From the NCBI GenBank assembly GCA_947449255.1, contig CANFQX010000003.1, positions 1-64,000 of the forward strand: a stretch of DNA of 64,000 nucleotides, given 5' to 3'. The notes beneath the pieces were generated by a model, which was not told the origin of the DNA, did not search any database, and saw only the letters and a program-made list of their open reading frames with translations. The position numbers were made by a program, and so were the translations under genes. Of this stretch, positions 1-64,000 are shown piece after piece (the first letter of the stretch is position 1; each line of letters begins with the position of its first letter). The stretch comes from Pseudobdellovibrionaceae bacterium. Its GTDB lineage: Bacteria > Bdellovibrionota > Bdellovibrionia > Bdellovibrionales > Bdellovibrionaceae.

Positions 1-999
1 ATCGCAACAGATTCTTTTAGTCAATATGCCTTAATTGGGGGACGCTCGGGAGGTCAAACTCTGAATGGTGGAACAGCAGCCAGTAATAATTTAACTTTGG
101 ATTCGACATCAAATGCAACAAAGGGCTTTATTAATCTGGCGCCTTCAGGGGGCAACGTAGGCATAGGGACGACAGCGCCAACTTCCAAATTGCATGTCTT
201 AGGAGAAACTTTACTTGATGCATCTGGCGATCTTAATACCCTAACATTAAAAGCAGCGGGCGGCTATGCGATTTGGGGCACCAGTACCGTAACATATGGA
301 TCGACTGCCGTGACTGGCACCGGTACATCGTATACATCTTCTCTTAAACCCGGTGACATAATTCAATTTCAAAGCCCTTGTTGGCAATCAACTCGGGTAT
401 TATCTATAACAAATGATACTACGATGACTATTCAAAATCCTATTAGTTGTGTAAGCGGGACTTACGGAGTGGCAAGATCAGCCTCAGTATTTAGGATTTT
501 AGACTCCTATTCTACGTTTCAAACAACAATAGACGGTCTCGGCCTTTATACAAATGGGTCGATAGTTGCCGCAAATGGCTCAAGTATAGGAAGCAGTTAC
601 ACTTCTGCGAGTCCTCCAGTAGATGGTTTAATTGTTCAAGGCAACGTCGGAATTGGCACCACAGCTCCAACTGTGGCACTTCAAGTTGCGGGTCAAATAG
701 CTGGCAGTTACGCATTGTTAACAAATGGAACTATAGCGATGGCATTAGGAACAAATTCAGTCGTTAAAGTCACGCCAACTGCGGCAGCAACTTTTACAAC
801 AACAGTTCCGGCGGCCGGTGCGAGAGCAAATATTATTATTGTCACATCGGGGACAACATCATTTACAATAGCATTTGGAACTGGATTCCTAACGACAGGA
901 AATCTTTCAACAGGCATAGTTTCTGGTAAAACCTTCGTTATCGAATTTGTTTCCGATGGGACCAAACTTTATGAAACGAGCAGGACGACAGCAATGTAA
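1..999 (+). CDS. Surface/tail-fibre-like protein, C-terminal part (5' end outside window)
   Basis: The frame is open from base 1, so the gene begins upstream; an internal TTG at 97 is not a convincing start. The protein is rich in Gly, Thr, Ser and Ala and carries two near-identical motifs (GNVGIGTTAPT followed by a short L-x-V-x-G segment), near positions 150-210 and 640-700. Such GIGTT motifs are typical of large phage-tail-fibre-like or 'cell wall surface anchor' proteins that are numerous in Bdellovibrio-type genomes and usually sit between beta-helix repeats. No C-terminal intramolecular chaperone domain is visible before the stop. Role on the surface (adhesion, fibre) is inferred from the family only. 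Confidence 0.8.
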   Translation: MATDSFSQYALIGGRSGGQTLNGGTAASNNLTLDSTSNATKGFINLAPSGGNVGIGTTAPTSKLHVLGETLLDASGDLNTLTLKAAGGYAIWGTSTVTYGSTAVTGTGTSYTSSLKPGDIIQFQSPCWQSTRVLSITNDTTMTIQNPISCVSGTYGVARSASVFRILDSYSTFQTTIDGLGLYTNGSIVAANGSSIGSSYTSASPPVDGLIVQGNVGIGTTAPTVALQVAGQIAGSYALLTNGTIAMALGTNSVVKVTPTAAATFTTTVPAAGARANIIIVTSGTTSFTIAFGTGFLTTGNLSTGIVSGKTFVIEFVSDGTKLYETSRTTAM

Positions 1000-1021
1000 G
1001 ATGCTACCGATGATCTACCCC

Positions 1022-4009
1022 TCACTGCCTTCCAAAAGCCACAGGATCGGTAATAATTCTCACCTCAGCCATGCAGGCTGTTTCCTCCATATTGGTTGAA
1101 ACTTTGCAGTTGATGGGCAGCACGGTGATCCGTGGATTTGCAGTGACTGAAACTTGCAGGCTTCCAAAAAACTCACCGCAATAAACGCCCTCGCAACCGA
1201 CTTTGCCAGTGACCTTGGTGTTCCAACCCGCATCAATCATGGTGCTGGCATTGTTTTTTAGTGCGGGAGAGCAGTTGACTGATTTATCATTGTTGCTCTG
1301 TTGACAGAGTGAACCGGCTCCAGATTCCAGAACAAGCAAATCAGAATTCCACACTTTGTATTGACCACCAACATAAATGGCTTTCTCGTTGCCCTCATTG
1401 TTTTTTTGTTGAAGGCGGAAATCAAGGAACACACATTTATCTACAGCGAAGCAATGCTTTAATCGGCTGGCGATCTCGATTCTTTTGTTTGAGCTAGTTA
1501 AATTTCCTGCAGAGATGTCCGTATTGAAATCGATAAAGCCCATATTGTCGCCCAAGGTTCCTCGGTAACGAACTTGTGCGCTGGCCCCTAGGCCTTCAGT
1601 GCCCCCATTCGTGCCCACGCCAGCCACAACGTATTGGTTTTTTAAACCTTGAATGGCGCCAGGTAAGATTTTATCCAAGACAGAAGAATTGTGTTGATGA
1701 TGATTCAATTTTTCCATGTGTGAATCCGTCACGGTGTCATAACGGAGATACATCATCATGTCGTTGGCCATATGATACATATTGTGACAATGAAACATCC
1801 AAGCGCCGCGGTATTCAGGATCGGCATAAAATTCCAGAGTCACTTTTTGTCCAGGAAAAATAGTCGCCGTGTGCAAGAGGGCTTTTTTAGCAATCTGATC
1901 ATCCGTTTCGCCCTCTTTGATTAAGCGAAACCAATTGCCATGCAAATGCCATGGGTGATTCATCATGCCCATCATCATGGCATTTTCAATAGTGACGCGA
2001 ATTCGATAGTCTTCTTTGATCGTCATGTAAAGCATGTGCATGGAATCAGTTTGAAGTTTAGTGCCAGAAACTCCATCAATTTTCCAGTGGTAATCTTCCA
2101 TGCTGCCGCTCAAGGCCAGGCTGTAGCGGGCAATGGGTTTTTCCCTGTGATAGATCTCAAAGGGTTTTAAATCTTGATTTACATTCGAACTGTCATTGTT
2201 TGTGCGTGGTTTCAGATTGGCTTTGTATAAAGCATCGGGGGCTTCCAATTGACTGTAATTCACTTGATTGATTTGATCTTTGACTTCGGGATAAGGTCCA
2301 CAGATTTGCACGGGGACATTTCTGCCTGCAACCACTTGATCTGATTCCACTTGGTTCAGAGGATTGTGCCCAATCAAAGTCCTGGCAGCGCGTCCGTTCG
2401 TGATATCGTCAATGGATTTAGCTCTCAATTCAAACAAGGTGCCGTCTTCGGGAACTTCAACCAAGACATCATAGGTTTCGCCCATGCCCATATACAATTG
2501 ATCGACGTAAGTGGGTTTTATAGGCAAACCATCTTTGGCCACAATCAACATATCTAATTTTTGGTTCGGAGCTAGGCGATCACTGTTGGCATAATCCAAG
2601 AAAAAATAAGACGAAGCAGAGCTATTGATAATGCGCAGACGAACCCTTTCGCCAGGTTGAATATTGCTGAATTCATTTAATCTTTGAAAGGTTTGTCCAG
2701 GATACTCCGTATGCAGAGTCTCAATTTTAGCAGTTTTTGAACCGCAATTTAAACAAGTTTCATCATTCATTAAGAAGGAGTCATACCAAACATCGGCTCG
2801 GTCCATCCAAAACATTTTCATCATCTTGAAATTCTCAAGGTATTCCTTGGCGCATTCAAGATTGTTGAGCCAGCCTTTATGAATGCGGCTGTCAGTTTCA
2901 TAGGCATTGCGGTCTTCATCGCGCAGATAATTTAAAATTTTTAAAGTTTTCCGCTCTTTATAATCGGTCAACATAATGACACGGTCTTGATGGTATTTAA
3001 CGGAGACCCCGCCAAATTCTTGTCGCAGTTTTCCTTCTGAATTTGGATTAGGGAAAATGATCAAAGCACCTCGTGTGTCTTGCTCATTCAGATCATGGGG
3101 GTGATACCAATAGGTGCCACTTTGTTGTAAAGTAAAGCGGTATATTTTTTGTCCACCAGGAGGAATGGCCGCTTGAGTGATATCAGCAATGCCATCTTGA
3201 TCATTAGGTAAAATAATTCCATGCCAATGAATGGCGGTGAGGATGTCTTTAGAGGCATTGCCATAATGAATCTCAGTTTCATTGATGACAGTGATTTGTG
3301 CGGTCTCGCCCTCAACAAAAAATAAAGGTGGAGCATTGGTGGGCCGATTTTTTAATTTAACTCCAGCTTCAACTTGCGAAGGGGCCGAACAGCTTTTCAT
3401 GCGATCTGTTTTTTCATCAGGCTGGTCATCCATCACGGCTTTTAAAAAAAGCCGGCCTGTTTTTGGCTCCGTCATTTGTCTAAGTCTTAAAGTGTAGCTG
3501 CGAACTCCCAATTGGCTCGAAGTGCCGCCTTGAGATGAGCCTGAATAGGTCGCTCCAGAATACACGCCAGTGCAATAGCCAAGCTGACTGTACTGTTCAA
3601 GTCCTGGTGCTTTTTGAGAAAAGGGTTTTCGAAGGCTTGCATCCACGCGACGACGGTTTGGCGAGACTTTGGGATCATGGGGAAACTTATCACAGCCACA
3701 CATCGATTGTGTGATTTGACAAGTGTCTGCGTTGACAGGCATTGTTCCCGCAGGAAGACAAGAACCTGGAATTCCCGGAGGTTTCAATCCCGGCATTCTT
3801 GGCGGAGCAACGGCTAGTGATGGAGATGAAGTCACAGGATTGACTTTATTGTTAGATATATGGGGCAGGGGAGGCGGGCGGTGAGCCGCTGTGTGCAGAG
3901 CTTCAGCTGTCGAAAGAAAAGTCAATGGTGTCAATCCTACAAGAAAAGGAAGACAGAGATTTAAAAAAATCTGACGAAGTTCCAATTTTTTCAAAGATTG
4001 CGGATTCAC
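1022..4009 (-). CDS. Periplasmic multicopper oxidase with long C-terminal extension
   Basis: A 995-residue secreted multicopper oxidase. An N-terminal signal peptide (hydrophobic core, ending near AEA-LHTA) is followed by cupredoxin domains with all four copper motifs: HWHG and WYHPHD in the N-terminal half, HPWHLHG and FHCHNMYHM with Met ligands in the C-terminal half. Met-rich stretches (MMMGMMNHPW) suggest cuprous oxidase or copper-detoxifying activity, as in CopA/CueO-type enzymes. Roughly 170 residues after the last copper motif do not belong to the core fold and resemble a small beta-rich domain. Start is GTG at 4009, preceded by AAAGG. The gene diverges from a FixH-like protein; a Cu+ ATPase lies at 11.5 kb, so a copper-homeostasis role is plausible. 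Confidence 0.9.
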   Translation of the reverse strand: MNPQSLKKLELRQIFLNLCLPFLVGLTPLTFLSTAEALHTAAHRPPPLPHISNNKVNPVTSSPSLAVAPPRMPGLKPPGIPGSCLPAGTMPVNADTCQITQSMCGCDKFPHDPKVSPNRRRVDASLRKPFSQKAPGLEQYSQLGYCTGVYSGATYSGSSQGGTSSQLGVRSYTLRLRQMTEPKTGRLFLKAVMDDQPDEKTDRMKSCSAPSQVEAGVKLKNRPTNAPPLFFVEGETAQITVINETEIHYGNASKDILTAIHWHGIILPNDQDGIADITQAAIPPGGQKIYRFTLQQSGTYWYHPHDLNEQDTRGALIIFPNPNSEGKLRQEFGGVSVKYHQDRVIMLTDYKERKTLKILNYLRDEDRNAYETDSRIHKGWLNNLECAKEYLENFKMMKMFWMDRADVWYDSFLMNDETCLNCGSKTAKIETLHTEYPGQTFQRLNEFSNIQPGERVRLRIINSSASSYFFLDYANSDRLAPNQKLDMLIVAKDGLPIKPTYVDQLYMGMGETYDVLVEVPEDGTLFELRAKSIDDITNGRAARTLIGHNPLNQVESDQVVAGRNVPVQICGPYPEVKDQINQVNYSQLEAPDALYKANLKPRTNNDSSNVNQDLKPFEIYHREKPIARYSLALSGSMEDYHWKIDGVSGTKLQTDSMHMLYMTIKEDYRIRVTIENAMMMGMMNHPWHLHGNWFRLIKEGETDDQIAKKALLHTATIFPGQKVTLEFYADPEYRGAWMFHCHNMYHMANDMMMYLRYDTVTDSHMEKLNHHQHNSSVLDKILPGAIQGLKNQYVVAGVGTNGGTEGLGASAQVRYRGTLGDNMGFIDFNTDISAGNLTSSNKRIEIASRLKHCFAVDKCVFLDFRLQQKNNEGNEKAIYVGGQYKVWNSDLLVLESGAGSLCQQSNNDKSVNCSPALKNNASTMIDAGWNTKVTGKVGCEGVYCGEFFGSLQVSVTANPRITVLPINCKVSTNMEETACMAEVRIITDPVAFGRQ

Positions 4010-4271
4010 AATTAAGCCTTTCTTTAAGATGAATTGAAGAATTTTAAAAATTCAATTCGCCTCTGATATGCCTCTAAGGATGAGGCTGCAATATTTTGAC
4101 CAATTATAAATTTAAATTTGATTTTAGACTCGGGACTGTTAGAAATCTGACAGTGTGACAATTTTTGGACAGCAGATCTTAGCTTATTGTAACTAGTCCG
4201 TGGATTGACAAAAAATCCGAGCTGTATTAGCTTTCAGCATCTTTTAAATCTATCTATCCTTGGGAGCATAA

Positions 4272-4790
4272 GTGAACAAATTAGCAATTATAAAAAATTG
4301 GATGAGGGAAAAATGCGCTAGAAAGTGCAGCAGTCCTGTGAACCTTTTGACATGGATGACATTTTTTGTCGCAGCTTTTTCTTTGATGTCATTGCCGGTT
4401 TTAGCCCAACCTATAGATTCAAATTTGCAGTTCTTTAACGGAGCACTTCAAGTTCAAGTGACCGGACCCAAAAGTCTCATTTCGGGAAAAAATGCCAACA
4501 ATATCTTTACAGTGCAAGTCGCTGATGCCGAAGGAACTGCCTATCCAGCAATCACAAAAGATTGGATTCAAGGCACTGTTGAAATGACAAGCATGGATAT
4601 GGGTGTGACTCCAGTCACCCGTGTCGAGGACGTGTTGGATGCAAATAAACAACTGCATGGCAAAATCAGTTTAAATCCAAGCTTCATGATGACGGGCCCT
4701 TGGCGCCTCAATATCACCATCACTGTGTCGGGTGATGATGGTCAGCCCATGACTGACACTCAATCTGTTTCTTTTGATGTTAATAATTAA
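4272..4790 (+). CDS. Secreted FixH/YtkA-like domain protein
   Basis: A 172-residue protein with a signal-like hydrophobic segment (residues ~28-45, ending VLAQP) and one beta-sandwich domain. The central segment, with MTSMDMGV, a turn, and GPWRLNITITV, matches the pattern of FixH/YtkA-like domains, which often accompany copper proteins and cytochrome oxidase assembly factors. The GTG start at 4272 follows TTGGGAG. It is divergent from the multicopper oxidase and shares its 260-bp intergenic region, so co-regulation with copper is likely but inferred. The Met residues in the MTSMDMG motif could bind copper. Confidence 0.65.
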   Translation: MNKLAIIKNWMREKCARKCSSPVNLLTWMTFFVAAFSLMSLPVLAQPIDSNLQFFNGALQVQVTGPKSLISGKNANNIFTVQVADAEGTAYPAITKDWIQGTVEMTSMDMGVTPVTRVEDVLDANKQLHGKISLNPSFMMTGPWRLNITITVSGDDGQPMTDTQSVSFDVNN

Positions 4791-4810
4791 ATTTAATCAT
4801 TGATCCCTAG

Positions 4811-4847
4811 AGACGTCTTCTGCGCTTCTCTTTTGCAGCTGACGTCT
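4811..4847 (+). terminator. Hairpin downstream of FixH-like gene
   Basis: Arms AGACGTC and GACGTCT enclose a second short stem CTGC/GCAG, and T-rich sequence follows. It lies 21 bases after the stop of the upstream gene. A terminator function is likely but the T-tract is interrupted. Confidence 0.4.
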
Positions 4848-5120
4848 GGATTGCTTTTATTTTCAGTGCCATCGAAATCTTGTCGATTATAAATTTCTTT
4901 GAATAAACAACTCAGACTAAAATTCAATATACCCTTGCAATGGGGCATCTCAGTAAGTCTAAAGTCCTATGTAGAATCAAATCCATCCCAATAGATATGT
5001 TAATATTTTTGACACCCCTGACTCAATATGAATCGCTAACTGATTATTTTAAAGAATTCATTCGGCTTATCCGATCTATGGGTTCAGAATTTATTAAATC
5101 TTAATTGAAGGGATATAAAT

Positions 5121-5435
5121 ATGAAAATAAATTTTTTAGTAGCTATGATCGCAATATCTATGGTTTTAAGCTCAACAATGACAACAGTAGCAAAAGCGCA
5201 AGCGGCGACTGAGCCAGCAGCTGTGGCTGAGGCTCCAGATAAAGCTGACGTCAAAGATAAAAAGAAGGCAGATCTTAAAGACAAGAAAAAAGATCACAAA
5301 GAGGATAAAAAGCAAGATCATAAAGAGCACAAAGAAGACCAAAAAGAAGACGAAAAAGAAAAGCACGAAGAGCAAAAAGCAGACCATAAAGCAGATCAGC
5401 AAGATCAAAAGGGTGATAAAAAAGGTAAGAAATAA
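5121..5435 (+). CDS. Secreted Lys/Asp/His-rich low-complexity protein
   Basis: A 104-residue protein with a Sec signal peptide (cleavage near AKA-QAA at residue ~26) followed by a tail composed almost only of Lys, Asp, Glu, His and Gln in repeats such as KDKKKADLKDKKKDHKED. No folded domain is expected. GAAGGGA lies at a good distance before the ATG. Such tails may bind metal ions (His/Asp) or polyanions, but nothing here proves it. It stands alone between two hairpins, about 330 bases after the FixH-like gene. I do not recognise a family. Confidence 0.75.
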   Translation: MKINFLVAMIAISMVLSSTMTTVAKAQAATEPAAVAEAPDKADVKDKKKADLKDKKKDHKEDKKQDHKEHKEDQKEDEKEKHEEQKADHKADQQDQKGDKKGKK

Positions 5436-5448
5436 ATAAATATTATTT

Positions 5449-5484
5449 TTCCGGAAGGAAAGTATATTTTTCTTCCGGAATTTT
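5449..5484 (+). terminator. Rho-independent terminator after the Lys-rich gene
   Basis: Arms TTCCGGAAG and CTTCCGGAA form a perfect 9-bp stem with a 14-base AT-rich loop followed by TTTT. Confidence 0.75.
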
Positions 5485-5559
5485 ATCTGAAAGCAGAATT
5501 TCAATTTAAATTGAATTCAAAAAAATTGGCTCTGAATTCTCATTTAAAAGGAATAGTCC

Positions 5560-6381
5560 TTGGATTTCCTTAAAATAAAACTTCTTTTTTTGATATTTTT
5601 GGCAACATGGACCGGACAGGCTTGGTCTTCTGAGGTGTCTTACACATATTCTCAATCAAATTTATCTGAATCGAATAAGTATAAACTTAGCTACAATTTT
5701 GACCGTCAAAATAAAATCGGCCTGTCTTATCGCAGCAGTCAAGACTCCACGGGTGCCGTGGATAATTTTTCGTCCACTTTTAAATTTAATTATCGCTATC
5801 GCACTGAAAGCTACACGACTTATTCGTTAGATGTTAAAAAGACCGATGAATCTTATTTTTATGAAGGTGTTGGTGCAGTTTTAAAATTGGGTTTACAAGT
5901 TACTCCTTCTGGAAGAATAAATTTTAATTTTGAAGGAAATCAAAAGAATTATACTTTGCTAGCCGGTGAAGTTCTTTTTCAAACGGGATATTTAATTGGC
6001 TATGATCACGACCTCTCTGAATCCTGGAGTGTTGGTGTTGATTACAGCGGGAATTATTATTCAGGTGGAGGAGGTCAGTCCAGCAATGCCCTCCGACAAC
6101 AAACAATCACCACAACGGATATTTCGACTTACATCAATTATTTGATCGCCAATTCAATTTCATTCTTTGTTGATTACAATTCGGATAAATATTCAGTCGG
6201 TATGAATTATTCTGTGGACACATCTGTTTTTGGAAATCGAAAATTCAATAGCACCGAAATATATGGTGAATACAGTTTCACTCCGGATTGGATGTTGAGT
6301 CTTTCTTACACCCAAGGAAAATCTGATGGAAGTTTGACCTCGACAGACACTGTTGGTATTGGATTGTCGAATCATTTCTAA
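5560..6381 (+). CDS. Outer-membrane beta-barrel protein
   Basis: A 273-residue protein with a signal peptide (TTG start preceded by AAAAGGA; cleavage near AWS-SEV) and a body of alternating polar and aromatic residues in short strands (for example YKLSYNF, KIGLSYRS, MLSLSYTQG). It ends in Phe (GIGLSNHF), the usual signal for outer-membrane barrel insertion. Around 12-14 strands can be counted. The family cannot be named; it resembles generic DUF-type or OmpA-like barrels of predatory deltaproteobacteria. It converges on the large methyltransferase gene. Confidence 0.7.
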   Translation: MDFLKIKLLFLIFLATWTGQAWSSEVSYTYSQSNLSESNKYKLSYNFDRQNKIGLSYRSSQDSTGAVDNFSSTFKFNYRYRTESYTTYSLDVKKTDESYFYEGVGAVLKLGLQVTPSGRINFNFEGNQKNYTLLAGEVLFQTGYLIGYDHDLSESWSVGVDYSGNYYSGGGGQSSNALRQQTITTTDISTYINYLIANSISFFVDYNSDKYSVGMNYSVDTSVFGNRKFNSTEIYGEYSFTPDWMLSLSYTQGKSDGSLTSTDTVGIGLSNHF

Positions 6382-6402
6382 GTCATTTCAATTTATTAGA
6401 AT

Positions 6403-9400
6403 TTATGAAAAAAACTTAGTCAACTTCAGCAGTGCCGATTCAAACTCGCTCGCACTCACAGAGAGCACAAATCTAAAATAGCCCGGTATTCCGATCCAGT
6501 CTGGCGAATTGATCACAATTCCAGTCTGTTCGCGCAAAAGTTGAGCAGCATTTTTATCAGTCACAGAAACACCATTTTTTATTTGGCCAATCAATCCTGT
6601 GGGTCTGGCAATTAAAAACAAGCCACCCTGTGGTGGCAGAGCTTCCCAGCCCGAACGATTAAGGACCTCAGTCAGACGACGGGCGCGAGACTGCAGTTGG
6701 CTTCTTTGATTCAGTAGGTCTGCAGTGGATTTGCTTTGGTTCTGATAGAGTTTTTTTAAAACAAATCTTAACGTCTTGTGGGGCTCAGACAGGGTGCAAG
6801 CATCTAAGGCCGCAAGAATTTTTGAATCCCGAGTTACACCATATCCAATCCTAAGGCCTCCAGCTGCAAATTCTTTAGAGACGCCGCCTAAGATCAGCCA
6901 CCGGCTGTCACCCAAGATTTCTGATTCAATCATTTCTTCGGCCGGATCAAATCCAAGGCCAGAGAAAATAGAATCCAAAACTAAGATGGCGTTGTTTTTT
7001 AAAGCGATGTCAGCGATTTCTCGAATCTCGTCGCCGGTATAGATGGCTCCGGTGGGATTCACAATCGGCGCACTTAAAATAATCCAAGTGCTGGTTTTAG
7101 AATCAGCCAAGGTTTTTTTCAGGCTTTCAAGATCAATTTTGAAAGCGCGTTTTGGATCTGTATTTAATTTTTGCACAGGAGCATCATGAAATTCAGCACA
7201 AGCCACAAAATAACCGTAAGAGCCACTTGGAAACAGCATGGTTTCCTGTGTCTGTGCACAGTGCTGCGCTAACTCTGAGAAAATCGGTGCAACGCCACCT
7301 GACAGTACACAAGTCAGATCACTGGTTTTTGACAGGGCCCATCTTTCAGCCACCGAGCGAATTATTTCAGAACCAGGGTCACAATCTTCAATGGGAATGG
7401 ATTGATGGGCAAAAGCTTCAAATAAAAATTGTTTCAAGGCCGTAGGCGCAGCAAGGCAGTTTTCCCCATAATCCAGGCGGAGCAGGCCCTGGGGTTCAGT
7501 GGCTTCCTGCGCTTGGCGTTCGCCAATGATGGCTGGATTTGAAAAGGCCTTCACAGTGCTGGCTGCTAGGGGAATAAATTTAGAATTTTCATTGGTCCGT
7601 GGTTTTCTAGAATTTCGGGATTGCTTTCGGGCGGTATCAAAAACTTGAAAGCTCAGCAAATCATTGAGAATACAATTGTAATAGAACTGGGATAAAAATG
7701 GTGTTCGGCTGTAAGTCAGTTCTGCAGCATTGATCAAAGATTCAAGAAATTCATCGTTTCCGGAAATCACAAAAGCCACTTGCAGATCAGAATAGATTTT
7801 ATTTTTGACTAAGCCACACATCAAGGAAATATGAACAGGCAGCTCATGATTTTCTAAATAACGAAATACACCATTGTGTGGAGGAGAGCTTGAAAGTTCA
7901 AAAAAATCTGAAATATCAATGATGACTCTGGTTTTGCTTTGGGCACTGACTTCAATAATTCTTAAAAGTGAATCAGAGGTTCGGGCCTCGGCCTCTGGCA
8001 TGGCATAAAAGACAAGATCAGGTTTAAGTTTGGCGATCATTTCACAAAGCAGATCGGATCCTTGGGGGATCTCAATGATCTCTTCACAATCTGTTAAATA
8101 ATTTGAGGCCAATTGCAGATCAATAAGAATTCGTTTCGGCTTATAAATCGCAATAATATTTCGACAAGTGATCAGTCGAGAGGGTGTGATGACAAAATTC
8201 TCTTCAGCCAAATCAATGCGAAAATAGTTTTTAAAAAACAAGCTCAAGTTTTTTCTAAAGACCTCAAAACCACTTGTTTTTTGATAGGGAAAAAAATCAG
8301 ATCTCTGGAGTTCCATGGAAAGAGCACTTAAAAAAGAAGCCTTCTCTTCAACGAGAGAGTCCTCTGGATAAGAAAGGTCTATAGCGCTGCGGGCGTCTTC
8401 AAAACCTTTTTGTTCCAAAGTTTTTATGATTTGAGGAAGATGGGCAGGGTCTCGCAGGCGAGCTTCATAGACTAGCAACCCATGGGAAATGCGTCCCCCG
8501 GCCATGGCATAGCTAAGCGCAGTGTGAGCTGAAATGGGCGTGTCGCCACCTTCTTCGATATAGAATTCAAAGCGGTGGGTGCTTTTTTTCTCAATTTCAA
8601 CCAGTGCACGAATGTCCGTGTCTTTGGCTTGCTCCACTTGTGTTTGCCAAACCTGGCGAACGGCAAAGCCCCTGCGCAAAAATAATTTTTCAAGAACCTT
8701 TTTGCCAGGTCGGCCGCCAAGATTTAGAATAATTTTTCCAGAGCTTTTTAAGACATAGACGGAGTCCTCAACCGCTTTCGCGATAAGGCCCAATCCGAAC
8801 TGATCTTCAATTTGCCCTTGCTGTGGGGCATAGTTGCTCAGGGAGTGCAAAAACTCATCACTCGAGTCTTCACTGAAATCACCCTGCAACATCTGAGTTG
8901 TAAACTCTGGGTCAGGATTTAAAACTTGGGGGATGCAACCAATGACTCGGTCAATGGCAAAGTCTTTATGACGAAAGTATTCAAAGAGATCAGAGACATG
9001 AAATTCAACAACCTCATCAAGATTTTGTCCTCCGGATTGCCAGAGGGATTCAGCGTTTTTATCATAGGCATTCAGATAAAGATTGATTCGAGCGCACATC
9101 ACCGCCTTGGGATTGATGTCCAGGCCATAGATTTTTTTAGGCTTTGTCTGCATAGCAAGAGCCAAGGAAATCCAACCAATGCCACATCCTAATTCGATGA
9201 CCTTGCGATCTTCAAATTCTGAAGTCTTATATCTGGACAAGCCTTCATAGAAGGTAAAGGACCACTCTTCAGGACAAAATGTACTGGGCAAACGCAGCAA
9301 CAGCAGTCGCATATTTTTAAGTTTGAGTTCAGAAAATGAAAAGTGGTACAGATTCATCATCTCATCTGAAGTTTTTTGAGTCAGCAAAGTTTCAACAAGA

Positions 9401-9522
9401 TTGTGCAACAGACGAAGGGCTTCGTCACGGCTTGCAGGGCTTTCTAGTTTTGCAAGCAGAGCTTTAAAGGATTCAGAGGCTTCATGACTTGAAAGCTGGC
9501 ATTGTTTTAGAAATTCATTCAC
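6403..9522 (-). CDS. Plant-type methionine S-methyltransferase homologue (methyltransferase-aminotransferase fusion)
   Basis: A 1039-residue two-part protein. Residues ~80-310 form a class I SAM methyltransferase with motif I IELGCGIGWI (108-117), GLDINPKA (133-140) and a VIGCIPQVLNP loop. The remainder is an aminotransferase class I/II fold ending in a canonical PLP site, SKEFAAGGLRIGYG (Ser882, Lys883). Length, domain order and many segments (EEWSFTFYEGL, SDEFLHSLSNY, EDQFGLGLIA, NLGGRPG) match plant methionine S-methyltransferase (EC 2.1.1.12), which makes S-methylmethionine from methionine and SAM. The likely product is therefore S-methylmethionine, by homology. The gene is monocistronic here. 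The plant aminotransferase-like half is thought to be non-catalytic, whereas this one keeps the Lys motif. Confidence 0.9.
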   Translation of the reverse strand: MNEFLKQCQLSSHEASESFKALLAKLESPASRDEALRLLHNLVETLLTQKTSDEMMNLYHFSFSELKLKNMRLLLLRLPSTFCPEEWSFTFYEGLSRYKTSEFEDRKVIELGCGIGWISLALAMQTKPKKIYGLDINPKAVMCARINLYLNAYDKNAESLWQSGGQNLDEVVEFHVSDLFEYFRHKDFAIDRVIGCIPQVLNPDPEFTTQMLQGDFSEDSSDEFLHSLSNYAPQQGQIEDQFGLGLIAKAVEDSVYVLKSSGKIILNLGGRPGKKVLEKLFLRRGFAVRQVWQTQVEQAKDTDIRALVEIEKKSTHRFEFYIEEGGDTPISAHTALSYAMAGGRISHGLLVYEARLRDPAHLPQIIKTLEQKGFEDARSAIDLSYPEDSLVEEKASFLSALSMELQRSDFFPYQKTSGFEVFRKNLSLFFKNYFRIDLAEENFVITPSRLITCRNIIAIYKPKRILIDLQLASNYLTDCEEIIEIPQGSDLLCEMIAKLKPDLVFYAMPEAEARTSDSLLRIIEVSAQSKTRVIIDISDFFELSSSPPHNGVFRYLENHELPVHISLMCGLVKNKIYSDLQVAFVISGNDEFLESLINAAELTYSRTPFLSQFYYNCILNDLLSFQVFDTARKQSRNSRKPRTNENSKFIPLAASTVKAFSNPAIIGERQAQEATEPQGLLRLDYGENCLAAPTALKQFLFEAFAHQSIPIEDCDPGSEIIRSVAERWALSKTSDLTCVLSGGVAPIFSELAQHCAQTQETMLFPSGSYGYFVACAEFHDAPVQKLNTDPKRAFKIDLESLKKTLADSKTSTWIILSAPIVNPTGAIYTGDEIREIADIALKNNAILVLDSIFSGLGFDPAEEMIESEILGDSRWLILGGVSKEFAAGGLRIGYGVTRDSKILAALDACTLSEPHKTLRFVLKKLYQNQSKSTADLLNQRSQLQSRARRLTEVLNRSGWEALPPQGGLFLIARPTGLIGQIKNGVSVTDKNAAQLLREQTGIVINSPDWIGIPGYFRFVLSVSASEFESALLKLTKFFS

Positions 9523-9564
9523 AAAGACTCCGTGACTAATTTGGCATGTTTAAATGGTCATGAT

Positions 9565-10089
9565 TTATTTATTAAGAGATTCGTGGCGACTGAGCCAATC
9601 AGAATAAATCCTATAATTTTCAGGACCTAAAATTCTGTTCATGCTTTCCTCGTACTCGGTATAGGCTTTTTCGCCTATTTCTTTGCCCTGAGGATCATTG
9701 GAATTGGCATTCAATAGATTATGTCCAAGTTGAACCTTTTCATTCAGATCACTTTTCGCAGATCTAACTTGGCCCACCACATTCAGCGAAAGCCCCAGTT
9801 GTTCGACCAGAAAGGACTCTGTTTCAGCATCGACAGCTTCGCTGCCCTCCAGAGGCAAGATGTCCAGTGGAGGAGGTGCTTGCTGCTGAAGTTCATGGGA
9901 CTGTTGGGGGCTTGGCGCCGAAGCGGGAGCACGAGTGGGGTGCACGGCGAGAGGCTCAATCTGTGCTGTGAGGGACTCTGTTTTAGGATTCGATTTGGGT
10001 TTGGCTTTAGATCTCATGGACTTTAAGATCAAGTGGCTTTCAAAGGCTACAAACAGCAGTACGATAAAGATAATGGAACTGTTTTTCAT
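9565..10089 (-). CDS. Membrane-anchored protein of unknown function
   Basis: A 174-residue protein with one N-terminal transmembrane segment (IIFIVLLFVAF), a Pro/Ala/Gln-rich linker (residues ~45-80) and a helical C-terminal domain of about 90 residues containing ILGPENYRIY. The ATG at 10089 is chosen over a TTG at 10122 because TTTAGGAATAATTTT lies just before it. The C-terminal part recalls small periplasmic helical domains of the Spy/LTXXQ type, but this is weak. It lies upstream of the methionine S-methyltransferase gene on the same strand, 43 bases away. Confidence 0.6.
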   Translation of the reverse strand: MKNSSIIFIVLLFVAFESHLILKSMRSKAKPKSNPKTESLTAQIEPLAVHPTRAPASAPSPQQSHELQQQAPPPLDILPLEGSEAVDAETESFLVEQLGLSLNVVGQVRSAKSDLNEKVQLGHNLLNANSNDPQGKEIGEKAYTEYEESMNRILGPENYRIYSDWLSRHESLNK

Positions 10090-10453
10090 AAAATTATTCC
10101 TAAAAAAAGTAATCTCACTCAATCTTTGGACATCTTTGAATCAGGATCGCTTATAAGACTCAGTTTTTTTCAAATTTTTGTGTCTCATTATTCAGCTTGG
10201 AATATGTCAAAAGGAAACACAAGGTTTATGCAAAATTTAAATATTCAAAAAGTTTTTATGTCAAACGGGGGTATATCTTATATTGGCCAATGGATTCGTG
10301 TACTTAGGTGTAAAGTTTTATAGCATCAAATCACATCATTTTTATTTGTGGGTATTTGAGTTTTTATTTTTTTGAAAAGGTTAGTCTGATTTCACGAACA
10401 AAATAATGAAAAGCAAACTTTAACAAAGTGAACTCTAACAAAAAGGCGGTTGT
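10090..10453 (+). other. Divergent intergenic region, AT-rich
   Basis: No gene is supported here. The region separates the divergent genes at 10089 and 10454 and should hold both promoters. It is AT-rich; I see no convincing repeat or operator. Confidence 0.4.
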
Positions 10454-10924
10454 ATGAAATCAGTACTTTCTAAAAATGTTTTGATGTTGTCAGTAGCGGC
10501 TTCGGTGTTATTTTCAGCAAAAGCGTTTGCGATATTTAAACTTGCGAATGGCAGCACGGGGATTTTGAATTGTGAGGCTCCAGGTGTCATTTGCAATCCT
10601 AATGACCCACTTCTCGATACTGGTGTAGCTCCCAAAGTGGCAGGGGCGTCCGCGACAATCAGTCAGAGTTCACAAATTAAACCTGTGATCAAGCTTGCAG
10701 TAAACATTCCAGGAATGAATCCGAACACGACTTACAGAATTAAGCTTCAGAATTGCACGATACCTGCTGTCACTTCTGACAGCCTTGGTGTCTTAAAGCT
10801 GGCCAGCACGCAGATTTCCTGCGGTAATGCAGTTGATGCTCAAAGCAGTTACCTTCAAGTTTACCTAGGAGCCTCTACTAAAGTTCTTCGCCGCTCTAAG
10901 GGTGCAAGCGGCTTTCCTTGGTAA
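10454..10924 (+). CDS. Small secreted protein of unknown function
   Basis: A 156-residue protein with a clear Sec signal peptide (cleavage near AFA-IFK at residue 24) and a beta-rich mature part with four to five Cys residues that could form disulfides (LNCEAPGVICN, LQNCTI, QISCGN). AGGCGG precedes the ATG. It ends with RSKGASGFPW. No family is recognised. A strong terminator follows, so it is a single-gene transcript. Confidence 0.65.
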   Translation: MKSVLSKNVLMLSVAASVLFSAKAFAIFKLANGSTGILNCEAPGVICNPNDPLLDTGVAPKVAGASATISQSSQIKPVIKLAVNIPGMNPNTTYRIKLQNCTIPAVTSDSLGVLKLASTQISCGNAVDAQSSYLQVYLGASTKVLRRSKGASGFPW

Positions 10925-10981
10925 TTCCTCAAATTTAGATGTTCAATGTTGAAGTGTTGCTTTGTTCAGAAAGTCTAAGAT

Positions 10982-11021
10982 AAAAAGTGCTATTCTAAAC
11001 AAAATAGACTAGCACTTTTTT
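10982..11021 (+). terminator. Rho-independent terminator
   Basis: Arms AAAAAGTGCTA and TAGCACTTTTT form an 11-bp perfect stem whose right arm runs into the T-tract; it ends the transcript of the secreted-protein gene. Confidence 0.8.
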
Positions 11022-11047
11022 ATTTGGCGGTTTGCAAAGAAAGGTGA

Positions 11048-11338
11048 ATGACTTCTTTGTCTTTTGCTGATCAACTCGCAGATCTTATGACGACAAATGA
11101 AGAAGTTTTACCTCCCATTGAAATTCCCTTAGACAACCTCAGCGAAGCCGCCATCGAAGGAATTATTGAATCCTTCATTTTACGAGAAGGTACGGATTAT
11201 GGTGCGGTCGAAATATCCCTGGAATCGAAAAAAACACAAATTCGCAAACAAATTGCCAGAAAAGAAATAAAAGTCTTCTTTGATCCCAATAGTGAGTCCG
11301 TGACGCTGATGACAGCTCAGCAAGCTCGAAAATTATAA
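11048..11338 (+). CDS. YheU family (UPF0270) protein
   Basis: A 96-residue protein whose C-terminal 70 residues match the YheU/UPF0270 family: IPLDNLSEAAIEGIIESF, the highly typical LREGTDYG, and a helix-strand end with VTLMTAQQARKL. E. coli YheU is about 72 residues and of unknown function; this copy carries about 25 extra N-terminal residues. GAAAGG precedes the ATG. Cytosolic. Nothing in the context suggests its role. Confidence 0.8.
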   Translation: MTSLSFADQLADLMTTNEEVLPPIEIPLDNLSEAAIEGIIESFILREGTDYGAVEISLESKKTQIRKQIARKEIKVFFDPNSESVTLMTAQQARKL

Positions 11339-11505
11339 AGGACTCTGTACCTTTAAATTTTTAGATCCAACTGTTTTAGAATTCTTAGAAACTATCGACA
11401 CAAAATTATTTGTCAATTTCAGCTGTGTAATATTCTGAAATTTTCATTTTGAATATGCAATCCTTGGCACTAAAAAAATATGGTAACAATTGAATAGGTC
11501 CCAAA

Positions 11506-13776
11506 ATGGGAATTAATATTTTTAAATATTTAAAATCTATTCCTGAGGACAGCATGGATCAGTTAAACCAAAAGCCCAACCCAAAGCCCATTCAAAATAA
11601 CCATTCAAGCCTTATTGAATACACTTGTCCGATGCATGCCCAAATTCGAATGCAGGGGCCCGGGGATTGTCCGATTTGTGGGATGGCTTTAGAGTCAGTC
11701 AGTCTGTCCTCTCAGGATTCATTGTCAGCGGATCAGGACACTGAGTTTCACGACATGTCCAAACGATTTTGGATGAGTGCCGCGTTCACTTTTCCTCTGC
11801 TTATGATAACAATGGGCGGCCAAAATTATTTCGATCACGAAAAATTTCAGAGCTTTTTTAACTGGGCAGAGCTGGTGCTGGCGACTCCGGTTGTTTTTTG
11901 GGGTGGATGGTCCTTTTTTTTAAGCTTTTCGAAATCGATACAGCAGAAAAAAATGAACATGTTCACTTTGATAGGTCTAGGTGTAGGGGTTGCCTATACT
12001 TATAGTCTTGCTGCGCTGATTTTTTCAAGGGGAAGAACGGACCTGTTCCAAGACCCAATGACAGGCGATGTGAGTTTATATTTTGAAGCGGCGTCAGTCA
12101 TCGTGACTCTGGTTTTGCTGGGTCAGATGTTGGAATTGAAAGCTCGAAGTCGAACCAAGAGTGCGATTACATCTATGCTTGGTCTGGCGCCGAAAACGGC
12201 GCGAAGGATAAAATCAGATGGAACAGAAGAAGACGTCCCTTTAGAAACCATTGCCATCAATGACCATCTGCGAGTTCGCCCGGGTGAAAAGATTCCCGTT
12301 GATGGTGTTGTGCTGTCAGGTCAAACATCAGTGGACGAGTCCATGGTGACTGGCGAAGCCATGCCTGTTGAAAAATCAGCGTGCTCTCAAGTTGTCGGTG
12401 GCACAATCAATGGAGTGGGTTCAATCATCCTTTGCGCAGAAAAAATTGGCAAAGACACCTTGCTTTCACAAATCATTGAAATGGTCACGGAAGCGCAAAG
12501 GAGTCGAGCTCCTATTCAAAATTTAGTCGATCAGGTTGCAGCTTATTTTGTTCCCGCGGTGATCTTTATTTCAGTTTTAACGGGTGTGGTGTGGATTGTT
12601 TTTGGACCGGAGCCAAAGCTGACCACAGCACTGGTGAACTCCGTGGCCGTTTTGATTATGGCCTGTCCCTGCGCCCTGGGATTGGCCACTCCAATGTCTA
12701 TCATGGTGGCCACGGGACTTGGTGCAAGTGTGGGGGTGTTGTTTAAAGATGCAGAAGCCATAGAGCTCATGAGGAAAATGGACACCCTTGTCCTCGATAA
12801 GACCGGAACACTCACCGTCGGTCAGCCCCGATTGGTGAGCTTTCAAATCTTTGGCAATAAATCTGAGAACAATCTCTTAGAGATTTCTGCGCTGGAATCG
12901 GACTCAGCAAAGTTGCTAGCGCTCGTTGCTGGTCTAGAGCAGGCCAGTGAACATCCTTTAGCAGCAGCTATTTTAGCCGCTGCTAAAGATAATAAAATCG
13001 TTTTGCCAACTGTGGAGAATTTTAAATCTCTGACAGGGAAGGGGATTGTGGGTCTTGTGCGCAACCAATCTGTTGCGGTCGGCAATGAGGCACTGATGCA
13101 ATTTCTTAATATAGAGTTGGCGGACAATTCGTACCTTCAACAAGTTTATAGGCTTAGAGAAGAGGGCCAAAGTATTCTGTTTTTTTCGGTGGATGAAGTG
13201 TTGAGCGGATTTCTAGGTTTTATCGATCCCCTAAAAAATTCAACAATTGCCGCCGTGGAAAAAATTCGCCAATTAAAAATTCAGGTTGTTATGGTGACTG
13301 GTGATCATTTAAAAACCGCTCAAACCGTGGCCAGCAAGGCTGGAATTGAGCAAGTTTTTGCGGAGGTGTTGCCACAGGATAAAGTCGATATCATCAAGAG
13401 ATTACAAAAACAGGGACACATCGTCGCCATGGCTGGTGATGGAATCAATGATGCCCCAGCGCTTGCTCAAGCCCATGTTGGAATTGCCATGGGTACTGGC
13501 ACCGATGTGGCGATGAAGAGTGCTGGAATCACTCTCATTCATGGGGACCTCACGGGAATTTTAAAGGCAAAAGATTTAAGTGAAAAAACTTTTAAAAACA
13601 TCAGACAAAATTTATTTTTTGCATTTTTCTATAATGTTCTTGGTATTCCTATCGCTGCGGGGGTTTTGTATCCCCATTTTGGAATTTTATTAAGCCCCAT
13701 GATCGCGGCGGCAGCCATGAGTTTAAGTTCGTTGTCAGTTATAGGAAATTCACTCAGACTCAAGGTTGAAAATTAA
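11506..13776 (+). CDS. copA: Cu+-exporting P1B-type ATPase with N-terminal heavy-metal-binding domain
   Basis: A 756-residue P1B ATPase. The N-terminus has no CxxC domain; instead it carries a short heavy-metal-binding motif, CPMH (residues 41-44) with CPICGM (55-60), as in SilP-type pumps. Then come eight membrane segments, the CPC ion-pathway motif (residues 387-389, in [12 protein letters not shown]), phosphorylation site DKTGT (Asp431), the nucleotide-binding EHPLAAAIL and the [10 protein letters not shown] hinge. It exports Cu+ (possibly Ag+) from cytosol to periplasm. An alternative start, ATG at 11554 behind GAGGA, would give 740 residues. It probably works with the multicopper oxidase at 1-4 kb. 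Confidence 0.93.
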
Positions 13777-13793
13777 CTGAAAGACGCCTAAAT

Positions 13794-14876
13794 TTAATGA
13801 CTCAAAGTCGATTCTTTTGCTCCAGCGGATTTGATAAATTTATCAAACAGATCTGTTGCCGATTTGATCATTGTGGGAGGGTGGAATCCGAAACTCAGCA
13901 GTGGCGTTTTTTCACCAGTGAAGAGACATCTCCCTTTTTCAAAAACAAGTCGATTGTTGCGATGAGTCTCTTGAATAAGATAAATAGGTTTTTTTAGAAC
14001 CTTTAAGGGTCCTGCCAGATACTTTTCTTTAACCAGAAAATACTCCACATCATTCATGTCAACTTCACCATAGATTTGGGCCTCGTAATAATTATGATCC
14101 CAAGAAAAGTTGGGCAGACTGTTTCTTTCAAAAGTGCCTCGAAACGTGAGTCCCGTTTGCGCATCATGGTCATAGGCTCGGCCGCGCCGATAGTTAATCA
14201 GACTGTCGCCAGAGGTCCACGTGGAGCGCTCTTTGACCGTGTTTTTTAGGACTGCACCAATATTGCCGTATTGAAGAGTAGGATCAAATTTTTTTTCATG
14301 AAGGTTGGCTGTTCCCAAGATATTTAAAAAAGCATATTTCGGTCGAAGTTGCGCTGTGGATTCAGATGTCCCTAGTTTAAGACCGGTGAAAGAGTCTTCG
14401 ATGCGCACTCTCATATCAGGATTGAAGGAACCCTTTGATTTTCCTGATTGATGCTGATTTAAAAAACCTTTTCGCAGGATGGAATCAAAGTTGTTATTCC
14501 AAAAAAACATAATAATTTCCGTCTCAGATTTGAGGTCTATGGGAACATAGCCGTTTTCGAGGGTAAAAATAGGGCCCGCTTCTTGTTCGTGCTGTGCAAT
14601 CCTTTTATTGATCGCAGTGGCGATGTCGTTCACGCTATAATTGTCGTAGATCTGCTGAGAGAGTTCCTCATTGTCAGCCAATTCCATGACACTTCGGACC
14701 AGTTCTGGATTGAGTGTTTGCGCATGAGTTTCTAAATTTTGAGAGGTAAGAAAAACCTTTGAGCAGGTGAGTGTATCGGCATGCACTGCTGGTGCAAAAT
14801 TTGCCACAGCAAAAAACAAGGGAATCAAGAACTTCAAGTATTTAAAAAAAAAGTGAGTTTGTTTATTTACAGCCAT
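13794..14876 (-). CDS. Secreted protein resembling DUF3626 (ADP-ribosyltransferase-like)
   Basis: A 360-residue protein with an N-terminal hydrophobic export signal (residues ~12-33, ending VHADT). The middle contains FDSILRKGFLNQHQSG, a long loop, RPKYAFLNI, and later YYEAQIYGEVDMNDVEYFLV. This order resembles the DUF3626 fold, which is related to mono-ADP-ribosyltransferases and keeps an EAQIhG-type segment. Whether it is an enzyme or effector is not shown. It is convergent with copA, with 17 bases between stop codons. Family assignment is tentative. Confidence 0.55.
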   Translation of the reverse strand: MAVNKQTHFFFKYLKFLIPLFFAVANFAPAVHADTLTCSKVFLTSQNLETHAQTLNPELVRSVMELADNEELSQQIYDNYSVNDIATAINKRIAQHEQEAGPIFTLENGYVPIDLKSETEIIMFFWNNNFDSILRKGFLNQHQSGKSKGSFNPDMRVRIEDSFTGLKLGTSESTAQLRPKYAFLNILGTANLHEKKFDPTLQYGNIGAVLKNTVKERSTWTSGDSLINYRRGRAYDHDAQTGLTFRGTFERNSLPNFSWDHNYYEAQIYGEVDMNDVEYFLVKEKYLAGPLKVLKKPIYLIQETHRNNRLVFEKGRCLFTGEKTPLLSFGFHPPTMIKSATDLFDKFIKSAGAKESTLSH

Positions 14877-15176
14877 TATGGGTAGTGGCTGCTAGAAATG
14901 TGCCACTTTATCTGTAAGTGATTAAGTGGTCTGTTTAATGAATTTAAAGGGTCTTTGCTATTATTTTACGCGATATTTTCTATGATTTTAAAGTGCCTCT
15001 TCTAGATTTTAAAAGGCCAACGGATTAAATACCCATTGATTTTAGGTTGGGTTATTAATTTAGAGCACAGGGCCCCAAGTCTCCTCGAAAACCCGGGAGG
15101 CCAAGCTGTCGAAGTTTTTATCACCTGTCTATTGTTTCTTGATAATTCAGATGAATAAATAACATATTTTGTAACA
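14877..15176. other. Intergenic region
   Basis: Three hundred bases upstream of the DUF3626-like gene and downstream of the HNH gene, both on the minus strand. It holds short GC-rich inverted pieces near 15080-15115 but no gene or clear terminator. Confidence 0.35.
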
Positions 15177-16544
15177 TCACAGGGCTTGAACCCCAGACTC
15201 TAAGTGATATTTATGGATATTGTGCTTTCTGCAAAGGGCCTGCAAGTTTGAGGACCTGTGTTGGCCTCCGGCCCATTGACTCGTCTTGTGGTCAACTTCT
15301 AACCCAAATTTCGACAGACATCTTTTTTGGGTCTGTGGATCTATGAACTGACAACATTCATCGCGGATTAAAATTGTCCTTCTCAGCAAAGGGGTTATCT
15401 TCTTGTAAATGCGACTTTGAATTGCCGCATCGGCAATTGGATTTGATTTTGAATTCAATTCTGTTTTTGGAGATATCTCTGTAGCCCTCGGTTTTGCAAT
15501 TGTTGGGTTTTGACTTTGAATTGGAATTCGACTTTGGGTTTGATTTTTGGTTTGAATTTGATTCTGATTCTGATTCTGATTCTGGCTTAAAGAAGGAGAA
15601 AGAGGGGCAGAAAAAAGAACAGCAGAAGAAGATGCAGCAGAAGAAGATGCAGCAGAAGAAGATGCAGCAGAAGAAGATGCAGAAGACAATGCCGAAGTCG
15701 ATGCCGAAGACGAAGACGAAGACGAAGAAGAATAAAAGTTAGTCTTTGAGGTTTTTTTTAGGTTTTTATTTGAGACCGATGATTTAGAACTAAAAGACTT
15801 TGACTCGCCCATTTTATTTTCTTGGGTAGCTGAAGTAAATTGAGTATTTATTGTTGCTTCGTCCTTGCCAGCAGCAAGAGTCTGCTTTTTTAAAGGAGCG
15901 ACTTTCTTTTTATTCAAATATTGATCGGCAAGGACCTCAAACAATGTGGCCCATGAATTATCACTATTAAATTTCTGCATTAATAGATGTGCTGCTAAAT
16001 TTTTACATTGATGAAGCTTTTCAGCCTGAACTTTATTTAGTGTTATTTCTATGCGAAGTGAGTGATCCTGCTGGACCTTTTGTTTTTCAAATTCTCGAAT
16101 TGGAATGTCCAAGACCACGGCTAATTCTTTTTGAGTTTCTTGGGTTGTTTTCCCACTGATCGCTTGCACAAGTTCAGTTTTGAGTGTGCAGGAAACTTTG
16201 TCTCCGCTGATTTTTTCTTTTTCTTTTAAGGCACGAGACAGCTCACAAATTTGAGATAAATTGAGGACTCCCTCTTGAATTTTTTCAGCTACAATTGGAA
16301 CATCACGCAGGAGTCGAGCCGCTTCAAGTCTTCGCATCGCTGCTGAAGTTGAGTAGCCTAGCTCTTTCACAAGGTACTCAAATACTGAAGGGTAAGCTCG
16401 AGCTAAATAGAGTTTTCTGATTTCTAGCTCTTTGATGTGCTCCAAGATGACATGCAATAATTTACGCTCTTTGATCGCAAGATCTTTTAAGCGCAATTCA
16501 AGTTCTTGATTTGTTAATTTTTTTAGGGAGCTGGCTTGAATCAT
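15177..16544 (-). CDS. HNH endonuclease with Ser-rich linker
   Basis: A 455-residue protein. Residues 1-210 form a helical domain (LKDLAIKERKLLHVILEHI) of the DUF222/13E12-like type. Residues ~250-370 are low complexity: a Ser/Ala run encoded by an exact 15-bp repeat, then a Gln/Asn run (QNQNQNQIQ). The C-terminus is an HNH nuclease with zinc-binding Cys pairs (CCQF, KRC), LEVDH (His419), and NLQALCRKHNIHK. This architecture occurs in several copies in Bdellovibrio-like genomes; its role (homing, recombination or defence) is unknown. The linker is prone to length change by slippage. Confidence 0.85.
   Translation of the reverse strand: MIQASSLKKLTNQELELRLKDLAIKERKLLHVILEHIKELEIRKLYLARAYPSVFEYLVKELGYSTSAAMRRLEAARLLRDVPIVAEKIQEGVLNLSQICELSRALKEKEKISGDKVSCTLKTELVQAISGKTTQETQKELAVVLDIPIREFEKQKVQQDHSLRIEITLNKVQAEKLHQCKNLAAHLLMQKFNSDNSWATLFEVLADQYLNKKKVAPLKKQTLAAGKDEATINTQFTSATQENKMGESKSFSSKSSVSNKNLKKTSKTNFYSSSSSSSSSASTSALSSASSSAASSSAASSSAASSSAVLFSAPLSPSLSQNQNQNQNQIQTKNQTQSRIPIQSQNPTIAKPRATEISPKTELNSKSNPIADAAIQSRIYKKITPLLRRTILIRDECCQFIDPQTQKRCLSKFGLEVDHKTSQWAGGQHRSSNLQALCRKHNIHKYHLESGVQAL
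15421..15437. repeat. 17-bp palindrome, copy A
   Basis: ATTGCCGCATCGGCAAT, a perfect inverted repeat of 7-bp arms around CAT, here within the HNH coding sequence. An identical copy lies at 17124-17140. Confidence 0.7.
15621..15680. repeat. 15-bp tandem repeat in the HNH gene linker
   Basis: Four exact copies of AGCAGAAGAAGATGC. On the coding (minus) strand each unit encodes five Ser/Ala residues, so copy-number change keeps the frame. Confidence 0.9.
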
Positions 16545-16821
16545 TGAGGGGCTGCCTTTCGCTGGTATTCAATGGTGGTTTAATTTCACTTATCTTGTAA
16601 CATGGGTTTTTTTCTGCGTGGTTTTTGGAAGTTAGTGATGTTGTGTTGGTTTCTTTTTATTCTCTTGGAAAGGACTGTGGAGAGGTGTTTCGGGGTGTTG
16701 TTGAACTTTTTAAATGTTTGTTGGTCGAAGGACTTATTGTTAGACCTTTAATTGATGCGAAAATGTCGTCAAGCATTATTTATTTTTTTGGGGTTTTTTT
16801 TGATGGTTTTTGGGGGAGGGG

Positions 16822-16889
16822 TTCTTTAGTTCTTTAGTTCTTTAGTTCTTTAGTTCTTTAGTTCTTTAGTTCTTTAGTTCTTTAGTTCT
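16822..16889. repeat. Octamer tandem repeat (TTCTTTAG)
   Basis: About 8.5 exact head-to-tail copies of the 8-bp unit TTCTTTAG. Not CRISPR, because there are no spacers. Likely a variable-number locus. Confidence 0.95.
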
Positions 16890-16936
16890 ATTTAACTAAA
16901 GTTTGCTTTTTGAATTGGGGATGGTGGAGTCTTTTA

Positions 16937-17018
16937 TGCAGCTGCCCTCGGGTGTTTTGATTATCTGGCCATCCTGTGCAGCCTTCCTCAAGCGCATCGT
17001 GCGCTTGAGGCCAAAGTT
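16937..17018. repeat. Dispersed hairpin repeat, copy 1
   Basis: An ~80-bp element starting near GCAGCTG and ending with CCAAAGTT. Its core at 16986-17010 is a perfect hairpin: arms CCTCAAGCGCA and TGCGCTTGAGG around TCG. Related copies lie at 32821-32900 and 39772-39850. Confidence 0.85.
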
Positions 17019-17123
17019 TATTTTTTGTAAGTTCTTTTATTGTTTGGTTGAACTCAATTTGACTTGTACTTAGTTTTATTTAAATTCAATGATATTTGTC
17101 TGGTCATCTTTTTTTTTGGTTTT

Positions 17124-17140
17124 ATTGCCGCATCGGCAAT
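17124..17140. repeat. 17-bp palindrome, copy B
   Basis: Same sequence as 15421-15437 (ATTGCCGCATCGGCAAT), here intergenic and preceded by a T-run. Confidence 0.7.
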
Positions 17141-17263
17141 GGAGTGATCGCAATCACAATCACAATTTCAACTTCAATTTCGAATTTGAATACCGTCAGA
17201 TTCGAAGAATTCGTTGACAGTTTTTATCCTATCTAAAACGCTCTCCACTCCTAAATTCAAATT

Positions 17264-18127
17264 CTATCCAAAACGAATGCTTCTCATTGAGATGGCTGCA
17301 TTCTGAAATCCTTCATAGACATATTCGATTGGGTCGCTTGGGCTTGAAGCACCCAGAATATAAAGCAAAGGGTAGTAGTGTTCCGGGGTTGGAATACTGA
17401 GCTGTCCTGCTTGAGATTTTGTGGCCTCAAAAACCACGGCGTTAAAATCTCGGGCATTTATTTTTTTTTTGATCCATTGATCAAACTCGGTGGCCCAAGG
17501 ATGTGGATTTGCGTTTTCATTCCAACTGATCATGCGAAGGTTGTGGACCACATTTCCGCTGCCTACAATCAGGATGCCCTGATCTCTGAGGTTGCTTAAT
17601 TGTTTTCCCAAGGCCCAATGAAATTCAATGGGCTTTGTCATATCTAGGCTCAGTTGAATGATGGGAATATCTGCCTTTGGGTACATATGTCTTAAGACAG
17701 ACCAGGTGCCATGGTCTAGGCCCCATTTTTCTTCATCAGAAAAAATTTTTGGCTGTGAAATTGTTGAGGCCACAAGCTCTGCCAGTTTCGGTGAGCCGGG
17801 GGCCGCATATTGAACATTGAACAGTTCCTGAGGGAAGCCATAAAAATCATGAATTGTTTTTGGGTTTTTCATGTGCGTGACCCAAGTTCCCGAGGTCATC
17901 CAGTGGGCCGAGATGCACAAAATAGCCTGTGGCCTTGGAAGCTCCTTGCCCAAGTTTGACAGTGAGCGAGTAAAGTCATTTTGCTCCAGAGCATTCATCG
18001 GGGATCCATGACCTAGAAACAAAGCTGGCATTCGAGGAGTTTGCATACTCTTTCTCCAAAATAGGGCTGCAAAAGAACTTGCAGCCAGTGTTGTGCCCAA
18101 TATTTTTATGACCTGACGTCGATTCAT
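17264..18127 (-). CDS. DODA-type extradiol ring-opening dioxygenase (YgiD-like)
   Basis: A 287-residue protein of the LigB/DODA superfamily. A Tat-like N-terminus (MNRRQVIKILG and a hydrophobic stretch to residue ~24) precedes the core of about 260 residues, the usual family length. Metal-ligand segments are present: FLGHGSPMNA, CISAHW, GLDHGTWSVL and PEHYYPLLY. E. coli YgiD is a 4,5-DOPA extradiol dioxygenase using zinc or iron, so cleavage of a catechol is expected. Export by Tat would be unusual for the family and is inferred only from the N-terminus. It diverges from a LysR regulator, which probably controls it. Confidence 0.85.
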   Translation of the reverse strand: MNRRQVIKILGTTLAASSFAALFWRKSMQTPRMPALFLGHGSPMNALEQNDFTRSLSNLGKELPRPQAILCISAHWMTSGTWVTHMKNPKTIHDFYGFPQELFNVQYAAPGSPKLAELVASTISQPKIFSDEEKWGLDHGTWSVLRHMYPKADIPIIQLSLDMTKPIEFHWALGKQLSNLRDQGILIVGSGNVVHNLRMISWNENANPHPWATEFDQWIKKKINARDFNAVVFEATKSQAGQLSIPTPEHYYPLLYILGASSPSDPIEYVYEGFQNAAISMRSIRFG

Positions 18128-18317
18128 ATTAGGATTATTTACTTATCTTTTGGTCTAAGGCTGAGTAAGAGTTTTCAGTGCTCAATATTTTCTTCAACAT
18201 AAAATTCTCCTTGAGATATCTTTTCTGATACCTTTGTTAGTTTATTGAATTTCATTTGTGGACAATCAAAGTATCGGGCATTTTTTGTTTGTTGAATAGA
18301 TCCATTATTTGAAATAC

Positions 18318-18339
18318 ATTGTTTCTATTAGGAAACAAT
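18318..18339. promoter_or_regulatory. Inverted repeat in front of the LysR gene, likely operator
   Basis: ATTGTTTC, six bases, GAAACAAT: a perfect 8-bp inverted repeat 18 bases before the LysR start and within the divergent region shared with the dioxygenase. Spacing fits a LysR-type T-N11-A box. Confidence 0.6.
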
Positions 18340-18357
18340 CGAAAAGCAGGAAAAATC

Positions 18358-19254
18358 ATGGAAATAGAACTGACAAGGTTATTCACCAAAGTGATTCAAT
18401 ACGGTGGCTTTTCTAAAGCCGCAGAGGCTTTAAAAATTCCTAAATCAACAATCAGCAAAGCTGTGTCTCGTCTTGAGAAAGAGACTGGCACCAGACTGTT
18501 GATCAGGACCACACGAAATCAGTCCCTCACGGCCGCCGGTCGAGTTTTTTATGAAACTTGTCTGGGGCCAATCCAAATTCTTGAAGAGGCACAAAAATCT
18601 CTTTTTGGAAAAGACAATATTATCTCTGGAAAAATCAAGCTGACGGCTCCAGAGGATATAGGCACACAGATTATTGCTCCAGTGATTGGCAAGCTTTGTC
18701 TAAAATACCCCAAGCTTGAATTTGAATTGAAATACACCAATGAAATGGTCGACCTGGTTAAAGAGGGTTTTGATTTTGCAATCCGTGTGGGGCGTCTTGA
18801 TCAAAGTGGACTCAAACAGAGGAAAATCGGCGAGATTGAAATGCAACCCGTGGCTTCTCCTCTCTATCTGAAATCCAGGGCCAAAATTCTGACACCTAAG
18901 GATTTAGAGCAGCATGAATGTTTGACCTTGCCGTCGAGCACGATGAGCAAGGAGTGGCTGCTCAAAAAAGAAAGACAAAGTGTGCGGGTGCAGGTGAAGT
19001 CTCAAGTGCAGTGCAATCAAATTTCAAGTTTATTAAAAATTGCAGTGGCAGGTGCAGGAATTGCCCTCGTCCCTCAATTTCTTTGTCGCGATGAAATCTC
19101 TGAGGGTCAGTTAGTCCGAGTGCTTCCTGAATGGAGTGGGGGCAAGCCTGTGGTTTCGATTCTTTCACCTCTCTCCACGATTTCATCATTGAGGTTGAAT
19201 GTTGTTTCTGCAGAAATTATCTCAGCTTTGCGTGAAGCTTTAGAATCGGTATAG
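18358..19254 (+). CDS. LysR-family transcriptional regulator
   Basis: A 298-residue LTTR: N-terminal winged helix (LTRLFTKVIQYGGFSKAAEAL, then IPKSTISKAVSRLEKETGTRL) and a periplasmic-binding-protein-like effector domain from residue ~90 (GKIKLTAPEDIG). It resembles the subgroup of aromatic-compound and oxidoreductase regulators. The ATG at 18358 is preferred over 18319, because AGGA lies upstream and the longer form would start inside the inverted repeat. Divergent from the dioxygenase, a typical regulator-target pair. Confidence 0.9.
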   Translation: MEIELTRLFTKVIQYGGFSKAAEALKIPKSTISKAVSRLEKETGTRLLIRTTRNQSLTAAGRVFYETCLGPIQILEEAQKSLFGKDNIISGKIKLTAPEDIGTQIIAPVIGKLCLKYPKLEFELKYTNEMVDLVKEGFDFAIRVGRLDQSGLKQRKIGEIEMQPVASPLYLKSRAKILTPKDLEQHECLTLPSSTMSKEWLLKKERQSVRVQVKSQVQCNQISSLLKIAVAGAGIALVPQFLCRDEISEGQLVRVLPEWSGGKPVVSILSPLSTISSLRLNVVSAEIISALREALESV

Positions 19255-19549
19255 CTTTTGCTAACTTCAGGGCACTTTTGGGTTTCCTATTTAATCGCAA
19301 ACGGCAAAAAAAAAGCTAAAAAACAATCCAATCACAGCTTAAATAAAATGACCAAAAGTGTTCTTTTTAAGCGTTAGGTTTGGACGCATTTTTCCTTGAA
19401 ATTTCAATAGGATCCAGGATTTGAAAATGAGACTGTCTATTCTTTGGTCGCTTTTAGACCCCTAAAGCGACTTGGCATGCTTGCATAGAATAACAGTGTA
19501 CTGATGCATTTTAAATTTATGGTCTCTATATTGAGGAAGGAAAAGCAAT

Positions 19550-19819
19550 ATGAACTTACGTCAAACTTGTCTTATTGGTCTTGGAGTGATTTTGGGGTTG
19601 GCTGCACAGGCACAGCCTGCGATATCAATGGGATCCTCTGGTGGTGCGCCCAATGAGTTGAACTGTCAGGGCCGAGTTGGAAGTTACTGCTATGTCAGAA
19701 TGCCGGACGCGACAAACCCCAGCGGTGAAGGCACCTGTTATCGAGTTAAAGTGTTGAGTGAAATGGACAGTGCAATTACTCAGGTCAGTGCTCAATTTTG
19801 TGACTCTCAGGCAAATTAA
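19550..19819 (+). CDS. Small secreted Cys-containing protein
   Basis: An 89-residue protein with a signal peptide (cleavage near AQA-QPA, residue ~22) and a short mature part with four Cys residues (LNCQG, SYCYVRM, GTCYRV, QFCDS), probably two disulfides. A strong GAGGAAGGA precedes the ATG. A terminator follows 26 bases later. No family is recognised. The 295 bases before it hold no other gene. Confidence 0.65.
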   Translation: MNLRQTCLIGLGVILGLAAQAQPAISMGSSGGAPNELNCQGRVGSYCYVRMPDATNPSGEGTCYRVKVLSEMDSAITQVSAQFCDSQAN

Positions 19820-19844
19820 TTAAATGATTGAAAAAGCATTTTGC

Positions 19845-19876
19845 TAGCTCTCCCTGATAATGGGGAGGGCTATTTT
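19845..19876 (+). terminator. Rho-independent terminator
   Basis: Arms TAGCTCTCCC and GGGGAGGGCTA with a short AT loop, followed by TTTT. Confidence 0.7.
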
Positions 19877-19897
19877 AATATAAAAATAAATTTCTAG

Positions 19898-20914
19898 CTA
19901 AAACTGATTCTTTAAAATCTGAATGAGCAGGCTTGGTAAAAACTTGCGTTTTTCTGCTTCGGTGATTTTCTTTGATTTCGCCAAATAGGTTGAAAATAGA
20001 TCTTCCATTTTTCCTATAATAAGTTCGCTGCGGATCAAAAAGCCATTTTCAATATCTTGAATAAAACTTCGCCGACTGAGATTCACTGATCCTATAAAGC
20101 CCAACTTTCCATCAACTAAAATAAATTTCGAGTGCAGAATTGAATTCTCTTTCCATTGAAAGAGGCTGACTTTTTGATACAATTTATTGATGCTCTCTTT
20201 GTTCACTTCTTCATAAAGCCAGGCTTGGGTGTCGCCAATCAATTCAATGCGAGTTTGAATTTTGATTTCGACATTTCTTGCTGCGGCTCTTTCGAGGGCT
20301 TGCAATATTTTATCAGTCGGGCGCAGATAGGGGCTAGAGATATGGATTGTTTTTGAGGCTGAATCAATCAATGAAAGATAGAGTTTTTCCAAAGCATGGT
20401 CATCATTGAAGGGCACAGAAATAAAATGCCTGAAAGAATTTTCATAGGTTGGCATTGCTGAAGATTTATTATCGGCCGGATCTTGAAAATCCAGTAAACT
20501 TTGCGTGGCCGTATCGCGATTTAAAAATTTCAGCAAATGCGAGGCGGTCGCTTCTGCAATGTCTTTTGATGTGACTTTCATTTCAAAATCATTCCAATGA
20601 ACAAAATCATCATCTTGACCATATTGAATCAGGCTGCTGTATTTAGAATAATCAGGCTTCACTTTAAATAAAAATCCGTCGTGGATATTGCGACCACCAA
20701 AAATCACTGAATTTCGTTCTTCATTATCAGAAAGGGTGATCAGCAATTTAATATGCATGTCCCGGTACTTATTATCGATAAACCGAAAAGGTCTAGTCAG
20801 TCTGTGGCCCGTATCAAAATATTTATATTCCTGCAGGCGAATGTTTGGGTTTTGTGAGGCCAGAGTGAAGAGCAGATTTTTGTCTTTTTCCAAAAGCATA
20901 TAACCTGTGGTCAC
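19898..20914 (-). CDS. Phospholipase D-family protein, C-terminal part (frameshifted gene)
   Basis: 338 residues with both HKD motifs of the phospholipase D superfamily: HIK (54-56) with GGRN (73-76), and HSKFILVDG (261-269) with GSVNLS (275-280). The sequence upstream of its GTG start continues the fold of the previous reading frame: in the frame of this gene, the codons just before the start read N-L-I-Y-I-V. The previous frame ends with a helix (ARLLKHHADHGI) that in normal PLD proteins leads directly into this strand. I therefore read it with 20923-21792 as one ~630-residue exported PLD gene broken by a one-base change. Confidence 0.8.
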   Translation of the reverse strand: MTTGYMLLEKDKNLLFTLASQNPNIRLQEYKYFDTGHRLTRPFRFIDNKYRDMHIKLLITLSDNEERNSVIFGGRNIHDGFLFKVKPDYSKYSSLIQYGQDDDFVHWNDFEMKVTSKDIAEATASHLLKFLNRDTATQSLLDFQDPADNKSSAMPTYENSFRHFISVPFNDDHALEKLYLSLIDSASKTIHISSPYLRPTDKILQALERAAARNVEIKIQTRIELIGDTQAWLYEEVNKESINKLYQKVSLFQWKENSILHSKFILVDGKLGFIGSVNLSRRSFIQDIENGFLIRSELIIGKMEDLFSTYLAKSKKITEAEKRKFLPSLLIQILKNQF

Positions 20915-20922
20915 AATATAGA

Positions 20923-21792
20923 TCAGATTCCGTGGTCAGCATGGTGTTTTAAAAGTCTTGCCATCACTGTGCCGTAAAAATCATCTCTGTAAACCAGAGT
21001 GGCTAAAAAAATGGCTTTAAGTTTTGGTGCATTTGAAAAATCAAGCTCGGCAAAGGGATTTTGATCAGTGATAAAATGAGGACTGATTTTTTTTCCCAAG
21101 AGCAACTCTGTTTTAGCTAGAAAACCAGATTCTGGCGTTTCGAGTGTTTCAAAATCATGGATCGTATGAATACAACTCAATTGAGGATAAGCCTGGCTAT
21201 AAAAAAGTTTATCGACACCATCAGAATCCCCGAGGGGAGCATAGCGACAAGAGTCTTGGTAGCTATTCAGCTCGGCAAGCCAGGGAAACTGACCGATTTC
21301 TGCTTTTAACGAAAGGCTTGAATTCACAGAAGGATTTTTAGAGTCTTCATATTTTAAAACGCAAGAATTTATTTTTTCACTAAAAAGAATCGCAATGGAT
21401 TCTTTTCTTTTGAGGTGGAATTCAAAGTGATTGAGGTTGGCCGCCGTAAAATCTCTTTGAGAGATGACCGTATTCAATGACTTTGGCGCCAATTGAAAGG
21501 GCAGATTGCAGGAAAGTGTCAGGACCATATCTTGGCTCTGGAGCTCGTTAGAAATGAAGAGCTCCGCATATGATTCCGTATTGGCTAAATAAAAGGCTTT
21601 ATCTTTGTCGAAACTCAAAAGATGAAGATTTTGAAAGTGAACAAACTTTGAATATCGGACATCGCCCGTTGAGGCAACAGTCCTTGGCTGATTTTTGGTG
21701 TGGTTGCTTTCATGGAGTGAATTTCCAAAATAAAAAGCGCATAGAGCAAGTCCAGCAAAAAGCAGGTTTTGTAATTTAGCAGAAATTTGCAT
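20923..21792 (-). CDS. Phospholipase D-family protein, N-terminal part (frameshifted gene)
   Basis: 289 residues: a signal or anchor sequence (LLFAGLALCAFYFG), a beta-rich extension of about 170 residues, and the start of the PLD fold (ETPESGFLAKTELLLGKK, FLATLVYRDDFYGTVMARLLKHHADHGI). It stops at TGA just where PLD proteins continue into a strand; the missing continuation is found 9 bases on in another frame. The shift must lie between the two TGA codons at about 20919-20933. Pseudogene, sequencing error or recoding cannot be told apart here. Confidence 0.75.
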   Translation of the reverse strand: MQISAKLQNLLFAGLALCAFYFGNSLHESNHTKNQPRTVASTGDVRYSKFVHFQNLHLLSFDKDKAFYLANTESYAELFISNELQSQDMVLTLSCNLPFQLAPKSLNTVISQRDFTAANLNHFEFHLKRKESIAILFSEKINSCVLKYEDSKNPSVNSSLSLKAEIGQFPWLAELNSYQDSCRYAPLGDSDGVDKLFYSQAYPQLSCIHTIHDFETLETPESGFLAKTELLLGKKISPHFITDQNPFAELDFSNAPKLKAIFLATLVYRDDFYGTVMARLLKHHADHGI

Positions 21793-21956
21793 CTTTTAGA
21801 CCTCTTATTTAGATTGAGGTCATTATCCATGACACGCAAAAATAAATCCAGGTGTAATTTCTTTTGGTGACCATGTGTTGACAGTGAAAACGAAATATCT
21901 CTAAAATTATTTGAAGATAAATTTCTTTTCAAAATCAGAAATGAGACACAAATACC

Positions 21957-22508
21957 ATGGTTGAAATCGAAGTGCCCCTCGAACAGACTCAAGAGCATCT
22001 TCAGCATGCAGCCCTTCACGGTGGTTCTGAAAATGGTTTTAGCTTAATCAATGTGGGGGCCGTTTTGTCAGCGCTCATTGCTGTCTTTGCAGCAATTTGT
22101 GCACTGCTAGCGGGTCATTACTCCAATGAAGCCATGATTGAGCAAATAAAATCCTCGGATCAATGGTCTTATTTTCAAGCAAAAGGCATTAAAAGTGCAC
22201 TTCAAGAATTTCGACTCGATGTGGTCGCCGGCGAAAATAATCCTGAAAAATTAAAAAAAATCCAAGAAAAAATAGAAAAATACAAAACTGAACAAGAGGG
22301 CATACAAGAAATCGCCAAGGAAAAAGAAGAGGCCAGTCAAAAATTTTTGCACTGGCACGAACGATTGGCCATGGCTGTCACTTTTTTTCAAGTGGCGATA
22401 GCCGTGATTGCGATCGGCGTCTTAACCCGCAAAAAGTTTTTCCTGTATATGGGAGCCGGCTCAGGTCTAGTAGGTCTAACCTCCTTCATCAGCTTTTTCT
22501 TTATTTAA
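21957..22508 (+). CDS. DUF4337-family membrane protein
   Basis: A 183-residue protein with one membrane segment at residues ~30-52 (INVGAVLSALIAVFAAICALLAG), a long charged coiled coil (residues ~75-130, rich in KKIQEKIEKYKTEQEG), and two further membrane segments at the C-terminus (LAMAVTFFQVAIAVIAIG, FFLYMGAGSGLVG). Length, HYSNEAM, and WHERLA fit the DUF4337 family, whose function is unknown. Probably an inner-membrane protein with a cytosolic or periplasmic coiled coil. Ends at a strong terminator. Confidence 0.75.
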   Translation: MVEIEVPLEQTQEHLQHAALHGGSENGFSLINVGAVLSALIAVFAAICALLAGHYSNEAMIEQIKSSDQWSYFQAKGIKSALQEFRLDVVAGENNPEKLKKIQEKIEKYKTEQEGIQEIAKEKEEASQKFLHWHERLAMAVTFFQVAIAVIAIGVLTRKKFFLYMGAGSGLVGLTSFISFFFI

Positions 22509-22513
22509 AAGGT

Positions 22514-22536
22514 AAAAAGGTACGCCGTACCTTTTT
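22514..22536 (+). terminator. Rho-independent terminator
   Basis: Arms AAAAAGGTAC and GTACCTTTTT around GCC: a perfect 10-bp stem that works in either direction. Confidence 0.8.
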
Positions 22537-22632
22537 GCCACACGCCGCGTAGAAAAACTCAGGCTTTTGAATCAATACACTCATGATGCAAATTCAGGTA
22601 GGATCATTTAAATTGTCATCACGGAGTGCATC

Positions 22633-23334
22633 TTGAGGCTTAAACACAAAAAGTTCTTTTTTATTTTTTTTGCGCTCTTTTTCAATTTCAGATGTTTGGC
22701 AAAGGACCTCACGGTTTGGGATCATTCAAAATCTACAATCTCAGACAGCTTTGATCGGACGGGACTCTGGATCTTGGGAGTGGGCTCGGCGTTGACGCTC
22801 GTTGCTTTTCATTTTGATCAACAGACCCATGACAACTGGAAAGACCATCAACAAATATCTGCAGGCTTGAGTCAGTACGGTGATTATTGGGGGTCAGGAG
22901 TTCCGGAGGTTTTGATTTTAGCAGGCCAAACTTATTTTGATCGTGAAAATGGAATTCCTGGTTTGGAAGGTTTGATTTTGGGAGGAATTGTCACCCACGC
23001 CGCAAAAATTGCCATCGGCCGAGAGCGGCCCGACAGCTCCACAAAAACAGCCATGCCGTCAGGTCACACACAAGCCGCCTTTTCAATTGCCGCCAGCATG
23101 ACTGAGTCCTATGGTTGGAAAGTGGGATTGCCTTTTTGGTGCATGGGTGCCTTTACAGGGATGACTCGCTTGGCTGACAATGCCCATTGGCTGAGTGATG
23201 TCATGGCAGGTGCTACAATAGGTGCCTTGTTTGGTCGTGCAGGCTATAGGCATCATCGGCAATTTCAGCCCTTAGTTTTTTTAAATAGAGGTCAGGTAGA
23301 GGGCGCGGGTTTAACATTGAATATGGAGTGGTAA
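22633..23334 (+). CDS. PAP2-family phosphatase
   Basis: A 233-residue membrane phosphatase with the three PAP2 motifs: KIAIGRERPD, MPSGHTQAAF, and TRLADNAHWLSDV (the usual SRxxxxxHxxxD with Thr for Ser). A signal-like N-terminus (FFFIFFALFFNFRCLA) precedes it. It should hydrolyse a lipid phosphate or pyrophosphate on the periplasmic side. The TTG start at 22633 follows GGAG. Its stop overlaps the start context of the MFS gene (TAA-ATG adjacent), so the two are co-translated. Confidence 0.85.
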   Translation: MRLKHKKFFFIFFALFFNFRCLAKDLTVWDHSKSTISDSFDRTGLWILGVGSALTLVAFHFDQQTHDNWKDHQQISAGLSQYGDYWGSGVPEVLILAGQTYFDRENGIPGLEGLILGGIVTHAAKIAIGRERPDSSTKTAMPSGHTQAAFSIAASMTESYGWKVGLPFWCMGAFTGMTRLADNAHWLSDVMAGATIGALFGRAGYRHHRQFQPLVFLNRGQVEGAGLTLNMEW

Positions 23335-24540
23335 ATGGACGCCCAAGAAAAAAAAGCCTTAAACCCGACCGTCAAAAAACTGGGAGCTGTTTCTTTTTTT
23401 GCAGATGTGGCCAGTGAAATGCTTTATCCCATCACACCCATTTTTTTAACCTCAGTGCTCGGGGCTTCGATGGCTTCACTGGGGCTGATTGAAGGAGTCG
23501 CTGAAGCGATTGCAAGTTTACTTAAAACTTATTCTGGAAGTTTGTCGGATCGAATTGCCAAAAGAAAACCCTTCATGGTGTTAGGCTATTTCTTGGGAGC
23601 GATTTCAAAACCCTTTATCGGTGCATCAACAAGTTGGGTTCATGTGCTCTTAGCGCGGGGACTTGATCGCACGGGAAAAGGCTTGAGATCGGCACCCAGA
23701 GATGCCCTCATAGCAGATGCGGTTGCGCCAGAAAACAGAGGGGCGGCCTTTGGATGGCATCGAGGAATGGACACCCTCGGTGCGGCGGTGGGACCACTTT
23801 TGACGGTCACTTTAATTTCTACATCAGCGTCAGAGCTGCGCCAACTTTATCTCTGGGCCCTCATTCCTGGTTTAATTTCTGTGGTGCTGGCCATGAGCGT
23901 TCAAGAGGTTCGCTCTCAGTCCATGGACCACGCACCGGATAAAAAAGATAAAATTTTAAAAGCACAATCAACTTGGTCCTTCGCGGATTTTAGCTTTTCT
24001 TTTAAATCTTATTTGGGGACTTGGATGCTTTTTTCCCTGACCAATTCGAGTGATGTTTTTCTTGTTATGAAGGCAAAAAGTTCTGGCTTATCAACAATTC
24101 ATACGGTCTTGCTGTATTGTGCCTTCAACTTAACCTATGCACTATCGAGTCCATATTTAGGATGGCTGTCAGATCGAATTTCACGCAAAAAATTGATGGC
24201 TTCCGGGTTGATGATTTATTTCCTTGTTTATGTTGGATTTGGATTTTCATCAGAGGTCTGGCATTATTGGGTGCTGTTTTTGGCCTATGGATTTTATATG
24301 GGGGCGACGGAGGGGATTGGGAAAGCCCTGGCCGTTGATTTATGCCCCCAAAATCTTAAAGCAACAGCACTGGGTCTCTTGGGAACCGTCACTGGACTGG
24401 CCACGATCATCGCAAGCACCTTGGCCGGTTTAATCTGGGATCACTATGGGGCTGCCTTCACATTTTTTTATGGTGCCTTTGGAGCCCTGATTGCCTTTAT
24501 GTTATTGATAGGTCTGCCATTAAAAAAAATCGAGCTTTGA
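23335..24540 (+). CDS. MFS transporter
   Basis: A 401-residue major-facilitator protein with about 12 membrane segments. Motif A-like sequence SGSLSDRIAKRKPFM lies between helices 2 and 3, with a second GWLSDRISRKKLM after helix 8. RGLDRTGKGLRSAPRDALIAD is characteristic of a bacterial MFS subfamily seen next to lipid or sugar enzymes. Substrate unknown; linkage to the PAP2 phosphatase hints at a lipid or phosphorylated compound, which is inference. Starts directly after the stop of the upstream gene. Confidence 0.85.
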   Translation: MDAQEKKALNPTVKKLGAVSFFADVASEMLYPITPIFLTSVLGASMASLGLIEGVAEAIASLLKTYSGSLSDRIAKRKPFMVLGYFLGAISKPFIGASTSWVHVLLARGLDRTGKGLRSAPRDALIADAVAPENRGAAFGWHRGMDTLGAAVGPLLTVTLISTSASELRQLYLWALIPGLISVVLAMSVQEVRSQSMDHAPDKKDKILKAQSTWSFADFSFSFKSYLGTWMLFSLTNSSDVFLVMKAKSSGLSTIHTVLLYCAFNLTYALSSPYLGWLSDRISRKKLMASGLMIYFLVYVGFGFSSEVWHYWVLFLAYGFYMGATEGIGKALAVDLCPQNLKATALGLLGTVTGLATIIASTLAGLIWDHYGAAFTFFYGAFGALIAFMLLIGLPLKKIEL

Positions 24541-24626
24541 TTACAACCTTGGGCTAGGTCTGATCCGAATTCATTTTATATATCAGAGATCTATCACTAT
24601 CCTGGCCTGACAGCAGGGTGGTTTCA

Positions 24627-25169
24627 TTGAAGTCCAACATCTCAGTCAGTTCTCGTATTTCATTGTTTTTAATGACTTCCATTTTTAGTGTCTTGCTGCT
24701 CGGTGATTTTGCTGAGGCTGCGGAAGGGCCCAAAAAGGAAGCCAGAAAAAAGGCAGAGGTGCTTTCCCTTCTTTCCCTGACCGAAGGTCACTACGACACC
24801 GTCGTTTCAAAAGGAGCAAAGAACTCGCTGTGGGAAAACTTTTGTCAAAATGAGGAATTGGACATCGAATTGATCGAGGACGAAGCCGGGACTTTGACCC
24901 TAGTGTTTGGCTCAATTCTAAATTTTCCCCATTTGGAAACCAACCAGTACACTGAGGTTGAGCCCTCTCAGTGTACTATCACTTTTAATAATAAGATTGA
25001 GACAAAGAATCTAAAGCAAGAAGTCATCAGCGATTGTCATAAAAAAAAGACTATCAAGTCTCATCAAATAGAATTTGGCGATAAAAAAATAACCTACACT
25101 CTGACTGTTTCGGGCAAGAAGTTGACCTGTCATTATATTTTGATCCCTAAAAAAGGTGTGCAAAAATGA
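24627..25169 (+). CDS. Secreted protein of unknown function
   Basis: About 180 residues: a signal peptide (ISLFLMTSIFSVLLLG, cleavage near AEA-AEG), then a beta-rich domain with three to four Cys residues (ENFCQNEE, SQCTITF, ISDCHKK, LTCHYILIP). I prefer TTG at 24627, with AGGGTGG five bases before it, over the GTG at 24618. Its stop overlaps the start of the next gene (ATGA), so the two form an operon. No family is recognised. Confidence 0.6.
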   Translation: MKSNISVSSRISLFLMTSIFSVLLLGDFAEAAEGPKKEARKKAEVLSLLSLTEGHYDTVVSKGAKNSLWENFCQNEELDIELIEDEAGTLTLVFGSILNFPHLETNQYTEVEPSQCTITFNNKIETKNLKQEVISDCHKKKTIKSHQIEFGDKKITYTLTVSGKKLTCHYILIPKKGVQK

Positions 25170-26155
25170 TGTCATGGACTTTTTCATGTTTTGTATTCAG
25201 CCTCCTTTTTTTAATTAGTCCTGCTTTGCAGGCAGATCAAATTGAAGGCAGTTTCAATTCCAATTGTGCAAATTGCGAAAATGAAGGTCAGGGACTTGCA
25301 CCAGTGCAGTTGCCGTTGAAATACCAAGCGGCTGCACTTCGCGAAGTTTTGAATAAATCCATAAAATGTGACGATAAATCCAGCGAAGATTGTGTTCTTA
25401 TTGAGTGGTTGAAAGCCAAATTTCAAGAGTTTTCCAAAAATTGCCAAGGTTTTTTTATAAACCAAAATGGTGAAGTGGGCTCTTTTTCAAAAGTGATTTC
25501 AAACTTAATTTTGAGTGATATTGAAACTCATGAAGAGAACTCAGTCTTTGTCAAAAGTATTGCTGATTTTGATAAGTATTGCCCTCGTTATAATGATTTT
25601 AGCCTCATGCAAAAAGTTGCTTTTCATGGTTGGATTTTTGAATTGACGGCCTTTCCCGAAAGCTCCTGTGATGTGAAAGTTAAACCCAATAAAATGGCGC
25701 CAACAACGCCGGCAGTTTGTATGTATCAATTAGAGGGATCAACTTCGACCAGAAAATGGCGAAGTCAGGGTTTTAAGCCTCAGAGATGTGCTGTCAGTTA
25801 CAAAGAAATTTTGACGATGGAAGGTTGCACGGGTTGTGCCTTTGATGAGTTCCAGAGGAAAATGAAAAAAGATGGAACTCCCTTTGGAGTGATAAATGCG
25901 AAAGGTAAGTTCATTAGTCGGTCTTATTGGGCGTCCCAGAACCCGCTTTCGGAAGCAGCACTGCAATGTTTTGAAAAATTTAGCTCAGGAAAGACGCCAG
26001 CACTGCGTCGCAAGTATCTTAAAGAGTGCAAATCAATGGGAGCAAATAATGAATGGCCAGCTCGAGCACAATTTTTCAAACGCTTGCCGCGCTTTCCACT
26101 TTGTGGAACAAAAGAAAGTGAATATGAAATTCAGCAAGTGCAAAAAAAGAGATAG
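25166..26155 (+). CDS. Secreted Cys-rich protein of unknown function
   Basis: A 329-residue protein with a signal peptide (CFVFSLLFLISPALQA-DQI) and at least 14 Cys residues in the mature part, in clusters such as NCANCENE, IKCDDKSSEDC and MEGCTGCAFDEF; disulfide-stabilised periplasmic or extracellular protein. Its start overlaps the previous stop, so both are translated together and may form a pair. No enzymatic motif is visible and no family is recognised. Confidence 0.65.
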   Translation: MMSWTFSCFVFSLLFLISPALQADQIEGSFNSNCANCENEGQGLAPVQLPLKYQAAALREVLNKSIKCDDKSSEDCVLIEWLKAKFQEFSKNCQGFFINQNGEVGSFSKVISNLILSDIETHEENSVFVKSIADFDKYCPRYNDFSLMQKVAFHGWIFELTAFPESSCDVKVKPNKMAPTTPAVCMYQLEGSTSTRKWRSQGFKPQRCAVSYKEILTMEGCTGCAFDEFQRKMKKDGTPFGVINAKGKFISRSYWASQNPLSEAALQCFEKFSSGKTPALRRKYLKECKSMGANNEWPARAQFFKRLPRFPLCGTKESEYEIQQVQKKR

Positions 26156-26328
26156 ATTTTTTTGAAACCCACAGAATTTAATTCGTTGGGAAGAGCACGC
26201 AAATTAAAGGGCAGCAAATAAGAACGCTTTTAATTGAAATTAAAATGGATCGTAAAAAGCTAGAGCTAGCATTTTACTATCAATTGATGTTGAATAGGAC
26301 TTATAGAAAATCAGAGGATGTAAGATAT

Positions 26329-27579
26329 ATGACACAAAAAGACGACATATTAATTATTGGGGGCGGAATTATAGGCATCACCTGTGCTTATGAGTTGAGT
26401 CAACGAGGGGCTCGCGTCACTGTCATTGATAAAGGGGAAATTGGCTTTGGCTGCTCCTACGGCAATGCCGGCTGGGTGACACCTTGTTTTGCGATGCCTC
26501 TGCCGATGCCTGGAATGCTACTCAAATCCATTGGCTGGTTGATGGATCCTGAAAGTCCACTGTACATTCAGCCCTCATTAAATCCAGACCTCTTTAAATG
26601 GCTTTTGCGATTTTTGCGTTCAATGAATAAATCATTGATGGAACAGTCGATTCACTCTCTTGTGGAAATTTCTAAATACAGTCTTGAGGCCTATTCTCAG
26701 CTCAACGACAAGTTTCCCAACCAGTTTAATTATGAAAAAAATGGTTTACTGATGGTGAGTCAAACAGAAGCTGGCCTGGCCGCTGCTGAAAATGAAAGAC
26801 GACTTGTTGAAACTCACGGCGTTCCAGGAAGCCTTCTTAACGAGGACGAAGTTCATAAATTAGAGCCCGCCATTGTGGGATCCGTAAAAGGCGGGGTGTA
26901 CTTCCCTAAAGAGGCTCACTTAGAGCCTTTGTCAGCGACAAGAACTATTGCCGAAGCCGCCATTAAAAATGGAGTTCAAATTCTTTCAAACACCGAAGTT
27001 TATGATTTTGTGACGGATGGAAATAAAATAGTTGAAGTCCATACAACGCGGGGACCAATGCGGGCCGACAAAATTGTTTTAGCAACAGGGTCTTGGTCTC
27101 CTGGATTGGCTAAAAAATTGAAGTTGAATATTCCAGTGCTTGGTGGAAAAGGATACTCGCTGATCGTTAAGCCACTTAAAAAACAACCTAAGATTCCCTT
27201 GATGTTGGTGGAAAGAAAAATTGCAGTGACTCCGCGAAGCAACAGTCTGCGCTTGGCAGGAACACTGGAGTTGGTGAGTCCCACAGACTATTCCATCACC
27301 TCTAATCGGGTGAATGCAATTTTAAGAGGTTCAAAATTATTCCTGGATATGCCTGAAAATCCCGAAGTGTTGGAACTTTGGCGTGGGTTAAGGCCCTGCA
27401 CTCCTGATGGTGTGCCAGTGGTTGGTTTTTCTCCGCGATTTAAAAACTTATTCATTTCGGCGGGTCATCAAATGTTGGGCATGCAATCAGCACCAGGCTC
27501 GGCCAAATTGGCCGGTGATTTAATTTTGAATGAAAAACCAATTTTTGATCCTTATCCATTCCGCGCAGAACGTTTTTAG
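26329..27579 (+). CDS. dadA: FAD-dependent D-amino-acid dehydrogenase (DadA-like)
   Basis: A 416-residue DAO-family flavoprotein. The Rossmann motif ILIIGGGIIGITCAYEL opens the protein and EIGFGCSYGNAG, LATGSWSPGL, LWRGLRPCTPDGVPVVG and SAGHQMLGM match DadA-type dehydrogenases (usually about 430 residues). It would oxidise D-amino acids to 2-oxo acids and pass electrons to the respiratory chain at the inner membrane face; related L-proline, glycine or opine enzymes cannot be excluded. The ATG at 26329 is chosen because the FAD motif must be near the start; the frame is open further upstream to 26245. A Crp-type regulator gene follows after two bases. Confidence 0.8.
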   Translation: MTQKDDILIIGGGIIGITCAYELSQRGARVTVIDKGEIGFGCSYGNAGWVTPCFAMPLPMPGMLLKSIGWLMDPESPLYIQPSLNPDLFKWLLRFLRSMNKSLMEQSIHSLVEISKYSLEAYSQLNDKFPNQFNYEKNGLLMVSQTEAGLAAAENERRLVETHGVPGSLLNEDEVHKLEPAIVGSVKGGVYFPKEAHLEPLSATRTIAEAAIKNGVQILSNTEVYDFVTDGNKIVEVHTTRGPMRADKIVLATGSWSPGLAKKLKLNIPVLGGKGYSLIVKPLKKQPKIPLMLVERKIAVTPRSNSLRLAGTLELVSPTDYSITSNRVNAILRGSKLFLDMPENPEVLELWRGLRPCTPDGVPVVGFSPRFKNLFISAGHQMLGMQSAPGSAKLAGDLILNEKPIFDPYPFRAERF

Positions 27580-27581
27580 AA

Positions 27582-28250
27582 TTGGAAAAGACACCTGTAG
27601 TGGACTGGAAGGACTTATGGGCCTCACTACCGAGTGAGGTCAGGCAGCAATTTGATTCTCAAGCCCAGATCACTGAATTTAAACGCGGAGATTTGGTCTA
27701 TCGCCAAGGGGATCAGCCCAAGGGAATCTATTTTGTCATGCAAGGACTTGTTGGATTGGTGTTGATCGGACAAGTTTCAGGGAAAGAGCACCTCCTTCGT
27801 TTTTTTCGTGAAGGCCAGTTTTTTGGGCATAGAGCTCTTTTCTCAGACGAGGGCTATCATGGCTCTACGGTTGCACTAGAGCCAACAGTGCTTAAGTTAG
27901 TGCCAAAGAGTCTTGTGATCTCGGCCATTGCAAAGCATCCTCAGCTGCTGATGGATGTGGCCAGAGTCCTTTCTAAAGAGCTCAGACGTTGTGAAAACCA
28001 TCAAGTGATGATTCTTGAGAACCAGATTCTAGTTCGCACCGCTCAAGCGGTGGTTTATCTTAAAGAACTTCATCCAGGTCACAACTGGACCAGGCAAGAA
28101 ATAGCGAATTTCTGTGCCAGCACCGTTTCAACCATCATTAAAGCCTTGGCCGAGCTAGAGCAATCTGGGCTGATCAAACAGCAGGGACGCTCGATCGAAA
28201 TCTTAAATCGAGAAGGTCTTGTTGCTCTGCAAGATAGATCTGAACTTTAA
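27582..28250 (+). CDS. Crp/Fnr-family transcriptional regulator
   Basis: A 222-residue regulator with an N-terminal cyclic-nucleotide-binding-like jelly roll (YRQGDQPKGIYFVMQGLVGL, EGQFFGHRALFSDEGYHGST) and a C-terminal winged helix (TRQEIANFCASTVSTIIKALAELEQSGLI). No Fnr-type Cys cluster is present, so direct iron-sulfur sensing is unlikely. TTG start, two bases after the dadA stop. It lies just upstream of the persulfide dioxygenase operon, which makes it a candidate regulator for that operon as well as for dadA. Confidence 0.85.
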   Translation: MEKTPVVDWKDLWASLPSEVRQQFDSQAQITEFKRGDLVYRQGDQPKGIYFVMQGLVGLVLIGQVSGKEHLLRFFREGQFFGHRALFSDEGYHGSTVALEPTVLKLVPKSLVISAIAKHPQLLMDVARVLSKELRRCENHQVMILENQILVRTAQAVVYLKELHPGHNWTRQEIANFCASTVSTIIKALAELEQSGLIKQQGRSIEILNREGLVALQDRSEL

Positions 28251-28271
28251 TAATATTTTTTAATTGTGTGC

Positions 28272-28304
28272 TGGCATATAAATGATGAGCACTATTCTAT
28301 GCCA
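28272..28304. promoter_or_regulatory. Inverted repeat before the persulfide dioxygenase gene
   Basis: TGGCATA and TATGCCA separated by 19 bases, 60 bases before the start of the operon. It may be an operator; the binding protein is unknown. Confidence 0.4.
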
Positions 28305-28363
28305 ATATAATAGGGCAATATGCTAAAAACAGAAAACAACTTCTGATCTAAGAGGGCTTCGCT

Positions 28364-29428
28364 ATGAAAAACGAAATATTATTTCAACAACTGTTTGAAA
28401 ATGAAACATCAACCTACACCTATATTATTGCCGATAAAAAAACCAAAGAAGCGGCCATCATCGATCCAGTTTTAGAAACTGTAAATCGCGATCTAAAACT
28501 GATCGAAGAGATGGGACTCAACCTCAAGTATGTTCTTGATACCCACATTCATGCAGATCATATCACCGGAGCTGGTGAAATTCGTAAGCGCACGCATGCA
28601 AAAACAGCAGTGGGCAGTGCTGCTGAAGTGGCATGTATTGATATTCCCCTGGAGGATGGTCAAGAGCTTTTTTTGGGTGACAAAAAAATTATGATCCTAG
28701 GGACTCCTGGGCACACCAACACCTGTTCAACATTTTTATTTGAAGGAATGCTTTTTACCGGTGATGCGTTGCTTATTCGAGGTTGTGGAAGAACTGACTT
28801 CCAACAGGGATCTTCTGATAAACTGTATGATAGCGTTCATCAGAAATTATTTATTTTGCCAGACGACACCATTGTATACCCAGGACATGATTATCGAGGG
28901 CAAACGGCTTCAACGATTGGGCTTGAAAAGAAATTTAATGCTCGAATGAATCAGTCTATTTCCAAAGATGAATTTAAAAAAATCATGTCTGAATTGAAAC
29001 TAGCTCATCCTAAGAAAATACATGAAGCTGTCCCTGCCAACATGGTTTGTGGCCTCGTGCAAGAAACCAGATCCATACACCCACAAATCGTTGATGGCAT
29101 ACCAGAGATTTCTGTGGAAGAGGTTTTAGCTCACCTTCCGGCGGTCACGGCAAAAAAAGTGCGTCTCATTGATGTGCGTGGACCTCATGAATTCAATGCC
29201 GAATATGGGCATATTCAAGGGGCTGAGCTTGTCACTCTCGGTGCGGATTTAACCAGCTTTCTTGAGCAAGGGAACCGCAGTGATGAAATCGTTTTTGTCT
29301 GCCGCAGTGGAGGCCGTTCTGGATTTGCAACAGCTGAAAGTGTTAATTTGGGCTATAAGTTCACGATGAATATGGTTGGCGGAATGATCCGATGGAATGA
29401 GAAAAATCAACCCGTCGAGCGAGCCTAG
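28364..29428 (+). CDS. Persulfide dioxygenase-rhodanese fusion
   Basis: A 354-residue fusion. Residues 1-240 are an ETHE1/Blh-type metallo-beta-lactamase fold with the metal motif THIHADH, GTPGHT, GRTDFQ and YPGHDYRGQ; residues ~255-350 are a rhodanese domain with LIDVRGPHEF and the active-site loop CRSGGRSG. Such fusions (PRF/CstB type) oxidise glutathione persulfide to sulfite and transfer sulfane sulfur, detoxifying sulfide in the cytosol. It heads a run with two YeeE/YedE halves and a sulfite exporter, the same gene set as in bigR-type operons. Confidence 0.92.
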   Translation: MKNEILFQQLFENETSTYTYIIADKKTKEAAIIDPVLETVNRDLKLIEEMGLNLKYVLDTHIHADHITGAGEIRKRTHAKTAVGSAAEVACIDIPLEDGQELFLGDKKIMILGTPGHTNTCSTFLFEGMLFTGDALLIRGCGRTDFQQGSSDKLYDSVHQKLFILPDDTIVYPGHDYRGQTASTIGLEKKFNARMNQSISKDEFKKIMSELKLAHPKKIHEAVPANMVCGLVQETRSIHPQIVDGIPEISVEEVLAHLPAVTAKKVRLIDVRGPHEFNAEYGHIQGAELVTLGADLTSFLEQGNRSDEIVFVCRSGGRSGFATAESVNLGYKFTMNMVGGMIRWNEKNQPVERA

Positions 29429-29477
29429 TTCATTTTGTTTTTAAATTAATTCTAATAGAAAAAGGGAGATTTTAAAA

Positions 29478-29903
29478 ATGCATCAAGATTGGATCAATGC
29501 ACTTTTGGGCGGAGTTATCATTGGAGTCGCTGTCTCTTTGATGCTGTTAATGAATGGCCGAGTGACAGGAATCAGTGGAATCATCAATGGCGCTCTGGCA
29601 AAGGTTAAAGGAGATACTCAGTGGAGAGTCTTTTTTATTGGTGGCCTTTTTTTGGGAGGGCTTGCTCTTCATTTCATAAATCCTGCTTTTTTTACCAATG
29701 AACTCAAAACTGAAACTTGGACCACGGTCCTTGCCGGACTCTTTGTTGGGTTTGGCACAATTTTGGGAAGTGGATGCACCAGTGGTCATGGTGTTTGTGG
29801 AATCAGTCGAATGTCTTCGCGGTCCATTGTATCAACGGTTGTGTTCATTGTTGCTGGCGTTTTGGCTGTGGCCTTGTTTCGAAAAATGGGAGTTTTAGTA
29901 TGA
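29478..29903 (+). CDS. YeeE/YedE-family sulfur-transport protein, first half
   Basis: A 141-residue membrane protein with about four hydrophobic helices. The key motif GSGCTSGHGVCGISRMSSRS carries the conserved Cys residues of YeeE/YedE permeases, which move thiosulfate or a related sulfur species. The protein is half the length of E. coli YeeE; its partner is encoded by the next gene, whose ATG overlaps this stop (ATGA). Confidence 0.9.
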   Translation: MHQDWINALLGGVIIGVAVSLMLLMNGRVTGISGIINGALAKVKGDTQWRVFFIGGLFLGGLALHFINPAFFTNELKTETWTTVLAGLFVGFGTILGSGCTSGHGVCGISRMSSRSIVSTVVFIVAGVLAVALFRKMGVLV

Positions 29904-30328
29904 AAAACAGCTTGGCTTCTCTTTTTGTTGGCTTTTTATTTGCCTTGGGGTTGGGCTTGTCGGGAATGACTCAGCCACAAAAAGTGGTTGGATTCTTAGA
30001 TGTTTTTGGGAATTGGGATCCCTCTTTGATGTTTGTTATGATAGGCGCCATTTCAGTGCATTTTGTTTTGTACAAAGTGATTCGTCGCCGAAAGTCGCCG
30101 CTGTTTTCAATAGACTGGCAGGTTCCTTCAAAAAAAGAGATCACACCAGCTTTAGTCCTTGGCGCATTTATTTTTGGAATCGGCTGGGGGTTGGGTGGTT
30201 ATTGCCCGGGACCTGCAATCACTTCATTGGCTTCCTTTGAAAGTAGGCCACTTATTTTTGTGATCAGCATGTTGATTGGTATGTTGCTGTTTAACCTAAT
30301 GGATAAAAAACTTAAAATTAAGAGATGA
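29900..30328 (+). CDS. YeeE/YedE-family sulfur-transport protein, second half
   Basis: A 142-residue membrane protein with the second half-motif GWGLGGYCPGPAITSLAS and about four membrane helices. It starts at the ATG overlapping the previous stop; the longer open frame upstream from 29717 is only an overlap with the first half. Together the two halves should build one pseudo-dimeric channel, as in PmpA/PmpB pairs found beside persulfide dioxygenases. Confidence 0.88.
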   Translation: MKNSLASLFVGFLFALGLGLSGMTQPQKVVGFLDVFGNWDPSLMFVMIGAISVHFVLYKVIRRRKSPLFSIDWQVPSKKEITPALVLGAFIFGIGWGLGGYCPGPAITSLASFESRPLIFVISMLIGMLLFNLMDKKLKIKR

Positions 30329-30335
30329 GTTTGAA

Positions 30336-31151
30336 ATGGAAATCCTTGGATATATGGCTGCCGTTTTTATGGGACTTTCGCTCGGCCTAATTGGCGGAGG
30401 CGGCTCTATACTGACGGTTCCAATCTTGGTTTATCTTTTTGCAATCAACCCGCTGATCGCCACCTCACTTTCACTTTTTGTGGTGGGGAGCACAGCCCTA
30501 GTGGGAAGCCTTTTGGCTTTTTGGCGTAAAGAAGTGGAACTTAAAATAGGAATTATTTTTGCAATCCCCAGTTTTCTGGGAGTTTTTTTAACAAAGACAG
30601 TTCTGTTGCCCAGGATTCCCGATCAAATTTTTTCAACTCATGGATTTGTTTTGACCAAGCCTTTGCTGGTGATGGGGTTCTTTGCGATTCTTATGCTGCT
30701 TGCGAGCCTAGCGATGATTAGAACAAAAAAAGTAAAAATGACTTCTCCTGAACAAGTCGCCGCTCAAGGGGCTAAAGAAATCAACTTCCTTGCCGTCTCT
30801 GGGCAAGGATTCTTAGTCGGTGGAGTCACTGGATTTGTCGGGGCAGGTGGTGGCTTTTTAATTGTTCCCGCCCTGGTGAATATTGTGGGCCTCAACATGA
30901 GAAAAGCCATTGGGACTTCATTGTTGATTATTGCCGCCAACTCTTTGTTCGGGTTTTCAGTCTCTTTGGCAGAGGGTCTAGTGGTCGATTGGCAACTTTT
31001 ACTCTCAATCCTTGCTGTGTCCCTGCTTGGACTGTTCGTTGGATCTTTTTTGTCCAAGAAAGTTTCTGAAGGCAAATTAAAGTCCATTTTTGGCTATTTT
31101 GTTTTGATCATGGGAAGCTTCATTTTACTAGATCAAATTAAAAAACTATAA
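30336..31151 (+). CDS. TauE/SafE-family sulfite exporter
   Basis: A 271-residue membrane protein with about eight helices and the internal repeat of TauE/SafE carriers: GLSLGLIGGGGSILTVPILV near residue 13 and GFVGAGGGFLIVPALVNI near residue 165. In sulfide-detoxification operons it removes sulfite formed by the persulfide dioxygenase. It ends in a six-base overlap with the convergent acyltransferase gene. Confidence 0.88.
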   Translation: MEILGYMAAVFMGLSLGLIGGGGSILTVPILVYLFAINPLIATSLSLFVVGSTALVGSLLAFWRKEVELKIGIIFAIPSFLGVFLTKTVLLPRIPDQIFSTHGFVLTKPLLVMGFFAILMLLASLAMIRTKKVKMTSPEQVAAQGAKEINFLAVSGQGFLVGGVTGFVGAGGGFLIVPALVNIVGLNMRKAIGTSLLIIAANSLFGFSVSLAEGLVVDWQLLLSILAVSLLGLFVGSFLSKKVSEGKLKSIFGYFVLIMGSFILLDQIKKL

Positions 31152-31991
31152 AATGGCTCCAAATGGGCGCTTCCAGAGGCTCCTGTTAAGGTCTTCGCGA
31201 TGCAGAATGGTCAGAAAATCAAGACAGCGAAAATCAGGATCCCAGGAGGGTTCTCCGCCAATAAAAGCCCCCGTGTTCAATATGGATTTGCAGAGTTGGG
31301 GAAGCAAGTCCCTCGCAGTCTCTCTCTGAGTCTCCGTGAGAGAGCCGCGAAGTTCTTCCCTATAAAATGATAAAAAGGGCATCGTGTGCACAGGTGTTGG
31401 TTGGGCCATGAAGCCCCGGTTGATTCGTCCTTGCTCGTCAAAGTATTGAGTCAGCAAGGCGGCATCTCGAGGATCATCCGAGTTTATGCTAGCACATCCA
31501 AAAACCAGATTTGCATCAGATGCAGCCACATAATCAGCGATCCCTTTCCACAGCAGGGACATGACAATTCCTTGACGGTAATCCTTGTGGATGCAAGCTC
31601 GGCCAATTTCAACTTTGACACCGGGATGTTGTAAAATCGCAGCCAATTCAAACTGTTTTGAAAAATAGAATTTATTGGTCAAGGCTGAACATCTCAATCG
31701 ATAGGTGCCGACAATCTTGTTTGAGCGTTTTTCTTTAATAACAATGTGGTCGCAATCAAAGTCAAAGTCATCCACGTCCATTCCCCACAGTGAGGATTTA
31801 CCGACAAACTCTCGGTGAAAAACCGAAAAGCGCAAGGCAAAGGCCTCTTTGAGCTCCTCAATCGTATTTGCGGTGCTGATTTGATAAGGTCCCAAGTCAT
31901 TTTGAATTTGAATTTTAGCTTTGAATTTATAAAGGTTAAAGGATCGCAATTGATAGTAGTTTTGTATGCTTTGTGAAAATCTACTAATCAT
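31146..31991 (-). CDS. OlsB-like GNAT acyltransferase
   Basis: A 281-residue protein of the hemolysin-like/OlsB acyltransferase group: FALRFSVFHREF, a DVDDFDFDCDHI segment, IVGTYRLRCS, EIGRACIHKDYRQG and LVFGCASINS follow the order seen in OlsB (3-hydroxyacyl-ACP:ornithine acyltransferase). It may make an ornithine lipid or another N-acyl amino acid at the membrane; no acyl partner gene is adjacent. The ATG at 31991 behind GGGGGA is preferred to 32027. The 3' end overlaps the TauE gene. Confidence 0.75.
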   Translation of the reverse strand: MISRFSQSIQNYYQLRSFNLYKFKAKIQIQNDLGPYQISTANTIEELKEAFALRFSVFHREFVGKSSLWGMDVDDFDFDCDHIVIKEKRSNKIVGTYRLRCSALTNKFYFSKQFELAAILQHPGVKVEIGRACIHKDYRQGIVMSLLWKGIADYVAASDANLVFGCASINSDDPRDAALLTQYFDEQGRINRGFMAQPTPVHTMPFLSFYREELRGSLTETQRETARDLLPQLCKSILNTGAFIGGEPSWDPDFRCLDFLTILHREDLNRSLWKRPFGAIL

Positions 31992-32179
31992 GAACTTTTC
32001 CCCCAACGATGTAACCTTCAAAAGCATAGCAAAGAATTCCGTGGACTATTGTTAAGACTCTGACAGGATTATGTTGGCATTTGGAAAATTTAAAAATATT
32101 CTTTTGAAAGCCTTATTGATTAAAGCTAGCGTTTACTTGGAGATGCTCTAATCTTTTAATTTCATCAAAAGTGGGTCCT

Positions 32180-32710
32180 ATGAAGTCCTTAAGAAAATTA
32201 TTAAATGTCGCAAGTGTACTTTTTGTTTTTTTTGGAAATTCAGCTTGGGCTGAAAATGTCCATTTCAAGTCGGCACCGGTGGATGGCCAAGTTTTGACAG
32301 GCAGTTTGAAGTTAACAGATGCCCAGGCTGTGATGAGTTGCCATTTTGATTTCAGAGGAAGTCGCAAAAAATCCGTTCGCTACCCGCAAACTTTTTTGCA
32401 TGAAGAATCAGCAGGACAGTTCAGTTTAAAGGTCAGAGCTGGATCTCTTGTTGAAATAGGTCTGCCGGGATTTCATTTGTTGAGTTGTTCCTATAAGTTG
32501 ATTCTCATTGGCGTTGACACCAAAAATAACAGATCTGCGTTTGGCGACGTGTTCTTATTGGGACAGGAGTCAGGGACTATGAATGAAGATGAATTGAAGG
32601 ACATTCAGAATCCCGCGGTTGTCAGTAAGGTCTTGGCCGCGAAAATGAAGGATTTAGTTTTGTCTGTTGGTGAGGATGGGGTGATTGTGGAGTCGTCGGC
32701 TTTGTTTTAG
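32180..32710 (+). CDS. Secreted protein of unknown function
   Basis: A ~176-residue protein with a signal peptide (LNVASVLFVFFGNSAWA-EN) and a beta-rich mature domain with two Cys residues (MSCHFDFRG, LLSCSYKL), likely one disulfide. The ATG at 32180 is preferred; a GTG nine bases upstream is also possible. No family is recognised. It stands alone and is divergent from the OlsB-like gene. Confidence 0.6.
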   Translation: MKSLRKLLNVASVLFVFFGNSAWAENVHFKSAPVDGQVLTGSLKLTDAQAVMSCHFDFRGSRKKSVRYPQTFLHEESAGQFSLKVRAGSLVEIGLPGFHLLSCSYKLILIGVDTKNNRSAFGDVFLLGQESGTMNEDELKDIQNPAVVSKVLAAKMKDLVLSVGEDGVIVESSALF

Positions 32711-32820
32711 GCTTTTTTTGATTGAGTGGATTGTTTGTAATTCTGTGGCTTGCCATGTTTTATGCGGCTCAGTTTTAATTTAGTGACACTCGTCAGCTGA
32801 GGTCTTCATGGTTTTTTCTT

Positions 32821-32900
32821 GCAGCTGCTCTCGGGTGTTAGTTTGCCTGGCCTTCCTGGGCGGCCTTCCTCAAGCGCATCGTGCGCTTGAGGGCGAAGTT
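32821..32900. repeat. Dispersed hairpin repeat, copy 2
   Basis: Starts GCAGCTGCTCTCGGGTG and ends GGGCGAAGTT; the perfect 11-bp hairpin (arms CCTCAAGCGCA and TGCGCTTGAGG) is at 32868-32892. Intergenic, between two plus-strand genes. Confidence 0.85.
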
Positions 32901-33013
32901 TCGGGTATTTTGGATTTTTAATTTTCTGCTTTTTCTATGTTATAAGTCAGATCAAACTCCTCAAAAATATAGAGTATATTGGTATTACAAAATATTTTTC
33001 AGAGGAGTCTTCA

Positions 33014-33550
33014 ATGGATGGAAAAAAAATTCTCGTAGTTTATTATTCAAGGACTGGTGCGAGTCGTAAAGTGGCTGAAGAGGTTGCAAAGCAGCTGAGC
33101 TGTGAGATGAAAGAGATAAAGTCGACGCCGAGCTATCCCCTTGGCATTCTTGGCTTTCAGAAGGCCCTTTTTCACACGCTTTTTGCGAAAGACATTAAAA
33201 TATCTATCGATCAAAGTGATTTTAAAAAATATGATCTTGTTATTGTTGGAGGACCGGCGTGGGGTGGGTTGCCTGCTATTCCTGTGCGCAAGTTTTTAGA
33301 GGTTTACAAAAAAGACTTGAAAGAGGTTGCGTTTTTGATGACCCAGGGTGGGGAGTCAGGCCGAGAGAAGTTTTTTGCTAAAATGAGAGAAGCCTGTGGA
33401 AGGAGTTCTCGTGCTCAGTTGGCTTTAAGTAAGAAGGATTTTGAAAAGGGTGATATCAAAAAACAGGTGTCCACTTTTATCAATCAGTTGAATCTGAAAG
33501 CAAAAGATGTTGGATTCAAACAAAAGCCAGAGAGTTTTGCATCTCTTTAG
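33014..33550 (+). CDS. Flavodoxin-family protein
   Basis: A 178-residue flavodoxin-like protein. KILVVYYSRTGASRKVAEEVA is the FMN phosphate loop, and VIVGGPAWGGLPAIPVRKFL and FLMTQGGESG supply the isoalloxazine-binding loops. It should be a small FMN electron carrier or NAD(P)H-dependent reductase in the cytosol. AGAGGAG precedes the ATG. Followed by a perfect terminator. The extended middle part (GFQKALFHTLF) is typical of the long-chain flavodoxin-like group. Confidence 0.82.
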   Translation: MDGKKILVVYYSRTGASRKVAEEVAKQLSCEMKEIKSTPSYPLGILGFQKALFHTLFAKDIKISIDQSDFKKYDLVIVGGPAWGGLPAIPVRKFLEVYKKDLKEVAFLMTQGGESGREKFFAKMREACGRSSRAQLALSKKDFEKGDIKKQVSTFINQLNLKAKDVGFKQKPESFASL

Positions 33551-33587
33551 AGTTTTTTATTATTAGTCGAATTAAAATTCACAACTG

Positions 33588-33633
33588 TGAAGAATCTGAG
33601 GCTACGAAGTTCAATTTCAGATTCTTCATTTTT
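33588..33633 (+). terminator. Rho-independent terminator
   Basis: Arms TGAAGAATCTGA and TCAGATTCTTCA, a 12-bp perfect stem with a 17-base loop, followed by TTTTT. Confidence 0.85.
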
Positions 33634-33667
33634 AAATTTGGATGGGTCTGTCTAAGTTATTGGCTAT

Positions 33668-34051
33668 TTAAATATTTTGACCGTTGTTTAATCCAACAAG
33701 ATCAAGGGCTTTGGATAAGGGGCCGGGCTCAAAAGGTTTAAGGATCCAGGCTTTAACGCCAAGGGGTCGAGCTCTATCGATGAGTTCAATGCTTGATTCC
33801 GTAGTGAGCATAAAGATCACTGATTTTGAATAGATCTTTTTTTCTTTGAGTAACTCGCAAAATTTCAAGCCATTGATTTTTGGCATATTGATATCAACCA
33901 TAAAAAGAGAAATATCTGGAGAGCTTTTAATTTTTTCAAGAGCATCTTCACCATCAGTCGCCTGTATGACATTGAATCCTAAGAGATCGAAATAATTTTT
34001 AACTTGAGATCGAAGTGCTGAGGAGTCATCAACTACCATAACTGTTTTCAT
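33668..34051 (-). CDS. Single-domain response regulator (CheY-like)
   Basis: A 127-residue receiver domain: acidic pair VVDDS, phospho-acceptor Asp in MVDINMP, Thr in MLTTES and Lys in ILKPFEPG. It has no output domain, so it works by protein contact. The ATG at 34051 gives the normal length; the frame is open further upstream but that part lacks sense. No kinase is adjacent; its partner is unknown. Trp replaces the usual Phe/Tyr switch residue near position 106 (KAWILKP). Confidence 0.88.
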   Translation of the reverse strand: MKTVMVVDDSSALRSQVKNYFDLLGFNVIQATDGEDALEKIKSSPDISLFMVDINMPKINGLKFCELLKEKKIYSKSVIFMLTTESSIELIDRARPLGVKAWILKPFEPGPLSKALDLVGLNNGQNI

Positions 34052-34339
34052 ACAAAAAATAACTCCATTTTTCCGGTGCTTAAAATAATTCAAATATTGT
34101 TTCTTGGGTAAGATTAATGGATCCATTGTGGCTTCGCAACCACTCCGAAGGATGTGAGGCAAAATGGGACCGATGTCGAGGAATCCAATCGGTAAACGAA
34201 AAAGACTTTCAGCTGGTTTCGACGATGGATTGATCAGACCTTTGATCTGTCTCAAAATGGCCAGGCTTTGCCAAAAAATAGCGGCTGAAGAATTCACGAG
34301 GGGAACTCATGATAATTTTCCAGACCTGATTTGCTCTCC

Positions 34340-35503
34340 CTATTGAGTTAGATAAGCTCTCACTTCGTCGTGGGTCCCCTTATAAGCAATCTTCACATTT
34401 CGCGCTGTCAGGGAATTTGCATACAAAGGGTCGTAATAGTACCTTAGCAACTTCTCTATCCAGTTCTTATTTCCTTGAAGTTCATTGGCTTCTAAAAAAC
34501 TTTTTTCAGAAGCTAACAAATCAGATAAAATTTCCTGGGTTCTAAGCCCACCTAATTTTTTTTGAATAGCCAAGATGGATTTCTTATATTTTGCAAAAAC
34601 TTCGAGGGCTAAATTCATTGAAATTGGCGGCTCTGAAAGGACCCCGCCCAGACTCATGGTTTGAGAGCGAACCAAGTTTGCAGCGCCAATGGCCGTTTCA
34701 AGAATATATTCCTGGAAAATATTTTCAACTCGCTCTTCAAAGGGAACAATCAACCAAAGGACCGAACTGCTTCTGAGGTCATTAAAAAAAGAATCCGGAA
34801 TACAAATTCTGCCAATCAAGCGGCTTTCATCTTCAACCAGGATTTTTGCACCCTTGACATTTCTAGAGTCCGTTTTGATCAGCTCCACGGAGAGGCGATT
34901 TTCAAAATCAACCTGACTTGGTTGTGGAGTTGTCATTTGTCCAAAGGCGGACCCCCGGTGCTGGGCTAAATCCTCAAGGTCAATGGTGGGGTAGAGGGTG
35001 TGGAGTTCTTTGATAAATCGTGTCTTCCCACTGCCCGTGGGGCCGGTTAAGGGCAAAAGATTTTGTTTCTGAGCAAAAGCAGCCAGAGTCTCAGATAAAA
35101 AAAACCTAGATTTTTTGTAGCCGCCAACAATCAGGGGGCGATCAAGGCCAATTTCTCGAAGCCACTGTTGAGTGAACTGGGACCTCTTGCCACCACGAAA
35201 ACAGTAAAGAACCGTTTCTGGATTTTTTAAAATAAAATTTTGCCAAGCTTCAAGGCGCTCTTGCTTCAGTGCTCCAGAGACAAGCTGGTGTCCCAGGCGG
35301 ACCGCCGCCTCTTGCCCTTCTTTTTTATAGAGAGTTCCAATCAAGGCTCGCTCTTCGTCATTGATAATGGGAAGGTTCACGGCCCCAGGCAGGCTTCCTT
35401 GTTTGAACTCGACCGGCGCGCGCACATCGATGAAGGCAGTGCCCTTTAAAAATAAAGGCTTTAAATCTTCAGTCGTGATGTTTTGGATCTTTGCATTACT
35501 CAA
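34340..35503 (-). CDS. mnmH: tRNA 2-selenouridine synthase
   Basis: A 387-residue MnmH/SelU. The N-terminal rhodanese domain has AFIDVRAPVEF and the active-site YCFRGGKRSQF; the C-terminal P-loop domain has LTGPTGSGKTRF and DLEDLAQHRGSAFG. It replaces sulfur by selenium at U34 of Lys, Glu and Gln tRNAs, using selenophosphate and geranylated intermediates. It overlaps the selD gene by eight bases, so enzyme and selenium donor are made together. Confidence 0.93.
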   Translation of the reverse strand: MSNAKIQNITTEDLKPLFLKGTAFIDVRAPVEFKQGSLPGAVNLPIINDEERALIGTLYKKEGQEAAVRLGHQLVSGALKQERLEAWQNFILKNPETVLYCFRGGKRSQFTQQWLREIGLDRPLIVGGYKKSRFFLSETLAAFAQKQNLLPLTGPTGSGKTRFIKELHTLYPTIDLEDLAQHRGSAFGQMTTPQPSQVDFENRLSVELIKTDSRNVKGAKILVEDESRLIGRICIPDSFFNDLRSSSVLWLIVPFEERVENIFQEYILETAIGAANLVRSQTMSLGGVLSEPPISMNLALEVFAKYKKSILAIQKKLGGLRTQEILSDLLASEKSFLEANELQGNKNWIEKLLRYYYDPLYANSLTARNVKIAYKGTHDEVRAYLTQ

Positions 35504-36545
35504 ACATCACCGCTTTTTCTTGACGTTCAATCACTTGGCCGATGACCCGAGTGGCAGGGAACTTATTTTTTAAGACTTGAACAATTTCCGAACTGACATC
35601 CGCAGAGACACTCAAAAGCAGGCCGCCACTGGTCTGAGGATCATGAAGCAAAAGTTTTTTTAAAGCATCTATTTTCAAAGAGTCCGTGTGTTGTTCCGTA
35701 TAAGCTGCATTCGTTCTGTGGGCCTTAGTGAGGTAACCTTTTTCCAGGCATTCAAAAGTCTTTTTAAAGACAGGCAGTGAATCCACTGCTATTTTTAAAG
35801 TGACCTGACTGGCTAGGGCCAACTGCATAGAGTGGCCTGAAAGTCCAAAGCCGGTAATATCAGTGGCCGCATGAACGTGGGCCTTCAGCAATGGATTTAA
35901 AAATTGCACAACATTGTTCAAGCTCGCCATACTGAGCAAAGCCTCCATGATATCGTCTTCGCTGGCTTCTTGGCGTTTGAGTGCCGCCGTCATGGTTCCT
36001 GTGCCCAGGGGCTTGGTCAGAATCAAATGATCACCGGCTTTAGCGCCCGCATTGGACCAAATAAATTGAGGATGAACAAATCCAGTGACAGAGAGGCCAA
36101 ATTTCAAGGTGTCGTCATCGATCGAGTGGCCGCCAACAAAGTTTGCTTCTGCCTCGGCAATTTTATCGCTCGCTCCTTGCATCACATCGACGATAACCTC
36201 TTCGGGCATGGTCGCGATGGGAAAGGCTAAAATTCCCAGGGCTGTTTTTGGTTGACCGCCCATGGCATAGACATCACTCAGCGCATTGGCTGCGGCAATT
36301 TGTCCAAAAAGTTTGGGAGTATCAACAATAGGAGTAAAAAAATCCAGAGTCTGCACTAAAGCTAAGTCTTCGCTCACTTTATAAATAGCGGCATCATCAA
36401 AGAGTCCACCATCAACCAGTAAAGCCGGATGCGCGGTGGGGAATTTCACCTGCTGCAAAATGCGCCGAAGTTCTGAGGCCGCTACTTTCGCAGCACAACC
36501 TCCTTTTTGAACAGTCTGAGTGAGAGCTATTTTTTTTGTATTCAT
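35496..36545 (-). CDS. selD: Selenide, water dikinase (selenophosphate synthase)
   Basis: A 349-residue SelD making selenophosphate from selenide and ATP. The catalytic Cys/Lys pair is in KGGCAAK near residues 15-21, here with Cys and no in-frame UGA, so it is not a selenoprotein. LVQTLDFFTPIVDTP, ANALSDVYAMGG and DITGFGLSGH are typical. It overlaps mnmH, so selenophosphate serves tRNA modification here; no selA/selB is in the window. Confidence 0.95.
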   Translation of the reverse strand: MNTKKIALTQTVQKGGCAAKVAASELRRILQQVKFPTAHPALLVDGGLFDDAAIYKVSEDLALVQTLDFFTPIVDTPKLFGQIAAANALSDVYAMGGQPKTALGILAFPIATMPEEVIVDVMQGASDKIAEAEANFVGGHSIDDDTLKFGLSVTGFVHPQFIWSNAGAKAGDHLILTKPLGTGTMTAALKRQEASEDDIMEALLSMASLNNVVQFLNPLLKAHVHAATDITGFGLSGHSMQLALASQVTLKIAVDSLPVFKKTFECLEKGYLTKAHRTNAAYTEQHTDSLKIDALKKLLLHDPQTSGGLLLSVSADVSSEIVQVLKNKFPATRVIGQVIERQEKAVMFE

Positions 36546-36640
36546 ATCAACCTACTTTTTTCTCGGCCATGGGGGATCTCTAAAACTCTATAGAAGGGGG
36601 GATGGCAGTTCAAGACAATCCTTCATTTTAAGTGCGGTGG

Positions 36641-36660
36641 CTTCACAAACATTTGTGAAG
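36641..36660. promoter_or_regulatory. 20-bp perfect palindrome in the selD-glsA divergent region
   Basis: Arms CTTCACAAA and TTTGTGAAG around CA. It sits between divergent selD and the glutaminase gene and is followed by TTTTTT; it could be an operator for either gene. Confidence 0.5.
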
Positions 36661-36757
36661 TGAATTTTTTGTACTCAATTCAAATAAAAAGTGATCTAAT
36701 TTCTGAAAAATGCGGTCTCGGCACTGCATAAGGTGAAAAAAAACAAGGAAGCTCTCT

Positions 36758-37696
36758 TTGAATTCAAATGACATCAATAAACTTTTAAATCATCTGCACC
36801 AGAAACACCTCGCTTGTTCTGAGGGAAGCACCGCCAATTATATTCCAGAGCTCGCAAAGGCGAACAAAGATCACTTTGCACTCTCGGTGGTGACCGTTGA
36901 CGGTCAAACTTTTGAGGTTGGAAATTTTGAGCAGCCTTTTACTCTGCAATCCATTTCCAAACCCTTTGTGTATGGGCTGGCCCTCGAGTTGCGAGGCAAA
37001 GAAAAGATTTTAAGCAAAGTCGGCGTTGAACCCACGGGGGAAGCCTTCAATTCAATTATTGAGTTAGAAAAAAGTTCGCACCGTCCGTACAATCCCATGA
37101 TCAATTCAGGAGCGATTGCAATTTGCAGTCTCATTGATGGCAAGAACATCGATACACGCCTGAGCAAAGTTTTGAGTCTTTTTGAAAGATTGAGTGGCAA
37201 ACCGCTGAAAATCGATGAGCAAGTTTTTTTATCAGAAAAATCAACCGCCCATCGCAATCGCGCGATCACTCATCTGTTAGCTAATTTTGACATCATCGAA
37301 GAAAAGTCCGAGCGTTCGATTGAAGAGCTTCTAGATCTGTATTTCAAACAGTGTTCGATTTTGGTCGACACAAGAAATTTGGCGCAAATGGCAGCAACCT
37401 TAGCCAATGGTGGTGTTCAGCCCCTCACTTCAGAACGAATTTATAGCACTGATTTTAATCGTGATATTTTAAGTCTGATGTTCACATGTGGAATGTACGA
37501 CACGGCAGGGGATTGGGCCTACTCGGTTGGGGTGCCCGCGAAGAGCGGCGTCAGCGGGGGCCTTATTGCCGTGGTTCCCGGGAAGATGGGAATTGCAGCC
37601 TACTCACCCCTGATAGATCATCATGGCCACTCGATCAGGGCTGAGCGAGCCATTAAAGAGTTTGCCAAAACTTTAAGTCTCAGTATTTTTTCATAA
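36758..37696 (+). CDS. glsA: Glutaminase
   Basis: A 312-residue serine-dependent glutaminase (beta-lactamase-like fold) that deamidates glutamine to glutamate and ammonia. The catalytic SxxK is in LQSISKPFVYGL; RPYNPMINSGAIA, CSILVDTRNLAQMAATLANGG and AKSGVSGGLIAVVPGKMG are family hallmarks. TTG start after AAGGAAG. Length fits the usual ~310 residues. The mscS gene follows closely. Confidence 0.94.
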   Translation: MNSNDINKLLNHLHQKHLACSEGSTANYIPELAKANKDHFALSVVTVDGQTFEVGNFEQPFTLQSISKPFVYGLALELRGKEKILSKVGVEPTGEAFNSIIELEKSSHRPYNPMINSGAIAICSLIDGKNIDTRLSKVLSLFERLSGKPLKIDEQVFLSEKSTAHRNRAITHLLANFDIIEEKSERSIEELLDLYFKQCSILVDTRNLAQMAATLANGGVQPLTSERIYSTDFNRDILSLMFTCGMYDTAGDWAYSVGVPAKSGVSGGLIAVVPGKMGIAAYSPLIDHHGHSIRAERAIKEFAKTLSLSIFS

Positions 37697-37708
37697 GGAG
37701 CTATGCGA

Positions 37709-38728
37709 ATGAGTGATCAATTTATACCGGTGGAAAGAATACAGCATTTAATTGAAACTGAAGCCTTTATTCTATTTGGCGTTTTACTGACTATAAGTTT
37801 CTTGTTTTATAAAATTTTTCTTAAAAAAATTTCCGAAAAACGCCACGCCAATTTGCAGGCTCGCTTCAAAATTGTTTTTTTGTATATTTTGATAACAGGG
37901 GCACTGGCCGGTAGCTATTGGATCATGCACTTTCAAAATCTGGCTCCCAATTTAAGCAGCTATGTCGCTCTGCTGGCGTTGTTTTTAGGCGCAGTGATGG
38001 TGGTGAAGCTTGCGCAAATTTTTATCTACATTTATCTGTTTCTCGCCAACATGAGCGTTGGTGTTCCTCGGTTGATCGCAAATATTTTCACTTTGCTTTT
38101 TAGTTTAGTCATTATCAGTTGGATTGCGGCAGAGGTTTTTGAAATTCAGTTGGCCGCCGTGTTGGCCACTTCCGCCGTTTTTTCATTGGTTCTGGGGCTG
38201 GCCCTTCAAGACACTTTGGGGAACTTATTTTCGGGAGTCGCCTTTCAATTTGATCGCCTTTTTAATATTGGCGACTGGATTGAAATTCATTTGGGTCAAG
38301 AAAAATGGACGGGTCAGGTGCAAGAGATCAACTGGCGCGCCACAACTTTGATGGGCTTTGCGGATGAGTTGATATTAATTCCTAATCGGATGATCGCACA
38401 AAGCCAGTTTATTAATTTTTCGCATCTGCAAAAACCGGCAAGATTGAATCAAACTTTTCGTTTTCGCTTTGATGTCTCTACTGAGGTTGCAAAAATGGCC
38501 TTGCTAGAAGGTCTACAAAATACGCCAGGCATCTTGAATGATCCAGCACCCAGGACGCTGATCACTGAAATCACGGATTCCTGGATCACCATTAAAATAT
38601 TTTATTCATTGAAAGACTATGGAATGCGCTACCGCACGGGTGATGAGGTGATCACCAATATCTTAGCTCGCATTCGCCATCATGGACTTTCAATGGCGCA
38701 TCCCACGATGCAACTTTTTGAAAGTTGA
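37709..38728 (+). CDS. MscS-family mechanosensitive channel
   Basis: A ~339-residue small-conductance mechanosensitive channel with four to five membrane segments before the conserved pore and upper beta domain (LGLALQDTLGNLFSGVAFQFDRLFNIGDWIEI) and the segment INWRATTLMGFADELILIPNRMI. It opens under membrane tension to release solutes. ATG at 37709 is preferred because AAGGAG lies eight bases before it. It converges on the esterase gene, and the two overlap by 49 bases at their 3' ends. Confidence 0.9.
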   Translation: MSDQFIPVERIQHLIETEAFILFGVLLTISFLFYKIFLKKISEKRHANLQARFKIVFLYILITGALAGSYWIMHFQNLAPNLSSYVALLALFLGAVMVVKLAQIFIYIYLFLANMSVGVPRLIANIFTLLFSLVIISWIAAEVFEIQLAAVLATSAVFSLVLGLALQDTLGNLFSGVAFQFDRLFNIGDWIEIHLGQEKWTGQVQEINWRATTLMGFADELILIPNRMIAQSQFINFSHLQKPARLNQTFRFRFDVSTEVAKMALLEGLQNTPGILNDPAPRTLITEITDSWITIKIFYSLKDYGMRYRTGDEVITNILARIRHHGLSMAHPTMQLFES

Positions 38729-39669
38729 TTCCAATACCATTCTAAATAGGTGCCCAGATGATAGCTCCAGTAGCCGGTGCTGTGAGCACCTATTGGATCT
38801 TCACCAATATGCAGCTCACCTTGGAAGCCTAGCTTTTGAATTAGATTTGCAAAATTTTGCGTATTGCGAAAGGAAAAATCACTGCCGCCAATATCCAACC
38901 ATACGGGAATATTTAAGTGTTTGTTTTTGAAAAGCAGCAAAGAAAAGGGATCTCGCTGTTGAAAGAGGTCGCCGGTTCCAAACTGGTTGGAAAAATCACG
39001 GGTGGCCTCTTCTTGGGTTCGAAAGACAGGGCTGTGTGCGGCCACGGCCCCAAAGACCAGAGGATAGTTTAAGACCAATTGCAGGGCGCCATGTCCACCC
39101 ATAGAAATCCCTGCCAAGAGTCTTCCTTGCGGCTGGTGATAGACCAGAAATTTCTTTTCAACATCCTCAATCAGATCCTGTGTGACCACATCCCCCCAGC
39201 GTTCATCAATGAGGGCTGCATTCATCCAATAGCAACTGTTGCATTCCGGAGCGATGATTATGAATGGGACTTTGCCGTGTTTTTCAACCAGGCTGTCTAA
39301 TTTTTGCAAGACGCCCAACTCTTCAAGGTTAAAGCGATTTCCCCCGCGGCCATGTAAAAAATAAACCACGCTATGAATTTGTTGCGGCTGATAGTTTTTG
39401 GGGAAAATGACTCGGTACCTGACGAGCCATTTTGTTCCTGATTGGGCTGGTAAGGAGTGGGAAAGAAAAGATTCATCTTGTGCTGAAGATTTCTGGCTTT
39501 CTGCGTGGGAGGGGAGAGGAAGGCCGGAGACGAGGAGTTGTAAAATGAAGGTGAGAATGAAGTGGAAGCTTTGATAGTGGAGTGCTGGGGTGGTTTTTTG
39601 TTTTAGAGGATTTGGAGTTTTGTTGGGGGGCTCATGATCTAAGAGGGCTTGATTTGTTTTTATGAGCAT
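38680..39669 (-). CDS. Secreted alpha/beta-hydrolase esterase
   Basis: A 329-residue esterase D-like hydrolase. VVYFLHGRGGN supplies the oxyanion loop, GISMGGHGALQ the nucleophile elbow, and DPIGAHSTGYWSYH the catalytic His. A hydrophobic segment at residues ~34-52 (FHFILTFILQLLVSGL, then SHAES) acts as an export signal after an unusually long charged N-terminus. ATG at 39669 follows AAGGA. Substrate unknown (feruloyl or other acyl ester). The first ~200 bases are compositionally odd: T/G-rich on the plus strand. Confidence 0.8.
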   Translation of the reverse strand: MLIKTNQALLDHEPPNKTPNPLKQKTTPALHYQSFHFILTFILQLLVSGLPLPSHAESQKSSAQDESFLSHSLPAQSGTKWLVRYRVIFPKNYQPQQIHSVVYFLHGRGGNRFNLEELGVLQKLDSLVEKHGKVPFIIIAPECNSCYWMNAALIDERWGDVVTQDLIEDVEKKFLVYHQPQGRLLAGISMGGHGALQLVLNYPLVFGAVAAHSPVFRTQEEATRDFSNQFGTGDLFQQRDPFSLLLFKNKHLNIPVWLDIGGSDFSFRNTQNFANLIQKLGFQGELHIGEDPIGAHSTGYWSYHLGTYLEWYWNQLSKSCIVGCAIESP

Positions 39670-39771
39670 TTGGGGATCCTTGTTTATGACAAAGCTATGA
39701 ATTGAAATGGGGGGAAAGGCAATGGTTAATGAGGGGATGGGGGCTTGGATTGCTCTTTTTGGGTTTTTTAT

Positions 39772-39850
39772 ACAGCTGCTTTTGGTGTTGCACTTTCTGG
39801 CCATCCTGAGCGGCCTTCCTCAAGCGCATCGTGCGCTTGAGGCCAAAGTT
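39772..39850. repeat. Dispersed hairpin repeat, copy 3
   Basis: Related to copies 1 and 2 (ACAGCTGC to CCAAAGTT), hairpin at 39818-39842. Intergenic, between the esterase and the DUF899 gene; the short open frame across it is not a gene. Confidence 0.85.
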
Positions 39851-39979
39851 CTTGGGTTTGCGAGGTGGTTTTCTTTGATTTGTTTTTTAGCACTTTGATC
39901 TTTTTAAATCGGTTTATATTTGAGTTCGATTTTTGGCTCTGCTCAGATGGTTATTGTACTCAATAGAGGAGGAATATTT

Positions 39980-40588
39980 ATGAGCTCTGGTGAAATTAGA
40001 CAATTGGAAAAAGAGATTTGGGAGCAAACTGTGCGGCTTGAGATGCTTCGCAAAAATAATAAGGCGACCAAAGTTAAAAACTATCAGCTGCAAACTTTGG
40101 GTGGGAAGACCTCTTTGATGGATTGCTTTGCTGGCAAAGACAAAATGTTGGTTATTCACAATATGGGGCAAAGCTGCCGGTGGTGCACGGCTTGGGGTGA
40201 TATAATCAATGCAGCACTGCCTTACCTTGAGAGCGAATTTTCGGTGGTGTTAGTTTCTGGAGATTTGCCTCAGGCGCAGAGAACTTTTGCACTTTCTCGG
40301 CACTGGGACTTTAGAATGGTGTCACACAGCAATAACGAGTACATCTCGGAGCAATCGATCATTTCGGGTGAAAAAAATATTCCCGGCATCGTTTGCTATG
40401 AGCGCAGTGGAGAGAATATCTTGCTAAAAAATGCTTCTGCCTTTTACCCCGGGGATGCCTTCAATCCGATCTTTCACCTCTTGTCTGTGGGAGGAATCGG
40501 TCTGAAAGAATTCAAACCTCAGTTTAATTACTGGAATAAGCCCGAGAAATTGGATGAGAGCATGGCCCAGTTCCATGTGTCGCACTAA
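39980..40588 (+). CDS. DUF899-family thioredoxin-like protein
   Basis: A 202-residue protein of the DUF899 group, a thioredoxin-like fold of unknown reaction. MLVIHNMGQSCRWCTAWGD carries the Cys pair in CRWC, and the family pattern DLPQAQRTFALSRHWDFRMVS, then GIVCYERSGENILLKNASAF, is clear. AGAGGAGGA precedes the ATG at 39980; the open frame upstream to 39920 is not used. A terminator follows. Confidence 0.82.
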   Translation: MSSGEIRQLEKEIWEQTVRLEMLRKNNKATKVKNYQLQTLGGKTSLMDCFAGKDKMLVIHNMGQSCRWCTAWGDIINAALPYLESEFSVVLVSGDLPQAQRTFALSRHWDFRMVSHSNNEYISEQSIISGEKNIPGIVCYERSGENILLKNASAFYPGDAFNPIFHLLSVGGIGLKEFKPQFNYWNKPEKLDESMAQFHVSH

Positions 40589-40609
40589 AAATATTCAGTA
40601 GTCTAATGC

Positions 40610-40649
40610 AAAGAGGGGGCCTTTCTGTTTTGAGAGTCGCCCTTTTTTT
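40610..40649 (+). terminator. Probable rho-independent terminator
   Basis: AAAGAGGG pairs with CCCTTTTT (one G-U), followed by a T-run; 20 bases after the DUF899 stop. Confidence 0.55.
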
Positions 40650-40967
40650 ATTTTTATATATCAGTGGAATTTCATCATCTTTGTGCTATCTCCAATCAAT
40701 TTGAATTCGACCAATGGCAAAATTTGCGTTTTTTAAAAAAACCCCCGCTGCAATCCCTCGTGCAAGGCCTTCACGACATATGTCTAAGAAAAAAATAAGC
40801 ACAGTTACTCAAGCTAAAATGCTGAATTCAATGGGAGGGGCTTGGCTATCTCAGACTAGATTCTTGATTTTCTAGTTCGGGGGGCTTTAGGGGGGGCTTA
40901 ATTTAAATTTCTAGCTGTGAATTATATAAAAATATAATATCCTTTAAGGACCGACTTGGAGATATTT

Positions 40968-41240
40968 ATGGCAACTAAAAAGAATTTACTGGCAAAGTCC
41001 CTCAAAGAGAAACGAAATATTTCTGGCCTCTCGCAAACACAAGTGGCCGAGGAGCTTGGTTATAAAACCCCACAGTTTATTTCGAACTGGGAACGTGGCC
41101 TTTCCTCGCCACCCATTAGTGCCATCAAAAAGATTGCCCAGATGTATAGTATATCCCCCGAAGAATTGTTTGAGTTGGTTCTTGAATCAGCGATTGAGAG
41201 TGCCAAAGCTGATTTGGCGTTGAAGTTTAAGAAGGTTTAG
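40968..41240 (+). CDS. XRE-family helix-turn-helix protein
   Basis: A 90-residue Xre/Cro-type DNA-binding protein: LAKSLKEKRNISGLSQTQVAEEL, then YKTPQFISNWERG and MYSISPEELFEL. It has no effector domain and may be an antitoxin or local repressor. ATG at 40968 follows GGAG; the TTG 12 bases upstream is less likely. First gene of the accessory island. Confidence 0.82.
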   Translation: MATKKNLLAKSLKEKRNISGLSQTQVAEELGYKTPQFISNWERGLSSPPISAIKKIAQMYSISPEELFELVLESAIESAKADLALKFKKV

Positions 41241-41686
41241 GATTTGAGAGGCGTGCTGTTTCGTGCTGGGGAGAGGCGCAGAGCCGCTGGGCAGCTCAGC
41301 ACTGGTCTCCTTCCTAATTGGAACCCCATGCCTCAAGCACTTTTTAGTGAATCACCTTTGTAAGTTAAAAATCTCATTTTCAAAAAGCAATAATTTATAA
41401 AGGACCTCTATTTTGGGGGTTCAATATCGGGAATACCTTCCGCATCTGTCCTTCAGGAAATTCATTTTCCAGGAATTTAGACTTCAATCTAAGAATAATT
41501 AAAAAAACATCAGCTCAGCTTCATTCTAATAAGATAGCTCCGCGGCATGAATTTTGTAATAGGGTGCAAAGGGGGTTCGCAGGCTGGCTGGGACTTGCTC
41601 GAAAAGCACGTTACGGACCAAGCTGAAACCCTCCATGGACGCTCACCGAAAAAAACTACTGACTCACTTCATATCGGATAATTTTT
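41241..41686. other. Intergenic region before ABC transporter gene
   Basis: About 450 bases. No gene, tRNA or clear repeat found. It must hold the promoter of the ABC transporter gene; nothing distinctive is visible. Confidence 0.4.
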
Positions 41687-43069
41687 GTGAAAAAAGAAAA
41701 CCTTCATTTGAATAGATTTGTTGAGATATTCTCTATCAACCGCTTTTCGTATTTCTGGTTCATCCTTTTGTGCTTGCTTGTGCAGCAAGCTGTGGTTGCA
41801 TCGTCATCTGTTTGGCTGACAAGATTTTCGCGGAATCTTCAGTTAGGCCATTTTGACAGTTCGAATTTATTGTTGTTTTCCTTTTCGCTCTTGTTTCCGT
41901 ACCTTCCGGGAGCCCTTTCGTTAGGTTTGCTGAAAAAATGGGAGATTCACAGTCAGAGCACCTTTTGGAGGAAATATATCCTACTATGGAAGGATCGCAT
42001 AGATTTGTGGAACAACAAAGAGCGCAAGCAAACGCAGAGCTCCCTTGTGACAAAGGAAGCACCTCAGCTGATTTCAGAAACCAATCGACTTATTTTTGAT
42101 TTGTTCTCGACGGGACTAAACGTTGTTTTGAACCTGATCATTATTAGCACTCTCTTTGATATTAAAATATTCTTTTCCTTTATCGCCGGAGCCTTGATCT
42201 TGATTGTCGGTACATTGTTGACTAAAAATAAGAATCAAAAAATTGCTTCGGAATATGAAAAAGAAAAAACAGTTTTAAGCTCTTGGTTGTCTATTCTGTG
42301 GGACAACCTGACCATAGGCAATGGCATCAATTTTTATCATTGGCAAAATATCTTTGAAGCCAGAAAGTTTCAATTAAAAGCAAAGACGATGGAGTTTTGC
42401 CATTCGCAAGAGGTGACTTCAACCTTCATTTCAATGTTGGGATTTATTCCCACAGTGGGACTGATCCTATTTTATTCTTTTGAGAAATCAAATCACCCCC
42501 AAGAGCTCGTTCCCTTTGTTGTTCTTTTTCCAAGAATTTTTGGTTTGCTGAACGTAACAACCACTCTCGTGTTTTTATTGAGAAGCTCCTATGGTTATTC
42601 CGGTCGGTGGAGCTATTTGTTAAATGAAATGAGAGCGCCGCAGCCTCACGATCTTAACGAACGGATCAACATGACTAAAATCAGCGTGGATCAGGTTCCA
42701 GCTGATTTTGGCAGTCCTGGTGATATTCTGGAGCTGATCAAAGGACATGGCCAGCGTTTGACCCTCCGAGGCGATAACGGAGCGGGAAAGTCCACTCTTC
42801 TGTATTGGCTTAAAAATGAATTGGGTGAGGATTCATGCTATTTGCCTCACCAAAGCAATTTGGTTTTTCAAGATTGTGACGATAAAAAATCAACAGGGCA
42901 GAGGATGAGATTTCATCTCAATGAGCTCCTAAACACAACAAAGGCCAAGATTATTTTATTAGACGAGTGGGATGCAAATTTGGATTCAAGCAGCATCATG
43001 GAGACCTCTCGGCTTATCGATGAAATAGCTCAGTTTAAAACGGTTATCGAAGTGAGGCATCGGACATAA
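41687..43069 (+). CDS. ABC transporter-like protein, fused membrane and ATPase domains
   Basis: A 460-residue half-transporter. Residues 1-300 hold about six hydrophobic segments; the nucleotide-binding domain has Walker A GDNGAGKST (362-370), Walker B IILLDEWDANLD and a switch-like His (EVRHRT) at the very end. The NBD is short (~150 residues), and the usual LSGGQ signature is replaced by STGQRMRF. GTG start with weak ribosome-binding site. It is the first plus-strand gene of the putative peptide cluster and may export its product; ATPase competence is uncertain. Confidence 0.75.
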   Translation: MKKENLHLNRFVEIFSINRFSYFWFILLCLLVQQAVVASSSVWLTRFSRNLQLGHFDSSNLLLFSFSLLFPYLPGALSLGLLKKWEIHSQSTFWRKYILLWKDRIDLWNNKERKQTQSSLVTKEAPQLISETNRLIFDLFSTGLNVVLNLIIISTLFDIKIFFSFIAGALILIVGTLLTKNKNQKIASEYEKEKTVLSSWLSILWDNLTIGNGINFYHWQNIFEARKFQLKAKTMEFCHSQEVTSTFISMLGFIPTVGLILFYSFEKSNHPQELVPFVVLFPRIFGLLNVTTTLVFLLRSSYGYSGRWSYLLNEMRAPQPHDLNERINMTKISVDQVPADFGSPGDILELIKGHGQRLTLRGDNGAGKSTLLYWLKNELGEDSCYLPHQSNLVFQDCDDKKSTGQRMRFHLNELLNTTKAKIILLDEWDANLDSSSIMETSRLIDEIAQFKTVIEVRHRT

Positions 43070-43458
43070 ATATGAAAGCCCTCGGTTAGAGAGGGTGAGG
43101 TAGCCATGATTTTCGATGTGTCCGATTTTCAGACAAGGGAAACTAAGGTCGACGCTCTGATGTTGGTCTAACTTGTGAATTCTCGTGAAACTGTTGATGA
43201 AACAAGTGTGGGTCATAATCTGACCGCAGTTCAAAATTACTAAATTTAAATGGTTAATATGATGTCTATGGTTAATATATTGACTATTTATGAAGGTCCA
43301 CTTAAAATGATTGTAAGGATTCAGGCATGGCTAATACTCTGGTAGAGAAAGTTAGCTCTATGGCAGGCCAACTAGAAATAGAAAAATAGTCACGGCCTAT
43401 GATGCTGACTTTATGAAAACCGGAACGGAATTGTACTCAAAAAAGTAGGAGTTCAAAA
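43070..43458. other. Intergenic region with an 18-bp-period direct repeat
   Basis: The direct repeat ATGGTTAATAT occurs at 43250-43260 and 43268-43278. Further left is an inverted pair TCGGACA/TGTCCGA with a CCCTC/GAGGG hairpin between them, near 43062-43130, possibly a terminator for the transporter gene. No gene found. Confidence 0.45.
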
Positions 43459-43869
43459 ATGAATCTTAAATACTTACCCGAAAGTGACTTAATGTACATC
43501 TACTTTGAAAGTAATGTTCCAAACACTCAAACTCGCACTGGTCGTGAGAGCATTTTTAAATTTGTCGCTAAAGCGGACAAAAGTAAAATCATTGGGTACG
43601 AAGTGGAAAAGGTTTCTGATAATTTAAACTATGTTTTGGCGAAGTTAAATCTCAATAGCAAGCAAAAGCTAGCGATCTGCCTTTACTTCATTCGTGAGCG
43701 GGATGGCAAAACTCAAGAGCAGAGTGCAGAGGCTCTGGAAATTTCTCTCAGCAAGTATAAGAGCTTAGAAAAAGCAAATCATAATATTAATTTTGATACG
43801 CTCGAAAGTATTTTCGAAACTTTCCCGAATGAACATATCCTAGGCACCGTGTTTCGCACGGCGGTTTAA
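43459..43869 (+). CDS. DUF2283-like/XRE fusion regulator
   Basis: A 136-residue protein. The first ~55 residues (LKYLPESDLMYIYFE, later IIGYEVEKVSD) resemble DUF2283; the rest is an XRE helix-turn-helix (DGKTQEQSAEALEISLSKYKSLEKA). AGGAG precedes the ATG. It lies between the ABC transporter and the precursor-like peptide and is the likely regulator of the following operon; a 22-bp inverted repeat lies upstream of that operon. Confidence 0.65.
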   Translation: MNLKYLPESDLMYIYFESNVPNTQTRTGRESIFKFVAKADKSKIIGYEVEKVSDNLNYVLAKLNLNSKQKLAICLYFIRERDGKTQEQSAEALEISLSKYKSLEKANHNINFDTLESIFETFPNEHILGTVFRTAV

Positions 43870-44202
43870 TTCGTTATGATTCAGAATTCAATTTCTGCTA
43901 AGAAGTCAATTGTGGTCCTTCCTTGCTTAAAATTGGTTCCGAACAAATTTTTTGTAAAACTGTTTTTGTGGAATAAATAAACAAAATCCCGTGAGTGCCA
44001 GCGCCTATATATTGTGCGACCTTTAAAAGGACGGAGTGCCCTAGTTAGGCACAGAATATAAATCCATAAGCTAAGACGATAATCCTAAATTTCGGACATA
44101 TTTTTTGTCAAATCAAACATATTAGATCTGATCACATCTAATGTTGGCATCTTTGTTGCTGAATCAGAAAATAACAATAATTCATAAAACAAAGGAAACA
44201 AT
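43870..44202. other. Intergenic leader region of the peptide operon
   Basis: 333 bases with no gene. It contains a small hairpin GTGCC/GGCAC near 44036-44052 and the inverted repeat listed at 44121-44142. A transcription start for the peptide operon is expected here, although no clear -35/-10 pair is seen. Confidence 0.45.
44121..44142. promoter_or_regulatory. Inverted repeat ATTAGAT-N8-ATCTAAT, likely operator
   Basis: A perfect 7-bp inverted repeat with an 8-bp spacer, about 60 bases before the precursor-like gene and next to an XRE regulator gene. Size and symmetry fit an XRE dimer site. Confidence 0.55.
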
Positions 44203-44565
44203 ATGAATAAAAAAACGATCATCAGCCTTCTATTAATCGCAAACCTTTATGGGCACATTTCTAGTGCAAATGAGGTCGTTATGTCGAGTTCAAGATTACA
44301 AAATCTTTCGACGGGCGAAATTTCAAATCTTATTGCTGAGGGCGCAGTTCGCATTGAAAATGATCAAGCTTTATTAAACATGAATGTGCTCAATAATATT
44401 CTTAGAGATGGAGTTAAGGTTAATAATTTAGCGTTTCACGCTAAGGCAGTGAGTACGCAATTTATACCCTATGGGCATACGCTTGAGAATGGTGAAATTC
44501 GAAACAGAGATTTGGCCGAGACTTTAACTGCTCGGTTTGTCCCTTACGGCAATACCATTGATTAA
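44203..44565 (+). CDS. Precursor-like secreted peptide with duplicated F-[IV]-P-Y-G-x-T core motif
   Basis: 120 residues. Residues 1-22 look like a Sec signal (TIISLLLIANLYGHISSA). A linker of ~55 residues follows (LSTGEISNLIAEGAV). The C-terminus has two 16-residue repeats at 80-95 and 105-120, period 25: A-x-x-[VL]-[ST]-[TA]-[QR]-F-[IV]-P-Y-G-[HN]-T-[LI]-[ED]. Short leader plus repeated C-terminal core followed by modification-type genes is the layout of a RiPP precursor; a signal peptide would be unusual. AAAGGAAAC precedes the ATG. No homologue is recognised. Confidence 0.7.
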   Translation: MNKKTIISLLLIANLYGHISSANEVVMSSSRLQNLSTGEISNLIAEGAVRIENDQALLNMNVLNNILRDGVKVNNLAFHAKAVSTQFIPYGHTLENGEIRNRDLAETLTARFVPYGNTID

Positions 44566-44582
44566 TAAAGAATAGGTGTAAA

Positions 44583-45503
44583 ATGTTAAACCATCAATTT
44601 CAATGTTGGCTCGATTTTATTTCAAATTCAGAGAGTTCACTGCTGAGTCCTTTAGGGACGACACTTTGGATTGATGGCATTAACACCTTGAGCAATTTAG
44701 ATACTAATGCTTTTTTTAAAAATGAAGCGCATCTTGATGAAAAAGAAAAAAGTGGATTAAGACTCCTCCATTTTGCGGTGGAGGAGTCTTTAGAGGATAA
44801 AAACTTTTTGGTATCTGGGCACGCAAGCCTTATGATGGATTCTCCACTTTATCGTCATACGAATAACAAAAGATCAACAGCTCAGCTTAGTTATACCTTT
44901 GTTGATGGGGATGTTGGTGATTTTTCACCATGGAATGACGAAATCATATTAGGCACCAAGTTTTATTCGCGCATTAAAGGACAAACAAGAATACCATTTT
45001 ACACCTATAATCATGAGAATACACACCTTACTCTTTTCAAGAAGGTTTATTCAAATTTGAATTTGAATAATGAAGAATTGACTGATCTATTAATTTTAAG
45101 TGAATGGTTTTGTATTTCTACTGATTTGATTTTAGCTTATGACTTAATAAAAACCAAAAATAACTCCTGCTATGCTGAGCTTTGCCGGGTTCCTTTTTGT
45201 CGAGATAACAATGGGAAGAAAGTTTTTGATAATCATTGTACCAGCGTTGGTGCGATTGATAGTTTTTCAGACAAATTCAGAAAAACTATTTTAGGAATTG
45301 AGAGCAATGTAGAGGTTTTTGACCTAATATCAGAAAAAACATTAGAATCTCATAGAGACTATGCCAGAGAAATTTTACTGCCAAAAATAAAATCAATTCC
45401 TGCTGCATTGTCTCGCAATGAGTCTTTGGACTTGTTAAGTCTTTTAAAAAATGAACCTTTATCTAGTTTGATAAACATATTTACGGGGATTCAGTATGAA
45501 TAA
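44583..45503 (+). CDS. HExxH-motif protein of unknown function
   Basis: A 306-residue cytosolic protein without signal peptide. Residues 144-148 are HENTH, a perfect HExxH metal-binding motif inside a helix (TYNHENTHLTLFKKV); a Glu at ~174 (LSEWF) could be a third ligand. Five Cys residues follow (177, 196, 201, 206, 219). It may be a zinc peptidase or an iron/2-oxoglutarate HExxH-type peptide hydroxylase as known from RiPP clusters; the sequence does not decide. It starts 17 bases after the peptide gene and overlaps the kinase-GNAT gene by eight bases. Confidence 0.6.
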   Translation: MLNHQFQCWLDFISNSESSLLSPLGTTLWIDGINTLSNLDTNAFFKNEAHLDEKEKSGLRLLHFAVEESLEDKNFLVSGHASLMMDSPLYRHTNNKRSTAQLSYTFVDGDVGDFSPWNDEIILGTKFYSRIKGQTRIPFYTYNHENTHLTLFKKVYSNLNLNNEELTDLLILSEWFCISTDLILAYDLIKTKNNSCYAELCRVPFCRDNNGKKVFDNHCTSVGAIDSFSDKFRKTILGIESNVEVFDLISEKTLESHRDYAREILLPKIKSIPAALSRNESLDLLSLLKNEPLSSLINIFTGIQYE

Positions 45504-46722
45504 TAAATTGGACCTGAATTTCAATTTGAAACCTCAAATCCATCGGCATTCAAGTGGATTGTTAGCTAACGATTCAGAAAACAATTATTATCTAAAAACT
45601 TCAACCGACAGTGCATTGTCGATCAAGCAGTTTGAAAGTGAAGAAAATTTTTATCGTAGGATTTCAAACATAGAATCTATCTTGCCTCAAATTTGTTTGC
45701 ATAAAATCAATGATAAATTGTTCAGAGTTTTTCCTTATGTCCCAATGGATTTGGTCGATTTTGTTGGCAAGATTGATTGTGACATTCTCGTTAATGACAT
45801 TTTAATTCCTCTGCTTGATTGTTTATCGAAAATACACCATCAAGGTGTTCTTCACGGCGACATTAAATTAGAAAATATTCGTGTTTTGAAAAAAGACGAT
45901 CGCTTGAAGGTTTTTCTGTCCGACTTTGGCAATTCTGTGACTTTGGATAAGTTCAATGCAAATCGAATTGGAGCTCTTCCCCAACATATTCCACCTGATT
46001 TAACTCTGAGCCCGCAATTTGACATCTACTCCTTGGGAGTCATTGCATTTCAACTGATATTCGGATTTGATTTTATAAAGAAATTTCAGATGGCGGGGAG
46101 AAGCTTTGAGGCTTTGCCTGAAGCTAAAGTTGTTGATCCTAAAATATTAGATTTTATAATCAAAGCAACGTCGCCTTCTGCGTTGTATAGGTTCAAGACC
46201 GCTCAGCAAGCCAAAGATGTATTTGTCGAGGCTCAAGTTGTAAGCGAGCCCATTCTTGAAAATTATAATCTTGAATTGTATTTTGAATTCTATCTTGAGG
46301 CTATGCGGGAGACTTTTATTGCTAGCAATCGAAGCACCAAGGATTATGAAAATTTTATTGGCCCCTGGGGTGAGACTTATTATTGCCGGCTGCAAAAATG
46401 GCTTAAAAGCGATAAAGCACAATTAATGCATCTCAAAAAAGGCAATGATTTAATTGGGATTTCTGAGGCTATCCTTGCAGATGAAAATTCAGGAATGATT
46501 AATACTCTATTTGTGTCTAAAAATCATCGAGACGGTCAATGTGCGAAAGTTCTAGAGGCATCTGCCGTAAATTTTTTTAAAACAAATCAGCGAACTCAGG
46601 CTGTACTTAATGTTGCTGAAAGCAATCAGCGTGCCATAAGGTTTTATAAGAGATTGGGATGGAGTGAGGCAACTCCGAGGCAGTATCTACAAGCTGTGCT
46701 TTTGAAAAAAACACTTTTGTGA
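45496..46722 (+). CDS. Ser/Thr-kinase-like and GNAT acetyltransferase fusion
   Basis: 408 residues. Residues ~30-240 form a protein-kinase fold: catalytic loop HGDIKLEN (120-127), metal-binding DFG (143-145), and FDIYSLGVIAFQLI; the N-lobe Lys is likely in YYLK. Residues ~260-405 form a GNAT domain (IGISEAILAD, TLFVSKNHRDGQCAKVL, RAIRFYKRLGW). The two modules could phosphorylate and acylate the same peptide or protein. It is translationally coupled to the HExxH gene. Last gene of the operon. I know no named family with this architecture. Confidence 0.72.
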   Translation: MNNKLDLNFNLKPQIHRHSSGLLANDSENNYYLKTSTDSALSIKQFESEENFYRRISNIESILPQICLHKINDKLFRVFPYVPMDLVDFVGKIDCDILVNDILIPLLDCLSKIHHQGVLHGDIKLENIRVLKKDDRLKVFLSDFGNSVTLDKFNANRIGALPQHIPPDLTLSPQFDIYSLGVIAFQLIFGFDFIKKFQMAGRSFEALPEAKVVDPKILDFIIKATSPSALYRFKTAQQAKDVFVEAQVVSEPILENYNLELYFEFYLEAMRETFIASNRSTKDYENFIGPWGETYYCRLQKWLKSDKAQLMHLKKGNDLIGISEAILADENSGMINTLFVSKNHRDGQCAKVLEASAVNFFKTNQRTQAVLNVAESNQRAIRFYKRLGWSEATPRQYLQAVLLKKTLL

Positions 46723-46786
46723 TGTGCAGAGGGGGCAACCACTGCTCTCCCTGTGAAAATAGACAGGACACAGGCTATTGATGAAG

Positions 46787-47101
46787 CTACTTAAAAGACT
46801 TTTGCAGTTTGCCTGCTAAATAAATGGGAATTGAATGCACTTTCTTTTCTTTATTATACCCATGATTTAACGGCGATAATTTGATGGCAGCTTTGGGGTT
46901 GTGTCGCAAACGGAAGCTCTCCAGACTTTTTGTCCTCATGAAATGAGTACTTGATTTAACTTCTACTGGGGTAATTTCATGATCTTTATGAATCAGAAAT
47001 TCAACTTCCGCCTGGCCTTCGTTCCAAGAATACAGTGACTCAAAAGTGTGAGAAAATAACTCAGTTGCGACAAAATTCTCAGCAATATATCCTTTATAGC
47101 T
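46787..47101 (-). pseudogene. C-terminal relic of a DUF4143 AAA+ ATPase
   Basis: On the minus strand ~104 codons are open from after a TGA to a TAG at 46787. The translation contains YKGYIAENFVATEL, LYSWNEGQAEVEFLI, ITPVEVKS and KSLESFRL, the hallmarks of the DUF4143 domain that ends a family of AAA+ ATPases (usually ~400 residues). The ATPase part is absent. The 175 bases upstream hold no match I can see. Confidence 0.7.
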
Positions 47102-47276
47102 TCAATTCTCATTTTTATGAATTTTTAGGACCTTAGTAGGCGAGATTGGTGGGGAAATGTCCACCCGATTTTGGAAATCCTGGGGTTTTTCAAGGTTGCT
47201 GGGGTCCAGAAGTGTCACTTAGGCTGCTGAAAAGTTCGCAAACAGGGAAGAAAAACCTGGCAGCATTATTTTCAGC

Positions 47277-47546
47277 TTATTTAAAAAAATCTTCCGTTGA
47301 AATTATGAAATCGAAATAATCTGAATCTTTGAGTTCTTGTGAGGCGCCATTTGGGCTGACCAGAACCTTTTTAAGTGAGTAGTTCTTGAAATCCCTAAGG
47401 GCTTTAATTTTTTTTTCAAAATCTTTGATAATGGAAGAATCGACGGGCTTTTGATAATATTTGCATTCAAAACCAGGATGTTGATTGAGGAAGGTTTCGC
47501 TAAGACGTTGATTCCCATATTGCAGTCCAACAACTGACAGGTCCAT
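47277..47546 (-). CDS. Small hypothetical protein
   Basis: An 89-residue protein with no signal peptide or recognised domain; charged, with FEKKIKALRDFKNYSLKKV and an acidic C-terminus (YFDFIISTEDFFK). ATG at 47546 follows AAAGGAAAG. Its 5' leader contains a very strong 17-bp hairpin. A gene by its ribosome-binding site and its length; function unknown. Confidence 0.45.
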   Translation of the reverse strand: MDLSVVGLQYGNQRLSETFLNQHPGFECKYYQKPVDSSIIKDFEKKIKALRDFKNYSLKKVLVSPNGASQELKDSDYFDFIISTEDFFK

Positions 47547-47571
47547 TTTGGACTTTCCTTTCTTGAAATTG

Positions 47572-47610
47572 ATTCCGCACAAATAGTTCGGGAAACTATT
47601 TGTGCGGAAT
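47572..47610. repeat. 17-bp perfect inverted repeat
   Basis: Arms ATTCCGCACAAATAGTT and AACTATTTGTGCGGAAT with a 5-base loop (CGGGA). It lies in the leader of the small gene at 47546. Confidence 0.9.
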
Positions 47611-47700
47611 TATGCAAACAAACTTCTGTTAGGGTTCGAACTTCTTAGATCGGGCGATATTTTATATGTGTTTTGGGATCCCCTTGAAAGGATCCTTTGT

Positions 47701-47913
47701 TTAGCAAGAATTGGATCTTAGAGTGGCTGAAGTTTTCCCACATCTTTCAAGCTCGACACCAGATACCAGTTCAGCGATGAGTTGGTTGTATTTCTCTTCC
47801 CCGTGGTGTTTGACGTAGTTGCTTTTGTAATTTTCTGACTTGGCATCGGCCAAGGCTCTTTCGAGTGCTTCAAGCTTTGTCTTTGGCGCTTCGAGGCTTC
47901 CTTTGTAATCCAT
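47701..47913 (-). CDS. Small hypothetical protein, MxYKGS family
   Basis: A 70-residue, charged, helical protein beginning MDYKGSLEAPKTKLEALERALA and containing HHGEEKYNQLIAELV. ATG follows AAAGGA. A decayed paralogue at 55883-56084 shares MxYKGS, PKTxLE, and the KYNxLI segment, which shows that the family is real and was once coding twice on this island. No function is recognised. Confidence 0.55.
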   Translation of the reverse strand: MDYKGSLEAPKTKLEALERALADAKSENYKSNYVKHHGEEKYNQLIAELVSGVELERCGKTSATLRSNSC

Positions 47914-47943
47914 AGCTTATCCTTTCTGGGATCTGTTCTCGAA

Positions 47944-48470
47944 ATGAGCAAAATATATAATATCGACCAAGGGTTCATGAAGGTGATCTCAAATATCTTG
48001 TACCATTGTCGGCAGTTCGATTGTAAGGGGAGGTTTGTCACTTGGGGACAATTTGTTTTTTGGGGGAGGGGTGTCTATAAAGACGCCGAGCTAGAGAAAA
48101 TCTTTGGCTCTAAGATGGCCGTTAAGCGTGCTGTCGAGGCTGGAACGTTACCATTACAAGCTCAAAGCTTCGCAATAGCACTGATCTTATCAGCGCTTTT
48201 CGCACTAACAAAATATTCAGCACCACTTCGCTTGAAATCAACTCAGTCAAACTCAAATGTTATACTGTGGAGCGCGCTTTATTTGAAGTTCTACATTTTG
48301 AAAAGAAACCTGGCCAGCTGACTTCGGAAGTTGTTCATAATTATGTCAATGACCATTTGTATGAGCCAGCCACTCTTTATAAAATCGGCCAGAAGTTTGG
48401 AAAGCGTGGGATTGAGTTTGCGAGCCTCATCCAAGTTTTGGCAGGCAATAAGTTTCATAAGGCAAAGTAA
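47944..48470 (+). pseudogene. Frameshifted relic resembling an AbiEi-type antitoxin/transcriptional regulator
   Basis: Two frames carry pieces of one protein: first a winged-helix-like start (VYKDAELEKIFGSKMAVKRAVEAGTL), then, after a frame change near 48150-48180, LEINSVKLKCYTVERALFEVLHFEKK and LYKIGQKFGKRGIEF. The order recalls AbiEi antitoxins of type IV toxin-antitoxin systems. The middle appears shortened. No partner toxin gene is adjacent. The family assignment is tentative; the broken state is clear. Confidence 0.45.
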
Positions 48471-48497
48471 TCCGCATTTCGAACAAGAGAACACAAC

Positions 48498-48530
48498 TTA
48501 AAAGCAAAAGGCACCACTGACAGTGGTGCC
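48498..48530 (-). terminator. Terminator hairpin inside the 3' end of the lipoprotein gene
   Basis: Arms GGCACCACT and AGTGGTGCC (48510-48530) lie within the last coding codons and are followed on the minus strand by TTTTGCTTTT, which contains the stop codon. Confidence 0.6.
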
Positions 48531-49187
48531 AGTGGTGTTATAAATAGTGCTGCCATTTTGTTGCAGGATGATTTCATAATTCTTAATGCCTACCGGGTGG
48601 GAAACAGGTGTCCATGAAGCGTCGAACCCATATTGAGTCTTAAAATTCACTTGTACGGTCGGTGTTGCGGGCTTCGATAAATCAGGAGGAGGCGTAAAAG
48701 GAACAAACTGACTTTTGCAATACCAAGCACTTTCAGTCCCGTCTTGGGCGATCGTGCGAAGACAGGCACTGACAATAGTTTTTCCAGAAATATTTAAGTT
48801 ACTGAATTGCACGGGGCTTGCGCTGAATTGAATCCATGGACTCAGCAAGTTGGGTTTTGGTTCTGTTGTATTGATCAGGGTGAATTCGCCATCAACTAGG
48901 GCTATTTCAGTTTTATTGACGGTACAGGATATCCTTTGTGGATCCATGACGGGTAGAAACGACATTGCTAGGCTTACGGTGGCCTCATAGCTTGTCGCTA
49001 GTTGCCTAAGGTCAAGTGCATCCATGGGATTAGTCGTTGTTTCGGCTATACAGCTGTAGGTCGGCGTGGTGGTTGCTTCTCCTGGTCCGATTGTATTGCT
49101 AGAGGATTTCTGAAGAATTTCAGAGACGTCTTTGCAGGCGGTGAGTAAGGTCACGGGGAAAAGCATTAAAAAAATTAACTTATTCAT
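48498..49187 (-). CDS. Lipoprotein with fibronectin-III-like C-terminus
   Basis: A 229-residue lipoprotein: signal sequence ending in a lipobox (VTLLTAC, Cys18), a Ser/Thr-rich linker, a Cys-containing beta domain, and a C-terminal segment PATPTVQVNF ... FDASWTP ... YEIILQQNG that resembles one FnIII module. ATG at 49187 follows GGAG. Its last codons form the hairpin of its own terminator. Outer-membrane location is expected. Function unknown. Confidence 0.6.
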   Translation of the reverse strand: MNKLIFLMLFPVTLLTACKDVSEILQKSSSNTIGPGEATTTPTYSCIAETTTNPMDALDLRQLATSYEATVSLAMSFLPVMDPQRISCTVNKTEIALVDGEFTLINTTEPKPNLLSPWIQFSASPVQFSNLNISGKTIVSACLRTIAQDGTESAWYCKSQFVPFTPPPDLSKPATPTVQVNFKTQYGFDASWTPVSHPVGIKNYEIILQQNGSTIYNTTGTTVSGAFCF

Positions 49188-49335
49188 TTTTTTCTCCAAT
49201 GATTGGGATATTGCCAAATTCCATTGTCAATGCCTGACATGTTTGGGGATGAGATCAAACACTGGCAATGTCTCAAATCTACACACGACAATTGATGACG
49301 ATGAAAGCGCATATAAATGAGCGTAAGAGGTTTAT

Positions 49336-49722
49336 ATGTTTTTTTATAAGAAGATCCCGCTTGCAGCCTTCCTCATTTTGGGTGTTCATTTAAATCCAGC
49401 GCATGGGCAAAGTGATGGCGTTGAGCAGGCTGGTTTAATTGCGGATAGGATTGAATATTTAGTGGATAGGATGGAGTTCGGTGACGACGATGCCGGTGCG
49501 GAGTTAAAGCGCACTTCATTGGCTGCGTACAATAAGGTCCTTGGGGATTTGCGGTCGGGGAGGGTTAAGGTTCATAAGTCTGCGCCTTCTGAATTTCAGA
49601 CGGCTTGTTGGCCTTGTAGGCCTACGGTGGAAAATGAGAGAAAGATTAGGCGGGAGATTTTGGAGTTGAAGAAGGGGAATCCGGGGAAGTATTTGGAGTT
49701 GGGGTTGGGGTTGGCGCGCTAA
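49336..49722 (+). CDS. Small secreted protein of unknown function
   Basis: A 128-residue protein with a signal peptide (IPLAAFLILGVHLNPAHG-QS) and a charged helical mature part with one Cys pair (TACWPCRP). The coding strand becomes markedly G/T-rich in its second half (many GGG and TTG codons), unlike its neighbours, and a similar bias is seen next to the dispersed hairpin repeats. No family is recognised. Confidence 0.5.
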   Translation: MFFYKKIPLAAFLILGVHLNPAHGQSDGVEQAGLIADRIEYLVDRMEFGDDDAGAELKRTSLAAYNKVLGDLRSGRVKVHKSAPSEFQTACWPCRPTVENERKIRREILELKKGNPGKYLELGLGLAR

Positions 49723-49771
49723 TTCTTACCATAATTTCAGCGCGTTACTTTTATTAATTTTTCTTACACAA

Positions 49772-49921
49772 TGAAAAGCAACAATCAAAAAATCAATCAT
49801 ACTGAAGTCATTCTTGCCATGATCTATCAAGGTCTAGGATTCGGGGACGGCAGACTTTATTTGGCAAAAGACTTCTTTTCAAATAAGCCCAAGGATGTGC
49901 TGTTTCGACAGGGCATTAAAG
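49772..49921 (+). pseudogene. N-terminal fragment of an IS1634-type transposase
   Basis: About 50 codons from an ATG match residues 5-52 of the intact transposase on the opposite strand (NNQKINHTEVILAMIYQGLGFGDG) and break off where the terminal inverted repeat of the intact IS begins. Rest of this copy is absent from the other side of the IS. Confidence 0.75.
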
Positions 49922-51831
49922 TGACATTTCGGAGTTGAAATTTCAAATGCCAGCCACTATAGAAAAATCCACAGCTTCATTGCTGTTATCTGGCGTATCT
50001 TTTAAGGTTTTTCGGTAAAACTGCTTTTACTGACATGATTTAGACGCAGGTATTCCCTGGCTCTTTATGAACTCAAAAAAGTGACTTCGGTGTGTGAATT
50101 GTATTTAGCTACAAGAAACCATAGGTGGCTAAGGCATAGCTGCCAAAGCACTCAATAATTATTCGCTGGATCTTTCCAATTTCTTTAAATTCGTCGTACA
50201 TACGACCAAAAAGATCGACTCTAACTCTCACAACCTTTTTCATCATCTGAAAAATCCACTTTAAACTTGGATTTGCGATATCCTTTCCCACTTGATTCGG
50301 GATTTTCTGACTTCTTTTGCTTAGGGAATTTCTCACTTCCAGTTGACCAAGATTATGCACAAACAAACAAAGTGTCATCACCGTGAGCAAGGCTTGGATG
50401 CGATCAACTCGCTTCAAAAAGATCTGATTGAGCTTCAACGAGGAATCCTTCATCACACGAAAACAGCGCTCAATATTTGCATTTCTTCCTATATAAAGCT
50501 GGATCAGTGCATTTGAGCTAAGATCTTTTTTATCCAAGATATTCGTAGCAATGATGAATTTTCCTTTTCGGTTCTGAACCTTTTTGATGAGGTCTTCATT
50601 TCTCTCGAAACTAATATAAACCCGATGTCCTTTTGCGGTCCTAGGTCTTTGACCACGTCCTTTTTTGAAGTTACCTAAAACCTCAAATTGGATGCTATGA
50701 TGAGGATGACCTTTCTGAAGTCTTTTTAGTTCAAAATAAATTTCAGCTTTCTTAGCGAAGATCTTTTTCATTAACACAATAGTCTTCTTTGTGAGATTAG
50801 CCTTTTCTTTTTTAAGATTATTCTCGACCGTGGCGAGTTCTTTGTGCCTAGCCAATCGGCTACTAACAACGACCCATCTTTGTTCTAAACTTGCGTAGGT
50901 CATTTTGTATTCAAAATATTTATAGTCTTCATTTAGCTTTTGCCAAGACACTTGGCTGTGGTCTCTCTCAACGAGGTTTTTTGCTAACTTTATTGATTCA
51001 TGAACCCTGGTGATCCAATCACTGGTGATATTTTTATTGAGCAAGAATTTCTTTGAATACAAGGCAGAGTCAGCCACAAAGCCCAAACTCAAATCTTGCT
51101 TAATATTTTGGATGTGGTTTTGAATGGAGGTGATCGCTGCCGGAAATAACTCTCTATCGCTTAAATTACCAGACCGCACTGCAGTCCAAAAAGGCAATCC
51201 CGATTCCGTTGTCATCAGAAATTGCAACACCTGGGGAAGATCTGCACGCCCCTTTGAATGTCCGAAGTTTACTTTAACTTTACCAGCTGCTTTATATTTT
51301 CTTCCATGAAATGAGTGCGTCGTTGAATCGAGATGCGCAAATCTTGAAACAAGATTATTGGCAATCAGGGTGTGAAAAGCAATGTTCGTGAAAAACCTCG
51401 TGGGACCATAATCTGTAATGGCATCGAGTGCCGCGCCCAAAACATCATCATTAAACATTGTTGATTTAATGCCCTTACGAAACAGCACATCCATGGGCTT
51501 ATTGGAAAAGAAGTCCTTGGCAAAATAAAGTCTGCCGTCGCCAAATCCTAGACCTTGGTAAACCATGGCAAGAATAGCTTCAGCATGATTGATTTTTTGA
51601 TTGTTGCTTGTCTTGGGCAAAAGGAGATTGATCTTTTCTGCGATCTTAAACTTTTTAACGACAGCGGAGATAAGACCTAAATGTCCTATTTCCTGGATCG
51701 CTAGGCTTTTGGCATTTCATCCATGAATTACCTCAAATGTTGATATTTTAAGATTAGTATAGGTATGATGGTCCAGAAAAGTAAGAAGTTTCAGAGTGTA
51801 CTAGATTTTAAAATTCAACTCCGGAATGTCA
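49922..51831 (-). mobile_element. IS1634-family insertion sequence
   Basis: An element of about 1.9 kb bounded by imperfect inverted repeats: TGACATTTCGGAGTTGAA at 49922-49939 and the complement of TGACATTCCGGAGTTGAA at 51814-51831 (one mismatch). It carries one transposase gene on the minus strand. I see no clear target-site duplication. Fragments of the same element lie at 49772-49921 and about 53440-53663. Confidence 0.8.
50109..51620 (-). CDS. IS1634-family transposase
   Basis: A 503-residue DDE transposase: DALxDYGPTRFF near residue 70, LDSTTHSFHGRK (first Asp), FVADSALYSKKFLL (second Asp), and a C-terminal IERCFRVMKDSSLK (Glu) as in IS4/IS1634 enzymes. The reported start is TTG, but the same frame continues upstream with IQEIGHLGLISAVVKKFK, the normal N-terminal DUF4277 segment. 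An ATG at 51724 is joined to it only if one A is added at an AAAA run, so the natural start appears frameshifted. Activity is therefore uncertain. Confidence 0.85.
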   Translation of the reverse strand: MPKTSNNQKINHAEAILAMVYQGLGFGDGRLYFAKDFFSNKPMDVLFRKGIKSTMFNDDVLGAALDAITDYGPTRFFTNIAFHTLIANNLVSRFAHLDSTTHSFHGRKYKAAGKVKVNFGHSKGRADLPQVLQFLMTTESGLPFWTAVRSGNLSDRELFPAAITSIQNHIQNIKQDLSLGFVADSALYSKKFLLNKNITSDWITRVHESIKLAKNLVERDHSQVSWQKLNEDYKYFEYKMTYASLEQRWVVVSSRLARHKELATVENNLKKEKANLTKKTIVLMKKIFAKKAEIYFELKRLQKGHPHHSIQFEVLGNFKKGRGQRPRTAKGHRVYISFERNEDLIKKVQNRKGKFIIATNILDKKDLSSNALIQLYIGRNANIERCFRVMKDSSLKLNQIFLKRVDRIQALLTVMTLCLFVHNLGQLEVRNSLSKRSQKIPNQVGKDIANPSLKWIFQMMKKVVRVRVDLFGRMYDEFKEIGKIQRIIIECFGSYALATYGFL

Positions 51832-51993
51832 GATAATAAACTGAGGATTGGAGCAGTCTAAATGAAAACCATCTATGGACTTTAATTTTGGTAATAAATG
51901 AAAGAATGAAGACATAAGCTCTCCTAAAAAAAAAGTAGATATGTCAACAATTCGGCATTTTCTTAAATGAAGTTAATCAAATTCTTATTTTAT

Positions 51994-52698
51994 TCATTTC
52001 CGTGTTTTTTCAAGAACCCAACGCCTTCGATTTTGCACCGAAGCCCTAAGTTCAGTATCAAATAAAGACAAATTCTCGATGGAATATTTCCGCTCGCATT
52101 TGCCAGTTTGATCATCCAAGAGCACTGCTGAAAGCTTTCCCGCATATTCAAAAGTGGCGCCCGTATCGATGTAGATCAGCTTGCCACTTTCAGTGATTTC
52201 ATCATGAACAGTGTGGCCCATAACAAGCTTCTTTTTTCCGGTGTATTCCCAATCTGTTCCCGAATTCCAAATGACAGCCTCCGGTCGGTCGTCGGCAGGA
52301 TGGTCTTTACCGCGACTTAATCCCCCATGTAAGAAAATGAATTGTTCGGTTTCAACAAAAATAGGCAATGTGGCAAGAAATTGACGATGTTCAACGGACA
52401 TTTCGCCGTCCTCATAGTCCAAAGCCGCAGATTCCAGCTCATTTAAACCATAAAGTTCACCTCGGCTATTCATCTCATCATGATTGCTTTGAATAAGAAC
52501 CGTTTGGGGATATTTTTTGATGAAAGATCTGACGTAATCAATGGTGACTTGCGAATCGATCCCACGGTCTGTTAACTCTTGAAAAATAACTTGAACCTTT
52601 TTTAGGTCGTGATTTTTATCAAGCACCTGAATTAACTCCATCAAAGCAAGGTACTCGCCGTGCACGTCACCAATGGCAATTATTTTGTTTAGCGCCAA
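51994..52698 (-). CDS. Calcineurin-like Ser/Thr protein phosphatase
   Basis: A 234-residue metallophosphatase of the PPP/bis-tetraphosphatase type: IAIGDVHGEY, LIQSNHDEM, FLHGGLS and MGHTVHDE give the metal ligands. The second motif, normally GDYVDRG, reads QELTDRG, so the first metal-binding Asp is replaced by Glu. TTG start behind GGAGGA at 52698. It may dephosphorylate proteins; linkage to the kinase-like gene at 45.5 kb is only positional. A relic of a neighbouring gene lies directly upstream. Confidence 0.78.
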   Translation of the reverse strand: MALNKIIAIGDVHGEYLALMELIQVLDKNHDLKKVQVIFQELTDRGIDSQVTIDYVRSFIKKYPQTVLIQSNHDEMNSRGELYGLNELESAALDYEDGEMSVEHRQFLATLPIFVETEQFIFLHGGLSRGKDHPADDRPEAVIWNSGTDWEYTGKKKLVMGHTVHDEITESGKLIYIDTGATFEYAGKLSAVLLDDQTGKCERKYSIENLSLFDTELRASVQNRRRWVLEKTRK

Positions 52699-52777
52699 GA
52701 TATTCCTCCAAAGTTTTTTGATGAATATAACTGTTTTTATTCGCAGCCAAGGCCAATACAACGATCCAACTAACCCC

Positions 52778-53310
52778 TTATTTAAAATTCACCAAAACAG
52801 ACAAATAAGGTCTCATCCCTCGCTGGAAAGCCCATCAGCTGATCACCCCAAATGGACTGAAATTTGCACGGGAGCTCTTGCTGCCATTTTTATAGTTGAA
52901 CAAGTTCTAGATCCGAAAGCCTCATTCACTGAACAAGTTAATTTTGCTAGGGGTATTTTTGAATTCTAAAGTAAAACCAGGCGAAAAAAACAACCCTTGC
53001 TGGGAATCTAAGGTAGGGTACGAGTCACTTTGACCTCTTCAACTTTGACATCAGTGGTGTGTGTTGCTCGTGTCTTTTCCCGCGCGATCAGCTTTGAGTC
53101 AGGACTTAGCATTTGATGAATAGCGAATTACTGAATTGTATTTGGTTTTGCTCCATATCAATAAAATAAAGTTAAAACCAAGTTCAATAATGTTTTAGCG
53201 CCTAGTTCTCAGATCGCCTGTCTGCCTTAGCCCTTGTTTCTTTCTTGGATAAAATATTTTAAGACTATCGCATTGTATTTAAGACATTCATGGGACTTTG
53301 GATAGTTTAT
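52778..53310 (-). pseudogene. Decayed duplicate of the membrane protein gene at 56109-56942
   Basis: The sequence follows 56109-56780 over long stretches: the same 3' end (TTATTTAAAATTCACC and the next 25 bases), then GATCC-AAGCCTCATTCAC-GAACA, CTTGCTGGGAAT, and GAGTCACTTTGACCTC. It has an internal deletion, stop codons and frameshifts. No open frame remains. Confidence 0.8.
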
Positions 53311-53439
53311 TTTATTTTTGAATTACTTCTCGATTCCTAAAAATATCGGGGAGCAAAAGGACATTACTACTGATGAACTGATCCAGCCTTATGTGGGAAG
53401 AAATGTAATTAGTCAGAGGTCATTTCAATTGAGGAAGAA

Positions 53440-53663
53440 TTCCTCAATTAGCGAGCTATGGTTTTCTTTAGCTGAATCGAAATCACATACCTAGGTATCT
53501 TTTAGGAGTGCATAAAGCGCCAAGGGATACCTGCGTCTAATTGATGTCAACTAAGAGAGTTTTAAAGGAAAACCATAGAAGATAGCCCAGTTCACACCAA
53601 TGATGCGGTGGATTTTCCTTTGGTTACTGGCATTCAAAATTAGCGATCCGAAATTTCACCTAA
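53440..53663 (+). mobile_element. Relic of an IS1634-type element end
   Basis: Reverse-complement similarity to 49922-50130: first the transposase C-terminal codons (GAGCTATGGTTTTCTTTAGC), then CCAAGGGATACCTGCGTCTAA, GGATTTTCC, ACTGGCATTCAAAA and the terminal repeat-like CCGAAATTTCAC ending near 53660. The element is truncated and heavily mutated. Confidence 0.7.
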
Positions 53664-53790
53664 GTGAGAGACGTAAATTGACCGAGGGTTGTTGTCGGAC
53701 TTTAGTCTTGAAACCCATTGGCAAGATTATCAAATTGAAGGAAATCTAATCTAACAGTAGAATTTATTTAAACAAATTAGGAATTACATT

Positions 53791-55494
53791 ATGGCAAAGC
53801 AAGATATTTCAATTGAAGACTTAGTTGGAAAAATTAACCGTGAAGAAATTGTTCTACCTGAGATGCAGCGGCGATACGTTTGGACATCAACAAAGGTAAG
53901 AGACCTTCTGGATTCTTTATATCGGAACTATCCATCTGGCACAGTTTTAGTTTGGGAAACCGAGGGCACAGGTATCTCAAGAAACTTAGATGTTCAACAA
54001 GATAAATCGCCGTTATCGACTAGGTTGCTTTTACTAGATGGTCAACAAAGGCTTACTTCTCTAACTGCTTTACTTACCGGAAAGCCTGTTAAAGTTAAAA
54101 ATTCCAAAAAACCAATAGACATCATGTTCAATCTTGAGCACCCAGAAGATATTTCTGTGTTTGATGTCATTGAGGACGAAGATGAAGATCAGATCTCAGA
54201 GGATATGTCTGATGAGGGTGACTTTGATGACGATGACACGGATGACGAGATCCAGGATTACTTAAAAAGAATGACATTTGTCGTTTATTCGAGAGCACTC
54301 GAAGACAGCAAAACTTGGATCAGGGTCACTGATATATTTCAACAAAGTGATACTCAAATATTAAAAAAGGTTGGTATTAACTCTGATAGTTCACTTTGGG
54401 AAAAGTATTCCGAAAGAATTCAAAGAGTGCGAGGAATAAAAAAGTATCCCTATGTTATGCACATATTGGGAAAAGAATATGACTACAATGAAGTAACGGA
54501 AATCTTTGTTCGCGTGAATTCATCTGGTGTGAAGCTGCGAAGCTCTGACCTAGCCCTAGCGCAAATTACTGCAAAATGGCATGGCAGCTTAGAAATTTTT
54601 GAAAAATTCGCTAATGAAGCAAGAGAGTATGGCTTTGATCTAGATGTTGGCCATATTGTTCGTTGTCTTGTGATATTCGCTACGGGCCAATCACGCTTCA
54701 AAACAGTTTCGTCAATACCATTAGAAAAGATTAAAGAGGCTTGGGAAAAAACACAGTCTGGAATCAACTATGCACTCTCATTTTTAAAAAACAACACGCT
54801 AATCGAAGATTTGAGTCAATTATCGTCTGCTTTTGTGATTTTACCCCTTGCTGTTTTAAGTTCAATTCGTGATGAGAAGATATCTAAATCAGAACAGGAA
54901 GCTCTTGTTAGATGGATTTACTCAGCACATTCTTTTGGTCACTACTCAAGAGGTTCGAGTGAAAGTATTCTTGATGCTGATTTGTCAGTTCTTCTCAAAA
55001 AGAATGGTGATGTTAAAGAGTTGCTTGAGATTCTAGAGCGGCAGTTTGGTAGAACAACCTTTAATGTTGGTGACATTAAAGGAAAAGGCAAACGAAGCCC
55101 CCTATTCTCGATGGCCTTTTTGTCAGTTAAGAAAAATAACGGCAAGGACTGGATCACTGGACTTGTTATAAATAAGAATGCCAAAGGAAAATCACACAAA
55201 ATTGAGTTTCACCATGTTATTCCTAAAAAGCTCCTTAGTGATGCTGGCTTCGATAAATCTGAAGTAAACGAAATTGCAAATATGGCTTTTATTGGTGGGA
55301 GAACAAACCGACGAATTTCAGCAAGCAATCCTGAAGAGTATCTGGAAAAAATAGTCGCAGAACAAGGGGAAGAGGCTTTAACTTCTCAGTTTGTTCCCCT
55401 GGATAGGAATCTTTGGAAAATTGAAAATTATAAACAATTTCTAGAAGCAAGAAGAGAGCTCCTCATTAAGCACATTAATGAATTTTTAAAATAG
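53791..55494 (+). CDS. DUF262/DUF1524 (GmrSD-type) HNH protein, probable defence nuclease
   Basis: A 567-residue protein. The N-terminal DUF262 domain (residues 1-~260) has EIVLPEMQRRYVWT, YPSGTVLVWE and the nucleotide-binding LLDGQQRLTSL; residues ~127-150 are a run of Asp/Glu. The C-terminal DUF1524-type HNH has KIEFHHVIPKKLL and NMAFIGGRTNRRIS. GmrSD, SspE and related proteins of this pattern cut modified or foreign phage DNA using NTP. ATG at 53791 is followed by MAKQDISIEDL. It is a single gene in the accessory island, with no methylase nearby. Confidence 0.88.
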   Translation: MAKQDISIEDLVGKINREEIVLPEMQRRYVWTSTKVRDLLDSLYRNYPSGTVLVWETEGTGISRNLDVQQDKSPLSTRLLLLDGQQRLTSLTALLTGKPVKVKNSKKPIDIMFNLEHPEDISVFDVIEDEDEDQISEDMSDEGDFDDDDTDDEIQDYLKRMTFVVYSRALEDSKTWIRVTDIFQQSDTQILKKVGINSDSSLWEKYSERIQRVRGIKKYPYVMHILGKEYDYNEVTEIFVRVNSSGVKLRSSDLALAQITAKWHGSLEIFEKFANEAREYGFDLDVGHIVRCLVIFATGQSRFKTVSSIPLEKIKEAWEKTQSGINYALSFLKNNTLIEDLSQLSSAFVILPLAVLSSIRDEKISKSEQEALVRWIYSAHSFGHYSRGSSESILDADLSVLLKKNGDVKELLEILERQFGRTTFNVGDIKGKGKRSPLFSMAFLSVKKNNGKDWITGLVINKNAKGKSHKIEFHHVIPKKLLSDAGFDKSEVNEIANMAFIGGRTNRRISASNPEEYLEKIVAEQGEEALTSQFVPLDRNLWKIENYKQFLEARRELLIKHINEFLK

Positions 55495-55882
55495 GAATTA
55501 TAATTGAATTTAAATTTCCAAAACTATTGTCTTGAAATTCAATTCGAGATTCCACCCCATGTAGGTCCTAAAAAATATTTTGAGAAACTTTTAACCGTGA
55601 TCGATATCGGCACAAGGTATCTTTGGGCCCTACGCTAAGTTTTGAATGTTTTTATAAAAAAAGACTTAGAATAATTGCCGGATTGAATCAACAACACCTC
55701 AGGGTAATTTTTTGCTACCTAATCAATAGGCCGCAACAGTTTTCAAATTACCAGACTTAGATCAGCGAATTTGAGTAATATAAGAAATAAAATAGCAGAA
55801 AACATTTTTGACCTCAAATGACAGACCCCAAATTAAACTATGCACTGCTTGATGTGTGTATCAGGTAAATCGCGGATAAAGT
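55495..55882. other. Intergenic region of the island
   Basis: 388 bases between the DUF262 gene and the MxYKGS relic. I find no gene, hairpin or repeat that stands out. Confidence 0.4.
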
Positions 55883-56084
55883 ATGGAATACAAGGGTAGT
55901 ATTCAATCTCCAAAAACAGAACTTGAGGGCATTCAGCGCAGGCTTGCCAGTTTCCAAAATGGATTATTTAAAAAGGGATATCGAAGATAAAGGGTAAGAT
56001 AAGTACAATGATCTCATCTCTGATCTCGCATTGATGATTCGAATTCTTGAATCCAAAAAAACTGCACCTTTCACAAGGAACTGA
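55883..56084 (+). pseudogene. Decayed paralogue of the MxYKGS small protein
   Basis: The ATG at 55883 starts MEYKGSIQSPKTELEGIQRRLAS, matching MDYKGSLEAPKTKLEALERALA of the gene at 47701-47913; a stop and frame change follow, after which DKYNDLISDL and LESKKTA match its second half. It is on the opposite strand to the intact copy. Confidence 0.75.
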
Positions 56085-56108
56085 AGACCTTCACCACCAA
56101 TTCACCTC

Positions 56109-56942
56109 TTATTTAAAATTCACCAAAACAGACAAATAAGGTCTCATCCCCTTCAGGGGATTGCTGCCACTGATCATGATATTCTCATCGCCACGAGCAA
56201 TAGTAACTTGATCAATATTTTTATCCCCCGCAGGAAACCCCTTCATGTCATCACCTAAAAGCCCCTTTAACTGCGCCTTGAGATCTTTAATGTCCTCTAG
56301 CTTGTAAGCCAGGATAGAATACCTGGTGATGACTTCCCCATCCAAAAGCACAAAAGCTTGCAGGGGATCTTTGCTTGCCATATCTATAGAGGAACAAGTT
56401 TTAGATCCTAAGCCCTCATTCACCGAACAGGTGAACTTTTCTAGAGGGATTTTTGAGTGCTTGATCGGACCCAAGCGAAAAACCCAACCCTTGCTGGGAA
56501 TTCGAAGCAGGGTGCGAGTCACTTTGACCTCATTAACTTCGCCAAGATCCGCAGACGAAGGATTTAAGACAGGCCGTGGAATTTGATGAACAACGAACTG
56601 CTCCATTTGATTTGGTTTCGATGCGTACCAATAAATCAAAGTTGATGCCAAAATCAAAAAGGTCGCAGCAGTTAAACCTCTGATCGCCTTTCTGCCTTTG
56701 TCTTTGTTTCGTTCTTGGACAATATATTTTAGGACAAGGGCATTGTCTTTCAGCCGATCCTGGGGCTTGGGATGGTTTTTATAATTTTTGACCTGCTTCC
56801 AGCCAATTCCGGTTGTGGTTACAAGCTCATGTTCAAAATCTTCGTTGGAAACACCACCATGCTTGCTCTTCAAAATTGAGACAAGTCTGTCGAGGTATCG
56901 GTTGGTTTCACGAACTGTTGGGTTCAATTTCAGTAATTTCAT
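56109..56942 (-). CDS. Single-pass membrane protein of unknown function
   Basis: A 277-residue protein. Residues 1-85 are charged and helical (RETNRYLDRLVSILKSKHGG, IGWKQVKNYKNHPKPQDRL) and may bind DNA or protein; a membrane helix spans ~90-107 (LTAATFLILASTLIYWYAS); the periplasmic part (~170 residues) is beta-rich with two Cys. It diverges from an XRE regulator at 57056. A decayed duplicate lies 3.3 kb away on the same strand. No family is recognised. Confidence 0.6.
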   Translation of the reverse strand: MKLLKLNPTVRETNRYLDRLVSILKSKHGGVSNEDFEHELVTTTGIGWKQVKNYKNHPKPQDRLKDNALVLKYIVQERNKDKGRKAIRGLTAATFLILASTLIYWYASKPNQMEQFVVHQIPRPVLNPSSADLGEVNEVKVTRTLLRIPSKGWVFRLGPIKHSKIPLEKFTCSVNEGLGSKTCSSIDMASKDPLQAFVLLDGEVITRYSILAYKLEDIKDLKAQLKGLLGDDMKGFPAGDKNIDQVTIARGDENIMISGSNPLKGMRPYLSVLVNFK

Positions 56943-57055
56943 TGCTCAAGTCTAATATATTTATCGGAAATGTCACTTTTCCACTTCTAAACAAGGTCCA
57001 GTTACCGACATGCTGTCTGTGGCACCTGTTATCCAAAGCAAAGCGAGGTCGTTTT

Positions 57056-57553
57056 ATGAGTCATCCAAAAACAAGACAAAGCCAGCCCTCAGATCAGATC
57101 GAGGCGTCTGGCAACTTGGCCCCCAGCGATCCAGAATTTAGCTCTGTGATCGAGATCGCAAGCACGCTGGACGGCATTGCGGACCCCTCTCAAGGGCAAA
57201 GGCAACCTTGCCGAAATTTTGAGGATATGAAAAAACTTTCGCTCCACACGAATCTAAGAAAACTGATCGCGGCCAAAAAAATGTCAACCCGTGCTGCAGC
57301 CAAAGAAATGGGGATCCCAGTTTCAACTCTCAATGGCTACCTGCAACCGGATCGCTACCAATTGGATCCCACCCACTTGCTGAAAATTGCGCTTTTTTTT
57401 AAAGTCAGTGTCGATTTCCTGCTCACGGGGGTGGAGCTTGAAATGTCGCCACAAAAAACCGCGAAAGCTACGAAAGTCCTGTTTTCAAAATGGGTCAAAC
57501 TCACCCTTGAAGAGATCGAGGCCATCGAGGCGGTCAAGGCCACTGATGAATAG
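57056..57553 (+). CDS. XRE-family helix-turn-helix regulator
   Basis: A 165-residue regulator: a ~65-residue disordered N-terminus (Ser/Pro/Gln-rich), then NLRKLIAAKKMSTRAAAKEMGIPVSTLNGYL and LLKIALFFKVSVDFLLTG, a Cro/CI-type domain. The ATG at 57056 follows GAGG; the frame is open further upstream but without ribosome-binding site. It is divergent from the membrane protein gene and probably controls it. Confidence 0.78.
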   Translation: MSHPKTRQSQPSDQIEASGNLAPSDPEFSSVIEIASTLDGIADPSQGQRQPCRNFEDMKKLSLHTNLRKLIAAKKMSTRAAAKEMGIPVSTLNGYLQPDRYQLDPTHLLKIALFFKVSVDFLLTGVELEMSPQKTAKATKVLFSKWVKLTLEEIEAIEAVKATDE

Positions 57554-57678
57554 TACAGGATGAATAGGGCCGGATGAATAGGCCAGATGAATAGGCCAGA
57601 TGAGTGAGTCATAAAGGTAAATACAATGAATTTCAGTTTCGAAGTGATCGTCCTTTAACTTTTAAAATGGAGGAGTTT

Positions 57679-58356
57679 ATGAAAAAATATGGAATTTTAG
57701 TGCTAGGTGCACTGCTAATAAATGGCTGCGCCAGCACGACCAACAATTCCGTGAATGTTCCCGTGGAAAAAGAAGTCCTTGATTATGTCGTCAGGGAAAG
57801 AAATCCCGACCCAGCCCCGGATTGGATTAAGGATTTTAGTAAATGGAAACGAGATAACGAGGGCAAAGGTTATTCCTATTTTTTGGGAGAGTCTGGCGAT
57901 GTGAATGATCGCATTTCAGGGTGCGAGATCGCAGGTCTATCCGCCAAAAAGAAAATTTCGCAGCAAATAGCAGAGTTGATTTCTAATAAAATAGCAGCAG
58001 ACAAACAAGGGCGCTTGGCCATTGATCCCACCGACTCCAATGATCCAGGCCTAAAACGAGGGTTTGAGTCCCTGATCGCAGGCAAAAGCATCGCTTTTTT
58101 AAGCGGGGTCAGAGAGTACGGCAATTTTTGGGAACTTCGTGATTATTCAAAGAGCAACGGACACAAGCGAGTATTTAATTGCTCAACCATTGTGATGATC
58201 AGCGAGAAGGACCTGCAAACAGCCCTGGTGCGAAGCAGCCAAAGGGCCCCCGATGTTATAGAGGACTCCGATGCTAAGGTCGCTGTAAAGGAGTCTCTGA
58301 AAGATATCGATGCGCAGTTTAAGGCTTACTCTAACAAACAAAGCAAAGAGAACTAA
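57679..58356 (+). CDS. LPP20-like lipoprotein
   Basis: A 225-residue lipoprotein: lipobox LLINGC (Cys16), then an N-terminal linker and a domain with PDWIKDFSKW, YFLGESGDVNDRISGCEIAGLSAKKKISQQIAELI, the pattern of LPP20/FlgP-type lipoproteins (ancestral DUF400-like). GGAGGAG precedes the ATG at 57679. First gene of an envelope operon; the next gene (transglycosylase) starts two bases after its stop. Confidence 0.68.
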   Translation: MKKYGILVLGALLINGCASTTNNSVNVPVEKEVLDYVVRERNPDPAPDWIKDFSKWKRDNEGKGYSYFLGESGDVNDRISGCEIAGLSAKKKISQQIAELISNKIAADKQGRLAIDPTDSNDPGLKRGFESLIAGKSIAFLSGVREYGNFWELRDYSKSNGHKRVFNCSTIVMISEKDLQTALVRSSQRAPDVIEDSDAKVAVKESLKDIDAQFKAYSNKQSKEN

Positions 58357-58358
58357 AA

Positions 58359-59438
58359 ATGAAACTTCAAATAGCATCTGTCTTTACACTGAGCTTACTG
58401 CTTTCGACGGGCCCCTCAGGGGCTCAGTCGGGGGCGGACAGTTTAAATGCAGAGGCGGATGCTTTTTGGAATCAACTTGAAACAACAGCCAATAAAAATT
58501 TCGACGGACAAGAAAAACAAGTGCATCAGCACTGGCAGGATTATCAAAAAAGAATTCTTCAAAAATGGAGTGATGGAATCATTCCCGATAGAAAAACCTT
58601 TGTTGAATATTCTGACTATGATCAAAGCCGCGTGCGCGTTGATTATGAAAATGGGATCGTTCAGACCGAAGTGCTTGTGGAAAATTCTGCAACGCCTGAA
58701 GTGGCAAAACAAAAAATCAGTAAAGCCTTGACGGCCGTCGTTGATGAATCCAACGCCATGGACGCCATAGTCAAAGCCGAAGAGCTCACTGAGATCCAAG
58801 GGAATACAAAAGCGGCAATTAAAAAGGTAACCGAAGATATTGAAGCAGGGGCGCCAGTGCAGGGGGCGGATGGGCAACTTCGAAAGGTCTACAGCATCAC
58901 CTTCAAGCTTCAGTCTGACTCGATCAAAAAACGCGCCTTAAAGCTTCGTCCTCTGGTGGAAGAGTGGTCTCGCAAATACAATTTGGATCCCGCCTTTGTC
59001 CTGGCCATTATGCGTCAGGAATCAGCCTTCAACCCCAGAGCGCGTTCTTGGGTGCCAGCCTATGGCTTGATGCAGATTGTACCAAAGTACGCAGGCCAAG
59101 AAGTCATGCTCGTGGTCACAGGGAAAAATATCATGCCCGATTCTGATTTCTTATATGCGCCAGATAAAAATATCATGATAGGCACGACCTATTTAAAACT
59201 GCTTCGCGATCAGTACTTTCAAGAGATCAAGGACGAAAAAAAACGCCAATACCTTATGACCTGCAGTTACAATTGGGGCCCGAATCGCATCAAGAAAGCC
59301 ATCAACAAAGGACAACTCAATCCACGGGCTTCAGCAGCTGAACTTTTTCAAAAGCTTCAGCAGATATCCCCAGCAGAAACCAGCGACTACCTACGAAAAG
59401 TGACCAGATACACAACCGAATTTAAAGGAGAGGACTAA
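58359..59438 (+). CDS. MltC-like lytic transglycosylase
   Basis: A 359-residue protein, the same length as E. coli MltC. Signal peptide (FTLSLLLSTGPSGAQS), a DUF3393-type N-terminal domain (FWNQLETTANKNFDGQ, YDQSRVRVDYENG), then an SLT domain with catalytic Glu in AIMRQESAFNPRARS, YGLMQIVPKYAG and TCSYNWGPNRI. It cleaves peptidoglycan glycan strands in the periplasm. Unlike MltC there is no lipobox Cys. Cotranscribed with the lipoprotein and PEGA genes. Confidence 0.88.
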   Translation: MKLQIASVFTLSLLLSTGPSGAQSGADSLNAEADAFWNQLETTANKNFDGQEKQVHQHWQDYQKRILQKWSDGIIPDRKTFVEYSDYDQSRVRVDYENGIVQTEVLVENSATPEVAKQKISKALTAVVDESNAMDAIVKAEELTEIQGNTKAAIKKVTEDIEAGAPVQGADGQLRKVYSITFKLQSDSIKKRALKLRPLVEEWSRKYNLDPAFVLAIMRQESAFNPRARSWVPAYGLMQIVPKYAGQEVMLVVTGKNIMPDSDFLYAPDKNIMIGTTYLKLLRDQYFQEIKDEKKRQYLMTCSYNWGPNRIKKAINKGQLNPRASAAELFQKLQQISPAETSDYLRKVTRYTTEFKGED

Positions 59439-61040
59439 ATGAAAATTGGAATATTTTTATTTGCAGCACTGCCTTTCTTTTGTCTTGCAGGTGAAAAAGT
59501 CGTCTGGTCAGATGCGGATAATTATTACGCCATCGGGGCTGCCAATAACAAATCCCCAGCCCAGGCAAAAAAAGATTCCTGCAATTCTGCAAAACGGGAA
59601 CTGATCGAATATGTCTTTGGCGCTTCATATTCTAGTAACAGAAATATTTTAAATTCGAGTGGAAATATTGATTATTCTCAGCAATTCACGATCAATACAG
59701 AGGAAGTGCGCCTTCGTGGTGTCTTTCAAGTTCCAGAAGAGGTCAAATCGGGCGAGATCCAGTGCACGATCACTTATCCCATTGTCGAAGCTAAGATTGA
59801 AAGGGAACGCCTTGAATCAGGATCAAGATCTAAAAACACAAAGTTCACAGAAATAGGAAATGAAAATGATGTCAGAGGTGGCACCTTTGAGATAGTCACA
59901 ATTCCAGACGATGCAGAGGTTTATGTCGATAACAAAAGGTGGGGCACAACCCCACTGAGACTGTATGGAAAACTGAGCCTTGGAAAGCATCAGATTCGAA
60001 TTGATAAAGACAATTACGAAATCATCGAGCAGTCCTTTGACATTGGCGCAGCCAGAACCACTCGCCTCGAGACACTCTTGAAACCAGCCATGGCCAAGAT
60101 TCGCATCACTACAAACATTGAAGGCGCAATAATAAAAATCGACGGTGAAATTAAGGGCAAATCACCCACAGAATGGATTCAAATACCTTCGGGGCAACGA
60201 TTTAAAATTACTGCCGAACACAATGAGGCAGAACAGATTACGCAAACTTACACCTTGGGGCGTGATGAAATGAAAACAGAAGAAATTAACCTTAAATATA
60301 AGCCCGGTGCGGTCTCAGTTCATGTAACAAATTGTGCAAATCCAAAAATTAATTTGGACAGCAAGAGGTTGATTGAAGATAGTCGACGGGTCACTTTGGA
60401 TGCTGGATCACACGAACTCGATATAGAATGCAAAGGATTTGAAGAATACAGGACATCCTTTCGTCTTGCTGGGGGTGAAGAGAAAACATTGCCTTCGATA
60501 ACTCTTTCTCGTGAAGAGAAAAAATTGCCGTCGATATTCCTTTGTCGTGAAGAGTCCATTTCAAGCCCAAGTCAAAAATGGCCTTCTTTCGGCCTGATCT
60601 GGGAGTACAGCAAATGTGAAGTGGGTTTAGATTGTCCGGTGATGTATAAAATTGGTTTTGTAGAGACCCTTAATTTATCTGATTCCATTGCGCTCAGAAT
60701 TATTGCGACCGGCGAACGTGGTGGGATCGACTACGGTGACGGCAGTTTAGAAGTGCGCGGACACCAAATTAATTTGGGAATTCCTTTTAGAATTTATCAT
60801 GATTTTCTTTTGTCCCCGGAGGTTTTTAAATCAAACCACATTTTTACTATAGTTTATAAGGATCCAAAAAATCAGAATAAAGAATTTATAAATGAAGTTG
60901 ATGGAGTGGGTCTTTCCCTCTCGTACGTAGCAAATAAAAATATAGAGTGGCGGACAAGCGCACATAAGTATGAAGATTCCGCCGATTTTCAGAGCGAGAT
61001 AGTCTATTCATTTTCACTCATATGGAAGGTGACATTATGA
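59439..61040 (+). CDS. PEGA-domain envelope protein
   Basis: 533 residues: signal peptide (IFLFAALPFFCLA-GEK), an LPP20-like N-terminal domain (residues ~20-130), two clear PEGA repeats (AEVYVDNKRWGTTPLRL with LGKHQIRI; AIIKIDGEIKGKSPTEW), a degenerate third (INLDSKRLIEDS), and a C-terminal ~150 residues with barrel-like strands (FGLIWEYSK, VDGVGLSLSYVA, IVYSFSLIWKVTL). PEGA domains bind or link surface polymers. It starts directly after the mltC stop and ends in an ATGA overlap with the next gene. Confidence 0.78.
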   Translation: MKIGIFLFAALPFFCLAGEKVVWSDADNYYAIGAANNKSPAQAKKDSCNSAKRELIEYVFGASYSSNRNILNSSGNIDYSQQFTINTEEVRLRGVFQVPEEVKSGEIQCTITYPIVEAKIERERLESGSRSKNTKFTEIGNENDVRGGTFEIVTIPDDAEVYVDNKRWGTTPLRLYGKLSLGKHQIRIDKDNYEIIEQSFDIGAARTTRLETLLKPAMAKIRITTNIEGAIIKIDGEIKGKSPTEWIQIPSGQRFKITAEHNEAEQITQTYTLGRDEMKTEEINLKYKPGAVSVHVTNCANPKINLDSKRLIEDSRRVTLDAGSHELDIECKGFEEYRTSFRLAGGEEKTLPSITLSREEKKLPSIFLCREESISSPSQKWPSFGLIWEYSKCEVGLDCPVMYKIGFVETLNLSDSIALRIIATGERGGIDYGDGSLEVRGHQINLGIPFRIYHDFLLSPEVFKSNHIFTIVYKDPKNQNKEFINEVDGVGLSLSYVANKNIEWRTSAHKYEDSADFQSEIVYSFSLIWKVTL

Positions 61041-61939
61041 AATTTGTCCTTCTTATTTTTGCTATTAATTTCGTATTATTTCTCGGGGCCTGCTCGAACA
61101 CCGGAAAAACTGCTGAGGTTCTCAAATTTCCTTTTCCAAAAAATCCTGTGGGATCTGGTTGCCAGTTTTCAGCTTCAAGCGGTGGCTGTGTTAATGCCCT
61201 CTATGCTTTTCATACCCCCTTGGCTGAGAATGAAGTCTTTTTGGGAATGAGCTCAGATGGAACTAACTTATACCTGATGACCAAGAAGGATTTGGGGGGC
61301 CTTGGAAAGCGCTATTTAATATTTTTAAGTCAAAGCGATTTTAAGGGTTGGAGTTTGGCCTGCCAATTTGTTGATGATGGGCAGTTCGGTGATGGGACGC
61401 TGGCTGCAGACAGCAATTATTTTTACTTGCTGAAATACGGCCGTTCGGCTTTAAGGCTATTTTCAAAATCAACTTGCACTGAAACCAGCACGATTCCCTT
61501 TGGTGGATCGTACAATGGTAATTTTGCAATTTTTCAAAACACAGTGTTTTCTGCCGCTGCAGGAGCAAATGTTACTCAACCCTACGTCTGGGATTTTTTT
61601 GGAGATATTTTGATAAGGTATCCAGCCTACCTCACAATCAATTTAAACCGCTACAGTTGGTTCACGGACAATTTGGGTGTTGCAATCAATGCCACAGCTA
61701 TTTATGGGGCCTTTCTCACCGATGGAAATTATCCGATAATTTTATGGAAAATGAGATATGCAAACGGGCAGCCTTTGTCCTCGGTCAGTTTACGAACTAG
61801 CACCGGTGGGCTCCATTTTGCTGGCCGGCCAGCCCTCTTAACAAATCAAAGGTTGGCGGTGGTGGATTCGTTCACGAATTTTAACTCGAGTGGATCCAGA
61901 GATCTCAATTTTTATATTTTAGATATTTCAGGATTTTAG
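61037..61939 (+). CDS. Lipoprotein of unknown function
   Basis: A 300-residue lipoprotein: lipobox LFLGAC (Cys16) and a mature part with repeated beta-strand patterns (GMSSDGTNLYLMTKK, LAADSNYFYLLKYG, ATAIYGAFLTDGNYP) that suggest a beta-propeller. The ATG at 61037 overlaps the PEGA gene stop and follows GGAAGG. No family is recognised. Probably outer-membrane anchored, in the same operon. Confidence 0.68.
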   Translation: MKFVLLIFAINFVLFLGACSNTGKTAEVLKFPFPKNPVGSGCQFSASSGGCVNALYAFHTPLAENEVFLGMSSDGTNLYLMTKKDLGGLGKRYLIFLSQSDFKGWSLACQFVDDGQFGDGTLAADSNYFYLLKYGRSALRLFSKSTCTETSTIPFGGSYNGNFAIFQNTVFSAAAGANVTQPYVWDFFGDILIRYPAYLTINLNRYSWFTDNLGVAINATAIYGAFLTDGNYPIILWKMRYANGQPLSSVSLRTSTGGLHFAGRPALLTNQRLAVVDSFTNFNSSGSRDLNFYILDISGF

Positions 61940-62011
61940 CAAAGTGGTAATTTGAAAGTTATGATTTACATATTTTTTAGGTGAGAAAAAAACAACAAAA
62001 GGAGTAATTTT

Positions 62012-62611
62012 ATGAGCCAATGGATATTCTATCGCGAAGAAATGAGTCAAGAAATGAAAAATTTATGGCGTCTTTGCGCTGCCAGTATTTTTATGAGCCT
62101 TGTTGCTTTGGTGAACTGTTTAATTGAACCAACGCCACAGGCCCTTCTGCAAGCGGGACTGGGGGATTGGTTTCAACCTGCAGTGATTATAGTTACAATC
62201 GGTTTTCAAATGCTACTGTTTAAGTTTCTCATGGAACAACGAAACTGGGTTCGTGTTCTTTATCTTGTGCTATCAACCTATGGTCTTATCTCAATCGCAG
62301 TGTCATTATTTGTAAATCCCAGTTCAGTGGTGAGTCTCTTTAAGGAGTCACCTTATCTATATCTGATCAATTATAGTCTAAGTTTCTCATTTATCTATCT
62401 TTTGGCCTTCAATAAGAAATTGAATGAAGAGTTTAAAATGGCATCGCTCGTGCGAGTCCAAAGCACAAAAAATGGGGCTTCACTGAATACCGTCTTATCC
62501 GCCAACGACATCAATAGCCTAGAGCAGCTGCATAGACTCAAAACAACCAATATCCTCTCTGAAAGTGAATATGACATTGCCAAGGGAAAAATCTTAAAAA
62601 AAGTGGCATAG
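62012..62611 (+). CDS. Membrane protein with C-terminal SHOCT domain
   Basis: 199 residues: four membrane segments (residues ~20-140) and a C-terminal SHOCT motif (INSLEQLHRLKTTNILSESEYDIAKGKIL), a short helical oligomerisation module. AAAAGGAG precedes the ATG. The next gene carries another SHOCT domain, so the two products may interact. Confidence 0.72.
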   Translation: MSQWIFYREEMSQEMKNLWRLCAASIFMSLVALVNCLIEPTPQALLQAGLGDWFQPAVIIVTIGFQMLLFKFLMEQRNWVRVLYLVLSTYGLISIAVSLFVNPSSVVSLFKESPYLYLINYSLSFSFIYLLAFNKKLNEEFKMASLVRVQSTKNGASLNTVLSANDINSLEQLHRLKTTNILSESEYDIAKGKILKKVA

Positions 62612-62621
62612 GAGGTTTATG

Positions 62622-62984
62622 ATGAGACAGAAAAAAGTAGCGATCCTATTTTGCTTTCTTTTGGGAGGTGGAGGCGGGCATAAGTTCTATCTGGGTGAAT
62701 ACTTTTTGGGGCTGGTGTACTTGATTTTTTGTTGGACCTTTATTCCAGCCCTTATTTCTATTGTTGATTTGGTCAACCTCATCCTCATTTCGCCGGAGGA
62801 TTTCAATTCGAAATATAATGAAGGAAAGCCAGCCCCTGGCTTTGATTTTTTTGGTGAAGCGCAAAATGATCTTGCAAGTTCTGTGCAAACTCTTGAGGCC
62901 CTGGCGAGACTGCACGAAAAGCAGATCATCAATGCCGATGAGTTTGAAAAACAAAAAACTAAGATTTTAAAAAAGATTGGCTAA
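62622..62984 (+). CDS. TM2-domain and SHOCT-domain protein
   Basis: 120 residues: a TM2 domain (KKVAILFCFLLGGGGGHKFYLGEYFLGL, then a second membrane helix) and a C-terminal SHOCT motif (LEALARLHEKQIINADEFEKQKTKIL). The second ATG at 62622, six bases after GGAGG, is preferred. Operon with the upstream SHOCT protein (10 bases apart). Function unknown for TM2-SHOCT proteins. Confidence 0.82.
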   Translation: MRQKKVAILFCFLLGGGGGHKFYLGEYFLGLVYLIFCWTFIPALISIVDLVNLILISPEDFNSKYNEGKPAPGFDFFGEAQNDLASSVQTLEALARLHEKQIINADEFEKQKTKILKKIG

Positions 62985-63115
62985 AATAAACCTTAGTTTG
63001 TAAATTCTGAAATAAATTACGTTTGGCCTATCTTGCAAAGTGAGTCTGTATAATGGGTGCTTGAAGGTGTGTTTATCTTTTTTTGTATTTCACTTCATCA
63101 GAGGAGCTTCATGCC

Positions 63116-63778
63116 ATGGAAAAACTAAAACTGGTCGGCGTATTTTTTGGGGTTTTTCAAGAAAGTTTTAAAAAGCCCTTTGTCTTCAGAACTGTCTATC
63201 AAGATGTGCTTGTTGATGAAATAGAAATGACCAATGATTTTTGGAAGGGGCAACAGAGCTGTCCTGATCCTTTTAAGCCCTTTATTAACTTTCTGAGTTC
63301 TTATCTGATCGAAGCTGATTTCGTTGAAGTGACCTATTCTAAAGATTACTGCTTGGCATTTAACCTAGCAGACCGAGTTTATACCCGTGCGATCTTAAGG
63401 CGCAGACTTAGCTCTGAAAAAAGCACCCATTGGATGCAGACCATTTCCTTTTTTAGGAAGCATACGGCAGCAGGCCCTCAGGTCATGGTCAGTAAATCTA
63501 AAATCCGCTTTGGGCCCTCTTTTATCCTGAGTCAGTCGATTCATTTCGCAGAGCCAAAATCTTTGGAAGACACTTTTTTTTATTGGACGATTGATTTGAA
63601 AGCCTCCGTCAAAGCCATTGAATTTTATATGACCGATGGCAGTTTGATTTCTGGGGCTTATGGAAAGCTTGCCCTTGGCAAAGAGCCACCTCCATTTCAT
63701 TTGGCTCTCGATGGAAAAACAGTGGAGAGTCCTGAACAACTGTATCAAGCAAAAAGCTCGAAGGATGGTCGGCATTGA
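63116..63778 (+). CDS. Hypothetical protein
   Basis: A 220-residue cytosolic protein without recognised domain, signal or membrane segment. It has aromatic-rich strands (KLVGVFFGVFQESFKKPFVF, YSKDYCLAFNLAD) and a Lys/Arg-rich centre. ATG at 63116 follows GAGGAG; TTG at 63083 is an alternative. It may be a small beta-alpha domain; nothing more can be said. Confidence 0.55.
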   Translation: MEKLKLVGVFFGVFQESFKKPFVFRTVYQDVLVDEIEMTNDFWKGQQSCPDPFKPFINFLSSYLIEADFVEVTYSKDYCLAFNLADRVYTRAILRRRLSSEKSTHWMQTISFFRKHTAAGPQVMVSKSKIRFGPSFILSQSIHFAEPKSLEDTFFYWTIDLKASVKAIEFYMTDGSLISGAYGKLALGKEPPPFHLALDGKTVESPEQLYQAKSSKDGRH

Positions 63779-63860
63779 ATTCGATTTTGTTTAAAACATA
63801 AGATTGAAAAAAGTGATCCTTAAGTTAGAATACCCATGAATGTTTAATAAAGGGTGAACT

Positions 63861-64000
63861 ATGAAACGCAGCTACGATTGTCTTTTTCATAAGAATGATC
63901 TTGAATATCGAATCTTGATCATTGAACAGTGCCTAGGAACGACCATTTGGCATCACAATGCTTTGATTCCCAAAGGCACAGAGGCACAAAAAAAATGGCG
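63861..64000 (+). CDS. Hypothetical protein, N-terminal part (runs off window)
   Basis: ATG behind AGGGTGA begins MKRSYDCLFHKNDLEYRILI and stays open to the end of the window (46 codons). Not recognised from this much sequence. Confidence 0.55.
   Translation, partial: MKRSYDCLFHKNDLEYRILIIEQCLGTTIWHHNALIPKGTEAQKKW

Follow-up and report, generated by a model that had tools for sequence, protein, structure and literature searches.

The last three of five consecutive genes in the analysed DNA, referred to here as the window (64,000 nucleotides, positions 1 to 64,000 of contig CANFQX010000003.1 from a Pseudobdellovibrionaceae bacterium), form a compact, self-contained and mobile unit of 2.5 kb. 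On balance, this unit is probably a RiPP-like module, one whose divergent HExxH oxygenase and kinase-GNAT fusion would modify the F-x-P-Y-G-x-T cores of a peptide before its export through Sec. All five open reading frames described from the sequence alone lie on the plus strand at the coordinates of the open reading frame list, and the close packing of the last three was borne out exactly. A 17-base gap separates the gene for a precursor-like peptide of 120 residues (44203–44565, plus strand) from that of an HExxH protein of 306 residues (44583–45503, plus strand), which overlaps by 8 bases the gene for a kinase-GNAT fusion of 408 residues (45496–46722, plus strand). The tight spacing is common to the operons of all three genomes in which the unit has been found. 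A 15 bp element, TCCTAAnnnTCGGAC (44083–44097, plus strand in the window), has an exact match upstream of each of these operons, 105-132 bp 5' of the precursor start in three out of three, and among 144 loci it is present only in those spanning the three operons; in a MAFFT alignment, the copy of the same-family genome (L003) falls in a different column and is lined up less cleanly.

Two further genomes, one belonging to the same genus (L002/L058) and the other to the same family (L003), have homologous operons with an identical gene order and protein identities of 39-51%. Over the three operon genes, fourfold degenerate sites differ by 58-76%, whereas the first two codon positions differ by 33-42% (for the peptide gene, 69-76% and 33-37%), and the higher divergence of the former indicates that the protein sequence is being kept. 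Profile searches of the class and the phylum, covering 143-369 genomes each, recovered the three proteins only together and in the same three genomes; enzymes lacking the peptide, which the sequence-only reading had named as evidence against itself, were not encountered in them. The HExxH protein was detected in 3 of the 144 class genomes, with no further credible match in 369 phylum genomes, and the peptide and the full-length kinase-GNAT were confined to the same three genomes, the other matches to the latter being single-domain. Searches of plasmids, phages and viral contigs returned no HExxH homologues, and a further genome-contig search with this protein recovered only the G042 contig again. 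In L058, the operon is located between tRNA-Ser and slyX/queF-like genes, while a close relative (G018) has an empty site with the same flanks adjoining tRNA-Ser. These flanks lie only ~77 bp apart, so that the L058 insert corresponds to exactly the three genes. The operon was inserted as a unit, and another genome (G008) carries different genes at the tRNA-Ser site which the operon uses in L058. A feature of RiPP systems, cognate enzymes encoded and inherited together with the precursor, is thus observed in the three genomes and at the empty site.

The unit consists of three genes and not five. An ABC transporter (41687–43069, plus strand) and a putative regulator (43459–43869, plus strand) had been counted as members of a cluster with the precursor, tailoring enzyme, exporter and regulator order of a ribosomal peptide system. 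The peptide and its two putative modifying enzymes stand as the core of that proposal, but the exporter and the regulator have been dropped from it, as they do not accompany the other three genes. The transporter was rejected as the peptide exporter, no homologue being present beside the L058 operon or anywhere in G001 and G042. Its full-length relatives (28-30% identity, E 1e-33 to 1e-49) adjoin TIGR04267 enzymes and short peptides of the ..MIMIAFD type in related genomes, and the transporter is a bystander, belonging to a family located beside other (mod_HExxH) peptide clusters; no peptide of the ..MIMIAFD type was found near it in the window. The gene at 43459 was likewise rejected as a cluster regulator, since it pairs with another gene: its relatives in G012 and G015, 71-80% identical in DNA, follow a small partner gene of 80-115 aa (DUF4258-like, a weak match). 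In the window only 20 residues of this partner are left (43327–43389), and the gene looks like the antitoxin-like half of a broken toxin-antitoxin pair.

The peptide is 51% and 47% identical to its homologues in the two other genomes and begins with a putative Sec signal peptide, MNKKTIISLLLIANLYGHISSA (44203–44268, plus strand), followed by NEV. Judged by eye, this signal is typical, with two lysines, a hydrophobic core and an S-S-A / A-S-A site, the cut being placed before NE. Invariant in the three homologues are M-N-K-K-T-I and A-N-L-Y-G. Towards the C-terminus, two copies of F-[VI]-P-Y-G-x-T are present: FIPYGHT (44461–44481, plus strand; residues 87-93), found at the same position as FVPYGQT in L002 and degenerated to SIPGYT in L003, and FVPYGNT (44536–44556, plus strand; residues 112-118), where R-F-V-P-Y-G-x-T is invariant in all three. 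Two precursors therefore have both copies of the motif, and the third has a single intact one. The duplication claimed by the sequence-only reading is real, considering that a doubled motif appeared in 0 of 200,000 shuffles of the window peptide and that the copies hold the same positions in L002. A crude identity test did not place the repeat beyond chance in the window peptide alone (144 of 1000 shuffles), while it did so in L002 (0 of 1000). No Pfam, NCBIfam or PADLOC model credibly matched the peptide. The core regions lack Cys in two of the three homologues, and F-x-P-Y-G supplies Phe, Pro and Tyr as possible targets of oxidation. In all three homologues, the arrangement, a leader followed by a conserved core at the C-terminus, is that of a ribosomal precursor.

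A relationship between this leader and peptides encoded beside TIGR04267 enzymes has also been detected. In cassettes comprising a secreted peptide, an SBP_bac_5 protein, a TIGR04267 enzyme and a histidine kinase (L115, L118, L121 and relatives), the peptide shares with that of the window a Sec-type signal and a similar segment next to it, in the company of an HExxH enzyme. These cassettes differ in the C-terminal end of the peptide (..HSF), in their canonical TIGR04267 enzyme and in encoding a binding protein and a histidine kinase, where the window has the kinase-GNAT. A first profile comparison, made with three peptides, gave a weak score (18.3 vs 15.2) and was repeated with six. With the signal left out, the leader reached an hhalign score of 21.2, exceeding the maxima of 200 column shuffles (18.4) and of 29 decoy slices (14.4); the hhalign probability was 7 without the signal and 75 with it. 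Leader matches in other proteins (G039, G008) were set aside as signal-peptide resemblance only. The comparison suggests a leader domain shared with the TIGR04267-cassette peptides and joined to a different core. Independently of the enzyme fold, such a likeness would tie the window peptide to the substrates of HExxH oxygenases, a connection which is suggestive, not proven.

The HExxH protein takes its name from H144-E-N-T-H148 (45012–45026, plus strand), in which H, E, N and H are invariant and one x residue varies across the three homologues (HENTH or HENAH). Nothing credible was found for it among Pfam, NCBIfam, PADLOC and PDB sequences. None of its three members matched the TIGR04267 profile at E 10, nor did a search of the window's own genome with this profile yield a match, and in a profile-profile comparison only the HENxH stretch could be aligned. 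The R-P-x5-H of TIGR04267 / IPR026337, present in nearly all members compared (one with R-R for R-P), is absent from the window family, which comprises three sequences and gives thin alignments. A full-length AlphaFold2 model was poor (pLDDT 58), with no useful fold match, while a model of residues 72-306 reached a pLDDT of 72.6 and a pTM of 0.76. For the latter, Foldseek reported nothing significant, and VIA-align ranked first 8s5f, the HExxH domain of the peptide-modifying alpha-KG oxygenase ChlH, with 155 residues at an rmsd of 4.6 and a Z of 5.8, below the cut-off of Z 8 at which a fold match is trusted alone; the next row reached 3.4. Taking the model into account, the protein likely adopts a zincin-like fold, closest to that of the alpha-KG-HExxH oxygenases. 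The third metal ligand would have to be a carboxylate or a distant His, and it is probably a Glu, either E174 or E165, both of which are invariant and follow HENxH in the next helix of the model.

The description of the third protein as a kinase-acetyltransferase fusion proved correct, with both domains passing the Pfam cut-offs (Pkinase PF00069, 8e-12, 45.5 bits against a cut-off of 31.7; Acetyltransf_1 PF00583, 1e-8). The N-terminal half is kinase-like, with a complete set of Lys, Glu, HxD...N and DFG residues (K34, E49, D122, N127 and D143) invariant in the three homologues, and the GNAT domain extends from about residue 257. The acetyl-CoA loop of this domain, R/Q-x-x-G-x-G/A, reads RGKGGA in L002 and RGIGFG in L003, while the window copy (HRDGQCA) is atypical, and acetylation by this particular protein may therefore be weak. 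NCBIfam lanthipeptide synthetase models gave weak, partial matches in the kinase region, far below their cut-offs and with no cyclase.

In the proposed module, the peptide would serve as a precursor, with a leader domain following its Sec signal and with F-x-P-Y-G-x-T as a C-terminal core that is present once or twice. Neither enzyme has a signal sequence, as judged by eye, and both should therefore be cytoplasmic and act ahead of Sec export. In the cytoplasm, the HExxH protein would bind the leader and oxidise the core, most likely by hydroxylating the beta position of Pro or of an aromatic residue. The kinase-GNAT would then phosphorylate and/or acylate the peptide, for which the invariant Thr or a hydroxyl made by the oxygenase is the most likely site. 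The modified precursor would then leave through Sec, a route for which a dedicated transporter is not needed. In its fullest form, which is rather unlikely though far from negligible, the proposal describes a new class of RiPPs whose hallmark would be a bifunctional kinase-acetyltransferase acting jointly with a highly diverged 2-His-1-carboxylate HExxH oxygenase on the F-x-P-Y-G-x-T cores, with hydroxylation followed by O-phosphorylation or O-acylation and a Sec-exported product that is secreted or periplasmic.

The foremost alternative, unlikely although with an appreciable chance of being right, is that the HExxH protein acts as a zinc protease of the gluzincin type and trims the precursor, with E174 or E165 as third ligand, leaving the kinase-GNAT as the only modifying enzyme and no oxidative chemistry. 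A carboxylate as third ligand would suit such a protease equally well, the two glutamates downstream of HENxH are invariant, R-P-x5-H is missing, and several zinc peptidases (M1, selecase, PPEP and Zmp1) appear among the VIA-align rows below 8s5f, with Z values of 2.7-3.2. It is nonetheless the oxygenase domain of ChlH that tops the structural rows by a clear margin, and the leader resembles those of peptides in oxygenase cassettes. The HExxH protein also looks cytoplasmic, so that cleavage of the leader would precede export. These points count against the protease.

Two further explanations dispense with peptide modification. The peptide could be a small structural or signalling protein that is secreted unmodified and binds a partner through its C-terminal repeat, with the enzymes regulating something else in the pathway. 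This is improbable. In its favour, the homologues number only three and one of them has a single intact motif, but the strict co-occurrence of the genes as one mobile unit and the conservation of a short core at the C-terminus are more in keeping with a substrate. Least probable, to the point of being very doubtful, is the reading in which the kinase domain forms the basis of an anti-phage or toxin-antitoxin type module. The kinase half does match the PADLOC kinases MkoA (1.9e-16) and PD-T4-6 (2.6e-11), and both the sporadic distribution and the insertion at a tRNA hotspot would be in keeping with defence; these matches, however, are restricted to the generic kinase domain (roughly residues 98-250), no PADLOC model matches the peptide or the HExxH protein, and a secreted repeat peptide is unexpected in systems of this kind.

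When the RiPP-like module is compared with characterised systems, several partial counterparts can be recognised. Known alpha-KG-HExxH enzymes modify RiPP precursors, hydroxylating Asp, His, Gln, Phe and Pro (PMC12636437; PMC13060819), and one of their gene clusters, pfl, also encodes a GNAT (PMC12636437). The pfl and pos clusters, with PflC and PosC, likewise combine a precursor bearing a conserved C-terminal motif with an HExxH protein and, in pfl, a GNAT, but they have an MNIO-nitroreductase, two transporters, a separate GNAT and a Gln-rich core (PMC12636437), whereas in the window the kinase is fused to the GNAT, the precursor has a signal peptide and F-x-P-Y-G-x-T cores, and the HExxH protein falls outside TIGR04267. 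The HExxH oxygenase PesO hydroxylates Pro in the neighbourhood of a C-terminal motif that is conserved, as is proposed here, and its nitrilobacillin cluster additionally encodes an MNIO, an Asn-synthetase-like enzyme, M16 peptidases and a transporter (PMC13060819). ChlB/ChlH, which are fused radical SAM and alpha-KG-HExxH enzymes (8s5f; Morishita et al., 2024, cited in PMC13060819), provide the best fold match; the window protein differs in having neither a radical SAM domain nor R-P-x5-H, nor any sequence likeness to them beyond HExxH. Bufferins, which are MNIO-modified RiPPs, are likewise discussed as having precursors with Sec signal peptides, and differ in enzyme superfamily and core (PMC12452194). 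The class III and IV lanthipeptide synthetases (LanKC and LanL) share a kinase domain within a peptide-modifying enzyme, but the window protein has no lyase or cyclase domain and the cores are without the Cys needed. The sequence-only reading, in which the enzyme set matched no known class, holds as regards NCBIfam and Pfam, where no RiPP class corresponds to it; as HExxH enzymes already count among known RiPP machinery (PflC/PosC, PesO, ChlH), in pfl together with a GNAT, the system is not wholly outside known RiPP classes. The combination of a kinase-GNAT, an HExxH protein and a signal-bearing F-x-P-Y-G-x-T peptide is itself absent from the family libraries and the open-licence PMC literature searched.

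The TIGR04267 cut-off is exceeded in 119 of 359 phylum genomes, and the lineage is thus already rich in HExxH peptide enzymes. If the peptide is modified, the operon would constitute a minimal RiPP system of three genes and 2.5 kb, with an unusual enzyme pair and export through Sec, small enough for co-expression, and, if the proposal is true, the HExxH oxygenase group would be extended past its present sequence family.

In the kinase-GNAT protein of the window's operon (45496-46722), the acetyl-CoA loop reads HRDGQCA, deviating from the pattern common to both homologues. The homologous operon of the same genus, at locus L058, is located at the 3' end of a tRNA-Ser (L058:9502-9594), where its kinase-GNAT gene runs into the tRNA-Ser on the opposite strand; the encoded C-terminus is ..NGGKGGI. 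This same tRNA-Ser site is occupied by other cargo in genome G008. The third operon is carried by a MAG titled Streptomyces griseus (L004, CALQIT020000147.1); genome search placed it in the window's own family, and the title is probably wrong.

Upstream of the window's operon, positions 43327-43869 hold a probable toxin-antitoxin pair comprising a DUF4258-like partner, here cut down to 20 aa, and an HTH protein, with intact versions of the pair present in related genomes. A dispersed repeat of about 90 bp lies at 39764-39858, and roughly ten more copies, 80-91% identical, occur in the same genome. Close downstream of the operon, a transposase-like ORF (50109-51620) is accompanied by a partial copy of its own start (49771-49938), the two together spanning 49771-51620.

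Two recurring gene sets containing enzymes of the TIGR04267 (mod_HExxH) family have also been detected. One combines the enzyme with an ABC exporter (L104, L105, L112, L113, and L120), mostly preceded by a short peptide ending in ..MIMIAFD or similar and, in three of the five clusters, including a protein of ~365 aa that belongs to none of the Pfam families; this arrangement resembles a RiPP cluster with export. An orphan member of the same exporter family is encoded at 41687-43069 of the window, with neither a peptide nor a TIGR04267 gene nearby, and a second orphan paralogue occurs at G000:C15:52220-53506. The other set, a cassette found in related genomes (L106-L111, L114-L118, L121, and L122, as well as L124-L129), comprises a TIGR04267 enzyme, an SBP_bac_5 binding protein and a histidine kinase, with many copies also encoding a small secreted peptide and some a sigma-54 response regulator. 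This cassette has the appearance of a modified-peptide signalling system.
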